Of a stretch of 64,000 nt of DNA, positions 1-64,000 are shown piece by piece. The notes under the pieces were generated by a model. That model was given only the letters and a program-made list of their open reading frames with translations, did no database searches and was not told the origin of the DNA. Source of the stretch: Polytrichum commune (Eukaryota > Streptophyta > Polytrichopsida > Polytrichales > Polytrichaceae); the NCBI GenBank assembly GCA_950295325.1, contig OX485808.1:30650527-30714526 (forward strand). The letters are read 5' to 3'. Position numbers and translations under genes: made by a program. Numbering within the stretch: position 1 is the first letter of the stretch; every line of letters starts with the position of its first letter.

Positions 1-1423
1 CAGAGAACTTCTCTTGGATTTTGAGTATTGTTTCCACACAATGTGCGAAATATTTTGCCAATCTTTTCCCAGTCGTGAAGTTGAAATCCGAGATATGGAA
101 AAGTCTACAACATTCTACCCAACATCCATTGATGACGTTGAGCAAGACCAAAATGCAATATTTGAACGACTATCCATGGAGGTGAATTTGTGTAGAATTG
201 ACAATTGCAAAGATCATTGCATGCTTTTGCGATATTTAATGGAACGAATAACGGGGTTGCAAAAGGTTGCGGGTGGTGAATTAGATAGCATTGTCTTTCC
301 ATATATTTATGAACCCCCTAACTATGGGAGGAGACCTAAGCCTTTGGGTAAGGGGGGTTATGGGAGTGTATACTCAACCCAATGGTTAGGATTTGAAACT
401 GCTACAAAGGTTATCAAAGTTGAGAACCCTGAGCATGAGACAATCGTTCGCAAAGAAGCTAGTATTTTGGGCGGATTGAATCATCCCAACATCATCAAGT
501 TTTTTTGGTGTGGCTTAGCAACAGATGGTGATGCACATGGAGGAGAAAGTCAAGGACTTGAAATCGTCATGGAACGAGGAATTATGAGCTTATCAAGTTT
601 TTTGGAAGAAGGTGTGCTCACAGAAGCCGTGGTAATTGACATTATGATACAAATTGCAAGTGGAATGTGTTATCTTCATGACATGAAAGTGGCGCATCGT
701 GATTTGAAGCCCGATAATGTTATATTGACCTCAAGGGGTGGCTCAACTTTGAAACATGTGCATGTGAAGATACTTGATTTTGGGATTTCAAAGATTGAAG
801 TGAAAAACTCCCCACAAGTGCCTACAAATGGAGGTTGTTTTGGTACTTGCGGATATATGGCACCTGAAGCTCATACACAACGAAGTTCAGAGGTGGATGC
901 ATTCAAAACGGATGTATTTAGTTTTGGCATGATGTGCTACGAGATTCTTTCGAACAAGAGAGCTTACACTGGAAAGATCTTACGCGACTATGTGAGGTTT
1001 TTGGAAAACAAGAGACCGGAGTTACCCAAAACTTGTTCTAAAGATTTGAAATCCTTGATACATGAATGTTGGTCTTCGGAACCTTTGAATAGGCCCACAT
1101 TCCTTCATATCTTTGAGAGGTTGAGAAAAGTCAAAAGTGATGCAATGCTCAAGGTTGCTAGTGATGTGAGAGTGGCTAGAATTTTGCACAAATCCACAAC
1201 TCCTAGCAATTCTATTGAATATCCAAAGCGATGTTGGACAATGGTCAAACAAAAACTCCATGCATTCAATATATGGGCAATTCTTCTGTTGTGGCAAATG
1301 TTTATCACCTTTGCTCAATGGTTGCTATGTCACATATCAAATTTCTTGGAGGCATTTTCCATTTCATCATCAAGTGCTCAAGAGAATTCAAACATCACAA
1401 CATCAAATAAAATAGCTCATCAG
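1..1423 (+). CDS. Copy A exon: N-terminal helical domain end plus Ser/Thr kinase
   Basis: The reading frame is open from the window edge, so the true start lies upstream. Copy B shows about 101 more residues before this point. Kinase motifs in order: glycine loop GKGGYGSV (about 349-372), the lysine in ATKVIK, catalytic loop HRDLKPDN (about 696-719), DFG (about 778-786) and APE in GYMAPE. All key catalytic residues are present, so an active TKL-like Ser/Thr kinase is predicted rather than a pseudokinase. After the kinase comes a strongly hydrophobic stretch (about 1264-1330, containing WAILLLWQMFITFA) that could be a membrane segment. The exon ends at CAG/GTAAGC in phase 0. It differs from copy B at about 22 of 470 residues. 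Retained coding integrity beside a broken LRR suggests that the damage is recent or that a short product is used. Confidence 0.9.
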
Positions 1424-1580
1424 GTAAGCATTGAATGAGGTCAACCTTCATTGTCAACTTTTAGTAGGGGTCTAAAGGTTGTGCATTGTGACTTTATTGG
1501 AAAAATTTGGAATTTAGTGGTATTTTTCTAGTGAGGATTGTTGGATGGCAATGAAATTTTTCATTTGGCATTTTATGCAG

Positions 1581-2633
1581 GTCACTAAGGAAACAAAGCG
1601 AATCTCCAAATTGATCGGACTCGAAGGAAAGAAATTGGAATTGGAGAAGAAACTTCACGACCTTGGTAGTTTGGGGATTGTTGGCATGGGAGGAATTGGC
1701 AAATCAACTTTGGCAAATGCTCTAACCGACCATGTTTCCCACAAATTTGGTGCGACATGCTTCGTGGGTGACTTTACATGTGAAAGTTGTACCATTCACG
1801 TGAAATACAAACTACAAGATGTGAAAGAGCCACCTCAAACCAAAACATTGAAAGAAGGGCACACATTTTTGAAACAATTGCAAGAGACCAAAAAAATCCT
1901 TATTGTTTTGGACAATGTGGGCAACGCAAGGCAAGTGGAAGAACTATTAGGTGATCGCACATGTCTTGATGTTCATGGTAGCAAACTTATTGCTACGTCC
2001 CGTAATTGGGAGTCTTTGAAACGACACATACCTATAGATGGTAAAGTAGATATGAAGACCCTTGATAAAGAGCAATCTAAAGAATTGTTTTCTCTCCATG
2101 CATTTGCGACCAACCAACCATGTTTGCCATATTTGGAACATGTACTTGAGAAGATTATAAAGGCTTGTGATGGGCTTCCTTTGAGTTTGGAGGTGATGGG
2201 TAGTTATTTGCATGGAGAAAGGAGGTTGAGAATATGGGAGCGAACTTTACAAAGGTTGTTGAGGGCAAGACATGATGGAAGCATAGATGGAAAAATATGG
2301 GAAACATTGAGGATTAGCTTTGATGAACTCGGTGAGAAAGAACAAAGTATGTTTCTAGACATAACTTGTTTCTTTTCCAAGGACTCGTGGACTAGTGATT
2401 GGTTTTATACAAAAGCAACACTACTTAGAATGTTTGATGATGACATCAAGAGTACTCATCACACATTGGAAAGTCTACAAGACAAATCGATGGTGAAATT
2501 TGACAAAAGGGACTTTTTGGTAATACATGATCAATTGCGGGATATGGGACGCATGATTGTTGAAAAAGAGTTTCAACAAAGTCGAGTTTGGAATTTATCT
2601 TTGACAACATTCCTCAAATATTGGAATGACAAG
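1581..2633 (+). CDS. Copy A exon: NB-ARC nucleotide-binding switch
   Basis: The exon has 351 codons and no stop. It begins after acceptor TTTTATGCAG and ends at AAG/GTATGA, in phase 0 at both ends. The motif series is complete: P-loop GMGGIGKSTLA, kinase-2 ILIVLDNVG, RNBS-B GSKLIATSR, RNBS-C with LFSLHAFATNQP, GLPL in CDGLPLSLEVMGSYL, RNBS-D FLDITCFF, and an MHD variant IHD in VIHDQLRDMGRMIVEKE. The kinase-2 end (DNVG, no Trp) and RNBS-D resemble TIR-type NLRs more than CC-type NLRs. The domain should bind ADP/ATP and act as the activation switch. MHD as IHD is common in plant NLRs and need not be inactivating. Confidence 0.93.
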
Positions 2634-2737
2634 GTATGATACATAATGCAAATGAAATTGTAGATTCTTTGCTACTTTGTTAGAATATGGTGATAATTAT
2701 ACTAGAGAATTAATTGCATGTGGTGTTGTACTTGCAG

Positions 2738-5217
2738 GGCATAGAACTTGTGGAAGGCCTTTCATTTACTACGTTTGAAAGGAATAATTTGGCAATTCAA
2801 ACAAATGTAGGTGTGAACACCATGAAAAACCTACGATTTTTGAGTATTAAGAATTGTGAACATATCGACATGCTTTTAGCTATCATTACCAAAACAAAGA
2901 CATTGAAATGGTTGAGGATCCATTTCTCAACTCTATATGACAACATTTTACAGCAGCATACATATTTTATGAAGGAATTCATGAAGGTTGGTGAAGATCA
3001 TCTTCAACAATTGGGTGTACTTGAACTATTTGAAATCATAATTTGCACACCTGCTATATTCCAAAATTTCCAACCTAAATTCTTGAAAGAAATATCCTTC
3101 ATCAAGTGCACATTCCCACAAGGGGAATTTCCGATTGGCCTTGGAAACATAGAATTGGAAGAACTCAACATTTATGACTGTGAACAACTGAAAACACTAC
3201 CCAAAGACTTAATCCATTTGACATCTCTACTCAAATTGGACATCTCCAAATGTACGAGCTTGGAGGAGTTCCCATCCGGAATATGCACTCTCAAGGCTTT
3301 GGAGGAATTAGATTTCAATGGATGCAGATCTTTGAGGAAAATACCGGAAGGGTTGGGGGGGTTGACTTGTTTGAAGAAATTGATGATGTGGGATTGCGAG
3401 GCCTTGGAGGTGTTCCCTTCCGGAATATGCACTCTCAAGGCTTTGGAGGAATTACATTTCAATGGATGCAAATCTTTGAGGAAAATACCGGAAGGGTTGG
3501 GGGGGTTGACTTGTTTGAAGAAATTGATGATGTCCGATTGCGAGGCCTTGGAGGAGTTCCCTTCTGGAATATGCACTCTCAAGGCTTTGGAGGAATTGTC
3601 ATTAAGCGGTTGCAAATCTTTGAGGAAAATACCGGAAGGGTTGGGGGGGTTGACTTGTTTGAAGACATTGTACATGTGGGATTGCGAGGCCTTGGAGGAG
3701 TTGCCTTCCGGAATATGCACTCTCAAGGCTTTGGAGGAATTAGATTTCAAATACCGGAAGGGTTGGGGGGTTTGAGTTGTTTGAAGAAATTGATGATGTG
3801 GGATTGCGAGGCCTTGGAGGAGTTCCCTTCCGGAATATGCACTCTCAAGGCTTTCGAGGAATTAGATTTCTCTAAATGCAAATCTTTGAGGAAAATACCG
3901 GAAGGGTTGGGGGGGTTGACTTGTTTGAAGAAATTGTACATGTGGGATTGCGAGGCCTTGGAGGAGTTCCCTTCCGGAATATGCACTCTCAAGGCTTTGG
4001 AGGAATTATCATTCAGAGGATGCAAATCTTTGAGGAAAATACCGGAAGGGTTGGGGGGCTTGACTTGTTTGAAGAAATTGATGATGTCGTATTGCAAGGC
4101 CTTGAAGGTGTTCCCTTCCGGAATATGCACTCTCAGGGCTTTGGAGGAATTACATTTCAATGGATGCAAATCTTTGAGGAAAATACCGGAAGGGTTGGGG
4201 GGGTTGACTTGTTTGAAGAAATTGATGATGTGGGATTGCGAGGCCTTGGAGGAGTTCCCTTCCGGAATATGCACTCTCAAGGCTTTGGAGGTATTAGCAT
4301 TCAAAGGATGCACATCTTTGAGGAAAATACCGGAAGGGTTGGGGGGGTTGACTTGTTTGAAGAAATTGATGATGTGGGATTGCGAGGCCTTGGAGGCGTT
4401 CCCTTCCGGAATATGCACTCTCAAGGCTTTGGAGGAATTGGATTTCTCTAAATGCAAATCTTTGAGGAAAATACCGGAAGGGTTGGGGGGTTGACTTGTT
4501 TGAAAATATTGCACATGTGGGATTGCGAGGCCTTGGAGGAGTTCCCTTCCGGAGTATGCACTCTTAGGGCTTTGGAGAAATTACATTTCAATGGATGCAA
4601 ATCTTTGAGGAAAATACCGGAAGGGTTGGGGGGGTTAAGTTGTTTGAAGCAATTGTGCATGAAGGATTGCGAGGCCTTGGAGGAGTTCCCTTCCGGAATA
4701 TGCACTCTCAAGGCTTTGGAGGTATTAGCATTCAAAGGATGCACATCTTTGAGGAAAATACCGGAAGGGTTGGGGGGGTTGACTTGTTTGAAGAAATTGG
4801 ACATGGCGGACTGCGAGGCCTTGGAGGAGTTCCCTTCCGGAATATGCACTCTCAAAGCTTTGGAGGAATTCTCTTTCTATGGATGCAAATCATTGACAAA
4901 AATACCAGAAGGGTTGGGGGGGTTGACTCGTTTGAAGGAATTGTACATGTGGGATTGCGAGGCCTTGGAGGAGTTCCCTTCCGGAATATGCACTCTCAAG
5001 GCTTTGGAGGAATTACATTTCAATGGATGCAAATCTTTGAGGAAAATGCCTGAAGGGTTGAGGGGGTTGACATGTTTGAAGAAATTGGACATGTCGGACT
5101 GCGAGGCCTTAGAGGAGGTCCCTTCCGGAATATGCACTCACAAAGCTATGGAGGAATTCGCTTTCTATGGATGCAAATCATTGAGGAAAATACCAGAAGG
5201 GATGGGGTGGTTGACAT
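2738..5217 (+). pseudogene. Copy A LRR exon, 5' part, with 144-bp repeat array
   Basis: The exon starts after acceptor TACTTGCAG (phase 0, GIELVEGL). About 170 codons of divergent pre-LRR and LRR sequence are followed by near-identical units of 144 bp (48 residues, two 24-residue LRRs) from about 3250. The LRR core has the pattern LEEFPSGICTLKALEEL / C / SLRKIPEGLGGL. The frame breaks at 3750/3751, where 22 bp are missing relative to other units (stop at 3775). It resumes in another frame to 4494, where a G-run of 6 instead of 7 creates TGA. It then continues in the third frame up to the transposon at 5218. About 13-14 units lie in this part. Confidence 0.85.
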
Positions 5218-6563
5218 CACTAGAGGAAAACAATGTTTTGTCCAGTGTTTTTCTACGTCATCTGAAACGTAAAACCCATAATATCCGGAATTATAATAGG
5301 TTGTTGTGACCTCACCGTTGGCTTGATCACGTGGGCTGTGTAGATTAAGAAGAATCCAACCTGAGCCTCCCGGGATGTACGCACGTTTGCCTCCTTTACA
5401 TGTCAACCACATCTCCATGAGGTGGATCCACTGATTTTCGTAGGCAATTGCACGCTACGGCATTGTTTATGTAGATTTTAGGCTCTGTTGTATTTAATTG
5501 ATAGAACATTGTATCTGCATTATTTTAAATGAAATCTAGAATTTTTCATATTGTGCCACACCTCTTCGTGCGCACAATGAATTGCTCAATCTTACACCCA
5601 TGCTCCGTTTAGTGATGTTCATATGCGTATTTATGAATGTGATATGTACGTTTTTAATGACGTTATAACGTGTTTATTTGTGTGTTACAAAGCGTTTAAT
5701 TGTGTGTTAGAAAGCGTTTGTTTGTGTTTCAAAGCAATTAATTGTATGTTACAAAGCGTTAATTGTGTGTAACAAAGCGGTTAATTATGTGTTAACAAGC
5801 GTTTCATTGTCTGTCACAACACGTTATAACGCGTTAAATTGTGTTTTAATTGACGTTTTGTTCGCGTTTTGTATGACCTTATACCGTGTTACAGAACGTT
5901 ATTACTTACGTTCAATAGTGTTATATGTGTCATAATGGTCATGAGCTATGCGTCTGGATGAACATTACATTGCGTTTCAGTGAACACACAAAATCCTCTT
6001 TGATGTTACAAAGAGTTGACGGTGCGAACGTCAACTTCCGTCTAAAAGCGTTTTCCAAAACGCATTCAAATATGTGACACATGCGTTTATCAGCGTCCAA
6101 ACACGTTATAATGAACGTCCATAACGCACTTCCAAAACACGCTACACTGCGTTTACGTAAACATACAATACCCGACACCCTAAATGCGATCCGCAAATAT
6201 TAGATTATTCCATGATCATGACATGTGTCATCATCTCAACCATCTAAATCCAACTGCCATGTCAACTGCCACGCAATATCCACGTAAGCTCCAACGTGGA
6301 ATAAAAACAGCGGGAAATGCTCACGTGGCAAGTAAGTAACTCCCTCGATTTACTGACCCCATGTAATTTTTGGTTATCCCAATTAACGTGAATTAACGGG
6401 AATAACGTGCGCGCGTTAAACCGTTTAACGTGCACATGACGCGTCGCGTTAAAACCAAAAGACGTGACACAAGCGTCACTTTTCACTAGTCAAAAAACCC
6501 ACGTTAAACCGCGTTAAAAACCGCATTAAACCGCGTCATTTTCGACGCGGCTTTCTTCTAGTG
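5218..6563 (+). mobile_element. Non-autonomous CACTA (CMC/EnSpm-type) DNA transposon inside the LRR
   Basis: The element begins CACTAGAGGAAAAC and ends with the inverted form of CACTAGAAGAAAGC (12 of 14 positions identical). It is flanked by the perfect 3-bp direct repeat CAT (5215-5217 and 6564-6566). Removing the element and one CAT restores the normal repeat text TTGACATGTTTGAAG seen in neighbouring units. A 3-bp target duplication and CACTA ends define this superfamily. Inside are many short GCGTT/AACGC motifs on both strands and a degenerate array of about 26-28 bp at 5680-5830, typical of CACTA subterminal binding sites. There is no transposase ORF, so it must move in trans. Strand is arbitrary. 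Confidence 0.92.
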
Positions 6564-8835
6564 CATGTTTGAAGAAATTGGAGTTGTCGGATTGCGAGGC
6601 CTTGGAGGAGTTCCCTTCCGGAATATGCATTCTCAAAGCTTTGGAGAAATTATCATTCAAAGGATGCAAATCTTTGAGGAAAATACCTGAAGGGTTGGGG
6701 GGGTTGACATGTTTGAAGAAATTGGACATGTCCCGTTGTGAGGCCTTGGAGGAGTTCCCTTCCCGAATATTCACTCTCAAGGCTTTGGAGGAATTACGTT
6801 TCAATAGATGCAAATCTTTCAGGAAAATACCGGAAGGGTTGGGGGGGTTGACATGTTTGAAGAAATTGTACATGTAGGATTGCGAGGCCTTGGAGGAGTT
6901 CCCTTCCGGAATATTCACTCTCAAGGCTTTGGAAGAATTATATTTCAATGGATCCAAATCTTTGAGTAAAAAACCAGAAGGGTTGAGGGGGTTGACATGT
7001 TTGAAGAAATTGGACATGTCGGACTGCGAGGCCTTGGAGGAGTTCCCTTCCGGAATATTCACTCTCAAGGCTTTGGAGGAATTATGCTTCAATAGATGCA
7101 AATCTTTGAGGAAAATACCGGAAGGGTTGGGGGGGTTGACATGTTTGAAGAAATTGTACATGTGGGATTGCGAGGCCTTGGAGGAGTTCCCTTCCGGAAT
7201 ATTCACTCTCAAGGCTTTGGAAGAATTATATTTCAAATACCAGAAGGGTTGGGGGGGTTGACATGTTTGAAGAAATTGGATATGTCGGAATGCGAGGCCT
7301 TGGAGGAGTTCCCTTCCGGAATATGCACTCTCAAGGCTTTGGAGAAATTATCATTCAAAGGATGGAAAACACAGGAAAATACATGAAGAGTTGGGGGGGT
7401 TGACGAGGGGTTGACTTGTAAGAAGACATTGATGATGTGGGATTGCGAGGCCTTGGAGGAGTTCCCTTCCGGAATATGCACTCTCAAGGCTTTGGAGGAA
7501 TTATCATTCAGAGGATGCAAATCTTCATAGAAAATACCGGAAGGGTTGGGGGGTTGACTTGTTTGAAGAAATTGATGATGTGGGATTGCGAGGCCTTGGA
7601 GGAGTTCCCTTCCGGAATATGCACTCTCAAAGCTTTGGAGGAATTCTCTTTCTATGAATGCAAATCATTGAGGAAAATACCAGAAGGGTTGGGGGGGTTG
7701 ACATGTTTGAAGAAATTCGACATGTCGGACTGCGAGGCCTTGGATTAGTTCCCTTCCGGAATATGCACTCTCAAGGCTTTGGAGGAATTACATTTCAATG
7801 GATACAAATCTTTGAGGAAAATACCAGAAGGGTTGGGGGGTTGACATGTTTGAAGAAATTGGACATGTCGGACTGCGAGGCCTTGGAGGAGTTCCCTTCC
7901 AGACTATGCACTCTCAAAGCTTTGGAGGAATTCTCTTTCTATGGATGCAAATCATTGAGGAAAATACCAGAAGGGTTGGGGGGGTGGACTTGTTTGAAGA
8001 AATTGTCCATGTCGTGTTGCCAAGCCTTGGAGGAGTTCCCTTCCGGAATATGCAGTCTCACAGCTTTGGAGGAATTACATTTCAATGGATGCAAATCTTT
8101 GAGGAAAATACCGGAAGGGTTGGGGGGTTGACTTGTTTGAAGACATTGATGATGTGGGATTGCGAGGCCTTGGAGGAGTTCCTTTCCAGAATATGCACTC
8201 TCAAGGCTTTGGAGGAATTGCATTTCCATGGTTGTAAATCTTTGAGGGAATTACCAGAAGGGTTGGCGGGGTTGATTTGTTTGAGGAAATTGTACATGTG
8301 GGATTGGAAGGCCTTGGAGGAATTCCCTTCCGGAATATGCACTCTCAAAGCTTTGGAGGAATTATCATTCAAAGGATGCAAATCTTTGAGGGAAATACCG
8401 AAAGGGTTGGGGGGTTCGGTTGTTTGAAGCAATTGGGCATGAGGGATTGTGAGGTCTTGAAGGAGTTGACTTCTGGAGTATGCACTGTTAAGGCTTTGGA
8501 GGTATAAGTTTTCAAAGGGTGCAAATCTTTGAGATAGGTGATTGCATACATTGGTGATTGCGAGGCTTTGGAAGAGTTCCTTTCCGGAATATGTACTCTA
8601 AGGCTTTAAAGGATCATCATTCAATGAACGCAACTCTTTGAGGAAAGTAACAGAAGTGTTGGGGGGTTTGACTTGTTTGAGTAAATTGAGATAGTGAGGC
8701 GTTGGAGGAGTTTCGTATTGAGCTATGGACTTACGGAGTTTGGAGGCGTTATCATTGTACTGTAGGATATCTTTGAGGTATGTACGGGATGGATTTGAAG
8801 GTTTTTGGTGTTTGAAGGAATTGTCCATGGCTTGA
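6564..8835 (+). pseudogene. Copy A LRR exon, 3' part, heavily frameshifted
   Basis: The 144-bp LRR units resume directly after the CACTA element. LRR-frame pieces run 6569-6874, 6890-7235 and later fragments. Breaks include TGG to TAG at 6875-6877, a second 22-bp deletion at 7235-7237, an 11-bp disturbance near 7400, GAG to TAG at 7746-7748, and several G6 runs in place of G7. From about 8400 the units become divergent, then end in GFEGFWCLKELSMA and a TGA at 8833-8835, the likely ancestral C-terminus. No translation across this part is possible without many corrections. Confidence 0.85.
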
Positions 8836-10973
8836 TATAAACTTACTTTATTTGTTCAATGATTTGTTTGTAAGATATGTTGCACAATTTGTGACTTTTC
8901 AACTTGGCATACAATTTTGACCAATGGATCTTATTGGGCATTGTGCCATTCCTGTTGTATGTTGTGTATCATGCAGTTTGTTATTTCAAGTTCAAATTGG
9001 GAGTTTTGATGTCAAAGTTAAAGTTGGTCAAAGCAAGGATTTTATTTTCCTTTAGATAGTGCCAATTGAGGATGTAGGGCAGGATGTTGGAAAACATGCC
9101 TCCATGAACTGTGAGGATGAATGGGGTTGTTCAAGACACAACAATGGCTGAAGTGAATTTTATTTGGTTTTGCATGTGGACATTCCTATATGAGAGTTTA
9201 TGTTTTGCATCCTATTAAATTTTTGATGTTGAAATCCCCGTTTAAATTAAGGTTGAACCACATTTTAAAGGTTGCTTCAATGGGGCGGAGGTCCGCCTCT
9301 TTATTGACGTGGTCTTTTGTTGACTATGTAGAAAATTGCTCGCCATCCGTTTGCTTAACATTTTAGTTTTGAAATTTAGGATCCCTTGGACTTTCATCTG
9401 ATTTGTTTTCATTTTAGTTGATTTATCATTGTCAAGAAATGCTTGTTTATTGAACCTTCTATCGTCGAGAAAATCTATATTAAATCAAGATACAAATTTC
9501 ACTATATCTATTAAAGTCAACACAGTTACCTCTACACGGATCCTCTTGGGATGGCCTTTGGACCTACAAGGAATACTCACCGACCTCAAAATTCTTAAGA
9601 CAATTAAGTCTTTATCCTTAATTATCTAATTTTGCTTAGCTCCCTTAAATAACTTGTACATAAAAATTGAAAATCTGTTATTTATGTCCTCTTCACCCTA
9701 AGCTAATTTCTATCACTAAAACCTCATAATTAAAATACCACTCTCTTAATAACCCAAATAATGATAATATAAAGATTGTTTGTTGAAAGAATCAAATCAA
9801 CCCATCAAAATTCCTTTCATTCATACCTTCAATATTGAGAATACTATGTAGAAGTAGATAAGAAATCTCTTAATTTTAAAATCAATTCAATCTTGATCTA
9901 GTGAATGAGTAAGTAATGATGTTTGTGGGTGTGTGTTTTTTGAAATATAGCTTCACATATTTCAGCTTAATCATGTCTACAATAATAAACTTTATGCCGT
10001 TGTTAATTTCTTACTTGTGAATTAGGAAGCGCGGTGCAAAGACAACCACGATCCACCATTAAAGGTGAAGAATAGTTTAGAGTTGGCGTATTTGCATTGT
10101 GCAATTAAGCTAGCTCCCCCTATGGAAAGTGATAGCGTAGCACCATAGCTGGTTCGTGCAAATCAAAAATTGAAAAAAATCAAGAATTATGAACTCAATT
10201 AAATGAAGAAGTGAAAAATTATATTAGGGGAAAAAACTAATCAATGAAAATTTTGGACTCTTCTAAGCTCCAACCACGTCAACGCAACATGAGAGGTTGC
10301 ATGCTAATGCGTTAATGACTTGGCGCCCGGCTCACTCAAAGCGGCAAACTCTCTTTCTATATCCATCTCCCTCTCCTCCTTGCTAAAAGGGATAAAAGCA
10401 AAATCAACCTATCATTCTTTTGGTGCCAATTCCAACACTCTTCACACACATGCCAAAGTGCAAATACATACAAAAAACATAACTCATAGATTTTGCAAAG
10501 GCAAACAAGAGCCACACTAAGTAAGGTTAAGGTGAATACTTAGGTTTAAGGCCAAGAAGCTGCCACGAATGAATGAAAAAAACACCAACCTACTTTGAGT
10601 ATTGCTGGACCATACCCAAAAAATGAATTAATTTTTTTTAAATCACAAGACTGACGAGGTTTCATAAATTATATTTTTAATTGACGAACCTTATTCTGAA
10701 AATAAATGAATGTTCGTTTCGAGGTGCATGAGCCAGCTATGGTGCTACGGTAGTGACCATGAAAACGGGTCTCCAAAAGAACCAGAAAACGGGTCACAAG
10801 CGGAGGAAACCTCAATTCATCTTAAACAAATCCTCTGAACATCAACTTTTGAGCGTTCAAATTTTGTCACGCTTTGGATCTAGCCAATGTGACCGAAGAT
10901 GAATGTGAGTCTCGTAGCAAATCTGATAGCTATGACATCAATACACATCTAGAAACGACAACACAAATCAATA
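8836..10973. other. 3' flank of copy A; partly shared with copy B
   Basis: Positions 8836-9063 match 54899-55136 closely (3' UTR or flank). Positions 9064-10376 are absent from the copy B flank, where the two sides are joined at CC microhomology, so a deletion in B is likelier than an insertion in A. From 10377 the match to B resumes. No gene is recognised. A short coding-like piece (DHENGSPKEPENGSQAEETS, near 10755-10815) corresponds to a longer open segment in copy B at 55509-55697. Confidence 0.6.
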
Positions 10974-11193
10974 CACTAAATATGATGTTTAGGGTGACTT
11001 ACTGTTTGGAATTACGCAATGCTATATCTAGTATTTACTATACATCTCATGTTTTATCAACAAATGTTGAATTGGTAAGTTGGACATTATAGAACATTGA
11101 CAACGTTACTTGGTAGAAAATTATATCAATGGTAAAAAAATATAGCACCATGTAAATCCAAATGGTTAATCACACTAAATATCATATTTGGTG
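10974..11193. mobile_element. MITE, TA-type family, copy in A flank
   Basis: About 50 bp at the left end (CACTAAATATGATGTTTAG...) is repeated in inverted form at the right end. TA precedes the element. The sub-terminal core (GGAATTACGCAATGCTAT) is shared with the copies at 17883-18108 and 55810-56018. No coding capacity. TA duplication would fit a Tc1/mariner (Stowaway-like) origin, but the family is not one I can name. Confidence 0.7.
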
Positions 11194-11245
11194 TTTTGAA
11201 GTTCTCACTACAGTAACACAAGACACACTAATAAATTTACAACCA

Positions 11246-11284
<39 letters not shown>

Positions 11285-11356
11285 CATATATACATACATA
11301 CATATACACATATATACACGTACATATACACGTATATATACACATATATATATATA
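11246..11356. repeat. Compound microsatellite (GT)n(TA)n with ATAC/ATATAC units
   Basis: About 12 GT units pass into TATATA and then degenerate TACATA/CACATATA units. A shorter version exists at the matching place in the copy B flank (56075-56104), so the tract has changed length since the duplication. Confidence 0.95.
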
Positions 11357-13489
11357 ATTATTTTCATAAGGTGTAATATAGGAAGACTAAATTTTGGTTT
11401 TAGAGAAAACGGTCTTGTTTTGATGGCATGTTAGCAAACATGTTCGTTCGATGTGGTGAGTATATATGAGATAATTTTGGTTGAAGACCTTCAGAGACCA
11501 CTAGGAGAACCAATCTTGTTAGCTAATTTTGGATGTGGATAGTGTATCATGGTCAATGAGATTTAGTGCATAGGCACTGCTTTGGCGACAACAACATGTT
11601 TGCTAGTTTCTTGATGTATTGAAAAGGTTTTTTCAATCAACACATTCTTGGTAGTCCCAACTTAAGAAACCAAACCTCAAGCTTTGGTCCAACTTTGAGT
11701 CAAAAAACAAGGTCCATGAAGGGGTGTTTTGGATCCCAAGATTTGTCCTTGACTTAGTTATCAATAAGAGAAATCCGTTTGACAAATTGGACTCAAGCTA
11801 GATTTATCCTTAAAGTCCTTCCACTCAAAGAGGCACTAAATAGTGGGTTTAATCCTTCTTTGGATAAACTTTGTATTAAGAGCTCATTGGCTCGTTCTAT
11901 GTCAAAACCTATTTTGAAAGTTGGGTGAAACTTTTGGGACCTCAAATTCTAACTGCTTAAAATTTTATACATGAAGAGTGGCATCGGGCTATTAAACACC
12001 GGCCTTTTAGCTTGTCCTACTAGAATGGGTGGACCAAGCTAACTTCACATAGGCTAATCCAATTTTTAGAATAGCAGGTTCCATGCAGATCTCCTATTTA
12101 GATTCTAAAAAGCTTGCCAAGTTTTTGAGGTGAACAAACTTTCAAAAAATTTCACCCAACTTCAAGGAACATAATATCCCACAAATTTCACACAAATGCT
12201 CATAAACTCAAGGTTTGGAACTAAACCCGTGGTTTTATATGCTTCACTTTTCTCCTCGTCATTTTCAAGTGTCCGAAAGGGAAAAGAAAAGGCTAGAGCA
12301 TAGGGCAGCAGGGCAGCAGGGCACATAAGCTAGGCAGCTGCATGATGCAAGTTGACCCTGCCCTCCAGACCAATGATCGGGGAGATCCGGTAGCTAGTTG
12401 TAAGTTAGCCGAGTGAAATTGCAAAATTACCGATTTTTTTGGGGAGATTTCGGCCGTATAACCAAGTTAAATATGAAGAGTATAGGAAATCAACCGACCA
12501 ATATGAGATAATGTAGGAAATTTAACCCCTCATGCTCAGAAAATGGCGGAAATGAGTTGGGTCTCCAAAGGGTATAGGCGGATACTGACTGACCTCCCGA
12601 GGGTATGGGCGGATATTGAATGAGGGAGGTTCTCAGCCGTGTAGGTCACATGAAACTTAACGATGCTTTTGCTTCATTATTGCGTTTCATTATTGACGGC
12701 TAGCGTTTAGAATGTATTATGACTTTGTCTATGGAAGATCTTTGTGGTGATCTTGATAATGTACTAATGGAAGCCATAGCTTTATGAAGGAACTCTACAA
12801 AGTTTAGATGGTTGTTTTCACATCCACAAAGATACCTTTTAGGGCGTTTTCCTCTTAAGGTGAAGATGATATTGTTGATTTTGACTCTAACAGTTGATGA
12901 ATTTCATTTTTGTATATAGTATGGTATGTTAGGTTACTCTTTTATCATGTTGTGGCCTCAAATCTAATATGAGGTTTTAAGACCTAAGTATGATAGAAGT
13001 TTATCCATGGCCATCAACCGGTTGATGGCTTATTTTAGGTCCAACTCTTGCTACGGATAAATTGTTGATCATTCTTGTTGCATGTTGATATCATTACATA
13101 TTATTGTTGTATGCTGATATGTTCTTTGTACATTGTTGTTGAATGGTGTATGTTGTTTGTAGATATAATTGGAAAACCAACTTATTTATCAATGCCCGAG
13201 TTTTTGGCATGTTGTCATTACAATGAAGAGGAAATTAACCGGCACTTGAAAGAAAATATAGGATATTGGCCGATCCAAATTAATGACAACAAGTTTGCAA
13301 CCGATCAAATCCTAAAAAAACTGGTAGAAATTATGATGGGACGGATTTTAGTTGGTTGAGCTCAAAAATCTCCCGAACCCTGGTGCACGGCTAGAATGGG
13401 TTATGGTATTTCTACCTTACCCTAAAAATCCTAGCACTTACTAATGTTATGATCCAAAGTACACAGCCTCCCTAATAATCCAAAAATAA
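11357..13489. other. Intergenic; duplicated flank to 12372, then unique DNA
   Basis: Positions 11357-11405 and about 11782-12372 match copy B flank 56105-56735. The roughly 380 bp between them are missing in B. The duplication ends at CCCTGCCCTCCAGAC. Beyond it I see no gene. A small open stretch at 13162-13360 (IIGKPTYLSMPEFLACCHYN...) has protein-like composition but no recognised family. Confidence 0.5.
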
Positions 13490-13690
13490 AAAATCCATCT
13501 AAGAAAGCATTGGAGACTGTTGCACATTACTACCTTCAAGATCCCAAGTTTGCTAATGATGGGAGCTGACAGGAAGAGTTGCACAGAATGGCATCAAAGC
13601 ACACATTCCTTGGGAGAGTCCCAACAGTGAAGGATTTATCCTTGGTCATTTACGAATTTATTTTAAAGAAATTACGCCTTGCACTGTGAC
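13490..13690 (+). pseudogene. Coding-like relic of unknown origin
   Basis: One forward frame reads as protein-like text with a single stop: KKALETVAHYYLQDPKFAND, GS, stop, then EELHRMASKHTFLGRVPTVK and LSLVIYEF. The even residue composition over about 60 codons in an AT-rich, stop-rich region suggests a decayed exon or transposon ORF. No family recognised. Confidence 0.3.
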
Positions 13691-14331
13691 AAGCTAAACT
13701 GCCTAATCAAAGGAACTTGAACTAAGAAACGTCATAAGTCAGAAGGATTGTTTTGGCATCGGCCACAATACACATTGCCAGTACCATGGGCCACTCTACA
13801 CTGTGACCAAGTGCTGTGACCAAGGGCTGTGACCATGAAATTGGGAGGCCCTTTAGAACTCATCCAAAGGCCATACCATGGAAATTGAATATCGTGGCTC
13901 ACCGGCCTTCAGGTGTAGTGTGCATACATGATCGGATCTCGACCAAATGCTATTTCATCACCATCCTATTCATGTGGTCCATTTTACAAAATAATATTAC
14001 AATAAAGCAAGGATTGTGAGATTTTGAAGATTCATGGTCTCTCAGTTTTGTTTTAGGCCCACCTTTTTGAGGTGGACTTTGACGCAAAATCTAGTAGACC
14101 ATGAAATAATATCCCCTGTGTGTCACGTAGGACTCCCTATATGTTCTGCATCCATTCAAACTTCCTTAGGCCCTCAAGCCCGAAGTGAAAATTAAAGTGG
14201 GGGTGTCTTCGTAATTTCAACCAATGAGAGATTTTAGATTTCAATGGTCATGGGCAATCAAGCTTCAGTGTTGAAGTGTCCCTAACTTGTAAATATTTCC
14301 AAAGACAAAATAAATAAATAAATGCACATAC

Positions 14332-15740
14332 CTTGTTGAGTGAGGTAGGTTGTCATTAATCCTCCAGATGCGAACATTGCGTTGAAGCACAAAAGAACAT
14401 GTGCTAAACTTGCCAGCAAAATAGGTTGAGCCAAGTACTGCTTCCATCCCCGAATCATAGCTTGTAATCCACCCTCAATTGCAAATAGGACCACAAAAAC
14501 TAGCTTAGAATACTACTATCAAAATGGGTGCTCAATCTTACAACTTTGGTCGCCATTTTGAGCAAAAGTATGATTTGAAGGTTAATTGGAACAATAATAT
14601 CAAATTTCATAAACCATTCCTTGGAGAATACATGATTTTAACAAGCATATTAACAGTGCATATGTTTTTCTCTCATTTTACAAGAAATTATTCATGGCAA
14701 GACTATACCTAGCTCTTCATGTTGAGCATCGAAGGTAGCGTTCTTGCTCTTGTCTAAATGCTTTGGACGTTGTAACGTGCCTTTGGATAGTTTATTACTA
14801 AGCTCCACTAGAGTCAATTGTATTAGAATAGCAAATCCAATCAAAACATTGTGCTTGCAAATACTTATAGCATGACCAATATGCACAAATGTGGAATATT
14901 TTATGCAACTTATTGTTATTAAAAGCAAGTGACGGCCTGCAGTGACATAAAATGCCAATCTAAGGTGGGTTTACCTTAGGGTCTAGGTTCAAGACACTCG
15001 GGTTCCAAACTAACCCTCAATGGACCTTACTTTTAGACTCAAGACTGGACCTAAGCTAGAGTTGAAGATTAGAGTTATCCTTATCGTCTCTACGAAACTC
15101 TTGGTTTGGTAGGGAGTTTTGGCCCACTTTTGACATTCTATAATGTTTAAGGAGTGTTCAAATGGTGTTGGAATCCCCAATTTAAGCAAAATAAAGGGGT
15201 GGCATTTAACCTTGACCGAAAGATGGTTATATTAAAACGGATTTCATGACAAACTTTTAAAGGCACCTAAACCGGTGCTTTTAAAGTTTAGTAATGAGTT
15301 CTTTTGGCCAAAGTCAAGTACCCCCCCCCCCCCTTCATTGCACTAAATTGGGGGTTTTGACCCACTTCAACATTCTAAAATGTCAATAGGTGGACTAAAT
15401 CTCTCTACCAAACCATGCGTTTTTGAGAGACTTTGAAGATGAGTCTATCAATCCGTCAAACTAGGAGCATTTTCGTGAGTGGGCACCATCGAGATATAGT
15501 GGGAAAGTGATGCCACATTAGAGGCACTTCATTTTTTCATACCTCAGACGCGGACCCTAATTCAAAGTCTTGGGGTCCAAGATTCTACTCTCGACCAATA
15601 GTATCAATCGATTTTGGAGTTTTTTTGGTCTTGGACCACCCAGAAGGATCATAAGCACTTACCAGCAAAGGAAGGGTAATGACCATTGCTCCCACAGCCA
15701 GCTTCACACAAAGCTTTGGATTATATTTTGAATGGGCCTG
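14332..15740 (-). pseudogene. Ferroportin (IREG/SLC40A, IREG3/MAR1-like) gene fragment, three exons
   Basis: Three minus-strand exons fit together in phase. Exon i, 15663-15740: QAHSKYNPKLCVKLAVGAMV, then ITLPLL, donor GTAAGT. Exon ii, 14709-14853: includes LSNKLSKGTLQRPKH, donor GTATAG. Exon iii, 14332-14460: MIRGWKQYLAQPILLASLAH, then VLLCFNAMFASGGLMTTYLT, donor GTATGT. This order matches the middle of plant IREG3/MAR1 ferroportins (SKYDP, [39 protein letters not shown]), which are membrane metal exporters. Exons ii and iii carry predicted membrane helices. All three are stop-free with plausible splice sites, but I find neither the N-terminal exons nor the C-terminal helices within 2 kb. 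It is therefore either a truncated relic or a gene with very long introns. Confidence 0.75.
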
Positions 15741-16839
15741 CTATCTGCGCATATTAACAATTCCAAAAAAAAAAAAAAACATCATGAGACCCCTAGTTTG
15801 TAGGCTGGTATGGTGTGATATGAAGTCTGTTGTTAAAAGCAACTAGAAAATAAATAGCATATATTCTTTGAACAAAGGGGAACAAGGAACACATACCTCA
15901 CAAACAACTTCAACTCAGCCAATATAGAATGCTCTTCTTTGTTCAAACCTCCACACTACTACCTCCAAGCATGCACCAAAGACTTATCAAATATGGAAGG
16001 TGTTGTATGCAAACCGAGCAACTCCCGACCATAACCCATGTTGAATTCATGGATAACTATTGTCATTATTATAGCAATCATTATTTGAGATTTTGTCTAT
16101 TCTATTGATGTTATGATGAAGATTGTCGTTCAAGTTCTAGAATTGGAGTTGAGATCTAGAAGTTATAAGAGGTCAAATGAAGATGACTCTCTTTCTCTTT
16201 TAGTGATTACATAGGCTATGCTCCCAAGGCATGTCCCAAGGGGCTCCCAAATGTGATGTTGTTCACTATTCAACCTAGAGTGGTATTGAAAATGAGCACA
16301 TAGTCCAATCTCATCGTACACATGTAACCTTTTGGATGTCCATTCATAACTACAAGCCTTGCCACATACCAGTCAAATATAGGTTTATTGGTCACCTATA
16401 AAGCCTCGACCTATCAAGAAGAGGCATCCTATCTTTGACATGTTCAATACCATTGTAACGATATCTTATGACAAGGTAGAGAATGCAATATCAATATAAC
16501 AAGTTAAAGAAATTTCTTACACAAACACCCACTTTAGGTGTGGTGATATGGTTACTCTTCTCCTAAGACAAACACTTCTAGGTGTCTTCTAAGGATTGTT
16601 ACGATGGCCCATTAACTCATATGGTTGGCCAAAAAGTTAATGACAAACAACCGCTCAACATTGACCACTTTGTGCATACCTATATAATCACTTGTTAAGA
16701 AGATTGCAAAACAATCAAAACAACTCACGACCAAATGTCACGTTGAAATAAAGGATAACCGTATTAGGTATCTTGCAATGATATTTTTTTAATGAAAGAA
16801 ACAAAATTTGAGACAATTTGAGACCAATGAACCAAGTTT
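15741..16839. other. Intergenic, no recognised feature
   Basis: AT-rich sequence with no ORF of note. A minus-strand stretch near 15890-15950 reads GLNKEEHSILAELKLFVR before a GTATGTG donor-like site, which could be another decayed exon, but nothing supports a family. Confidence 0.4.
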
Positions 16840-17270
16840 AATTATTTTCCCAAAACAAAGGAGGCCACCAAGTCTTGGACAAAAGAGTGGCAACTCTCTT
16901 GATTGCATACTATGAAACCACTAAATCCTTGGAAGAGTAAGCAACCTAAGCATGATCAACATAGCCCACATGAGGTGCCCCAGGAATCCAAATCACTTTC
17001 CTAGTGTTCTCCCTAGAATAGAGAAGGTCGTTACGACCCCATCTTGGCATTTCAATGTTGGCAAGTGCCTCATCATAGATGGCAACCCTCCCTACATCTT
17101 GGAGAACTTTTTGTCAATCAATTTTAGTATAGTCAAGTAAGGCTTGCCAAATTGTTTGATGAATCTTCTTGATGTCCCACCTAGTGTTGTTAAAGGTAAG
17201 GTCATTCCTTTTTAACGCAAATGGTCCATAAAGTGATTGGCCTATACCCAAGTCTCTAACAAAGCAAGGA
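16840..17270 (-). mobile_element. Decayed LINE (non-LTR retrotransposon) fragment
   Basis: The minus strand reads through a few stops as CFVRDLGIGQSLYGPFALKR, NDLTFNNTRWDIKKIHQTIW, QALLDYTKID, stop, QKVLQDVGRVAIYDEALANI and onward to WIPGAPHVGYVDHA. The pattern of a serine-leucine motif, a P-F-L-K-R-N segment, then W and a D-x-G run resembles the region between reverse transcriptase and the C-terminal zinc finger of plant LINEs. No RT catalytic motif is present. Assignment is by pattern only. Confidence 0.4.
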
Positions 17271-17882
17271 ATTTATGCTTAATGATTATCTTAGAAATGA
17301 CAGTTGTATATTAATATCGCCTTTGGGCATGGATGTTTCAGGGAGTTTGAATAGACTTAGAAAATATGACCATGCTAGATTGTGGGAAGGTATCATTTGA
17401 GAGGTGAACTTTGGATACAAAGTTTCTAGGTGCACATTCACCTACCCTTAGGAAATCCCCTTTAAAATATCATATGAATGTTAAAGAACGAAAAGTATGT
17501 AGGGGTGCCATATCATTCGAAAGTTGACTACAAATTGTCTAACAAAACCCAAGTAGTTTCTACCTCCCTTCCTTCGTCTCCTAATTATCTCCTTCACTCT
17601 TCCTTCCTTCCTTCCTTCCTTATTAGTTATGCCATTCGTGGATTTTCCGTTGCTTTCATATAGAATATCCTCATTGACGCTCCAATAAGGTTCAAGATTA
17701 TGACTATGTTCAATGAAAAAAGTAGATGCATGCAAGGAGCGATGAAATAATCAAAGGAATATAGAACACGTGCAACTACTAGTCAACACAAGAATGTTCA
17801 TGATTATAGTTGTTAAAACAATGATCAGGTGATCAAATTGCTTTCACAGGCCATGAGCAATGGATATGAATCTAAAGTGGTA
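17271..17882. other. Intergenic with (CTTC)n microsatellite
   Basis: A pure CTTC run lies at about 17600-17621. Otherwise there is no gene-like signal. Confidence 0.6.
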
Positions 17883-18108
17883 CACCGTTTATGGTATTGA
17901 ATGTCACTTGCTATTTGGAATTGCATAATGCTATAACTTCTTACTATACATTTCAATTTTCACCAACATAGATTGAAGAGGTTATACGAACATTATACAA
18001 CCTACTTACATAAATGACTTTACTTGGTAAAACATTTACATTATTAGCAAAAAGTTATAGCGGTGATGAACTCCAAATAGAAAGTGACACTAAATACCAT
18101 AAATGGTG
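17883..18108. mobile_element. MITE, TA-type family, best preserved copy
   Basis: This 226-bp element has roughly 60-bp terminal inverted repeats starting CACCRTTTATGGTATT. TA lies on both sides (17881-17882 and 18109-18110). The sub-terminal core resembles the copies at 10974-11193 and 55810-56018. No ORF. The long TIRs and TA target duplication mark a cut-and-paste MITE. Confidence 0.85.
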
Positions 18109-21100
18109 TAGTTGAACTCAACCTTGAGATCATTTCCCCAACCTTGCTTGCCTACTAGTCCCTTCTAATTCCTTCTTCTACTTTCTACCATTGGCCGTTC
18201 CAATTAAATTTCTTAACATTTGTGGTGCCCCAACCCTCCGCCCCCAACCAATAACGTTACATGAATCAAGGAATGTATATAGGAGAGCCTTATGTTCATC
18301 ACAACAACTGCACAATAACCTTCTCTAGTTTCACATAAATGCTCCTTCAAGGCACTTGAATGAAACCATCCATTTTTTTAAACAAAAACCCGAATTCATT
18401 TTAGCGATTCTTAAGCATGTGTAAGGACGCTCTCTTTCTACTGTAATGTAAGCGGGTCTTAAAACGGACACTTGTTGTAGGATATGCCACACGCAATCTG
18501 TGCAAAATGATTACCAATTCCAAATCGTGTTTTTGCATTTTCTTAAGAAGAAAACCCTATTCATTGTGAATGTGAAGATTTTTTGGTTTAATAATTTGTT
18601 GAATAGGGCCGTCTCAATTATCTTGACTGTTACGTCTAGAATGGTGAACAAATTTTTAACACATAGTCCAATCTTTTTTCAACACATGTGTTTTTGGTGT
18701 CCGTTCTTAGATTCACACACAACCATACACCACTCAAATATGTTATAGGTGTTTGTTTTAAGATTAGAGATTGTTTAGGCACATCCAACTTAGATGCTTG
18801 GATAAATATGCTCAAGAATCAAGGTTTTCGTTGGACATGAAGCTTTCTTCCATCTACCACGAATTAATTTGAAGAGGTGTGTCCCCAATGGATCATTCTT
18901 AGGTTATCCGGATTACCAAAGAATCATTCCAATTGCATTGCAACCTAAATTGGCTACTCAAGAATGTTATGTACCCAAGTTCACAATTGCCACTTGAATG
19001 TAGCCCAATATTCGGCACACAAGGGATTTTAGAAAACGCATCGCACACCACAATAAGGTAAGTGGGTGTAATTTGGTTTGTTTTTCATGTTCCCCAACTT
19101 CTACCTATTTGATGTCAACAACAATTTGAAAACTTTTCGTGTTGCATTAGCAAACCTACAATGAAACATATGCAACAATAAGATTGAAAAATCAAGTCTC
19201 CCTTGATTTAGTTATGATTGTTAGAAGTGGATGTTTGTTGATTTCTTAAGTAGATACATAGGTCCTCCCAATTGTGTTCACTATGGAGTGTAAAGTAATT
19301 ATTAAAAATTTGAAGACGTGGTCCAATCTCTTTTAAACATGTGTCTTTATGATGTTTGTTCTTTGATCCTCACTGAACCACATGCCAATCAAACCTAGGG
19401 GTTCAATGAAGAGAACAAGCCTCTTAAGACCCATCACCTTACATATCACATGAATTTTTTGGTCAATACTTTTCTACAATTCAAGTGGTTGTAGAGTTTT
19501 GTATCAGAGTTTCTTATCATAAAAATTATATTCTTAAAAAGTGGCTCAAATACAAGGCCAGAAATACAAGAATTGGATCCTAAGCCATGCAAATTGCAAG
19601 CACTTTGTATGTAATGGGTGAAATTTGAGGATGAGATCCCAACTTGGAAGATCTCATAATGTGACTTGGGTCAAATCTTGAGTATCAAGTTTTAAGTTGG
19701 TGGACGTTCCTCTAAATTGGTGACGGGTTCCAAGTTGATGTTCCACTAAGGAAACACAAATTTTAAGTGCACTTCGTCCCATGGACACTTCACTCTTCCT
19801 TCTATCTAGTGTGGGTTTCATTATTTCAAAGCTTTCGCACTACTTTAGTTATCTTGATCTAATGTGGTACATATTATAGTACGTTGTCACATTATTAAGC
19901 AAAATAAAGAAATTAATGTAGTGTGCAAGACATTACATCTCATGATTTAATGTGTCAAGCTTACATTTACACGCCTTAATCTCAAAAAAATCTAAAACAC
20001 ACTATTCACATCAGCCTATGGGGGCATCATGGTAGGATGCGGCTGTCTTGAGTTTTTTAGAGATGTTTTTTAGTTTCAAACTACTAGTGACTATGTGCAA
20101 GGAGTGGTGGCCAAACAATGGTGGCATAAGCCCATGCAATGACCCATACGAGCTATTGTTATTTAATTGAGCCACTTTATTTCATCAAAAAACCTTCAAT
20201 TAAAGTGGGTCATCCTAATATGTTGCACATTATTTAAGAGCCCACACTACATAAAACCAAGGGTGTAGTGTTGATACTTTATGAAGGAAACATGTCAAGT
20301 TTCATGCACACTTTTGTGAGCTGGAAATGGTATGTGATAAAAATGATAGGTTTTTTTATTCTTCATGGAGTTTTCTAATCATAGATTTCACATGCTTTAA
20401 CACATGAAAAACATTTTTTGTTTTTACCACTAAGAAACATTTTTTTGTTTTTTAATTCATTTTTTTCTTGATAAAGCTTACATCACCTTTATTGAAATTT
20501 GATTTGAAAATACATGTCAACGATTATTTTAGTGGACCTTGAAACTATCTCCAACTCATATGTTATATATTTAACTAAGTTATGAGTTGGACCCCCTCCT
20601 CCCATGCATTTTGGGACTTAACTAAACATGTTCAACCTCACAAACAATGTAGCCAATAATTGCAGCAACTTAATGATAAAATTGAAGAAAGTACCAAACA
20701 TTTGATCTATAAAAAAACGTACAATTGTAACAAACTATCTGACCCAATATTTTCAAATAGTTACTAGTTGACTTGGAGTTTATTATTGAGCACCAAACAA
20801 CTTACTAGCTAGTACCCCACCCCCACCCCCAACTCTCATCATTCTCTTTAAAATGATTTTCAGGAATGATTTGCATCAAACACCAAATGAGTTGACTTTT
20901 GAACCTTACAAGAATTTCAATACAAGTTTAATCAAACGTTTAAAAGAATCAGATTCATTGCATTTCTGTACAAGATGAACACCATCACAAGCAACGCCAC
21001 TGAAAGGAAAGGGGAGGCAAAGGTCACTCAACGACCTCAGTAATGATTGTTGTTCAATAAGCTAGGAGAGCAGATTCATTGGACAAATAATGACATACTA

Positions 21101-21118
21101 TTATATTAATTCAAGAAG
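18109..21118. other. Intergenic, no recognised feature
   Basis: AT-rich sequence without ORFs above about 80 codons and without clear repeats. I see nothing I can name. Confidence 0.5.
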
Positions 21119-21127
21119 AAAAATTAT

Positions 21128-22395
21128 GGAGGACGTTAAGTTCCCCCACAAACTTTTCGGGGGAGGAATATTCGGGCAAGGGCAGCCGTCTGTCCAGAAA
21201 ATCAAGATTTTTAGGACCTGACCGAAAATTGTTGTATGCCCGCCTGTCTTCGAAAAAACCATTGTCCTTGCATTCTTGAAGGTCACTTATCCACAAATCC
21301 CATATTGAGAGAACTTCATTTTCAAGGTCCCAAATCCAATATATATGTTCACTTCCATTGAGTAAGTAAGCAATTGACAGGGATTTCATTTTCAAAGTGA
21401 AACCGCCAATTAAAGCATTTACTTAACTTGGAAGTCAAAAATATTACAAAATCCTCATTAGCACTGAGGTTATCATTTTTGTGACTTACCACTGAAAGGA
21501 TCTTTGTTGTTCTAAAATTGAATTAAAGTAAGTGATTTATTTTCAATATTTGTAATATTCTAAAATTTCATATTCTATAATAATGTAGTTAATACCTTCT
21601 ACTATCACAAAATTTCCATACGCATTTAAAGTAATTAAGAGTCATTGAATATAACTAAGTCCAATGAATTCTGATAAATCCTGATTTATTCTAATTAAGT
21701 CCAATTAAATCAGAAAGCATGCTTACCAAATTCATGAAGCCTAATTAATTATAATCATGACTTACTTGATTTAAATCCAGTACATATTATAATTTATAAT
21801 CAATTATGCTTAACTAATTTGGTAAGCATATTTTCTGACATAATTAGGCTTAACTAGGTAATCAGAATTAATTGGACTTAGTTATATTCAATCACACTTA
21901 ATTACTTTAAATGCATATGTATACTTTGTGAAAGTAGAAGATATTAACTAGACTATAATATTAAAGATAATAAAAACTAATCACTAATTTTAGTTCCATT
22001 TTAGAATGACAAAGACCCTTTCAATGGTAAGTCACAAAAATGATAACCTCAGTGCTAATGAGGATTTTGTAACATTTTTGACTTCCAAGGCAATTACATG
22101 CTTTATTGGCGGTTTCACTTTGAAAATGAAATCCCAGTCAATTGCTTACTTACTCAATGGAAGTGAACATATATATTGGATTTGGGTACTTGAAGATGAA
22201 GTGCACTCAATATGGGATTGGTAATAAAGTGGCCTTCAAGAATGCAAGAACAATGGTTTTTTTGAAGTCCGATAGGCGGGCAACAATTTTTGGTCGGGTC
22301 CATAAAATCTTGATTTTTTGGACAGGCGGATGCCCTTGCCTGAATATTCCTCCCCCGAGAAGTTCGGGGGGGGGGGGGGGGACTTAACGTCCTCC
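21128..22395. mobile_element. Foldback Mutator-like element, 1268 bp
   Basis: The two halves are imperfect reverse complements. The left end, GGAGGACGTTAAGTTCCCCC, mirrors the right end, and matching continues through landmarks such as TTGCTTACTTACTCAATGGA (right) up to a centre near 21760. The flanks carry 9-bp direct repeats, AAAAATTAT (21119-21127) and AAAAATAAT (22396-22404), matching at 8 of 9 positions. Long inverted repeats plus a 9-bp target duplication suggest a MULE/foldback element. No transposase is present. Small ORFs in the arms are by-products. The right arm has an expanded G-run (about 22366-22381). Confidence 0.82.
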
Positions 22396-25300
22396 AAAAA
22401 TAATCACCGAGATGGTGACCCGTACTTCAACATCATGGGCCACATATTCGGTAGGTAGAAACCAAACTTCGCTTTGTCCATAAGTCTTGCAAGTTGCAAA
22501 TCTCCCAAACCACTCTCAATGTTTTACTACAGGTTCATGGTCTACGTCTCCTTGTAACCACACTAGGCACATCCCGTGATGCAAGTTGAAATAAATTTTG
22601 GACCACCACGTGATAGGCTTGTCAAAGCACCATCTCTTGGTTACGTACCTTACTACTTAAGTTTTGAATTGATGATTGGAAAAAAGGGATTGTTAAATTG
22701 ACACACATTGGTTGAAACGACCACATAGACATATAGAAAAGCGTTGGCCAAGTTTATGAATTCTAACATACAACTAATACCTTGCTCTTCTCTTCATGTG
22801 TACAATGAAAAAATTGAATTCTCATTGGCCATATTGACTACATAACGCATCTTTGTGGTTGTTTTAACATACTACGTTGTTGGTTTAACAATCCCCCCAA
22901 AAAACCATGTGTATGGTATTGTGATACTAGGAGTATGTATTATTTAGGTTGGATATGGGAAGGGAGATAGGTAGTTTGACCAAACGGCATAATTTGCATT
23001 AAAAAAGGAACACATAATAACCACTAGCCAATCGACATGTGTGGTAGACAATGAGTATGTAATGAGAATGGTTGTTGTTCGCTCGGGGGGGGGGGTCACT
23101 CCTTCTCATATTAATGCATACACGTGCGCTCAAGACTTGTTTATCAGGGGGCTATTTATCTTGTAGAAATGATTATAAGGCATGATATTTCTTAATAAAG
23201 GTAAATGCTTGTATTTCAATACACCCTATCAGTAATTATAAAATTTTGAGGGAATCATTCAAAAATACCCGATTTTACTTAAACTGCCAAAAAAAATTGG
23301 AAAGAAGATTGCAATTCAAACAACGCACAAAAATTCTCCCTCCCGGCACGTAGGTAGAGAACAATAACTCCACATTGGATACGTTGGTTTAGTAACGTTC
23401 AAGCCAACCAGCCTACAGAGTCATCTATCCAAGCTTTTTCAACAGAACATTACCTCTTTTCATCCACTAGCACAAACCATACCTTAGACCTGCTACCCCT
23501 AGTAATTGTCTCCACGCTATTTTACATATACTAATTAGATAAAAGAGGCCATCATATGTGATGGTATTTTACATGTAAACATGTTTCATTATTTTTAAAC
23601 CCCCTATATAATATGTACATTTTTTGCAAAATTTATCTATAATGAATATATTAGACCTTTTTTTTTTATCGCACGTTGTTTCTACAATTTTTGCCAGTGA
23701 CCCCGCTAAGTTTATCTTGGGTCAACTTTTGTAAGACCACACAAGGGCATGGGTGTGCACATACAAATTAATGGTAACTTTAAGGGAGTTAATTCAAAAC
23801 GGCCTAATCAAACAGTTTTCCCATTTAAAATTTTGGCGATCAAGGAGAATTTGAAATCTAGTATTGAAATTTTCAACACCATGGATATACATTCATAATA
23901 CCCAACTGCCACTATAAAATTCAACGATGTTTTTTTAATACTATACTCAGTACTTGGGTCAATAATGATTATGCCATGTTCAATTTTATGTTATCTAGCA
24001 CAGTGTCCAGGGAGATTTTTGGGCATAATCAGTCAAAATACGAGTGCTTTCAAGTCCAGCCAGTTACATGCTTGTGATCTTTCGGTTTTTATTTATTAAT
24101 GTAGGGTATATTCCATAGATTCCCCCAAAGTGATGGATAATTTTCCTTGAAGACTTGAACTTTGACTGGTTTTGTCTCATTGAACTCAACCGGTTCATCT
24201 GTAACTAGCGGTCAGTTTTCCCCGTCCATTGATCTAGCATGCACTTACCGAAAGCAAAATGTAATTTGAAATATGGGCACCCAAATAATATAAATGAAAA
24301 AGATAGAAAATCTTGATGATTTAGAGTTGGTTTGTATTAAATATGTTGGGACCCGCACACAAGCAATGCCTACATAACCACACACCTATTGTTGTAAAGA
24401 ATTCTAACTTGCACCATTCACATGTAATTTACACAATGATGTCCAAAGTATGTGATTTGAATTGCACTATGTAGTCTCCTTGAGAACTCGCTAATCACTC
24501 AAAATTTAATTTGCATTTATATTCCAATCTTTTGAAAACATTCAACTCTTTCTCCAAGTCTAATTAGTCTACCTCATTTAAGAGAGACTTTGCAGCATAC
24601 CGTAGAGGTCTCTTTAATTCATCTATACTTGTGTTGGCATGTAGTTTCAAGGTGGGATACTAGTGGGTCTTACCGAATGTGAGCATGACACCTGACAAGT
24701 TTGAAGTGAAAATCAATATTTTGTGTCGGAATAGAGAACCCTCTATGGTGCTACCAATGGAGATGGCTTACTAGCACGACCACCACATGTGGAAGTGCAC
24801 TAGTTTTTGTGTTAGTTATGTTAGCATTTGGTTCCCAATGGATTTGTTGGCTCCATCTTACTTTTCACATCATAAAATCTTGGATACCCAAGACATGCAA
24901 CAATCAACCCACATAACATTATTGAGCCATGTGGGTCGGTTCCATGACCTTGGAATATGCCAAGGCCCTCAAACAAACTAGAAATATTTGTTACTATTCG
25001 TACATTCAGGCTGAACTTGGAAATTTGGGTGGAGTTATACTCCTAGCACTATGTGCACGAATTACTAGTCATGCCAAGAATATTTGCAAAAAAAATTGTT
25101 CATCCCAACATTATATCATATAAAATTTGTTAATAGCACACTGTCGTTGAAAATACCAACACTCTGCACAATACTCTTACTATTCAAACTGACACTATTC
25201 ATTATTCTTATCGGCATCAATTTCCAAGTTTCATCCCATGAAGGTAGGATAGTGGCGGCCCATGACATATGCTAAATATAGAATGAGACACAACCACGCA

Positions 25301-25743
25301 GTTGAATAATGTTATGCATGTTTTGGAACGCTATGATTGCATTGCCCTCCGTATAAATGTGCTAATCATTAAAAAAACTAAACATAATTGATGCCAAGAT
25401 GAATCAAAATCCATTGACCTTTATTACGATTGGCTAAAAGTGTGACTTTCATACTTGATGGACAAGGTCAAGAACAATCATCAGATTGACCTTGTCACCT
25501 ACCCAAATAGTGAATTAATTAGGAAAGGAAAAAAAAAATGCTAACCACGTCAGGATCCAAATATTGAAGTCCTTAATAGATCATTCCAAGCCATTTGGTC
25601 TAGATGATGTGCAACTTTATCAATCCAAAGTACAAGACACACAATTATAAATAAATAACAAAAATAACAAAAATGCCTTGAAAAATATACAGTTGAAAAC
25701 GCTCACACCCACTTTTTGGCTTCATAAGAATTTTTGGGATATT
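22396..25743. other. Intergenic, scattered repeat debris
   Basis: No gene recognised. A G-run lies near 23086. The segment about 23668-23708 (ATCGCACGTTGTTTCTAC... ending CAGTGACCCC) reappears inverted at about 61630-61672, marking the end of a dispersed repeat. Confidence 0.45.
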
Positions 25744-26010
25744 TTAGTTGATATATGGTTGAGTGGCGGAGCCGGTGGAAGGTTGTTTCAATGCACCCTG
25801 GCTACGGACTACAGGTATAACTCCATCGGGGTTCTGAGTATCAACAGTCGGCCTGTGGCAATAGCTCTTCCAGTTGGTCTCATGAGAGCTTTCCGGGCCA
25901 GCATCACGTGGGGATGATTCTAACGCTCGTGCGGTGATTGCTGTTGCAGGTTTAACCAGTCCTCCTTCCCCACATGCGGGAAGCTGCTCCTGTTGGTTGC
26001 TCATGTGTCT
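25744..26010. other. GC-rich island of unknown origin
   Basis: About 250 bp is markedly richer in G+C than its surroundings and open on both strands: plus SGGAGGRLFQCTLATDYRYN..., minus MSNQQEQLPACGEGGLVKPA.... Such an abrupt change suggests inserted DNA, possibly from an organelle, bacterium or rRNA-spacer-like source. I cannot identify it from sequence alone. Confidence 0.4.
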
Positions 26011-26018
26011 ATATGGGT

Positions 26019-26528
26019 CACGGGTAGATCACTCTAAGGCATTTTTGTGCACCACGTGTGGCTGGGGGTTTTTTTTTTGTTTTGGGGCTATTTACCTCCA
26101 AGGGCTGAATTAAAGCCTCCCTATAATTACTTAAATTTCAAAAATGGCCCATTCGTTTGCACCCTTCCATTACTTATATTGTCCAAGTCACTGTAATTTT
26201 ATGTACTCTATATTCCTTTTAAGTAATAAACGGGCGTGGGGAAGACGACCCCAACAACGGCGCGTTCCCTTTTCATTCATTTTTGGACAGACGGAAATCC
26301 CAATTACCATCCATCCCCGTGAGTCCTATCTTCAACCCCTATATTAATTTTACAAAAAATAATGGCCCACGTTTTAGGTCCATCTAACTTACTTATAATG
26401 GGATTGTCTACATTTAATGGCCCCTTCATTATTTGGAATTCCTTTATAATTTTTATTTCAAATGATTTTAATCCTCTCTATATTATGCCGCACATCGTTT
26501 TTAAAATGCACTAAGTGATCTACCCGTG
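26019..26528. mobile_element. hAT-like MITE, 510 bp
   Basis: Ends are perfect 15-bp inverted repeats, CACGGGTAGATCACT, with further partial matching (CATTTT). They are flanked by a perfect 8-bp direct repeat ATATGGGT (26011-26018 and 26529-26536). An 8-bp target duplication is the hallmark of hAT elements. There is no transposase ORF, so it is non-autonomous. It sits between the GC-rich island and an inverted LINE fragment. Confidence 0.9.
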
Positions 26529-26536
26529 ATATGGGT

Positions 26537-26640
26537 GTTGTTTTTTGTAGGACGTTTGTAGTTCATGTGGGGTTTGTAAATTTGATGGGAGGTGTATGCA
26601 TATTATTGTTAGCAATGGTTCTACTCATAAAAAGTAATGA
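26537..26640 (-). mobile_element. Inverted fragment of the neighbouring LINE family
   Basis: Its plus-strand text (GTAGTTCATGTGGGGTTTGT, then ATGCATATTATTGTTAGCAA) is the reverse complement, with changes, of the LINE segment near 28800-28890. It is therefore a second, oppositely oriented copy or a rearranged piece. Confidence 0.65.
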
Positions 26641-29600
26641 CATAAACAATACTTCATACCAAATTTGGAAATTTGAAATTAATTCTCTATTGGAAAATTT
26701 GTTGGCATGAACCACCCAACCACAAGACAAGATTAAAGACCTTTACTCTTGCTCAAGAGCCCTTTACATAACTCCCCACCATGCCCGGTTGTCTTAATTT
26801 TAATCAAAGTAAAAGCATGTTCATTATTAGCAAATATAATGAACTGTGTTTTTACTTTAAACTCATTCTAGACTACCATTATCTTAGTTCTAGTCAACAT
26901 GTACCAATAATCGCCCATATTACATATATAAATAAAAACATTCCATGACAACAAAATCATATACAACAACTCTAACAACACACAAACACAAACATAGCTG
27001 ATACTCCGAACCCACCTCAGCTAGCATACTAGCAATGATACCCAAATTTATACACACAAATGAAAACCTTACCGAAGTCCCAACCCCCAACTCAATATTG
27101 CCATAGCTCCAAGCAATTGTAATCAACAACAAACCCATAACATCCATACTCATTTTAAATATGTACATGCCAACACAACTCCAAGATACACACCTCATAC
27201 AAGAAATCCAAAGTCATATCGAAACATTGGTAAATCAACACCCAAAACACCAAACTATCCTAACATGTGATTTAATCGGGACATACTACTAAAGGGTAGA
27301 TCATCCAACGGCATACCATCTCCCCAAACTTAAACAACAAGCCTGCACAAGATCACCCATCGCCATAAGACTCTTCCTACTTTCGAGTATACAAAATACA
27401 CACCACCACTACAAACCGCACATTCCCCATCAAAAAGACCCCACTAGAGCAAGCATGGAGATCCAATTCGACATACGCCAACTTCACAAATAATGCAAAG
27501 ACAAAATTCCAGCCATAACTTGATAAATTATACACATACGGTATCACAATGCTACCACAAATCCAAAACAAATAGACTATAGCCATACTAGCCCCGGAGT
27601 AATTCCGAACCACATACAAACACGCACCCAAAATCATAAAAGATGCATTACAACAAGCCCATTCACTATTCCCTCCCCTGCCAACACTCACACCCCATCG
27701 GAACCACCCACAAACAACACAACGCACACTTGCAACCATCGCACATGACATAAAGACCCCACCACAACCTATACTAGGGCAAACAATCCACACCATAATT
27801 AATGAAAAAACCACCACCAAAGAAGATAAGTGGGGGGCAAGCCATCAAAAAAAACGTACCTATGCCAATGGCAAACCCCAAGAGGAGCCACATAACAATG
27901 GAGCATAGAGGACGACCTCCTGCAGCCAGACAACATACTACTAGACCATAATTTACTACTTATAACACAATACCATATGAAGGCTCTAAAACAAAAAACC
28001 ACCCAAACCTACACTACATACCTCAACCATACCCAAACAAAGGTCAACAAGTTCATACATCCCCCACTAAAAATCACCAACGTCAAGTTATCCACACAAG
28101 AGTGCAACCCGGACAAGGACATCCTCACAAATAAACCAACCCTACAAATACAAGACGCAAAGTCCCACATATACAACCAAGGCAAAAACTACATGGCCAC
28201 CATCACTACAAAAAAACTCCATTAACTATGGAACCGATACTCCCATATTAACCTCCCGCACCTAACCAACTTCCTAAAACCCCAACCACAAGCCTTTGAA
28301 ACCGAAATCCTATGGCTTATACAAAGATACATAACTATATTCCCCAAGGAAAAACCAAAAAATATACAACCCAACAACAACCACCATACGCTACATCTGG
28401 AAATCACCAAACTGCTAATAGATCCCTTTAAAAGCACGCGTTCATACTACTCCTCCCCACTTACTTGCCCCATCCAACTCACACAATACAATTCACCCCA
28501 CCACCATGACATAATATTCGGCTTCTTGGGCCACGTAAAATCCTCCAGATGGGAAGGAATAGGCCTAGCGTATCCCACATACCACAACGCATCCCTAAAA
28601 GCCATCCACTGGGCTAGAATGGCAGCCAAAGAAGACGCCCACACAATCACCATCCTAATAATCAACCGCAACGACTAGACATCACAAAAACTCCCAATCA
28701 CCACACACGTAGACATACATATAATAGCAACCACCCCACCCCACGCTATACATTATGACCCCACACCATAATGGACAAAATACTACAAACGCATGGAACC
28801 ATCCTTGACATCAATAATATATGCATACATAACCAAGTAAACCTCACAACAAACTTACAAACCCCACACGAACTACAACAAGTCTTAAAGACCACAATTA
28901 ACATACACGTAGACACATACCCCATTAAACCAAACCCCTCACACACCCATGTTATATTCTCCGAAGCATGGAAAGATGCCACCAAAACAAACGCCCCCAT
29001 CCCAATAAACACCCCTACCAGCCAAATACAACCACATCCATCCCCTTAAATACCACCCACAACATTGCATTTACACATATGACACAATTATTCCACCCAC
29101 CATAAACTTTGAAGGCCAAATAGAGGGCAATACAACCATATCAAGAATCTATAACCCCAACAACAACACACAAATAACAGAGTGATTCCCAAGCTACCAA
29201 AACATCTTGCAAGCATGACTTAACACAATACTCATTGCTATCAAAACCTTACAAACCACTCAACTAAATATACACATATTTACAAACAACCTAAATATCA
29301 TATTCTTAATCAACAATCACATACAACACCCGACATCCCAACATCATCACCCCCCCAAAACTATTAATAGCAACAATTATACACAAAATATACTAGACCC
29401 CACACACAATTCACATCCATAACGTACGCGCACACTCAAGCATTATTGGAAATGAAATAGCTGACACACTAGCCCACAAAGGAATACTTAAAAAAAAATT
29501 GACCACCACCCCACACATACACACGGCTCCCTACTAGCTAGCAAGTTGCCCAACAACTACTACACATGACGGAGCCATTAGCAACCTTCGCACATTCATA

Positions 29601-30060
29601 GCAAAAGAACACGGAAACTGTGAAACTAAAACAACCAAAACCAAATTCCCATACATGGACAAATGGTTATCCGACACTCAAATAAACCAAAAACTCTCCA
29701 ACCACTTTTGGAAAAATAAAAACGTAGCAGATGCCCAAAATCACCCATAAGTTGAAATTCGGATACGCACAATACGTGGATAGCCACATGATGAATATCT
29801 TCTGGCCCACTTACACATCAAAACCCCAATTGCACATTGTGTCAACACAATGACAAAGACACCTGGCCCCACCTTCTATCAACATGCGAACACCCATACT
29901 TAAAAGGCCTAAGAATCGCACGACACAATAAAGGAGTACACCTCATTACCCAAACACTCCAAGCTAACAAAAACACCCGGTTTTTTACACTAACCAATGC
30001 ATGCAACCTTAACAACAAACCACCCAAACAAACATTCCTAGACTAGTTCTTTAAATGTAC

Positions 30061-30990
30061 ATTGTGAGCCCAAAATGGTGCCCACATGTGTTATTAACCC
30101 TTTGAAACCATTAGGAGTTACATTTTGATGTTTTATAATTATTCTCAAAAATATAAAAAGAGTGAGGCTTGGTGTGAAGTTATGTTTAGGCCTTAGGCTT
30201 ATGTGGTGTAGTTAATTAAAAGCTTAGCGGCATGAAGGAAGTTCTTTGGTTAGGTGAGTGTAGCATGTTGAGTTTAAATATTTGAATTGGGATCCATCTT
30301 GTTGGTTTAGGAGTTGAAGGCTTAGCGGATAGGATAAGAGCATACGAAGTAGGCGAGGATCGAGGGGCTTACTTGGCGGATAGGATAGGAGCCTACGAAG
30401 TAGGAGAGGATCGAGGGGCTTATCTTGAGCTTTGAGGGGTGCTCACCCCTTCCCTTCCCCTATATATTCATTTCTCTCACCTTCTTCACTCACTTGTGTT
30501 CCTATTCACTCTCTCTTCTTTCGCGCTCTTCCATCTTGCACGTGTGGGTGCACACGTGTGTGTGGGCACATGAGCATGTTGTATTGAGAGGGGAGTGTGG
30601 GTAAAAGGGAGAGGTTCATACAAGGCCTCCTTACCCTCTCCCTTCCCCTCTCCTTCTTTCTCTCTCCCTCTTGTTGTTCCTCTCATAGAATTGATTTTTT
30701 GAATTAGAGTTGTGTGGGAATTAGTAGAAGGATTAGTGGAATTAGTAGAATTCATAGAGACTTGTAGGGGACTTAGTAAGGTTAAGTGTAGTAGTTGGTC
30801 GACCCTTGAGAAGGCCAATGCTCTACCTATTCAAGATACTAGCATTAATAAAGCATCATGATTTCAAGTGAGTTGGGAGCTTGTTGAGATGGAAGTACAT
30901 TCCATGTTACGACGAGCTTTGGTATGACACATGTGATTCTCAAAACCATCACCCGGACTAGGACGCTTAAGGGTGGTGGGTTTGGCCTCA
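30061..30990. other. Foreign insertion splitting the LINE
   Basis: LINE coding text stops just after the LDWFFKCT-like segment (with W read for a stop) near 30060 and resumes with CQCQAKLRPNILCMIGIPNH near 31000. The DNA between has different composition (G/T-rich, then CT-rich). It includes a TATA-like CTATATATTC near 30461, long polypyrimidine tracts at 30470-30680 and an AATAAAG near 30847. These are LTR- or promoter-like traits. GTACATT occurs at 30057-30063 and again at 30895-30901 and could be a target duplication, but the ends are not standard TG...CA. Confidence 0.5.
30325..30426. repeat. Tandem duplication, 51-bp period, two units
   Basis: GCGGATAGGATAAGAGCATA... at 30325 repeats from 30376 with few changes, ending GGATCGAGGGGCTTA both times. 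Confidence 0.9.
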
Positions 30991-31869
30991 CATACATGTT
31001 CCCAAATAATATGCCAATGCCAAGCCAAATTACGACCAAACATTCTATGCATGATTGGCATCCCGAACCACACACAAATACCAATATCACCCTCCCCCAC
31101 ACTCACAATCCAACTCATTGAATTCACATATTGCCACGATAGATACCCCGATCATGCCGTCACACACAAACACACTAAATACAACCCTCTAATCAAAACC
31201 TTACAAAACAATGGATGGAAAACCAACTTCCTCATTACCATCACAATTGGAGTTAGAGGCACCATACACAAACACTCCATAATTTAACAAACTTAACAAT
31301 TTAAAACCCCCAAAACCAACCATTAAAACCCTCATGAAGAATATACACCAGAATGCCATCAAATGCCTCACAAATCTTGTCCTAAACACAAGAAAACTTG
31401 AAAACAAACAAGCACCCATTGCCCCCCACCCCCACCCCCAAACACGCACACAATGAAATGGGAAAACATATACAAACACATGAGCCCACTCACGGACAAC
31501 CGTGATCAACACTAGGTTAACGGGCTCACATTCACGCCGGCACCTAGCTACGGGCGTTACTTTTTCTTTTTCTTTTTGGTGTTGTTGAATTTGGAATATG
31601 TGCGCAGTATATAGAGATCTTTAGATGCTTTGTAATGTTCATAATTAAGAGGGTCTATGTGATCCCTTAAAATGAAAACTAAATTTCACTTTGATCTTTG
31701 ATAAGTTTCTCTTCTCAACCCCGCTTTTGCAACTTTAAATGGTAATGCTTGTGATAACGCAATTGTTAACTGGATGAGAAAGTTCCCATTTGATCCAACG
31801 GCCAAACTTGCATGTGGATTGCAAAGTGCCCACACTAGGGCCACTTTTCCTTGGGACCACTACACCAAT

Positions 31870-32710
31870 TAAGAAATCTAGTGTCACATGCTATTTAGAG
31901 TTACTCAACGCTCTAAGTTGTTACAAAGAGTGGATGGTTTTTGCAAGTAAAGTCGTTTATGTTTAGCATTGTCCAAACAACTTAGTTGAGCTTTGCTACA
32001 TAGATTATCCCAATTAGTGCATGTTACTATTTGAAATTACGCAGTGCAATAACAACTTACTCATGAATTCGATATTCACTAACGAAAGTTCAATACTGTT
32101 GTTCAGATAGAATATTGCAATCTCATTAAATTATTATGGCATTACGTAACTCCGCATAGGGACCCACACTAATTGGGATAACTAGTGTGGTAGGAAAGGA
32201 ATCGTACCGTAAACATTTAATAGCCTTGCATGACTCTGAATAGTATGGGACATTAAAAAAATTCATAAAGGGTGCAGGGACTCCAACAAGGCCAAGCCGC
32301 GTTTGTTCCATTTGCATAAGTTAAGGATTGGAACCTTCTTCCGAATTGGCTTGGTGGGTTTGAGTGCGCAAGTTAACAAGGGCACTTGGTTGGCCCTGCT
32401 TTGTTGGCGCTCGTGTCCCCAAATTTTGCCTAATGGGGGAGGTTATATATTATATAAGCACCGAATTCCAATGCACCTCAAGTGGGGCCTGCCATATCTT
32501 CTATTGTCCCGGTGTTGCACCAATTGTGCTACCTTGTGAGCTTGCTTTCCGGTGCGAATAAGCACCGACACTTTCATCGTGCGTGGGGAGAAGGTGTCAA
32601 GGGTTGTTAAAAATATGAGGAGGACGGGGTCCACCCAATCACATCGTCAACCAAGGAGGCTCTCGGCCCAAGTTACGGGCCCCACGATGAATAACAACAA
32701 CAACGACGAC
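31870..32710. repeat. Dispersed repeat, copy 1 (about 850 bp)
   Basis: Collinear with 37040-37885, sharing blocks such as TTACAAAGAGTGG, GAGCTTTGCTACATAGATTA, CTTGCATGACTCTGAATAGT and GTGCTACCTTGTGAG. It contains a MITE (32005-32181) in the same place in both copies, so the composite moved or was duplicated as one unit. The minus strand has a tRNA A-box-like TAGCACAATTGG but no convincing B box. Confidence 0.8.
32005..32181. mobile_element. MITE, TTATCCC family
   Basis: The ends TTATCCCAATTAGTG and CACTAATTGGGATAA are inverted repeats. The sub-terminal part resembles the TA-type MITEs (TTTGAAATTACGCAGTGCAA). Same element as 35193-35393 and 37165-37375. Confidence 0.75.
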
Positions 32711-35192
32711 AAATAAATTGGTGGTGGCATGGAGTCGGAGCCCGCATTTGTGGTACATAGCCCAAGATTACACCTTCACCCCAAAAAAAGAAGAAGAAAA
32801 AAAGTTGGACTTGTGCACATCCGGCTGTCTTGAAAGTTGTGACTTTTCAAGTGGAGTGTAATACATTAGCGTAACCCTTAAGGTATGCATCGTGCAATGT
32901 CTAGGGAACACCAAAGTAAAACCGGCGTCCATGATTTAAGAATAATCTAATATTCAAGAACATAGTTATATCTCTAGGTAACCGTATATAGAGGGCTCCC
33001 TATTCCGACAGAAGTTCATTATTTTCCTTCAAAATTTGCCAGGTATAGTATGATGCTCACATTCAACACGACCCACTTGTATCCCACGTGGTAACTACAT
33101 TCTGGCACATGTAAAAATGAAAGAGGGAGCCTTACTTTGTTGTTCATTGTATTTGAGTTTCTTCCTTGTTTTAGAATGTAGTACTATGTAGTCTCGAGTT
33201 CTTCTTCCAACTGGACCATCAAGTGGATATTAACTTCCATCAATCATAAGCCATTATAGTCTGTTACTTTGGTTGTATTATAATTTATAAACTCCATTCA
33301 CTGGGTTGAAGCTCTTACGAAGACAAAGAATAATGAAACCTTGACATACAAACACTTGGGGGTGATGATTTTACAACCGACTTCAATTATTCCTGAATTC
33401 TTCATGTAAATTCAATAATTATACATCCATTATTCTTTACTAAAATGCAAGGTATGTGAATAGTCATATCTACTCCCCTTATTTCCATGATATTTTATAT
33501 ATACCACTTACGTAATTTGATGATGTTATGTCAAATACTACATTACATGCATAAATGTTTCACACACCTAGAGCACTATTTTACATTTTTTACCCTTAAT
33601 TAATATACAAAATCCTATATTTATCACATGTAGTTCCTACTTTATTTTTTTACTAGTGACCCCCCTGGTTCGAACTACATGCTTTCAATATTTGGTTGAA
33701 TATGTCAAATGCAATGCTATGTAAAAGTTATGCATTGTTTTGATAGTTTCACAATGATAGAAAATTTGGAATTAGTTATAATTTGGGTTAAAAGACACAA
33801 ATTGGGTGCCTTGGATACAAACACATACCTTGTATTTTGATCATTTATGTCAAATGTGAGATTTAATAAAAAAATTAAGATTAAAAATTATCCCTTCCCC
33901 ATGGAATACAATAGTTTACAAAAGTAGAGCACATATACCAAACGTATTTGATGAGGCTTGTAGAAATTGTGTATTTGGCCATATATTTTGCCCTAAGTTC
34001 TTCATCATGACCACGTGATCACACCTTGGTCAATGTTAAACACAAGCAACAAACATTACAAATAATGTGGAAAATTCTTCAAAGTAATAATTCTCCAAAA
34101 ATCATTCTACGAGATTTTTCATATAAAAAAATCCAAGGCTTTGAATTGTGAAAAATAAATAAAATCCTACATGATAAGAAAAAGCTCTTCAAATTTGGAG
34201 ATCATTCTCCAACCCACATTACATTTTCCAACCACTAATTCCTCCCTACTCACTTGACCTAAGTCATGTCCATAAGACAGTAGCCATTCACCCTAACTAC
34301 GTGGACACTTCTTAGTCACCGTTGGGCGTTTTCCGAATCTATGATGTCTACTTTACCAAAATGGACACATCAATAGGTGAGGTCAGCCTTGCGTTGTGCT
34401 ACACGACAATTTTGACAAGGCTTTATTCCAAGCAGTTGCCTTCTGTAATGGCAAACAACATAGCTTGTGAAAAGAATGGGAATCATGTCAAAGGAAGTTT
34501 CCCACACTAAATCTACAAATAATTTAGTTTTCATTTATCAAGTGTGAATCTTTAAATCGTGAATAATCGATCAATAAATGACTTCAAAATTTGTAGATTT
34601 GTGTCCAACCCACTATAGGGTGATGTTCCGGAGCATCTACCAAAGTGGAGGGTGAAAACATTTCTTTCTATATATAGCTTGAGTGTTTCTAAATTTAGTC
34701 AACTGAATGCCTAAATCACACATAGAGACTCCAAATTAACATGAATACATTAATGTAGGATGAAGCAACATCAAATTTGTAGAAAGTAAGTTTTTATCAA
34801 TGTCGAGTTCGTATCATTCGGGTATCTAAGGTAGACATGCCTAATTCAATTATTTATGCTAATCAAACACTTGTATTTCAATAGTACATGGTTTGGTATG
34901 ATTTTGTGAACATATACCAAAAAGACGCATGTGTGAATGGGACCAATGTTCAAAATATGATATCCATTCTAGGTTCCAAAACTAAACATAATTTTGGGGA
35001 AGGGGATACATATGATCATTTAGGAGCCATTTAGCAAGTGCAAGAATCTTCGCTTTGATATTAAATAAGATATTCACATGAGCTCCAAATATTACGAGGA
35101 AATTGGTCCATGGCCTTGATTTAGACTTGCCAAACCATCTCATAGGTGCTAATCGCGTGTTTCATATCCTAGGAGAAATGGGCTAGACTGAT
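32711..35192. other. Intergenic, no recognised gene
   Basis: AT-rich sequence with several poly-A/T stretches and a segment at 33560-33670 that ends ACTAGTGACCCCCC, similar to the repeat terminus at 23668-23708. No ORF with protein-like text. Confidence 0.45.
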
Positions 35193-35393
35193 TTATCCCA
35201 ATTAGTGTGTGTTACTATTCGGAGTCACGCATTGCTATAACCATTTAAGGAGAACGTAGTATTTTACCAAGCAAAGTCACTTATATAGCCTATAATATCC
35301 AATTGAACTTTCGTTAAGGAACATTGAACTCCCAAGTAAGACGTTATTGCACCGTGTAACTCCCCGAGTAGTGACACACACTAGTTGGGATAA
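35193..35393. mobile_element. MITE, TTATCCC family, best preserved copy
   Basis: This 201-bp element has about 50-bp inverted repeats: left TTATCCCAATTAGTGTGTGT, right mirror TTATCCCAACTAGTGTGTGT, continuing to the ATTGCTATAAC core. No ORF. Confidence 0.85.
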
Positions 35394-35559
35394 TCAAGTG
35401 TGGTTGGAAAAAAGTAAGCATTTAAAGCCCACCTATCTTAATTAGTGTGACAATTAAGTCCCTCCCCACTCAACTAATAACCTAAGTCATGTCGATGATC
35501 ATTACTAAGTAGCTGACTACGTGGCCACTCCCCATTCGCCGTTGGGCGCAAGCAACAAC

Positions 35560-36160
35560 AAAGGTCCTAGAAAGTAACGGAGGAACTGCACGTCCCCCAC
35601 CCCGCTGACGTCACCCGGCGCCCAGCGCCCCCTTCCTCCCACCTTCCTTCCCGACGTACCACTTGACCTCCCCGTGCCCGGGTCGCGCCGCCCGACCCGC
35701 TCCTCTGCGTCCCCGTCTGTCTCCCACCCGGTCCGGCCCGTCCCTGGCCTCCTTCCTCCACAACACCCACACGGGGAAGCACAAGCACAGCAGCTTCCAT
35801 AGCCCCTGCCCCGTCCCTGGCGTCCTTCTTCCACAACACCCACACAGGGAAGCACAAGCACAGCAGCCTCCATAGCCCCCGTCGCCTCTGAACTTGGAGC
35901 CCTCTCGCAGAACACCATTTCTCTCTCTCTCTCTCTCTCGTGCTCGTGTGTACGCCATTTGCAGTGGAGCCCAGTTGAATCACATCTTGTTCCCACCTCC
36001 CCCGCATCAACATTTCGAGCTTTTCGGGCAGGAATTTGGTGTTTTGTGCAGGTTGGGGCGCTCCTTGGAAGGGGAGAGAAGTGGAGGGGAGAGATATGTT
36101 GCGGTGGCGATGTCGTGGTCAGTGATCGACAATGGGAGCGTTTGGGAGTGGTGGTGAGTG
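35560..36160 (+). promoter_or_regulatory. GC-rich island with CT tract: possible promoter and 5' exon
   Basis: A sharply bounded GC- and CpG-rich block contrasts with its AT-rich surroundings. It holds a 73-bp tandem duplication (35739-35884), a (CT)n tract at about 35921-35940 and, downstream, an ATG at 36110 opening MSWSVIDNGSVWEW before a donor-like GTG/GTGAGTG at 36153/36154. CT-rich leaders are common in plant 5' UTRs, so this may be the start of a plus-strand gene. I find no convincing following exons, so the gene may be lost or its introns long. Overlapping ORFs here are low-complexity products of the composition. Confidence 0.4.
35739..35884. repeat. Tandem duplication, 73-bp period, two units
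   Basis: CGTCCCTGGCCTCCTTCCTC at 35739 and CGTCCCTGGCGTCCTTCTTC at 35812 begin two copies, both ending in CCATAGCCCC. Confidence 0.93.
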
Positions 36161-37039
36161 ATCCAACCCTTGGAGATAGAAAGAATGTTTGCAGATTTCA
36201 ACGTGTCGAAGGTTTGGGATGTGTTGATGGTTTTCTGTGGAGTTTGGAGTGTTGTTGGCTAGAGTTTGAGTTGCGATCAGTTGAGGGTTTAGCTTTAAAA
36301 TTCAATTTCAGATTTGGGTGTGTGGGATTCGCGGCCTTTTGGGCTGATTCTTTGTTGTTGAGATGGGGAGGACATCCTCTTGGCTGGTCTTTAGCTTGCT
36401 CTGTTTTGTGTTGTTTTGTTTTGTTGTGTTTTGTTTCATGTTAGTTTAGCGAAGGTGTCTTCGTTTTGGGTACGTTGTTGCATTTCTGGGTGTCCAAAGG
36501 GTTCCATCTGGAGTTTACAGTAGTTATGTGATGTGTGAGTGGTTGTTGTTGTTGTTGATGGGATCTTGGTAATGTGTTGTTGATGTTGTGCTGATGGTTA
36601 ACAACTTTTCCAACCAACTTGAGGATATGAAACACATAATTTGTATAAAATGGTTAGCAAATCCTAATGGAGGCCACAGTCACTTTCCTCGTAGGTTTTG
36701 GAGTTCTAATAAATATCTCATCCATTACGGAAGTGAAGATTCTTGTACTCATTAAATGGCCATATGGGATGTCTGACATTTATTCAACCTAGAATCTTCT
36801 TTTAATTCATTCTTCATGAATGTTCCAATTGGCTTCATGTATATGACGAATGGGCTTAATTTCATACATAGTCAACTTTGATGTTTATTTATTTTTTGTT
36901 GAAAAGGCCATCGAAATTTCTCAAACCCTATCGATGACATCCAAAGGCTCAAAAAAATGGACCTCTTACACGTATACGGGTCAAGGGAAGTGGGCTTACT
37001 TCAATTACGTATCTTAATCGAACATTCAATCAAACTATT
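36161..37039. other. Intergenic or intronic, TTTTG-rich
   Basis: G/T-rich on the plus strand at 36190-36600, with TTTTG runs at 36400-36440, a composition often seen in first introns. No ORF recognised. Confidence 0.4.
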
Positions 37040-37885
37040 CCTTGGGATAATGGTGTCACTTGCCATTTAGAACTACTCAATGCTCTAAATTGTTACAAAG
37101 AGTGGAAGGTTTTTGCAAGTAAAGTACATTGTGCAAACACCTTATTTGAGCTTTGCTACATAGATTATCCCCAATCAATGCGTGCGACTATTCGAAATTA
37201 CATATTGCAATTACATCTTACTCGGGAGAATACTTTTTACTAAAGAAAGTTCAATACAATAAGTTGTTCAAACATTATAGAACATAAATGACTTTGCTCA
37301 GTAGAATATTGCAATCTCATTAAATAGTTATAGCATTACGTAACTCCGCATACTAACACATAGTAATTGCGATAACCAGTGTGATAAGAAAGGAATTGTA
37401 TTTTAAACATTTTATAGCCTTGCATGACTCTGAATAGTATGGTACATTAAAAAATCCATAAACGGTGCAGTGACCACCAAGCTGCGTTTGTTCCATTTGC
37501 ATAAGTGAAGGAACGTGATCTTCTTCCGCAGTGGCTTGGTGGGTTTGAGTGGGCAAGGTAGCAGGGGCGCTTGCTTGGCCCTCCTTCGTCGGCTCTCGTG
37601 TCCCCAAAATTTTCCTAATGGGGGAAGGTTATAGATTCTACAAGCACCGAATTCCAACACACTCCAAGCGGGTCCCGCCACTCTTGTGTTATCCTGGTGT
37701 TGCACTACTAATTGTGCTACCTTGTGAGCGTGCTTTCCGGTGCTAATAAGCTTAGTAAGTACTGACAATTTCATCGTGCGTTGGGAGGTTGTTAAAATTA
37801 TGTGGCGGACGAGGGTCCACCCAAGAACAATGTCTACCAAGGAGGTCCTCGGCCCAAGTCGCGGGGCCCCACGATGAATAATAAA
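37040..37885. repeat. Dispersed repeat, copy 2
   Basis: Second copy of the repeat at 31870-32710, same orientation. The shared end GGCCCCACGATGAATAA lies near 37863-37881. Contains the MITE at 37165-37375. Confidence 0.8.
37165..37375. mobile_element. MITE, TTATCCC family, diverged copy
   Basis: Starts TTATCCCCAATCAATG and ends TAGTAATTGCGATAA. The internal part has TTACTAAAGAAAGTTCAATA and TTACGTAACTCCGCATA as in the 32005-32181 copy. Confidence 0.65.
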
Positions 37886-38689
37886 ACCCCCCCAAAAAAT
37901 GGTGGTCTATGAATGACACACTTCAAACTTTAAAACATTAATCACTTTGATTCCAAAATCAGCAAGGCGAACTCTCATGGTTGTCAGATTGAATTTGGCC
38001 AGATTTAGTTATTTACATATACAGAAGCAGATTGGTGATATAATGAAACCCGATGATGTAAAGAAACCCATTCAAGATCAAGTCCATCTTATGGCAACAA
38101 AATAAACAATTTGGCCAGTTGTTGTACAAGAATGTTCTACTAGGTGTAAGGCAGAAATACAAAGAACGGTGGAATTAAAGTGATTTGGCCAGAAAGTGTG
38201 GCTTGAAATTTGTGCAAGATTTCTTCAATGATGGAGTAGAGGAAATGACGAGGAATGCAAGTTGTTCGTAATTTTATTCCCTTTAAATAATTAGTTAGAT
38301 TTTTTCAAAGAGGCAAGCAAGTCAAACTCCCTACTTGTATAATAGGGTCTCCCCAATTTGAGCATCAAAATTTGGTCTATGTAGTTGTTGGGTCACATTT
38401 GTCAACATTTGTGATCTTCAAGATTTGAGTTATATGTGAGGTGGAAGATCATTTGTCGTGGTTTGGTTGATTTGGGTTGTGGTGCGGTGCGGTGATCAAT
38501 CTTTTGAGTTGGACTTGGACGTGGAGGTGAGTGTGGAAAGGAAAGTGCATTGTGTTGGCTAGGTTGGAGAGGAGTGCCAATGTGTTCTCGACCGGAACGG
38601 GGGTGGATGTGTACGTTGTTGTGCTCTACACGAGTTGACGGTCTCATGCACTTATATGTATCAAGTGGTTGTGGGTACATGTATTGTTA
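37886..38689. other. Intergenic; contains a segment repeated at 56890-57040
   Basis: GAGTTATATGTGAGGTGGAA and the GGTGCGGTG...TCTTTTGAGTTGGA text near 38430-38510 recur near 56945-57030, both following a GTTGTTGGGTCRCA motif. This is a dispersed repeat of unknown class. Confidence 0.5.
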
Positions 38690-39430
38690 CAAACATTGAA
38701 TTTCTTCTAGCATCAGGTGGGGGATGGGGTCTAGCATCATGTCTAATGGAGTTGGCATGTCAAGGTTTATGAACCAATATGAGGGAGTTTTAGGGTTCTT
38801 TGAGTGGAAGTGGATGTGCCAAGATCCTTGTATGACATGACTTAGGGGGGTTTCATCTATGTTTCTTAAAGCGGTTGTTACTCTTGCCTTTGAGTATATG
38901 TGATACTCTTCTTTCTCTCTATTATGGCAGTACAAAAGTGTCCGAGGGGGTTTAGATCATTTCATGTGAGGACAAAGACCTAGTCTTCCCAAAGTTGTAA
39001 GGGGAGCCAGGAAACGGACTCCCCTACTTTTTTACTCTCACGTGTAGATGATTCGAAATTATTCCATGATTTGAACACTCAAATTGTATACTTTAAGTCT
39101 GCTTCCACACACCTAAGCGGGGACTTCAAGCCCGGAGGACAGTTCCTATAGAAAATGTCATATCTCAAAATCATCGCATTGCAGTCACTTTAAAAATTAG
39201 TAGTGATGAGGACATGGTTCACGAGGCTATAGATAGAGTAGCGTCTCCATGGGAAGATTGTATTGCTTTTCTTATAGAATGATGGATTGCAATGATTGAG
39301 GTTACGTGAATTTGTTTTTAATGTCTTCCCGATGTGGGTTTCACAAATCCTTCTCAGGTTATTGAATTCGTGATCGCTAACGCGTACTTTCAAGAGCTGA
39401 GATCATTGGTTGTGGAGGAAGCCAACAATG
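38690..39430. repeat. Degenerate tandem block, unit 1
   Basis: Matches 40590-41270 at an offset of about 1.8 kb. Shared text: TGAGTGGAAGTGGATGTGCC, GTCTGCTTCCACACA, GACTTCAAGCCCGGAGGA, GACATGGTTCACGA. Unit 1 carries several stops where unit 2 is open, so unit 2 is nearer the ancestral coding state. Confidence 0.7.
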
Positions 39431-40589
39431 AAATAGCATGAATTGAAATGGTCCAAGTTTGAAGCAATTTGATACTTTCTTGCGTTTAGTGAGAAGGGAC
39501 TTCTTTTGATTACATAAGAGTCAATCGTGAGGCCTTTTCCGTCCAGCAACGCTGGTCATGACCACAGGTTCAAGTGACTAGTTTGGATTGCCTCTCAGGT
39601 TGATGATGATGGTTTGGCAACCTGCAAAAATATAGAGAAAAGTTTGTTCTTGTACGATGTTTAATCGGAAATCTACTATCGGAGCAGTTTGTTTGTCATC
39701 GGTGTGGGTGGCCTTGGAAATGCAGTTTGGGCTACAACTTGTTGGCTCAGGTGGGTTTTGTTCTTGTGTGGATTTAGTGTAGCTTGGTGAGGGCTATGGA
39801 GTAAGCAAATATGAATAAGGGGTTGGTGTGTTTTGCGATGTGGTCGGGTTGGGGTGGAGCTTCTGTAGGGATGAATGAAGGAAAGGTCGTATCTAATGGG
39901 GTTTTGGTCAACGCCAAGAAAAGTGTTTTTTTAGTGTCTTGAAAAAGTTGGGATCTACTTGGTTTCCCGTTAATTGTTTAGACATTTGTACAAAGGATGT
40001 ATGCTTTGTTGGTAGAAATTTGCATTCTAAACGCCTACTCGCTAGAATCATGCGTTGAGTCCATTTTCTTTGCCGAAAGGCAGACTTTTCAAATTGTTTT
40101 TTGTTCTTGCTTACAATTATGTGATAGTTCCCTACGGCCATTCATCGTAGCAACGCCTAGTCAATACCTATCTGTTTTAAAGCTATCCTCGCAAGTGACT
40201 GCAAACGTGGATGTAGGAAGTTCAAAGCGGATTACAAACTCCAGAAGAAAGTGATTTTATGGACATTTGTGAATTTTGCATCTCCCTAATTTTGTTACTT
40301 CATCTAGTACTTGTAACTTAATTGTGTTCTTGATTGAGTTGTGGCCATGGCCGGTCAGTGACACGTGGAGTATGGAGCCTGTTGTTCAGTAGACTCGATT
40401 CGATTGAATGTATTTGAATCCACTGCTCTGCGAATTGTGTAAGACAGGACACCGATCTGTTACACGGATCTTAGAAATTGTACAATCCATAGCATGTTTG
40501 GAAGCAAGATGGAGCTCACACCTCTACAATTTAGGTTGTTCCTCTCAACCTTGAACCGTATATTGTTCACTTGGTTTTTTTTTATAGTG

Positions 40590-41270
40590 TGTTGTATTGA
40601 CATGAAATCAATCAACTCTAGGGAGTTTAGGGTTGTTTGAGTGGAAGTGGATGTGCCATAATCCTCGTATGACATGACTTATCTGCAAACTGTTTCTCGG
40701 TTTCTTAGAACAGTTGGTACCCTTGCCTTCAAATATGTGATACTCTTCGTTCTCTCTAGTATTCAGGTGGTACAAAAGTATCCGAGGGGTTCAGACCATT
40801 TCATGACCTACTCTTAGCGAAGTTGTCGGGATAGTGAGGAAATGAACTCCCTTGCTTTTTGTACTCACTCGTGCAGATGACTGGGAACTTTTCCATAGTT
40901 TGAGCACTCAAAATGCATACTTTCAAGTCTGCTTCCACACATTTGAGCGAGAAAGACTTCAAGCCCGGAGGATAGTTCATTTAGAAAGTGTTATATCTCG
41001 AAATCATCGCACTGTTGTCACTCGAAAAAATTAGTAGTGATGATGACATGGTTCACGAAGCTCTAGATAGAGTAGGGTGTGGATGGGAAGTTTGTATTGC
41101 TCTTCTTACAGAAAGATCGATTGCAATGATTGAAGATGTGCAAATTCGTTTCAAATATCTCCCCGATGTGGATTTCATAGATCCTTTTCGGGAATACTGA
41201 AGTTGTGACTACTGATGTGTATTTTCAGGGGTTAGGATCATTGGTTGTTGAGGAAGCCAACAATGAATGT
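40590..41270 (+). repeat. Degenerate tandem block, unit 2, with coding-like pieces
   Basis: Two open pieces lie here: 40852-41034 (DDWELFHSLSTQNAYFQVCF...) and 41032-41200 (DDDMVHEALDRVGCGWEVCI... ending DFIDPFREY). They look like exon relics of one unknown gene. Further related text follows at about 39985-40170, 42225-42370 and 43540-43720 (GCTAGAATC, GGCCAAAGG-like and CATCGTARYA motifs), so the ancestral unit was present about three times in tandem. Confidence 0.45.
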
Positions 41271-44200
41271 TGGAATAGGGGTGTTCCAACTTTGAAGCAA
41301 CTTGATACTTTCTTGTGTTTAGCGAAAGGGTACTTCTTTTGATCAGGTGAGAGACTATTCATGGGGTCCTTTTCGTGGAGATATAAATTTCAACGTACAT
41401 TCACAGGTGATTGTTCATCTTCGTATGAGTATCAATAATGGAGGCATTTACTATATGCTAGCCGAATGCTGCAACTAAATTTTTTTGCATCTAATGATGT
41501 CTTCCAGGTGTACATTTTAAGTCATCACGGTTGTGATCATCATTGTACAACCCCAGGGTTATACGCTTCTTTGGGAAGGGAGCAAAGTTGTCGCAAACAA
41601 TTATATTCTTGTAAGTGGTGTTGAAGGAGATGGCACCGGATTACAAGGTGAGCATTTCTAGACCTCGAGACTTATGACGAGTTTGTTAGTTCCAAATCAT
41701 TTGAAACGTATGTAACCATTCTGGTTCAATTGTTTACTCGTCTGGTTCGTCTAGATGAGGGTTTGCAGTTTTCTCTTGTGTTACCTCTGTTCTTGTGAAG
41801 AGCTGCCTTTGTGGAAGGTATGAATATACCTAGTCCGTGAGGATTTGCATGCAAAAAAATGAGGAAGTTGAATTGTTTGTCAGTGTTTACTTGTCCTCGT
41901 ACCAGAAGGTAGGAAATAACACTACAAAGGAAATAATTCAAGAGCAAAGGCCTTTGATAGGTTGTTGTGGAATAAACCATTAATGTAAATGATTTTCTTA
42001 TCTCTGTTCTCTCTCTTTGTTAGTGTTTTGAATCATGTTGAAGTTAAAAAAAAAGTTCGATATTCTCTTTGTGCATATTTCAATATTAGGAGCTCCATCT
42101 TTAGATATTTTGAGATATGTGATTTCATTGGAGTACTTTGTTGGTGTCATGAAAAAGTTGGAATTTATGTGGGTTGTATGTTTGGTGTTGGTAGTTGTTT
42201 ACGCATGTGTGCGCTTGGCTTGTGGGAATTCGCATATTGAGCACTAAGTCGCTAGAATCTTGCCCAAGGTCGTTTTCTTGGTCCAAAGTTGAACGACTTG
42301 CTTTTGTTCCTCAGCATAGTATTGTTACAATTCCTTGGGGCCACTCATCGTAGTACTTCCATTGTTCCATTGGCAACCTGCTCTCGTGCTTTGGTTGATG
42401 CTCATAAACAAGTTATGGAGAAAGGAAATCGTTGGTGGTACTTCATGCAATGTTGTGATGGTGCACAACTATAACAAATGCTTGTCGGCTAGTTGCGCAA
42501 CAATCTATAATAATGCTATTGCTTGTAGAAACCATTATGTATCAATGTCATAGGTTGGAAAACTTCCTCATAGATGCTCAATGAAATAGGCTCACTAGTG
42601 CAACCTTTTGAATACCATGATTTGTTTTGTTCATTTGGGGTTTGAAGTCATTGAGAAAGCATCAAGCTCAACTATTTGAACAACTTTATGTGTATTCTCC
42701 ATGTGAGGATATCCTATATTGTAGATAATAGGGTTTAATATGCTAAGCATGAATTTAAATAGTAATCTTCTTGCTTATATCCCTCGTAATTCATTGTATG
42801 GGATGGTTTCATCTACCATTACATTCATTATTACAATAATAGTATTGGTTTTGAACATTTATGAAAAGTTTGGAAGTTGATGATGGTCAAATTGATTAGC
42901 CATTTATTGCAGTGGAAAGAGCCACAAGCCTTGTTGAGGGGAGATTTTGCATTGTGCATGAATTGAATTTCTAGGGAAAGAGACGGGACAAGTCAAACGG
43001 TAGGAAGATCATTCCACCATGCAATAAGGTCATTGATAACCAATAATATATTATATGTTGAGCTCGTGCAAGAGTGAACCCAATTGTAGAAGTTTGATGT
43101 TTTGGCACATACAATTCCAGAGAGCACACCATTGTGTTGTCTCCTATGATTTTGTTGAAAGTTAGAGTGGTGCTCATGCTAATAGGAGTTTGAAATACCG
43201 GTATTCTAGGATATGAATATGTGGTCATGTTGTTGTCACTTGTACCTTGAAGGTGTGGTAGAAAATGATATATTAAGTTATTGGAATTGTGCATTCCAAC
43301 ATTCCTAGACATGGTCACTAGGCGTTATCAACAAGAATGTGTGCTCATCGTTTTTGGACATTCATGTCTTGAGAAGGTGGACACTAGAAGCTCTTTATGT
43401 TCTATCTTCACTTCTTTGTCTTTGACAATTTGTTTGAATTGTGTTGAAGTTAAATCATTTTGGTATGATATTCTCTTATGTGTATATTATATTCGGGATC
43501 TATGCCGGTTGTGCACCTTTGTTTGTCCTAGGTAGTTTAGACATTTGTGGAGATGACAGGTGTTCTTGGTGAGTGCAAATTTGCATTCTTAGCTGCTAGA
43601 ATGTTGCTCGAGTCAGTTTTTTTGGCCCAAAGGCAAACCTATCGGTTTTAAGTTGTTCATGGGCATAGTTTTGTTACAAGTTCTCTAGGGTTGGTCATCG
43701 TAATATCTTTGATCTCCTCACAGTCAAGCTCCTCTCATGTTGTAAACTCATGTTGCCCTCAAACAAGCTAGGAATAAGGATCTTGTAACGTTGTTATCTT
43801 CATGCAATGTTGTGATGTTGGAGAAGCAAAATCGAGTAGTTGTCATCCAGATGGGGAATTACCTATAATTATGTTATTGCTTGAAAAAATATTATGTATC
43901 ATCGAAAGTGGTTGTAAGATCGAGTCCCAAACCAATTGTAAGTAGGAGTTTGCAAGTGTAGGTGTTTAAAAAGCTTGAATGGTTGAATCAAATCCAATGT
44001 GTTTAACCCTTAAAGGACGAAGGGGGATTGATGTACGACCTGTATGCACAATTGTTTTTTGTTTCTCTTGGAATATGAAACATAATAACATTTTTATCTT
44101 TAGTGGTTTGAAACTTTACATAGAAATTATCTAATGTAAGAGAAGAAAAAGAATATTTTTTATATGCAACATTGATGATTTGCATACATATTATATATAT

Positions 44201-45540
44201 GCTTCCACAATGTGTATTTGAATCAATTTCATTACACCATACTTCAAAAGTGCATTTGAAGAGACAATTACATAGGATCGTTTTTAAAACAATCGTCCAA
44301 AAATGCATGTATGTAGCTTAAACACACGTTTTTGTGCACGGGGGTTGAGGTGTTGACTTGCGATACCAAGTTACTATGGTAAAGTCAAAATTCACTTCAA
44401 CAAGTGGATCTAGGTAAGTGTACATGCTATTGTGAAGACTTGGATCTAAGATGTGTTTTTAATATTACTAACAATGATCTTGTTACTTATTTACCAATAG
44501 AATAATTTCATGTAGCAATTTTAGTCCAATATGACATTCAATATTACAATATTTGTTATATATTCATGACATGTTGGGGGATTAATATTGTCACATTGAT
44601 GAGCCAATTTAGTGTAGTTGAAATCCTAAGCTAGAAATGTTCTTAGGAATTTAGAGGAAGTCATCTGGTAGGATGATCGTTCCACCTTGCAACATGTTCT
44701 CCTTGAATTAAGAATTTAAGATTTGTCGAGCAAACACAAACTATAGAATAAACAACACTAGGTAGACATTGTGCAAAGCTAGCCAGTGATGACCAACTTG
44801 ATAATCTACAATAATAATGTCTTTGAGACATAGATATATACACATTGTGACATAGTGGGCGAACATTTAGAGGTAGGCATGTGCATATTGCAAGTAGAGG
44901 GATCTATTGATACAATCAAATAGAGTGCACATTATGCTTGTTGAAGTTGAATTGCTAATTCAACGACAATGGTTTTGTCTTAACCATTCATGCTAAGTGC
45001 CTCTTGTTTGACATGTTTGGTATGTTGATGAGCGGACTTGGTTTAAATGTCTATGTATGGCCTAAATTAATAACTTATGTTTCGTCATTAAACGTTGATA
45101 GGGAAGGAATAATATGCATTAATAGTTGTAAATCTTTGATTATGTTTGTTGATTACATTGTTGTAGTTTTGAAGAAAATGTGAATTGTGTAGTTCACCTC
45201 TGAGTTTTGAAATTTTGTTCATTGAGTTGTGTACATTGTGTCTTGTCAAGGTTAACAATGTGAGTTGTCATGTGGAAGCGGCTAAAGCTTTAAAGGAGAA
45301 TTGTCATTGTAGAATGAGCTATAATTGTATGTTTTCATTTGAGCATATTGTATTGATTTCAATTTGAAGAGGTTGTGGTTGGTACGTTGAATATCATTCA
45401 CTAGCTTCTTGTAAATATGAACATTTGAGGTTCTAGTTTTGCTTAGCTTGAGGACGCTTGTAGTTTTATTCTCGTCAAAGAATGAAAATAATATTCCTTT
45501 TTGTCTTGCTTATTGGAATATTAAATATTTTATTGATTTG
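41271..45540. other. Intergenic, repeat relics
   Basis: AT-rich sequence. About 42995-43035 resembles about 44665-44700 (GGTAGGAWGATCRTTCCACC). A 115-codon minus-strand open frame at 42971-43318 (LIYHFLPHLQGTSDNNMTTY...) has protein-like text but no family. No gene can be named. Confidence 0.4.
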
Positions 45541-45670
45541 TGATGTTTTGTGTATGATTTGGTAGAAATATATGCAAAGTATGATTTGATGGAAGATGGA
45601 CAAAGAGCGATTCCTTTATCAAAATGACAAATATACAAGGCTTACTAGAGGAAGTTACAAACTTCCCTAC
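45541..45670 (+). repeat. Partial duplicate of the copy B exon start
   Basis: TGATGTTTTGTGTATGATTT and later TACAAGGCTTACTAGAGGAA, GTTACAAACTTCCCTA repeat the intron-exon junction at 45718-45801. About 46 bp are inserted in the middle, and the acceptor is changed from TTTTCCAG to TTGGTAG. It is non-functional as an exon. Confidence 0.85.
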
Positions 45671-45741
45671 GGTTTTGTGTTTTGCATATTGGTATATGAC
45701 ATAATTATGTTGATTGTGATGTTTTGTGTATGATTTTCCAG

Positions 45742-47469
45742 GAACATATGCAAATTATGACAAACATACAAGGCTTTCTAGAGGAAGTTACAAACTTCCC
45801 TAAAATAGAGGAGAATCCAGAGGTTTTGAATAGTAGGCAATGCAAGAATTTGTTGGTGAATATTCAAAATGGTCTGGAAACAATTCAAAGGATGATCGAT
45901 GGTTCCTATGGGGGGGATGTGTTCCACCAAGTAGAGCAAGAGATGCTTGGTATTATGAAGAAAGCAAGGCATATGGTTGAAGAATGTTGCAAGGTCGGTG
46001 ATTGGTGTCGAGTGGTGGTCATGCAATTGAATAACAAAGAATCTTTCAGAGAACTTCTCGTGGACTTTGAGTATTGTTTCCACACAATGTGCGAAATATT
46101 TTGCCAATCTTTTCCCAATCGTGAAGTTGAAATCCGAGATATGGAAAAGTCTACAACATTCTACCCAACATCCATTGATGACATTGAGCAAGACCAAACT
46201 GCAATATTTGAACGACTATCCATGGAGGTGAATTTGTCTAGAATTGACAATTGCAAAGATCATTGCATGCTTTTGCGATATTTAATGGAACGAATAACGG
46301 GGTTGCAAAAGGTTGCGGGTGGTGAATTAGATAGCATTGTCTTTCCATATATCTATGAACCCCCTAACTATGGGAGGAGACCTAAGCCTTTGGGTAAGGG
46401 GGGGTATGGGAGTGTATACTCAACCCAATGGTTAGGATTTGAAACTGCTACAAAGGTTATCAAAGTTGAGAACCCTGAGCATGAGACAATCGTTCGCAAA
46501 GAGGCTAGTATTTTGGGCGGATTGAATCATCCCAACATCATCAAGTTTTTTTGGTGTGGCTTATCAACAGATGGTGATGCACATGGAGGAGAAAGTCAAG
46601 GATTTGAAATCGTCATGGAACGAGGAATTATGAGCTTATCAAGTTTTTTGAAAGAAGGTGTGCTCACAGAAGCCGTGGTAATTGACATTATGATACAAAT
46701 TGCAAGTGGAATGTGTTATCTTCATGACATGAAAGTGGCGCATCGTGATTTGAAGCCCGATAATGTTATATTGACTTCAACGGGTGGCTCAACATTGGAA
46801 CATGTGCATGTGAAGATACTTGATTTTGGGATTTCAAAGATTGAAGTGAAAAACTCCCCACAAGTGCCTACAAATGGAGGTTGTTTTGGTACTTGCGGAT
46901 ATATGGCACCTGAAGCTCATACAAAACGAAGTTCAGAGGTGGATGCATTCAAAACGGATGTATTTAGTTTTGGCATGATGTGCTACGAGATTCTTTCGAA
47001 CAAGAGAGCTTACACTGGAAAGATGTTACGTGACTATGTGAAGTTTTTGGAAAACAAGAGACCGGAGTTACCCAAAACTTGCTCTAAAGATTTGAAATCC
47101 TTGATACATGAATGTTGGTCTTCGGAACCTTTGAATAGGCCCACATTCCTTGATATCTTTGAGAGGTTGAGAAAAGTCAAAAGTGATGCAATGCTCAAGG
47201 TTGCTAGTGATGTGAGAGTGGCTAGAATTTTGCACGAATCCACAACTCCTAGCAATCCTATTGAATATCCAAAGCGATGTTGGACAATGGTCAAACAAAA
47301 ACTCCATGCATTCAATATATGGGCAATTCTTCTTTTGTGGCAAATGTTTATCACCTTTGCTCAATGCTTGCCACGTTACATATCAAATTTCCTGGAGGCA
47401 ATTTCCATTTCATCATCAAGTGCTCAAGAGAATTCAAACATCACAACATCAAATAAAATAACTCATGAG
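45742..47469 (+). CDS. Copy B exon: helical domain, Ser/Thr kinase and hydrophobic segment
   Basis: Residues 1 to about 190 form an all-helical, cysteine-containing N-terminal domain (IQGFLEEVTNFPKIEENPEV, then CKNLLVNIQNGLETIQRMI and MLGIMKKARHMVEECCKVGD). Its helix spacing recalls the MCAfunc/HeLo-like bundles of plant MLKL and RPW8-type proteins, but this is an inference. The kinase follows with GKGGYGSV, ATKVIK, HRDLKPDN, DFG and GYMAPE all intact. A hydrophobic stretch lies at about 47310-47376 (WAILLLWQMFITFAQ). The exon ends at GAG/GTAAGC, phase 0. The start was chosen at the TTTTCCAG acceptor; an in-frame ATG follows at 45748. Confidence 0.88.
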
Positions 47470-50400
47470 GTAAGCATTGAATGAGGTCAACCTTCATTGT
47501 CAACTTTTAGTAGGGGTCAAAAGGTTGTGCATTGTGACTTTATTGGTAAAATTTGGAATTTAGTGGTATTTTTCTAGTGAGGTTTGTTGGATGGCAGTGA
47601 AAGTTTTCATTTGGCATTTTATGTAGGTCACTAAGGAAACAAAGCGAATCTCCAAATTGATCGGACTCGAAGGAAAGATATTGGAATTGGAGAAGCAACT
47701 TCACGACCTTGGTAGTTTGGGGATTGTTGGCATGGGAGGAATTGGCAAATCAATTTTGGCAAATGCTCTAAGCGACCATGTTTCCCACAAATTTGGTGCG
47801 ACATGCTTCGTGGGTGACTTTACATGTGAAAGTTGTACCATTCACGTGAAATACAAACTACAAGATGTGAAAGAGCCACCTCAAACCAAAACATTGAAAG
47901 AAGGGCACACATTTTTGAAACAATTGCAAGAGACCAAAAAAATCCTTATTGTTTTGGACAATGTGGGCAACGCAAGGCAAGTGGAAGAACTAATGGGTGA
48001 TCGCACATGTCTTGATGTTCATGGTAGCAAACTTATTGCTACATCCCGTAGTTGGGAGTGTTTGAAACAACACATACCTATAGTTGGTAAAGTAGATATG
48101 GAGACCCTTGATAAAGAGCAATCTAAAGAATTATTTTCTCTCCATGCATTTGCGACCAACCAACCATGTTTGCCATATTTGGAACATGTAGTTGAGAAGA
48201 TTATAAAGGCTTGTGATGGGCTTCCTTTGAGTTTGGAGGTGATGGGTAGTTATTTGCATGGAGAAAGGAGGTTGAGAATATGGGAGCGAACTTTACAAAG
48301 GTTGTTGAGGGCAAGACATGATGGAAGCATAGATGGGAAAATATGGGAAACATTGAGGATTAGCTTTGATGAACTCAGTAAGAAAGAACAAAATATGTTT
48401 TCCGACATAACATGTTTCTTTTCCAAAGGCTCATCGATTGGTGAATGGGTTTTTACAAAAGCAACACTACTTAGAATGTTTCATGATGACATCAATAGTG
48501 CCAAACAAACATTGGAAAGTCTACAAGACAAATCATTGGTGAAATTTGACAAAAGGGGCATTTTGGATATACATGATCAATTGCGGGATATGGGACGCAT
48601 GATTGTTGAAAAAGAGTTTCAACAAACTCGAGTTTGGAATTTATCTTTGACAACATTCCTCGAATATTGGAATCACAAGGTATGATACATAATGCAAATG
48701 AAATTGTAGATTCTTTGCCACTTTGTTAGAATATGGTGATAATTATACTAGAGAATTAATTGCATGTGGTGTTGTACTTGCAGGGCATAGAACTTGTGGA
48801 AGGCCTTTCATTTACTACGCTTGAAAGGAATAATTTGGCAATTCAAACAAATGTAGGTGTGAACACTATGGAAAACCTACGATTTTTGAGTATTAAGAAT
48901 TGTGAACATATCGACATGCTTTTAGCTATCATTACAAAAACAGTGACATTGAAATGGTTGAGGATCCATTTCTCAACTCTATATGACAACATTTTACAGC
49001 AGCATACATATTTTATGAAGGAATTCATGAAGGTTGGTGAAGATCATCTTCAACAATTGGGTGTACTTGAACTATTTGAAATCATAATTTGCACACCTGC
49101 TATATTCCAAAATTTCCAACCCAAATTCTTGAAAGAAATATCTTTCATCAAGTGCACATTCCCACAAGGGGAATTTCCAATTGGCCTTGGAAAGATAGAA
49201 TTGGAAGAACTCAACATTTATGACTGTGAACAACTGAAAACACTACCCAAAGACTTAATCCATTTGACATCTCTACTCAGATTGGACATCTCAAAATGTA
49301 CGACCTTGGAGGAGTTCCCTTCCGGAATATGCACTCTCAAGGCTTTGGAGGAATTATCATTCAGAGGATGCAAATCTTTGAGGAAAATACCGGAAGGGTT
49401 GGGGGGGATGACTTGTTTGAAGAAATTGATGATGTGGGATTGCGAGGCCTTGGAGGAGTTCCCTTCCGGAATATGCACTCTCAAGGCTTTGGAGGAATTA
49501 CATTTCAATGGATGCAAATCTTTGAGGAAAATGCCGGAAGGGTTGGGGGGGTTGACTTGTTTGAAGAAATTGTACATGTGGGATTGCGAGGCCTTGGAGG
49601 AGTTCCCTTCCGGAATATGCACTCTCAAGGCTTTGGAGGTATTATCATTCAAAGGATGCAAATCTGTGACGAAAATACCGGAAGGGTTGGGGGGGTTGAC
49701 TTGTTTGAAGGAATTGTACATGTGGGATTGCGAGGCCTTGGAGGAGTTCCCTTCCGGAATATGCACTCTCAAGGCTTTGGAGGAATTACATTTCAATGGA
49801 TGCAAATCTTTGAGGAAAATACCGGAAGGGTTGGGGGGGTTGACTTGTTTAAAGAAATTGATGATGTGGGATTGCGAGGCCTTGGAGGAGTTCCCTTCCG
49901 GAATATGCACTCTGAAGGCTTTGGAGGAATTACATTTCAATGGATGCAAATCTTTGAGGAAAATGCCGGAAGGGTTGGGGGGGTTGACTTGTTTGAAGAA
50001 ATTGATTATGTGGGATTGCGAGGCCTTGGAGGAGTTCCCTTCCGGAATATGCACTCTCAAGGCTTTGGGGGAATTATATTTAAATGGATGCAAATCTTTG
50101 AGGAAAATACCGGAAGGGTTGGGGGGGTTGACTTGTTTGAAGGAGTTGTACATGGGGGATTGCGAGGCCTTGGAGGAGTTCCCTTCCGGAATATGCACTC
50201 TCAAGGCTTTGCAGGAATTATCATTCAAAGCATGCAAGTCTTTGAGGAACATACCAGAAGGGTTGGGGGGGGTTGACTTGTTTGAAGAAATTGATGATGT
50301 GGGATTGCGAGGCCTTGGAGGAGTTCCCTTCCGGAATATGCACTCTCAAGGCTTTGCAGGAATTATCATTCAAAGCATGCAAGTCTTTGAGGAAAATACC

Positions 50401-53400
50401 AGAAGGGTTGGGGGGGTTGACTTGTTTGAAGAAATTGATGATGTGGGATTGCGAGGCCTTGGAGGAGTTCCCTTCCGGAATATGCACTCTCAAGGCTTTG
50501 CAGGAATTATCATTCAAAGCATGCAAGTCTTTGAGGAAAATACCAGAAGGGTTGGGGGGGTTGACTTGTTTGAAGAAATTGATGATGTGGGATTGCGAGG
50601 CCTTGGAGGAGTTCCCTTCTGGAATATGCACTCTCAAGGCTTTGGAGGAATTACATTTCAATGGATGCAAATCTTTGAGGAAAATACCGGAAGGGTTGGG
50701 GGGGTTAACTTGTTTGAAGAAATTGATGATGTGGGATTGCGAGGCGTTGGAAGAGTTCCCTTCCGGAATATGCATTCTTAAGGCTTTGGAGGAATTACAT
50801 TTCAATGGATGCAAATCTTTGAGGAAAATACCGGAAGGGTTGGGGGGGTTAACTTGTTTGAAGAAATTGATTATGTCGGATTGCGAGGCCTTGCAGGAGT
50901 TCCCTTCCGGAATATGGACTCTCAAGGGTTTGGAGGTATCATCATTCAAAGGATGCAAATCTTTGACGAAAATACCGGAAGGGTTCGGGGGGTTGAGTTG
51001 TTTGAAGGAATTGTACATGTGGGATTGCGAGGCCTTGGAGGAGTTCCCTTCCGGAATATGCACTCTGAAGGCTTTGGAGGAATTACATTTCAATGGATGC
51101 AAATCTTTGAGGAAAATACCGGAAGGGTTGGGGGGGTTGACTTGTTTAAAGAAATTGATGATGTGGGATTGCGAGGCCTTGGAGGAGTTCCCTTCCGGAA
51201 TATGCACTCTCAAGGCTTTGGAGGAATTGCATTTCCATGGTTGTAAATCCTTGAGCGAAATACCGGAAGGGTTGGGGGGTTTGACTTGTTTGAAGAAATT
51301 GATGATGTGGGATTGCGAGGCCTTGGAGGAGTTCCCTTCCGGAATATGCACTCTCAAGGCTTTGGAGGAATTGCAGTTCCATGGTTGTAAATCTTTGAGG
51401 GAAATACCGGAAGACTTGGGGGGGTTGACTTGTTTGAAGAAATTGACGATGTGCGATTGCGAGGCCTTGGAGGAGTTCCCTTCCGGAATATGCACTCTCA
51501 AGGCTTTGGAGGAATTACATTTCAATGGATGCAAATCTTTGAGGAAAATACCAGAAGGGTTGGGGGGGTTGACTTGTTTGAAGAAATTGATGATGTGGGA
51601 TTGTGTGGCCTTGGAGGATTTCCCTTCTGGTATATGCACTGTCAAGGCTTTGGAGGAATTACATTTCGATGGATGCAAATCTTTGAGGAAAATACCGGAA
51701 GGGTTGGGGGGGTTGACTTGTTTGAAGAAATTGATGATGTGGGATTGTGTGGCCTTGGAGGAGTTCCCTTCCGGAATATGCACTCTCAAGGCTTTGAAGG
51801 AATTGTCATTTGGAGGATGCAAATCTTTACGGAAAATACGGGAAGGGTTGGGGGTGTTGACTTGTTTGAAGGAATTGATGATGTGGGATTGCGAGGCCTT
51901 GGAGGAATTCCCTTCCGGAATATGCTCTCTCAAGGCTTTGGTGGAATTACATTTCAATGGATGCAAATCTTTGAGGAAAATCCCGGAAGGGTTGGGGGGG
52001 TTGACTTGTTTGAGGAAATTATACATGTGGGATTGCGAGGCCTTGGAGGAGTTCCCTTCCGGAATATGCACTCTCAAGGCTTTGCAGGAATTATCATTCA
52101 AAGCATGCAAATCTTTGAGGAAAATACCAGAAGGGTTGGGGGGGTTGACTTGTTTAAAGAAATTGATGATGTGGGATTGCGAGGCCTTGGAGGAGTTCCC
52201 TTCCGGAATATGCTCTCTCAAGGCTTTGGTGGAATTACATTTCAATGGATGTAAATCCTTGAGGAAAATACCGGAAGGGTTGGGGGGGTTGACTTGTTTG
52301 CGGAAATTATACATGTGGGATTGCGAGGCCTTGGAGGAGTTCCCTTCCGGAATATGCACTCTCAAGGCTTTGGAGGAATTGCAGTTCCATGGTTGTAAAT
52401 ATTTGAGGGAAATACCGGAAGAGTTGGGGGGGTTGACTTGTTTGAAGAAATTGACGATGTGCGATTGCGAGGCCTTGGAGGAGTTCCCTTCCGGAATATG
52501 CACTCTCAAGGCTTTGCAGGAATTACATTTCAATGGATGCAAATCTTTGACGAAAATACCAGAAGGGTTGGGGGTGTTGACTTGTTTGAAGAAATTGATG
52601 ATGTGGGATTGTGTGGCCTTGGAGGATTTCCCTTCCGGTATATGCACTCTCAAGGCTTTGGAGGAATTACATTTCGATGGATGCAAATCTTTGAGGAAAA
52701 TACCGGAAGGCTTGGGGGGGTTGACTTGTTTGAAGACATTGATGATGTGGGATTGTGAGGCCTTGGAGGAGTTCCCTTCCGGAATATGCACTCTGAAGGC
52801 TTTGGAGGAATTACATTTCAATGGATGCAAATCTTTGAGCAAAATACCGGAAGGGTTGGGGGGGTTGACTTGTTTGAAGGAATTGATGATGTCGGAGTGC
52901 GAGGCCTTGGAGGAGTTCCCTTCCGGAATATGCACTCTCAAGGCTTTGGAGGAATTAGATTTCAATGGATGCAAATCTTTACGGAAAATACCGGAAGGGT
53001 TGGGGGGGTTGACTTGTTTGAAGGAATTGATGATATCGGAGTGCGAGGCCTTGGAGGAGTTCCCTTCCGGAATATGCACTCTCAAGGCTTTGGAGGAATT
53101 ACATTTCGATGGATGCAAATCTTTGAGGAAAATACCGGAAGGTTTGGGGGGGTTGACTTGTTTGAAGACATTGATGATGTGGGATTGCGAGGCCTTGGAG
53201 GAGTTCCCTTCCGGAATATGCACTCTCAAGGCTTTGGAGGAATTACATTTCCATGGATGCAAATCTTTGAGCAAAATACCGGAAGGGTTGGGGGGGTTGA
53301 CTTGTTTGAAGAAATTGATGATGTGGGATTGTGTGGCCTTGGAGGAGTTCCCTTCCGGAATATGCACTCTCAAGGCTTTGGAGGAATTATCATTTGGAGG

Positions 53401-54898
53401 ATGCAAATCTTTACAGAAAATACGGGAAGGGTTGGGGGGGTTGACTTGTTTGAGGAAATTATACATGTGGGATTGTGAGGCCTTGGAGGAGTTCCCTTCT
53501 GGAATATGCACTCTCAAAGCTTTGGAGGAATTACATTTCAATGGATGCAAATCTTTGAGGAAAATACCGGAAGGATTTGGGGGGTTGACTTGGTTGAAAA
53601 AATTGATGATGCGGGATTGCGAGGCCTTGGAGGAGTTCCCTTCCGGAATATGCACTCTCAAGGCTTTGGAGGTATTAGATTTCAACGGATGCGAATCTTT
53701 ACGGAAAATACCGGAAGGGTTGGGGGGGTTGACTTGTTTGAAGGAATTGTAGATGTCTCGTTGCGAAGCGTTCGAGGAGTTCCCTTCCGGAATATGCACT
53801 CTGAAGGCTTTGGAGGAATTACATTTCAACGGATGCAAATCTTTGAGGAAAATACCGGAAGGGTTGGGGGGTTGACTTGTTTGAAGAAATTGATGATGTG
53901 GGATTGCGAGGCCTTGGAGGAGTTCCCTTCCGGAATATCCACTCTCAAGGCTTTGGAGGAATTGCATTTCCATGGTTGTTAATCTTTGAGGGAAATACCG
54001 GAAGAGTTGGGGGGGTTGACTTGTTTGAAGAAATTGATGATGTGCGATTGCGAGGCCTTGGAGGAGTTCCCTTCCGGAATATGCACTCTCAAGGCTTTGG
54101 AGGAATTACATTTCAATGGATGCAAATCTTTGACGAAAATACCATAAGGGTTGGGGGGTTGACCTCTTTGAAGAAATTGGGCATGAGGGTTTGTGAGGTC
54201 TTGGAGGAGTTGCCTTCTGGAGTATGCAGTGTTAAGGCTTTGGAGGTATACGTTCTCAAAGGGTGCATATCTTTGAGAGAAATACCGGAAGGGTTGGGGG
54301 GTTGAATTATTTGAAAGAATTAGGCATGAGGGATTACAAGGCCTTGGAGGAGTTCCCTTCTAGAGTATCCACTCTCAAGGCTTTCGAGGAATTAGATTTG
54401 GATGGATGGAAATGTTTGTGGAAAATACTAGAAGTGTTGGGGTTGTTGAGTGGTTTGAAGAAATTGATCATTTGGGAATGCCAGGCTCCAAAGGAGCTCC
54501 CTACAAAAATATGAATTGTGAAGGCTTTGGACAAACTATCAATCCGTGAATTCATATGTTTGAAGAAAATATAGGATGGGTTGGGGGTTGATTTGTTTGA
54601 AGAAATTATACAAAGGTGATTGCGAGGCCTTGGAAGAGTTCCTTTCCGGAATATGCACTCTAAGGCTTTAAAGGAATCATCATTCTATGAACGCAACGCT
54701 TTGAGGAAAGTAACGGAAGTGTTGGGGGGTTTGACTTGTTTGAAGAAATTGAGATAGTGAGGCGTTGGAGGAGTTTCGTATTGAGGTATGGACTTAAGGA
54801 GTTTGGAGGCGTTATCATTGTACTGTAGGGTATCTTTGAGGTATGTACGGGATGGATTTGAGGGTTTTTGGTGTTTGAAGTAATTGTCCATGGCTTGA
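45742..54898 (+). CDS. Kinase-NB-ARC-LRR receptor, copy B (LRR frameshifted)
   Basis: Exons: 45742-47469 (576 codons), 47627-48679 (351 codons) and the LRR exon from 48784. Introns are 157 and 104 bp, identical in length to copy A. Read literally, the LRR exon ends at TAA 50779-50781, giving about 1592 residues. LRR sequence in frame stops at the G8 run 50265-50272, and the last 170 residues are in the alternate repeat frame. The LRR frame itself is open again from 50273 to TAG 53750-53752. If the extra G were an assembly error, the protein would be about 2580 residues. Units beyond 53753 are degenerate. The ancestral stop is probably TGA 54896-54898. The 5' end may lie further upstream, because the first exon follows an acceptor-like TTTTCCAG. 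The alternative start is ATG 45748. Confidence 0.85.
47627..48679 (+). CDS. Copy B exon: NB-ARC
   Basis: Same length as in copy A, no stops. P-loop reads GMGGIGKSILA, with Ile where copy A has Thr after the Walker Lys-Ser. Kinase-2 ILIVLDNVG, GLPL (CDGLPLSLEV), RNBS-D reading MFSDITCFF, and the MHD-site IHD are present. The clearest differences from A are in RNBS-D (FLDITCFF in A) and the following 20 residues, where changes cluster. Expected to bind ADP/ATP and control receptor activation. Confidence 0.92.
48784..54898 (+). repeat. LRR-coding minisatellite of copy B, 144-bp unit, about 37 units
   Basis: After about 170 divergent codons, near-identical 144-bp units run from about 49305 to 54700. 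Each encodes two 24-residue LRRs (LEEFPSGICTLKALEEL... and SLRKIPEGLGGLTCLKKL...). About 31 units precede TAG 53750-53752. Most differences between units fall in the variable positions after the LEEL and LKKL strands (HFNGC, SFKAC, HFDGC; MMWDC, YMWDC, MSDC), which are the LRR surface positions. Some blocks of several units are near-identical over hundreds of bases (for example 50280-50560), a sign of recent unequal exchange. Degeneration after 53753 includes a G6 run, TAA at about 53980 and TAA at 54881-54883. Confidence 0.92.
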
Positions 54899-55508
54899 TA
54901 TAAACTGACTTTATTTGTTCAATGATTTGTTTCTAAGATATGTTGCACAATTTGTGACTTTTCAACTTGGCATACAATTTTGACCAATGGATCTTATTGG
55001 GCATTGTGCCATTCATGTTGTATGTTGTGTATCATGCAGTTTGTTATTTCAAGTTCAAATTGGGAGTTTTGATGTCAAAGTTAAAGTTGGTCAAAGCAAG
55101 GATTTTATTTCCCTTTAGATAGTGCCTCCTTGCTAATAGGGAGAAAAGCAAAATCAACCTGTTCATTCTTTTGGTGCCAATTCCAACACTCTTCTCACAC
55201 ATGCCAAAGTGCAAATACATACAAAAGACCTAACTCATACATTTTGCAAAGACAAACAAGAGCCACACTAAGTAAGGTTAAGGTGGATACTTTGGTTTAA
55301 GGCCAAGAAGCAGCCACGAATGAATGAAAAAAGCACCAACCTACTTTGAGTACTGTTGGACCTTACCCAAAAAACGAATTAAAGTTTTTTAAATCACAAG
55401 ACTGACGAGGTTTCCTAAATTATATTTTTAGTTGACAAACCTTATTCAGAAAATAAATGAATGTTCGTTTCGAGGTGCATGAGCCAGCTATGGTGCTACG
55501 GTAATGAC

Positions 55509-55697
55509 CATGATGAGCTGTTGGAGAATAACACCGCCGCAAGAGGAGGCCGAGATGATGCCGATCATGTTTCACTGAGCTCCAAACATCCTCAGAATTC
55601 CATTGCACACTTGTCTCCAAAAGAATCAGAAAACGGGTCACAAGCGGAGGATACCTCAATTCATCCTAAACAAAATCTTTTGAGCATCATCTTTTGA
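55509..55697 (+). pseudogene. Coding-like exon relic downstream of copy B
   Basis: Open frame DHDELLENNTAARGGRDDAD... then SPKESENGSQAEDTSIHPKQ and a stop. Copy A retains the second half with conservative changes (SPKEPENGSQAEETSIHLKQ) but has lost the first. Acidic, hydrophilic text with mostly conservative differences suggests a former last exon of a neighbouring gene carried with each receptor copy. Family unknown. Confidence 0.35.
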
Positions 55698-55809
55698 GCA
55701 TTCAAATTTTGAGATGTTTTAGGTCTAGTCAATGTGACCGAAGATGAATGTGAGTCTCCTAGCGAATCTGACATGAGAACAAATCTAGAAACGAGAGCAC
55801 AAATCAATA

Positions 55810-56018
55810 CACTAAATATGATGTTTAGGGTGACTTACTCTTTGGAATTACGCAATGCTATATCTATTTACTATACATCTCATGTTTTATCAACAATTGT
55901 TGAATTGGACATTATAGAACATTGACAACGTTACTTGGTAAAAAAATATTTCAATGGTAAAAAAGTATAGCACCGTGTAAATCCAAATGGTTAATCACAC
56001 TCAATATCAGATTTGTTG
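55810..56018. mobile_element. MITE, TA-type family, copy in B flank
   Basis: Same position as the A-flank MITE (10974-11193), so it was inserted before the duplication. TA lies at both edges (55808-55809 and 56019-56020). Confidence 0.75.
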
Positions 56019-56074
56019 TATTGAAGTTCTCGCTGCACTAACACAAGGCACACTTATAAAATTACAACCATAGG

Positions 56075-56104
56075 GTGTGTGTGTGTGTGTGTATATATAT
56101 ACGT
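56075..56104. repeat. Short (GT)n(AT)n microsatellite
   Basis: Counterpart of the longer tract at 11246-11356. Confidence 0.9.
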
Positions 56105-56735
56105 ATAATTATATTCATGAGGTGTAATTGAGGAAGACCAAATTTTGGTTTTGACAAATTGGACTCAAGCTAGATTTATCCATAAAGTCCTTCGACTCAA
56201 AAAGGCACTAAACAATGGGTTTAATCCTTCTTTGGATAAACTTTGTATTAAGAGCTCATTGGCTCGTTCTATATCAAAAACTATTTTGAAAGTTGGGTGA
56301 AACTTTTGGGACCTCAAATTCTAACTGCTTAAAATTTTATACACGAAGAGTGGCGTTGGGCTATTAAACACCGGCCTTTTAGCTTGTCCAACTATAATGG
56401 GTGGACCAAGCTAGATTCACATAGGCCAATCCAATTTTTAGGATAGCAGGTTCCATGCAGATATCCTATTTAGATTCTAAAATGCTTGCCAAGTTTTTGA
56501 GGTGAACAAACGTTCAAAAAGTTGCACCCAACTTCAAGGAACATAATATCCCACAAATTTCACACAAATTCTCATAAACTCAAGGTTTGGAACTAAACCT
56601 GTGGTTTTATATGCTTTACTTTGCACCTCGTCATTTTCAAGTGTCCGAAAGGGAAAAGAAAAGGCTAGAGCATAGGGCAGCAGGGCACATAAGCTAGGCA
56701 GCTGCACGATGCAAGTTGACCCTGCCCTCCAGACT

Positions 56736-59700
56736 CACCACATTAGCATGTATATATGTAAGTGCTTATATGTATGTGCTTATGATCATGCAAAGATTCC
56801 TCTGAACTGGGCCCTCAACACCCTTGGGAATTCAAGGAACATAATATCCCCACAAGACCCACACAACGTTGGAGGTGTGAATGCCGGTCCGTGTTGTTGT
56901 TGTTGGGTCGCACTTGTCGACAAGTGGGATCGTTTTGAGCTTTGAGCTTTGAGTTATTTGTTAGGTGGAAGGTCGTTTGTTGTGGTTTGGTTTGGTTTGG
57001 TTGTGGTGCGGTGCTCCGTCTTTTGAGTTGGAGTTTATTTGACACGTGAAGTTTGTGGTGGACATCAACTGCATGCAAGTCGACCGAATTTGTCACCACT
57101 GGAAGCAAAGTTTACGAGAATCGGATGCACTCATGAAGTGCCTTGTTAGGGCGATCCCATTCATTTTCAAAGTACTTACAACCCTTCTTGTGACACTCTA
57201 CACGAAAGTTCTCAAATGAGGTAACTATATTGAGGGCTCAACCTCCTCTTTATGGTGTCTTATAGGTGACATTGGCCTATCTCTTGGGGAGGCTACTACA
57301 CTCCGCCACTCTAGGGTATTAACTCATTTGAAGCCATCATGGTGTATTTTCTGTCCCATTAGCCTCTTTGGTTACCAGGACTTTAAAATCAATTTCGCTT
57401 CATATGAATCCATCATTTGATCCTAAATAATGTTTCAAAACTTTCCATGCATTAATTCACGTACCATTTACATTATAAGCAAGTCTTACAAATGTCATTA
57501 AGAGTAGACACACTTAAAATCAACATTGAACCTAAAATGATCATTAGTTGCCACAATTGTATAGTTGAATCTCCTAAACATATCAATTTGGTGCATAGTG
57601 TTGGATTTTGGTAAGTACACATACCTCAGCCCTTAAATGCTTAAGAAGCCAAAAATGGCTGCGAGCGTTTTTCAACAATATTTTTCTCAAGGAAAACATG
57701 AATTTTGTGTCCGGTTTTTCCCCACTTTGAACTAGTAACATTATGCATCATGTGTAGCAAACTGATTCAAATGAATGTAAAATATGCACTTTGAAAATGA
57801 TGGGAATTGAAAGTTCCTTTGTTACAAAATAAACAAGGTCAACACCATCAATAATTTTTATTTTTTCCACTAAGTTATGAAATGCACACTTTCAATCAGA
57901 CCACAAAAAGATGCAGTGATTCTAATTCATCCAAAAAATTAACTACCATGTTTTAGAAGGATATACAGTTAAATTGCTTTGGCGGAGATCAAGGATAATG
58001 ATCTTTATTAGAACCATGTGGATGTGGTCTAAAATTTTCTCTTCAAATTTTTTCCTCCAACTCCGAATATGATCCCTATTTCTTATTTCATGATACATGT
58101 TCGGTTTAGGCTTTTAGGGGTCTAAGCCATGCCTTTAGAGATATGATAGCCCAATCAATTTAACCATGAGGCATCACTTAATGAACGATTCTAACATGGT
58201 TATAAAAGGTTTCCAAGTTCTTAGGGAAAATAACAAGGACAAGTAAAGGTGTATGAGTACAACTCTAATAAGAAAGGGTCAACTTCTAAAGGAGGTGGTC
58301 CCCCAAATGGGTCAAGCAACATATAGTAACACAATAGACAAGAGTAGTATAAGCCCAACTTGAAAAATCTAAACCTGAGTGATCCCATTACTCAAGACTC
58401 AAGAGCATTGCATTGGTCCCTTTGTCTTTATGCTAGGATCCCAAGACCAAGATATCATGAAGCAAAGTGTCTCCAAGGCGGCACAGTTATGGCGTGTCAA
58501 GGTTTCAATATGGCCTTGGCCCAAGAAAGTATTACATCTAGTAAATTGTACCTTGTCCTTTGTTTTGCATAATATGTTTCTAGAGAAAATGGAAGATTTT
58601 TATGATGTTTCGGGTGATTTGGTTTCCCAACATCTATCGAGGGGCTTATAATAAAAATAGACCCCCTATAGGTCGGTTGTTGTTGATTCACCCCAAATTA
58701 ACTCCTAGACTTATTTGGGACCTTTGAAACCGAATTGGGGGTTAGTTTAACCAAAAATAATAGTTACCAAAATAGGATTACTAAGGTTAAACCTAATTTT
58801 CAACATGTTTTACCTCCCCTCCCCTTATTCGTCTTCCCCCCTTGGTAGGTGTTGTGACGTTGTAGTCAAATTTTTGGTCACAAATAAACCCAAGGAAACA
58901 CTCAAGAAAGACTTGAAAGGTGAATTTGGTATCATCTAGGTGTCACTGATAAGCTTTGTTAGGACAAACACAAGGTGATTTCACTTTATTTTTGGGTTAG
59001 ACTGACAATAAGATTATGGATGAGGAGTAAAAACCTTGAAAATCTCTCCATGTTTGTACATACAATTGTGACAGTCACTCACCTCAGTTTAAAAACCCGG
59101 GCAATAGTATGGCAGTGAGTTCATTCTAATTGGACCAAATGCGGTGCACAAGCATAGGCACAAACATGGACAATTGTCTTTTTGAATGTATCTCATGTCC
59201 GCCTTATTGCCAAAGCCAAGGGTATTTTGGGGTCAACAATGGTCTGGTTTTAATTAATCATTTTTAATGAAACTTGAAAGGACAGTTCAATCATCCTTAG
59301 AAGATTGTCCATCTTTCTTGGTTAATGATAAATTCAATTATAGTGTCGGGCAATAATCTTTATTGTAAGTTGATCATGTCACTCCTTAATCACAATGATT
59401 AAAAAACAATTTGATATACTCGTTTACGGTCATCTCAGGTTAAGGAACTTTGCTAAGGTTGAGGAACTTTGCTAAGGTTGAGGAACTTTGCTAAGGTTGA
59501 GGCTTACATGATCATAGCCTCTCATAAGTCTTGAGCTTCTCAAAGATGTTTGAAACATTATGGTCTCACTTGTCCTTTCCATAACCTTATTTTCTCTTAT
59601 TTACCAGACTATCGAATCCTGCTATTTTCCAACACACTAGTCTATTCTCGGCTCTCGGCTTCATGCATTAGCCTTACCCTCTCATCGAAGGATGGCTATC

Positions 59701-60852
59701 CATTCAAACCTATTGTGAGTACTTCCACATGCATGTGTGCATTGAAGGATATAGTTCACTCCACAAGGCTATAGCTTGACATTCATTCTTATTTTAATTA
59801 AGTTAAGTATGTGTATAATTAGACAACAAGCATATACAATAAGACATTCATAGGTTTGAAATTCTCAGGCTATGGCCATTACACATCCTACTTGAGCATC
59901 ACTACTACCAGAGACAATTGACTCAACCGTGGTTGCAAAGAAGCTAAAAGTTTTGGTATTAAATACGTGGGCAGACAATGATCCAAGGAATTGCTCCCAA
60001 ACAAACATATTATAGAAATAGACTATGATCTAAGATAATTTCAACTTCAATCTCAAAAAGTCTATTGTTCTTCACATGAAATCACTCACACATTATATCA
60101 TCACCATCTCCCATTCTTCCTATATCCATGCCCCTTCGGGATGCAACCTCCCATATCAGGCTTAACCCTCTCAATTCTAATTTTCTCTATCTCCTAGGCC
60201 ATTGTTTATATTCAACACATGGCAATTAATAATCAACTCTTTAATTTCCTTTTAACAGTACATTTCCAATTCAACCAAAGAATCCAAAAAATATCTATCA
60301 CAAATGTTTTGATAGATAAGTTAATGTGAAATTTCAAGTGGAAATTACATTTAGTGCAAATCATGGCAAACCAAAGAGTAAACATGAATTAAAGTACATT
60401 TTATGGGGGTCCAATGTGAAAGAGTTCTCTCACATTCTATATGTAAGGGTCTAACATGGAGAAGAGTGCTAGCCATGACTTTAAGGTTAAATATATTTAG
60501 AAAAGAGAACATTTGAGAGGGTTCAAACACTTTGAGGTAAGATCTTGCGGAGCCTAAACCTTCTAGACAACGATTTGCTTTAGAGGTGCTAACTTCCTTG
60601 AGCACAAAACAAACAATTCCAAGTCATTTGACCACGAGTTCATTTTTTTAAAGGCGTTTGCGATGAGGTGAGAAAGCAACACATTTGTATGGCACTCGTT
60701 AGTCTTTAGTTCCGTGGCCTCCACAGTTTTAGTTACATGTTTGCCTTAATACCTCATTGGGGGCCCCGGCTCTCGAGAATGGTGGAAATTATATAAGTCT
60801 ATAGTGGGGTTGCTTCACACATGAATGTTTTGAATAGGCCAACTGGAAAGAA
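56736..60852. other. Intergenic with a 19-bp tandem repeat
   Basis: GAGGAACTTTGCTAAGGTT occurs about three times at 59442-59502. Open frames at 58360-58651 overlap in two frames and match no family I know. No gene can be supported. Confidence 0.45.
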
Positions 60853-61209
60853 GTGGTCTTCAAGTGTTATTCCTGGCTACTTTATCATGAGAATTTCTTC
60901 TATCATTTCATTGAGGGCCAAACTCATTTTGGTATGTTAAAAGATGTTGAAAAGGTTGAGGAGTCTTTTGGTAGTGGCAGTGTGTTTGGATCCTCGTATA
61001 CAAGTTGTACTTATTATTGGTGGAAGAATCTATGGGGTATCAACCTTGAACGAGTATTATGTTTTAAGCTATTCTTTTATTTTGTTACAAATGTGTTGAA
61101 CATTAATGTGAAAATCAATGAATGGTTTTGTTGGTCGAATGCAATAGAGATATGGAATCATGAAATTTTTTATACAAATTGGTTTGTACGTCCAAATTTC
61201 ACTTCTTGA
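60853..61209 (+). CDS. Hypothetical open frame, 118 codons
   Basis: The longest open frame in the last 8 kb. It reads GQTHFGMLKDVEKVEESFGS near its middle and is rich in aromatic residues towards the end. No domain, signal peptide or neighbour supports it. It could be a decayed exon or chance. Confidence 0.2.
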   Translation: MVFKCYSWLLYHENFFYHFIEGQTHFGMLKDVEKVEESFGSGSVFGSSYTSCTYYWWKNLWGINLERVLCFKLFFYFVTNVLNINVKINEWFCWSNAIEIWNHEIFYTNWFVRPNFTS

Positions 61210-64000
61210 TTTTTGTCATAACAAACATTTAGAGGAGAAAGTTATGCAATGTACGCATGAATTAGCATCAATGTCCAAAACTTATTTGAACAAATTTAAA
61301 TGTTCATAATGAATAAGAAATGCAGTTCAAATTACAATTGAATTACAGTTGTCACAAATACATTGATCATTGTTAAGTACACCATTAATTAAATTCACTC
61401 ATAATTTTCTTTTATTAGGTCATTTCGATTTGTGATCATGTTTTTCCCAAATCAACCTTAAATAATCATCATCAACTTTGGAATTTTGAAACACCATAAA
61501 CTAGCATGCGGTCATAACACCTAAAGGTTATACACTAAAAGTCATATAATTTTGATTGAGGACATATCTATCTTAACAACCATAACATGATGTGAACTTG
61601 AATCAATGTCCACAAGCCTGGGGGGGGGGGGGGCACTAGCGGTATTTCAAAAACGACGTGCGATAAAATATAGGGTATTTAACATTCATTGGAGGTAAAA
61701 TTTTGAATAATTCTAATATGTAAAATATAAGGGGCGAATTAATGTGGAAATAAATTATGAAAAAAATACTATGCAATATAAGATGTGTAAGGGACCACAT
61801 TTTGATTCATCAAAGAAGATGGAGGGCTCAATTTTATTCCATGAAGGTTTCTCTTCATTAAGGATACTTTGAACTTATTTATGTTTAAATGTTGACGGGA
61901 AGGGGTATATTTGAGACAATATTTGATGTTTGAAATTCTTTTGTAAATATTGTACGTACTCTTGCTATCTTGCTAATGTTGGATAGTTGTGTTTCTTAGC
62001 ACATTAAATTTTAATATTACACTCTACTTGCATTCTCCATTACAATTGTGTTGGTGTAATTCATGTCTATTATGTTTTCTTCTTGCCATACCACAACAAT
62101 GTAATTCCGTTGTTAAAATGCCATTTCACAATGCACCAACCTCCCCCCCCCCCCCTCTCAGCTGAAAAATTGTAGGCTATTAGTAAGAAAAATAGGGCAT
62201 TTAATATTGAATGCATTTTAGATTTTTAATTACTAATAGGATATTAAAATTTTAAGCTCAGTAGAATTTTTTTAGACTTTAAGGACTCCTAATATTCTGA
62301 TTCACAAAGATAATAACCCCTTGAAAATAAGTGGTTATTGCATGTCTCTCCAAAATTTTACTATGAGTGCCCTACCACCCCCCCCCCCCGCCAGGTCCAC
62401 AAATTTGCTTCACAAATTTTTTGTTTGGTAGCCTTATGTGGTGCTTTTGGGCACCCCCCAAGGAGGGAGCCTAAAAGTATCGCACAAGCCTTTCAGTGAG
62501 GGTGCCCAAGCCGAACTACAATACTTATACGAGAGATTGCACATACAAAAGAGTTGGAACCTCCCTTCGGCGGCTAGGTAGATGCAAACCCCCTAGCCTT
62601 ACATGGATAGTTGAGTTGGGTAACGATTTTACTTTTGATGTGTTCCCTCCACTCTTAAATTGAAGAGTGTAGGATTAAAGAATTTACCGGTTGACTTCCA
62701 TCTTGGTTTGGCAATGATTAGTACGGAACGTCTACTCCAAGCAACGAACGTCGACCCCCACTTCAACTCTCGGCCACCCGCGATATCTACTTGTTCATTT
62801 CCACCTTGAATGCACGAACTTCTTCTTAATTGGATGAATGAAGAGTCCATACATTCCTCAAATATCGAATATTAACTTAGTTGTAAAAACAACTTCGTAG
62901 ATGGGTATCCGAGTGGCGATATGCCTTCTTGTGCCTAGACCTTTATTTATCCATTAAACATTCATTTAAGTAATTATTTATTTATTAGAAAATAAAAAAT
63001 TCACAAGAAAACATATTGAAAAAAATGCAACTTAAACATTCAATGGTTTTGGAAAACCGGCCTTGGCGACTCTAAGGCAGTAGACACCCTTCCATTTAAA
63101 TACCTACAACTTTTATTTACAAGCTTTAATTGAAATAAGTTTTGGTTTTTTGAGAAGCTAACAACAAGACCTAGAACTCCCTTAAATATCAAAGCAACAA
63201 CATATTTTTCTTTAAGATATAAGCCTACAAAATCAATACTTACAAATTTGAAGGCAACTAAGACACCTTCATTCAAATATTAATAACATTTATTCATTAG
63301 TTTTGATTTCAACAACATTATATTTTCTAAAAACCTCAAAACAAGATCTACAACTCTTCTAAAAATTCAAGCAAGTACATATTTTTTCTTATGAATATGA
63401 ACTTATAAAGTCAGTGCTCATAATTTAGGAGGCAGCTGAGATATCTTCATTCAAACACTCATAACGGGGAGTGTTATCATGTGAGCGGTGAGCAATGAGC
63501 AGTGAGCGCTGAGGAGGAAAAAGATGTTGGTTTTATACACACTTGTATCCTATAACCGTGGATTTTTGACATGAAGTATATGAACACTATTCATGAAAAT
63601 ATAAAGGGGGATGGAAAAAATTGTCTTTATTTTATAAATCTTCATTTGTTTAATTATGTGCAAATGCTTAGGTTGTTTTTTAAAATCAAAAGTCAATAGA
63701 AGTGGCCAACACGTTGTTAAATAAATGCTATGCCAATAGAAGTACCTTAATGGATAAATGATCTCACTTACAAAAAAACTTGAATTCATGAAAACCAAGT
63801 TAGTTTAGAATTTTGAAAACAAAACCCATTTATTGCAATCATCTAGCAATTTCCACATTGCGTCCAACAAAACTGATAATTTTTTCGGAATTCTCAAAAT
63901 CAAACCAATTGTCAAATCAAATAAAAAACAACCCCAAAACAAATATATTCATATACTACGGTTTTCTGTTGCCTTTAGGAGGAAAAAAATCTTCACTTGT
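61210..64000. other. Intergenic with homopolymer G/C tracts
   Basis: Runs of G (about 61620-61633) and C (about 62143-62156 and 62380-62389) flank AT-rich segments. The text next to the first (CACTAGCGGTATTTC... ACGTGCGATAAAA) is an inverted match to 23668-23708. No gene recognised. Confidence 0.45.

Follow-up and report, generated by a model that had tools for sequence, protein, structure and literature searches.

The window analysed here, a stretch of 64,000 nucleotides (C6:30650527-30714526) from an assembly of 407.8 Mb in 64 contigs, contains a predicted receptor gene, gene B, together with a second, damaged copy formed by arrays A and A2 (Table 1). The first exon of gene B matches the Pkinase profile (E=1e-42) and has its 3' border at GAG|GTAAGC in phase 0. 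The second, flanked by TAG|GTC and AAG|GTATGA and likewise in phase 0, matches NB-ARC (E=2.4e-24) and WHD_ROQ1 (E=7.1e-9), and the third contains LRR_14 matches (E=2.8e-56 and 1.8e-141). Splice sites were inferred from sequence; neither of the predicted introns, 47470-47626 and 48680-48783, interrupts a codon (phase 0). Tandem Repeats Finder (TRF) delimits the array in the third exon at 49304-54752, with a period of 144 and 37.9 copies, and we placed 37 anchors in it.

The PNL class of Physcomitrella patens, in the part of its description used here, combines kinase, NB-ARC and LRR domains with phase-0 introns at both the kinase/NBS and the NBS/LRR junction (PMC3352924). Gene B has the same domain order, with an N-terminal kinase and a C-terminal LRR domain, and the same phase-0 introns. 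By its predicted structure it is a kinase-NB-ARC-LRR (PNL-type) immune receptor, one of about 28 paralogues.

Table 1 Features of the two receptor copies in the window.
Feature	Coordinates	Strand	Remarks
Array A, same family, 14 anchors	3266..5215	+	interrupted at about 5220
Unit of array A with 22-bp deletion and frame shift	3698..3819	+	unit spacing of 122 (usual value 144)
G6 tract in array A	4485..4490	+	common to the syntenic L004 unit
Array A2, degenerate continuation of A beyond an insertion	6608..8600	+	syntenic with L004
Copy B kinase exon	45730..47469	+	predicted start, counted from first ATG of ORF (45700..)
G7 run in kinase glycine loop (GGT AAG GGG GGG TAT)	46398..46404	+	in frame; internal comparison
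Copy B NB-ARC exon with Roq1-like winged helix	47627..48679	+	profile matches and splice borders
Copy B LRR exon start, 5' of the tandem array	48784..49311	+	CAG|GGC acceptor; array in same frame
Array B, 144-bp units (48-aa, two-LRR) with G-tract	49312..54752	+	TRF, anchors, LRR Pfam
G8 tract, one G more than the common G7	50265..50272	+	array B
+1-frame tail after G8 (169 codons), including TAA	50272..50781	+	ORF 48760..50781
LRR-frame continuation past G8, ended by TAG 53750-53752	50273..53752	+	ORF 50246..53752
G6 tract, array B	53866..53871	+	
Additional G6 tracts, array B	54153-54158; 54296-54301		

The reading of array A stops at 3773-3775 (ORF 2714..3775). About 1.34 kb of unrelated DNA (5220-6563) splits the array, which resumes as A2, and the paralogue L004 has a matching interruption (1494 bp between anchors at 2382). 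Most units of A/A2 have syntenic counterparts in L004; five -1 tracts are common to the two, and one is private to L004. The 22-bp deletion that gives a 122-bp spacing occurs in A, in A2 (7184-7305) and in L004 (4452); since A carries it in a different unit from A2 and L004, it arose twice or was copied. The original prediction had noted a G6 in this copy at 4486-4491; the tract is there, one base further left. Because of the 22-bp deletion in an earlier unit, it sits in DNA that is already out of frame, and we rejected it as an instance of a frame switch in action.

A family of remodelled LRR arrays

The 501 bp before array B (48800-49300), used as a probe, gave 33 matches in the genome, 28 of them at ≥74% identity; the remaining five, partial and 68-73% identical, were left out. 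The 28 arrays compared come from 26 loci outside the window and from the window's own two. Units shorter than 100 or longer than 175 bp were omitted from scoring, as was every array's last anchor, which left 819 units; the unit sets used were 795 (≥0.80 identity), 781 (0.82), 720 (0.85, tract readable) and 361 from the inner clade (0.86). Two arrays, L005 and L013, extend past the fetched 10 kb and have at least 65 units each.

Identity of the units to one consensus is mostly 0.83-1.0 and lower at array ends. L001 contains identical unit copies, its array consisting of roughly ten-unit higher-order repeats. In the probe region gene B and L001 are near-identical, yet their arrays have 37 and 48 anchors and differing unit sets, so arrays are remodelled faster than the adjoining DNA diverges. 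Both repeat identity of about 80-100% within an array and rapid change of repeat number are found in this family.

Some further features of the arrays were recorded. The kinase exons of L001 and B are only 93% identical, against near-identity in the 501 bp before the array, and judged by these alignments gene conversion or a mosaic origin of L001 is probable. L005 has repeated multi-unit blocks that bear the same G6 and nonsense units. Tracts of G10, G12 or G13 occur at L008:6123, L009:2528, L010:4397, L011:1231 and in the L024 units 2525 and 3824, near array ends except for one inner L024 unit; their lengths are mostly +3 or +6, which suggests past constraint on frame at those units.

A heritable length-change hotspot in the G-tract

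The usual unit encodes Leu-Gly-Gly-Leu as TTG GGG GGG TTG. The resulting G7, the commonest state of the tract, far exceeds any other single-base run of the unit in length. The unit motif has 52 matches in the window with at most two mismatches, against 2.08 expected, and exact matches genome-wide number 296 for G7, 22 for G6 and 3 for G8, the G6 and G8 search patterns having a flank one letter shorter than the G7 pattern. The original prediction of a G7 in every unit thus holds for the motif and goes too far in "every": pure G7 is present in 517/795 units, and in 25 of the 34 scored units of array B. The G8 that it had singled out in copy B was found at its predicted place, in a unit that, with the G-run masked, has one difference from the next two units, both G7.

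Frame-changing length change is concentrated at this tract. It affects 61 of 795 units within the G window (columns 86-97 of the unit alignment) and 23 elsewhere, that is, 12 columns against 132 others, a roughly thirty-fold enrichment per column. Such a hotspot is expected of a phase-variable homopolymer gene. The changes are mostly losses, with 52 units at -1 and 5 at +1.

The losses are inherited together with their surroundings. The nearest haplotype neighbour of a -1 unit is also -1 in a fraction of 0.54, compared with 0.108 after permutation within loci (500 rounds, maximum 0.277). Single-linkage clustering resolves the 52 -1 units into 28 to 43 groups, depending on the threshold, which implies many events plus some copying. 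As they travel with flanking haplotypes, most -1 tracts are heritable mutations, and for those common to paralogous loci random base-calling error is no explanation. The tract is a genuine, heritable hotspot of length change.

The five +1 tracts, all G8, behave differently from the shared G6 tracts in that each is a singleton, and two lie on units otherwise identical to G7 siblings once the G-run is masked. They are either young mutations or assembly errors, which are hard to tell apart for 50265-50272. We considered whether the G8 of B and that of L001 might be one inherited change and rejected this, as the two units differ and that of L001 is otherwise identical to three G7 siblings.

There is accordingly a real but minor chance that the G8 of array B is an assembly or base-calling error in a repeat that is hard to polish, the true tract being G7. 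The singleton state of the G8s is compatible with such errors, and in Podospora a homopolymer deletion in an NLR repeat was judged a misassembly, according to the portion of that study used here (PMC12222747). The G6 tracts, which follow haplotypes and recur in paralogous loci, are for the most part real. Indel errors are also not rife outside the arrays, with one internal net frameshift among the 21 loci whose kinase and NB-ARC exons were compared, although arrays are harder to assemble. The original prediction had itself allowed for "only mutation or assembly error". Its first half fits best; its second is unlikely for the shared G6 tracts and a possible origin of the G8 at 50265-50272.

Selection on the receptor front and on the array

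Reading the 28 loci from the front, the open reading frame ends at the G-tract in nine (six -1, three +1), at a nonsense codon in ten and at another indel in seven; L021 ends in an interrupted unit and L022 beyond its last anchor. The G-tract is the commonest single site at which arrays end and is not commoner than the scattered nonsense codons together. In L013 the first lesioned unit has a nonsense codon before its G-loss.

Compared with random placement, first lesions are shifted towards the 3' end. With all units included the first-lesion sum is 324 against 138 (0/2000 permutations), a result inflated by a tail stop, LEV*V, that several arrays have in common and that is probably their normal stop, counted as a lesion in the untrimmed test. 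Without the last four units the sum is 239 against 157 (2/2000), and without the last six it is 174 against 127 (85/2000), where the polarity is weaker. Arrays lesion-free after trimming count as clean here, and L026 is too short for the test. Six arrays of at least five units have no lesion when the last four units are dropped.

The part of the receptor before the array is nearly intact. Kinase and NB-ARC exons were compared in 21 of the 28 loci, namely 19 fetched loci, A (its kinase exon cut at the window edge) and B. The NB-ARC exon is without stop or net frameshift in 21/21. Among the kinase exons there is one internal frameshift, in L002, and a stop at codon 13 in L011 and L012; those of L022 and L023 have one-base gaps close to the start, and in L005-L007 the last ~50 bases are unaligned. 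A G6 or G7 run near the glycine loop is present in the kinase exon of 17/21 loci, with no frame lesion there. Some 1126 substitutions on two trees would give about 49 stops under neutrality.

Ratios of nonsynonymous to synonymous change were compared as well. Overall pN/pS of kinase and NB-ARC is 0.5-0.6, and for NB-ARC it is 0.73 in early-truncated inner loci and 0.54 in long-ORF ones, a difference that may reflect somewhat relaxed selection following truncation. The close pairs L004/A, L006/L007, L015/L016 and L008/L010 have too few substitutions for an estimate, and the more divergent pair L001/B gives 0.73-0.77. Upstream and downstream units could not be told apart by their rare-variant N:S ratios; in this comparison common synonymous variants are excluded as not "rare", and upstream units are lesion-free by definition.

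That these genes are pseudogenes as a whole, the family being dead and the G-tract one decaying site among many, is improbable. Nearly all arrays do bear a lesion, and the pN/pS values, only moderate overall and higher in the early-truncated loci, would be compatible with decay. Against this stand the open NB-ARC exons and nearly all kinase exons, where neutrality predicts dozens of stops, the 3' displacement of first lesions and the six arrays that are clean after trimming. The front of the receptor is kept and its LRR end is truncated at many different points. The truncated pair L004/A is about 10 N-terminal substitutions apart; because truncations may be recent, that truncated receptors work can only be inferred.

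Frames past the G-tract and the fate of the array

The frame consequences of the tract are asymmetric, as had been predicted: a -1 change gives an immediate stop and a +1 change an open tail of very variable length. Loss of one G yields GGT TGA, in agreement with the prediction, and the -1 frame is shut in 781/781 units. Gain of one G leads into the VDLFEEIDDVGLRGLGG frame, which was also foreseen; that this second frame stays open through the array was not borne out. In array B it runs over 50272-50778 and ends at TAA 50779-50781, and 9 of 34 units of this array have a +1-frame stop. A return to the LRR frame by a later change, the further element of the prediction, is seen in one of the five G8 arrays (L010), where a G8 is followed one unit on by a G12 that jointly restores the frame, with a nonsense codon already upstream. 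The other G8 arrays show no such return, and in array B the +1 frame is shut long before the next G-loss at 53866.

Across the family the +1 frame is not maintained. A +1-frame stop is present in 297/781 units, against an LRR-frame stop in 42/781, counts for which alignment gaps were filled with A, so that at least 2 of the 42 are artefacts. In the inner clade (n=361) the corresponding numbers are 73 and 21, even though the consensus unit offers fewer single-base paths to a stop in the +1 frame (18) than in the LRR frame (28). The +1 frame is shut in all scored units of L019 (30/30) and L024 (24/24). When a +1 change was introduced hypothetically into 349 upstream units, the median tail was 73 codons, with quartiles of 12 and 193. 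Conserved downstream reading in the +1 frame, as expected of programmed frameshifting, is not found in either the 781 units or the 349 hypothetical tails.

Some arrays do have long +1 frames. Hypothetical tails reach medians of 481 codons in L001, 564 in L003, 566 in L009 and 696 in L010, and the real G8 of L001 opens a +1 tail of 1047 codons, in a homogeneous array with +1-frame stops in 4 of 45 scored units. Synonymous recoding of the unit leaves the +1 frame open in 0.9% of draws with local codon use (P=0.009), in 3.3% with uniform use (P=0.033) and in 25% when its own codons are permuted (P=0.25). An antisense frame of 1294 codons also lies open across array B (50221-54105), a by-product of repetition. 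We rejected the open +1 frame as evidence of coding, as the antisense frame is longer and repetition lengthens whatever frame a unit leaves open.

The tract itself shows no conservation above neutral expectation: the third positions of its Gly codons are at 0.954 and 0.927, within the range of 0.75-0.994 of four-fold sites. Units after a first lesion bear further lesions in 22/147 cases when that lesion is in the G-tract, in 23/169 when it is a nonsense codon and in 10/34 when it is another indel; the last four units were dropped, and as co-copied lesions are not independent these counts serve for comparison and not as a formal test. The clean units that would be expected after G-lesions if these were bypassed are not seen among them, the lesion rate being that found after nonsense codons.

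We consider it probable that the LRR array is an unstable one in which the first lesion along the reading frame determines the C-terminus, through ordinary mutation and repeat shuffling. The tandem, near-identical 144-bp units of the LRR domain would be turned over by duplication and, presumably, unequal exchange. Slippage in homopolymer runs is established mutational behaviour, and ordinary replication slippage is the likely route by which G7 would mutate, -1 far oftener than +1. Loss of a G would expose the TGA at once, and gain would open a tail that is not under selection and differs greatly in length. Units mutated in this way would be copied within arrays and with whole loci, neighbours included, so that G6 units may act as heritable, portable stops. 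Selection would act from the kinase through the NB-ARC into the upstream part of the LRR array; units past the first lesion would be relaxed and gather more lesions, and the truncated receptors would presumably still be expressed.

A more far-reaching interpretation, which we regard as improbable, makes of G7 a length dial. Here -1 units would be portable stop modules. They would spread through arrays along with flanking sequence and could be lost again through slippage or unequal exchange, so that the LRR end would be reset repeatedly and kinase and NB-ARC kept, as in a contingency-like plant NLR locus. If true, it would provide high-rate heritable variation of the sensor domain in a plant immune-receptor family. 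A programmed or selected switch, in which slippage at the DNA or RNA level would alternate among LRR, stop and an alternative 48-residue repeat and so give many receptor C-termini, as originally proposed, is not supported and very improbable, since, for all the strength of the hotspot, the asymmetric outcomes, the long tail in L001, the compensated pair in L010 and the lowest of the recoding values, the run is not specially conserved, the +1 frame is unmaintained, lesions follow G-lesions as often as nonsense codons and other lesions end arrays as well.

Frame-shifting poly-G tracts are known from the contingency genes of Neisseria. Like bacterial simple-repeat phase-variable genes of this kind, in which, in the sections drawn on here, a change in the length of a coding tract shifts the frame and turns the product off (PMC5084427), the present arrays have a tract whose length alters the frame. 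The bacterial changes are reversible and frequent and have confirmed phenotypes, whereas the arrays described here are known from the sequence of one genome and, unlike the bacterial genes, have many tracts per gene. The flax rust resistance genes M and L have direct repeats of LRR units whose number varies through unequal exchange. This is similar to the change of LRR repeat number in the present NLRs, but the flax repeats are few and large, and we know of no G-tract hotspot in them.

A closer parallel is provided by het-d and het-e of Podospora anserina, whose WD40 repeats are 80-100% identical and change in length by what is ascribed to unequal crossing-over and concerted evolution; some Podospora NLR repeats have stops or frameshifts, as far as the consulted text goes (PMC12222747). 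Since repeat conservation, length change and some frameshifted units are all present there, as in the arrays described here, this kind of system is already known. The Podospora case is fungal and involves about ten WD40 repeats, in contrast to LRR arrays of up to 65 or more units, and a recurrent homopolymer site in each unit, as found here, is not described in that portion of the study. In P. patens, 18 PN of 45 class members are without LRR, which is reminiscent of the array truncation seen here; near-identical 144-bp LRR arrays are a difference from that account, in whose main text the word "frameshift" is absent (PMC3352924). Our literature search, which covered mostly titles and abstract openings, turned up no PNL array described as having a G hotspot that recurs in its units, which is no proof of absence.

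Read as ordinary mutation, the finding is that, in one genome, most frame-changing indels in the LRR arrays of an NLR family come from a coding homopolymer within a homogenising repeat, with the signalling part left almost undamaged. Gene models that end at such tracts need checks at the level of reads.

Splice-like sites also occur within array B, with GAG|GTATTA in some units and TTTGCAG|GAA in others at the same codon (49636-49645, 50205-50365). It is pure speculation that splicing between such sites might drop whole units in frame, the G8 unit included.
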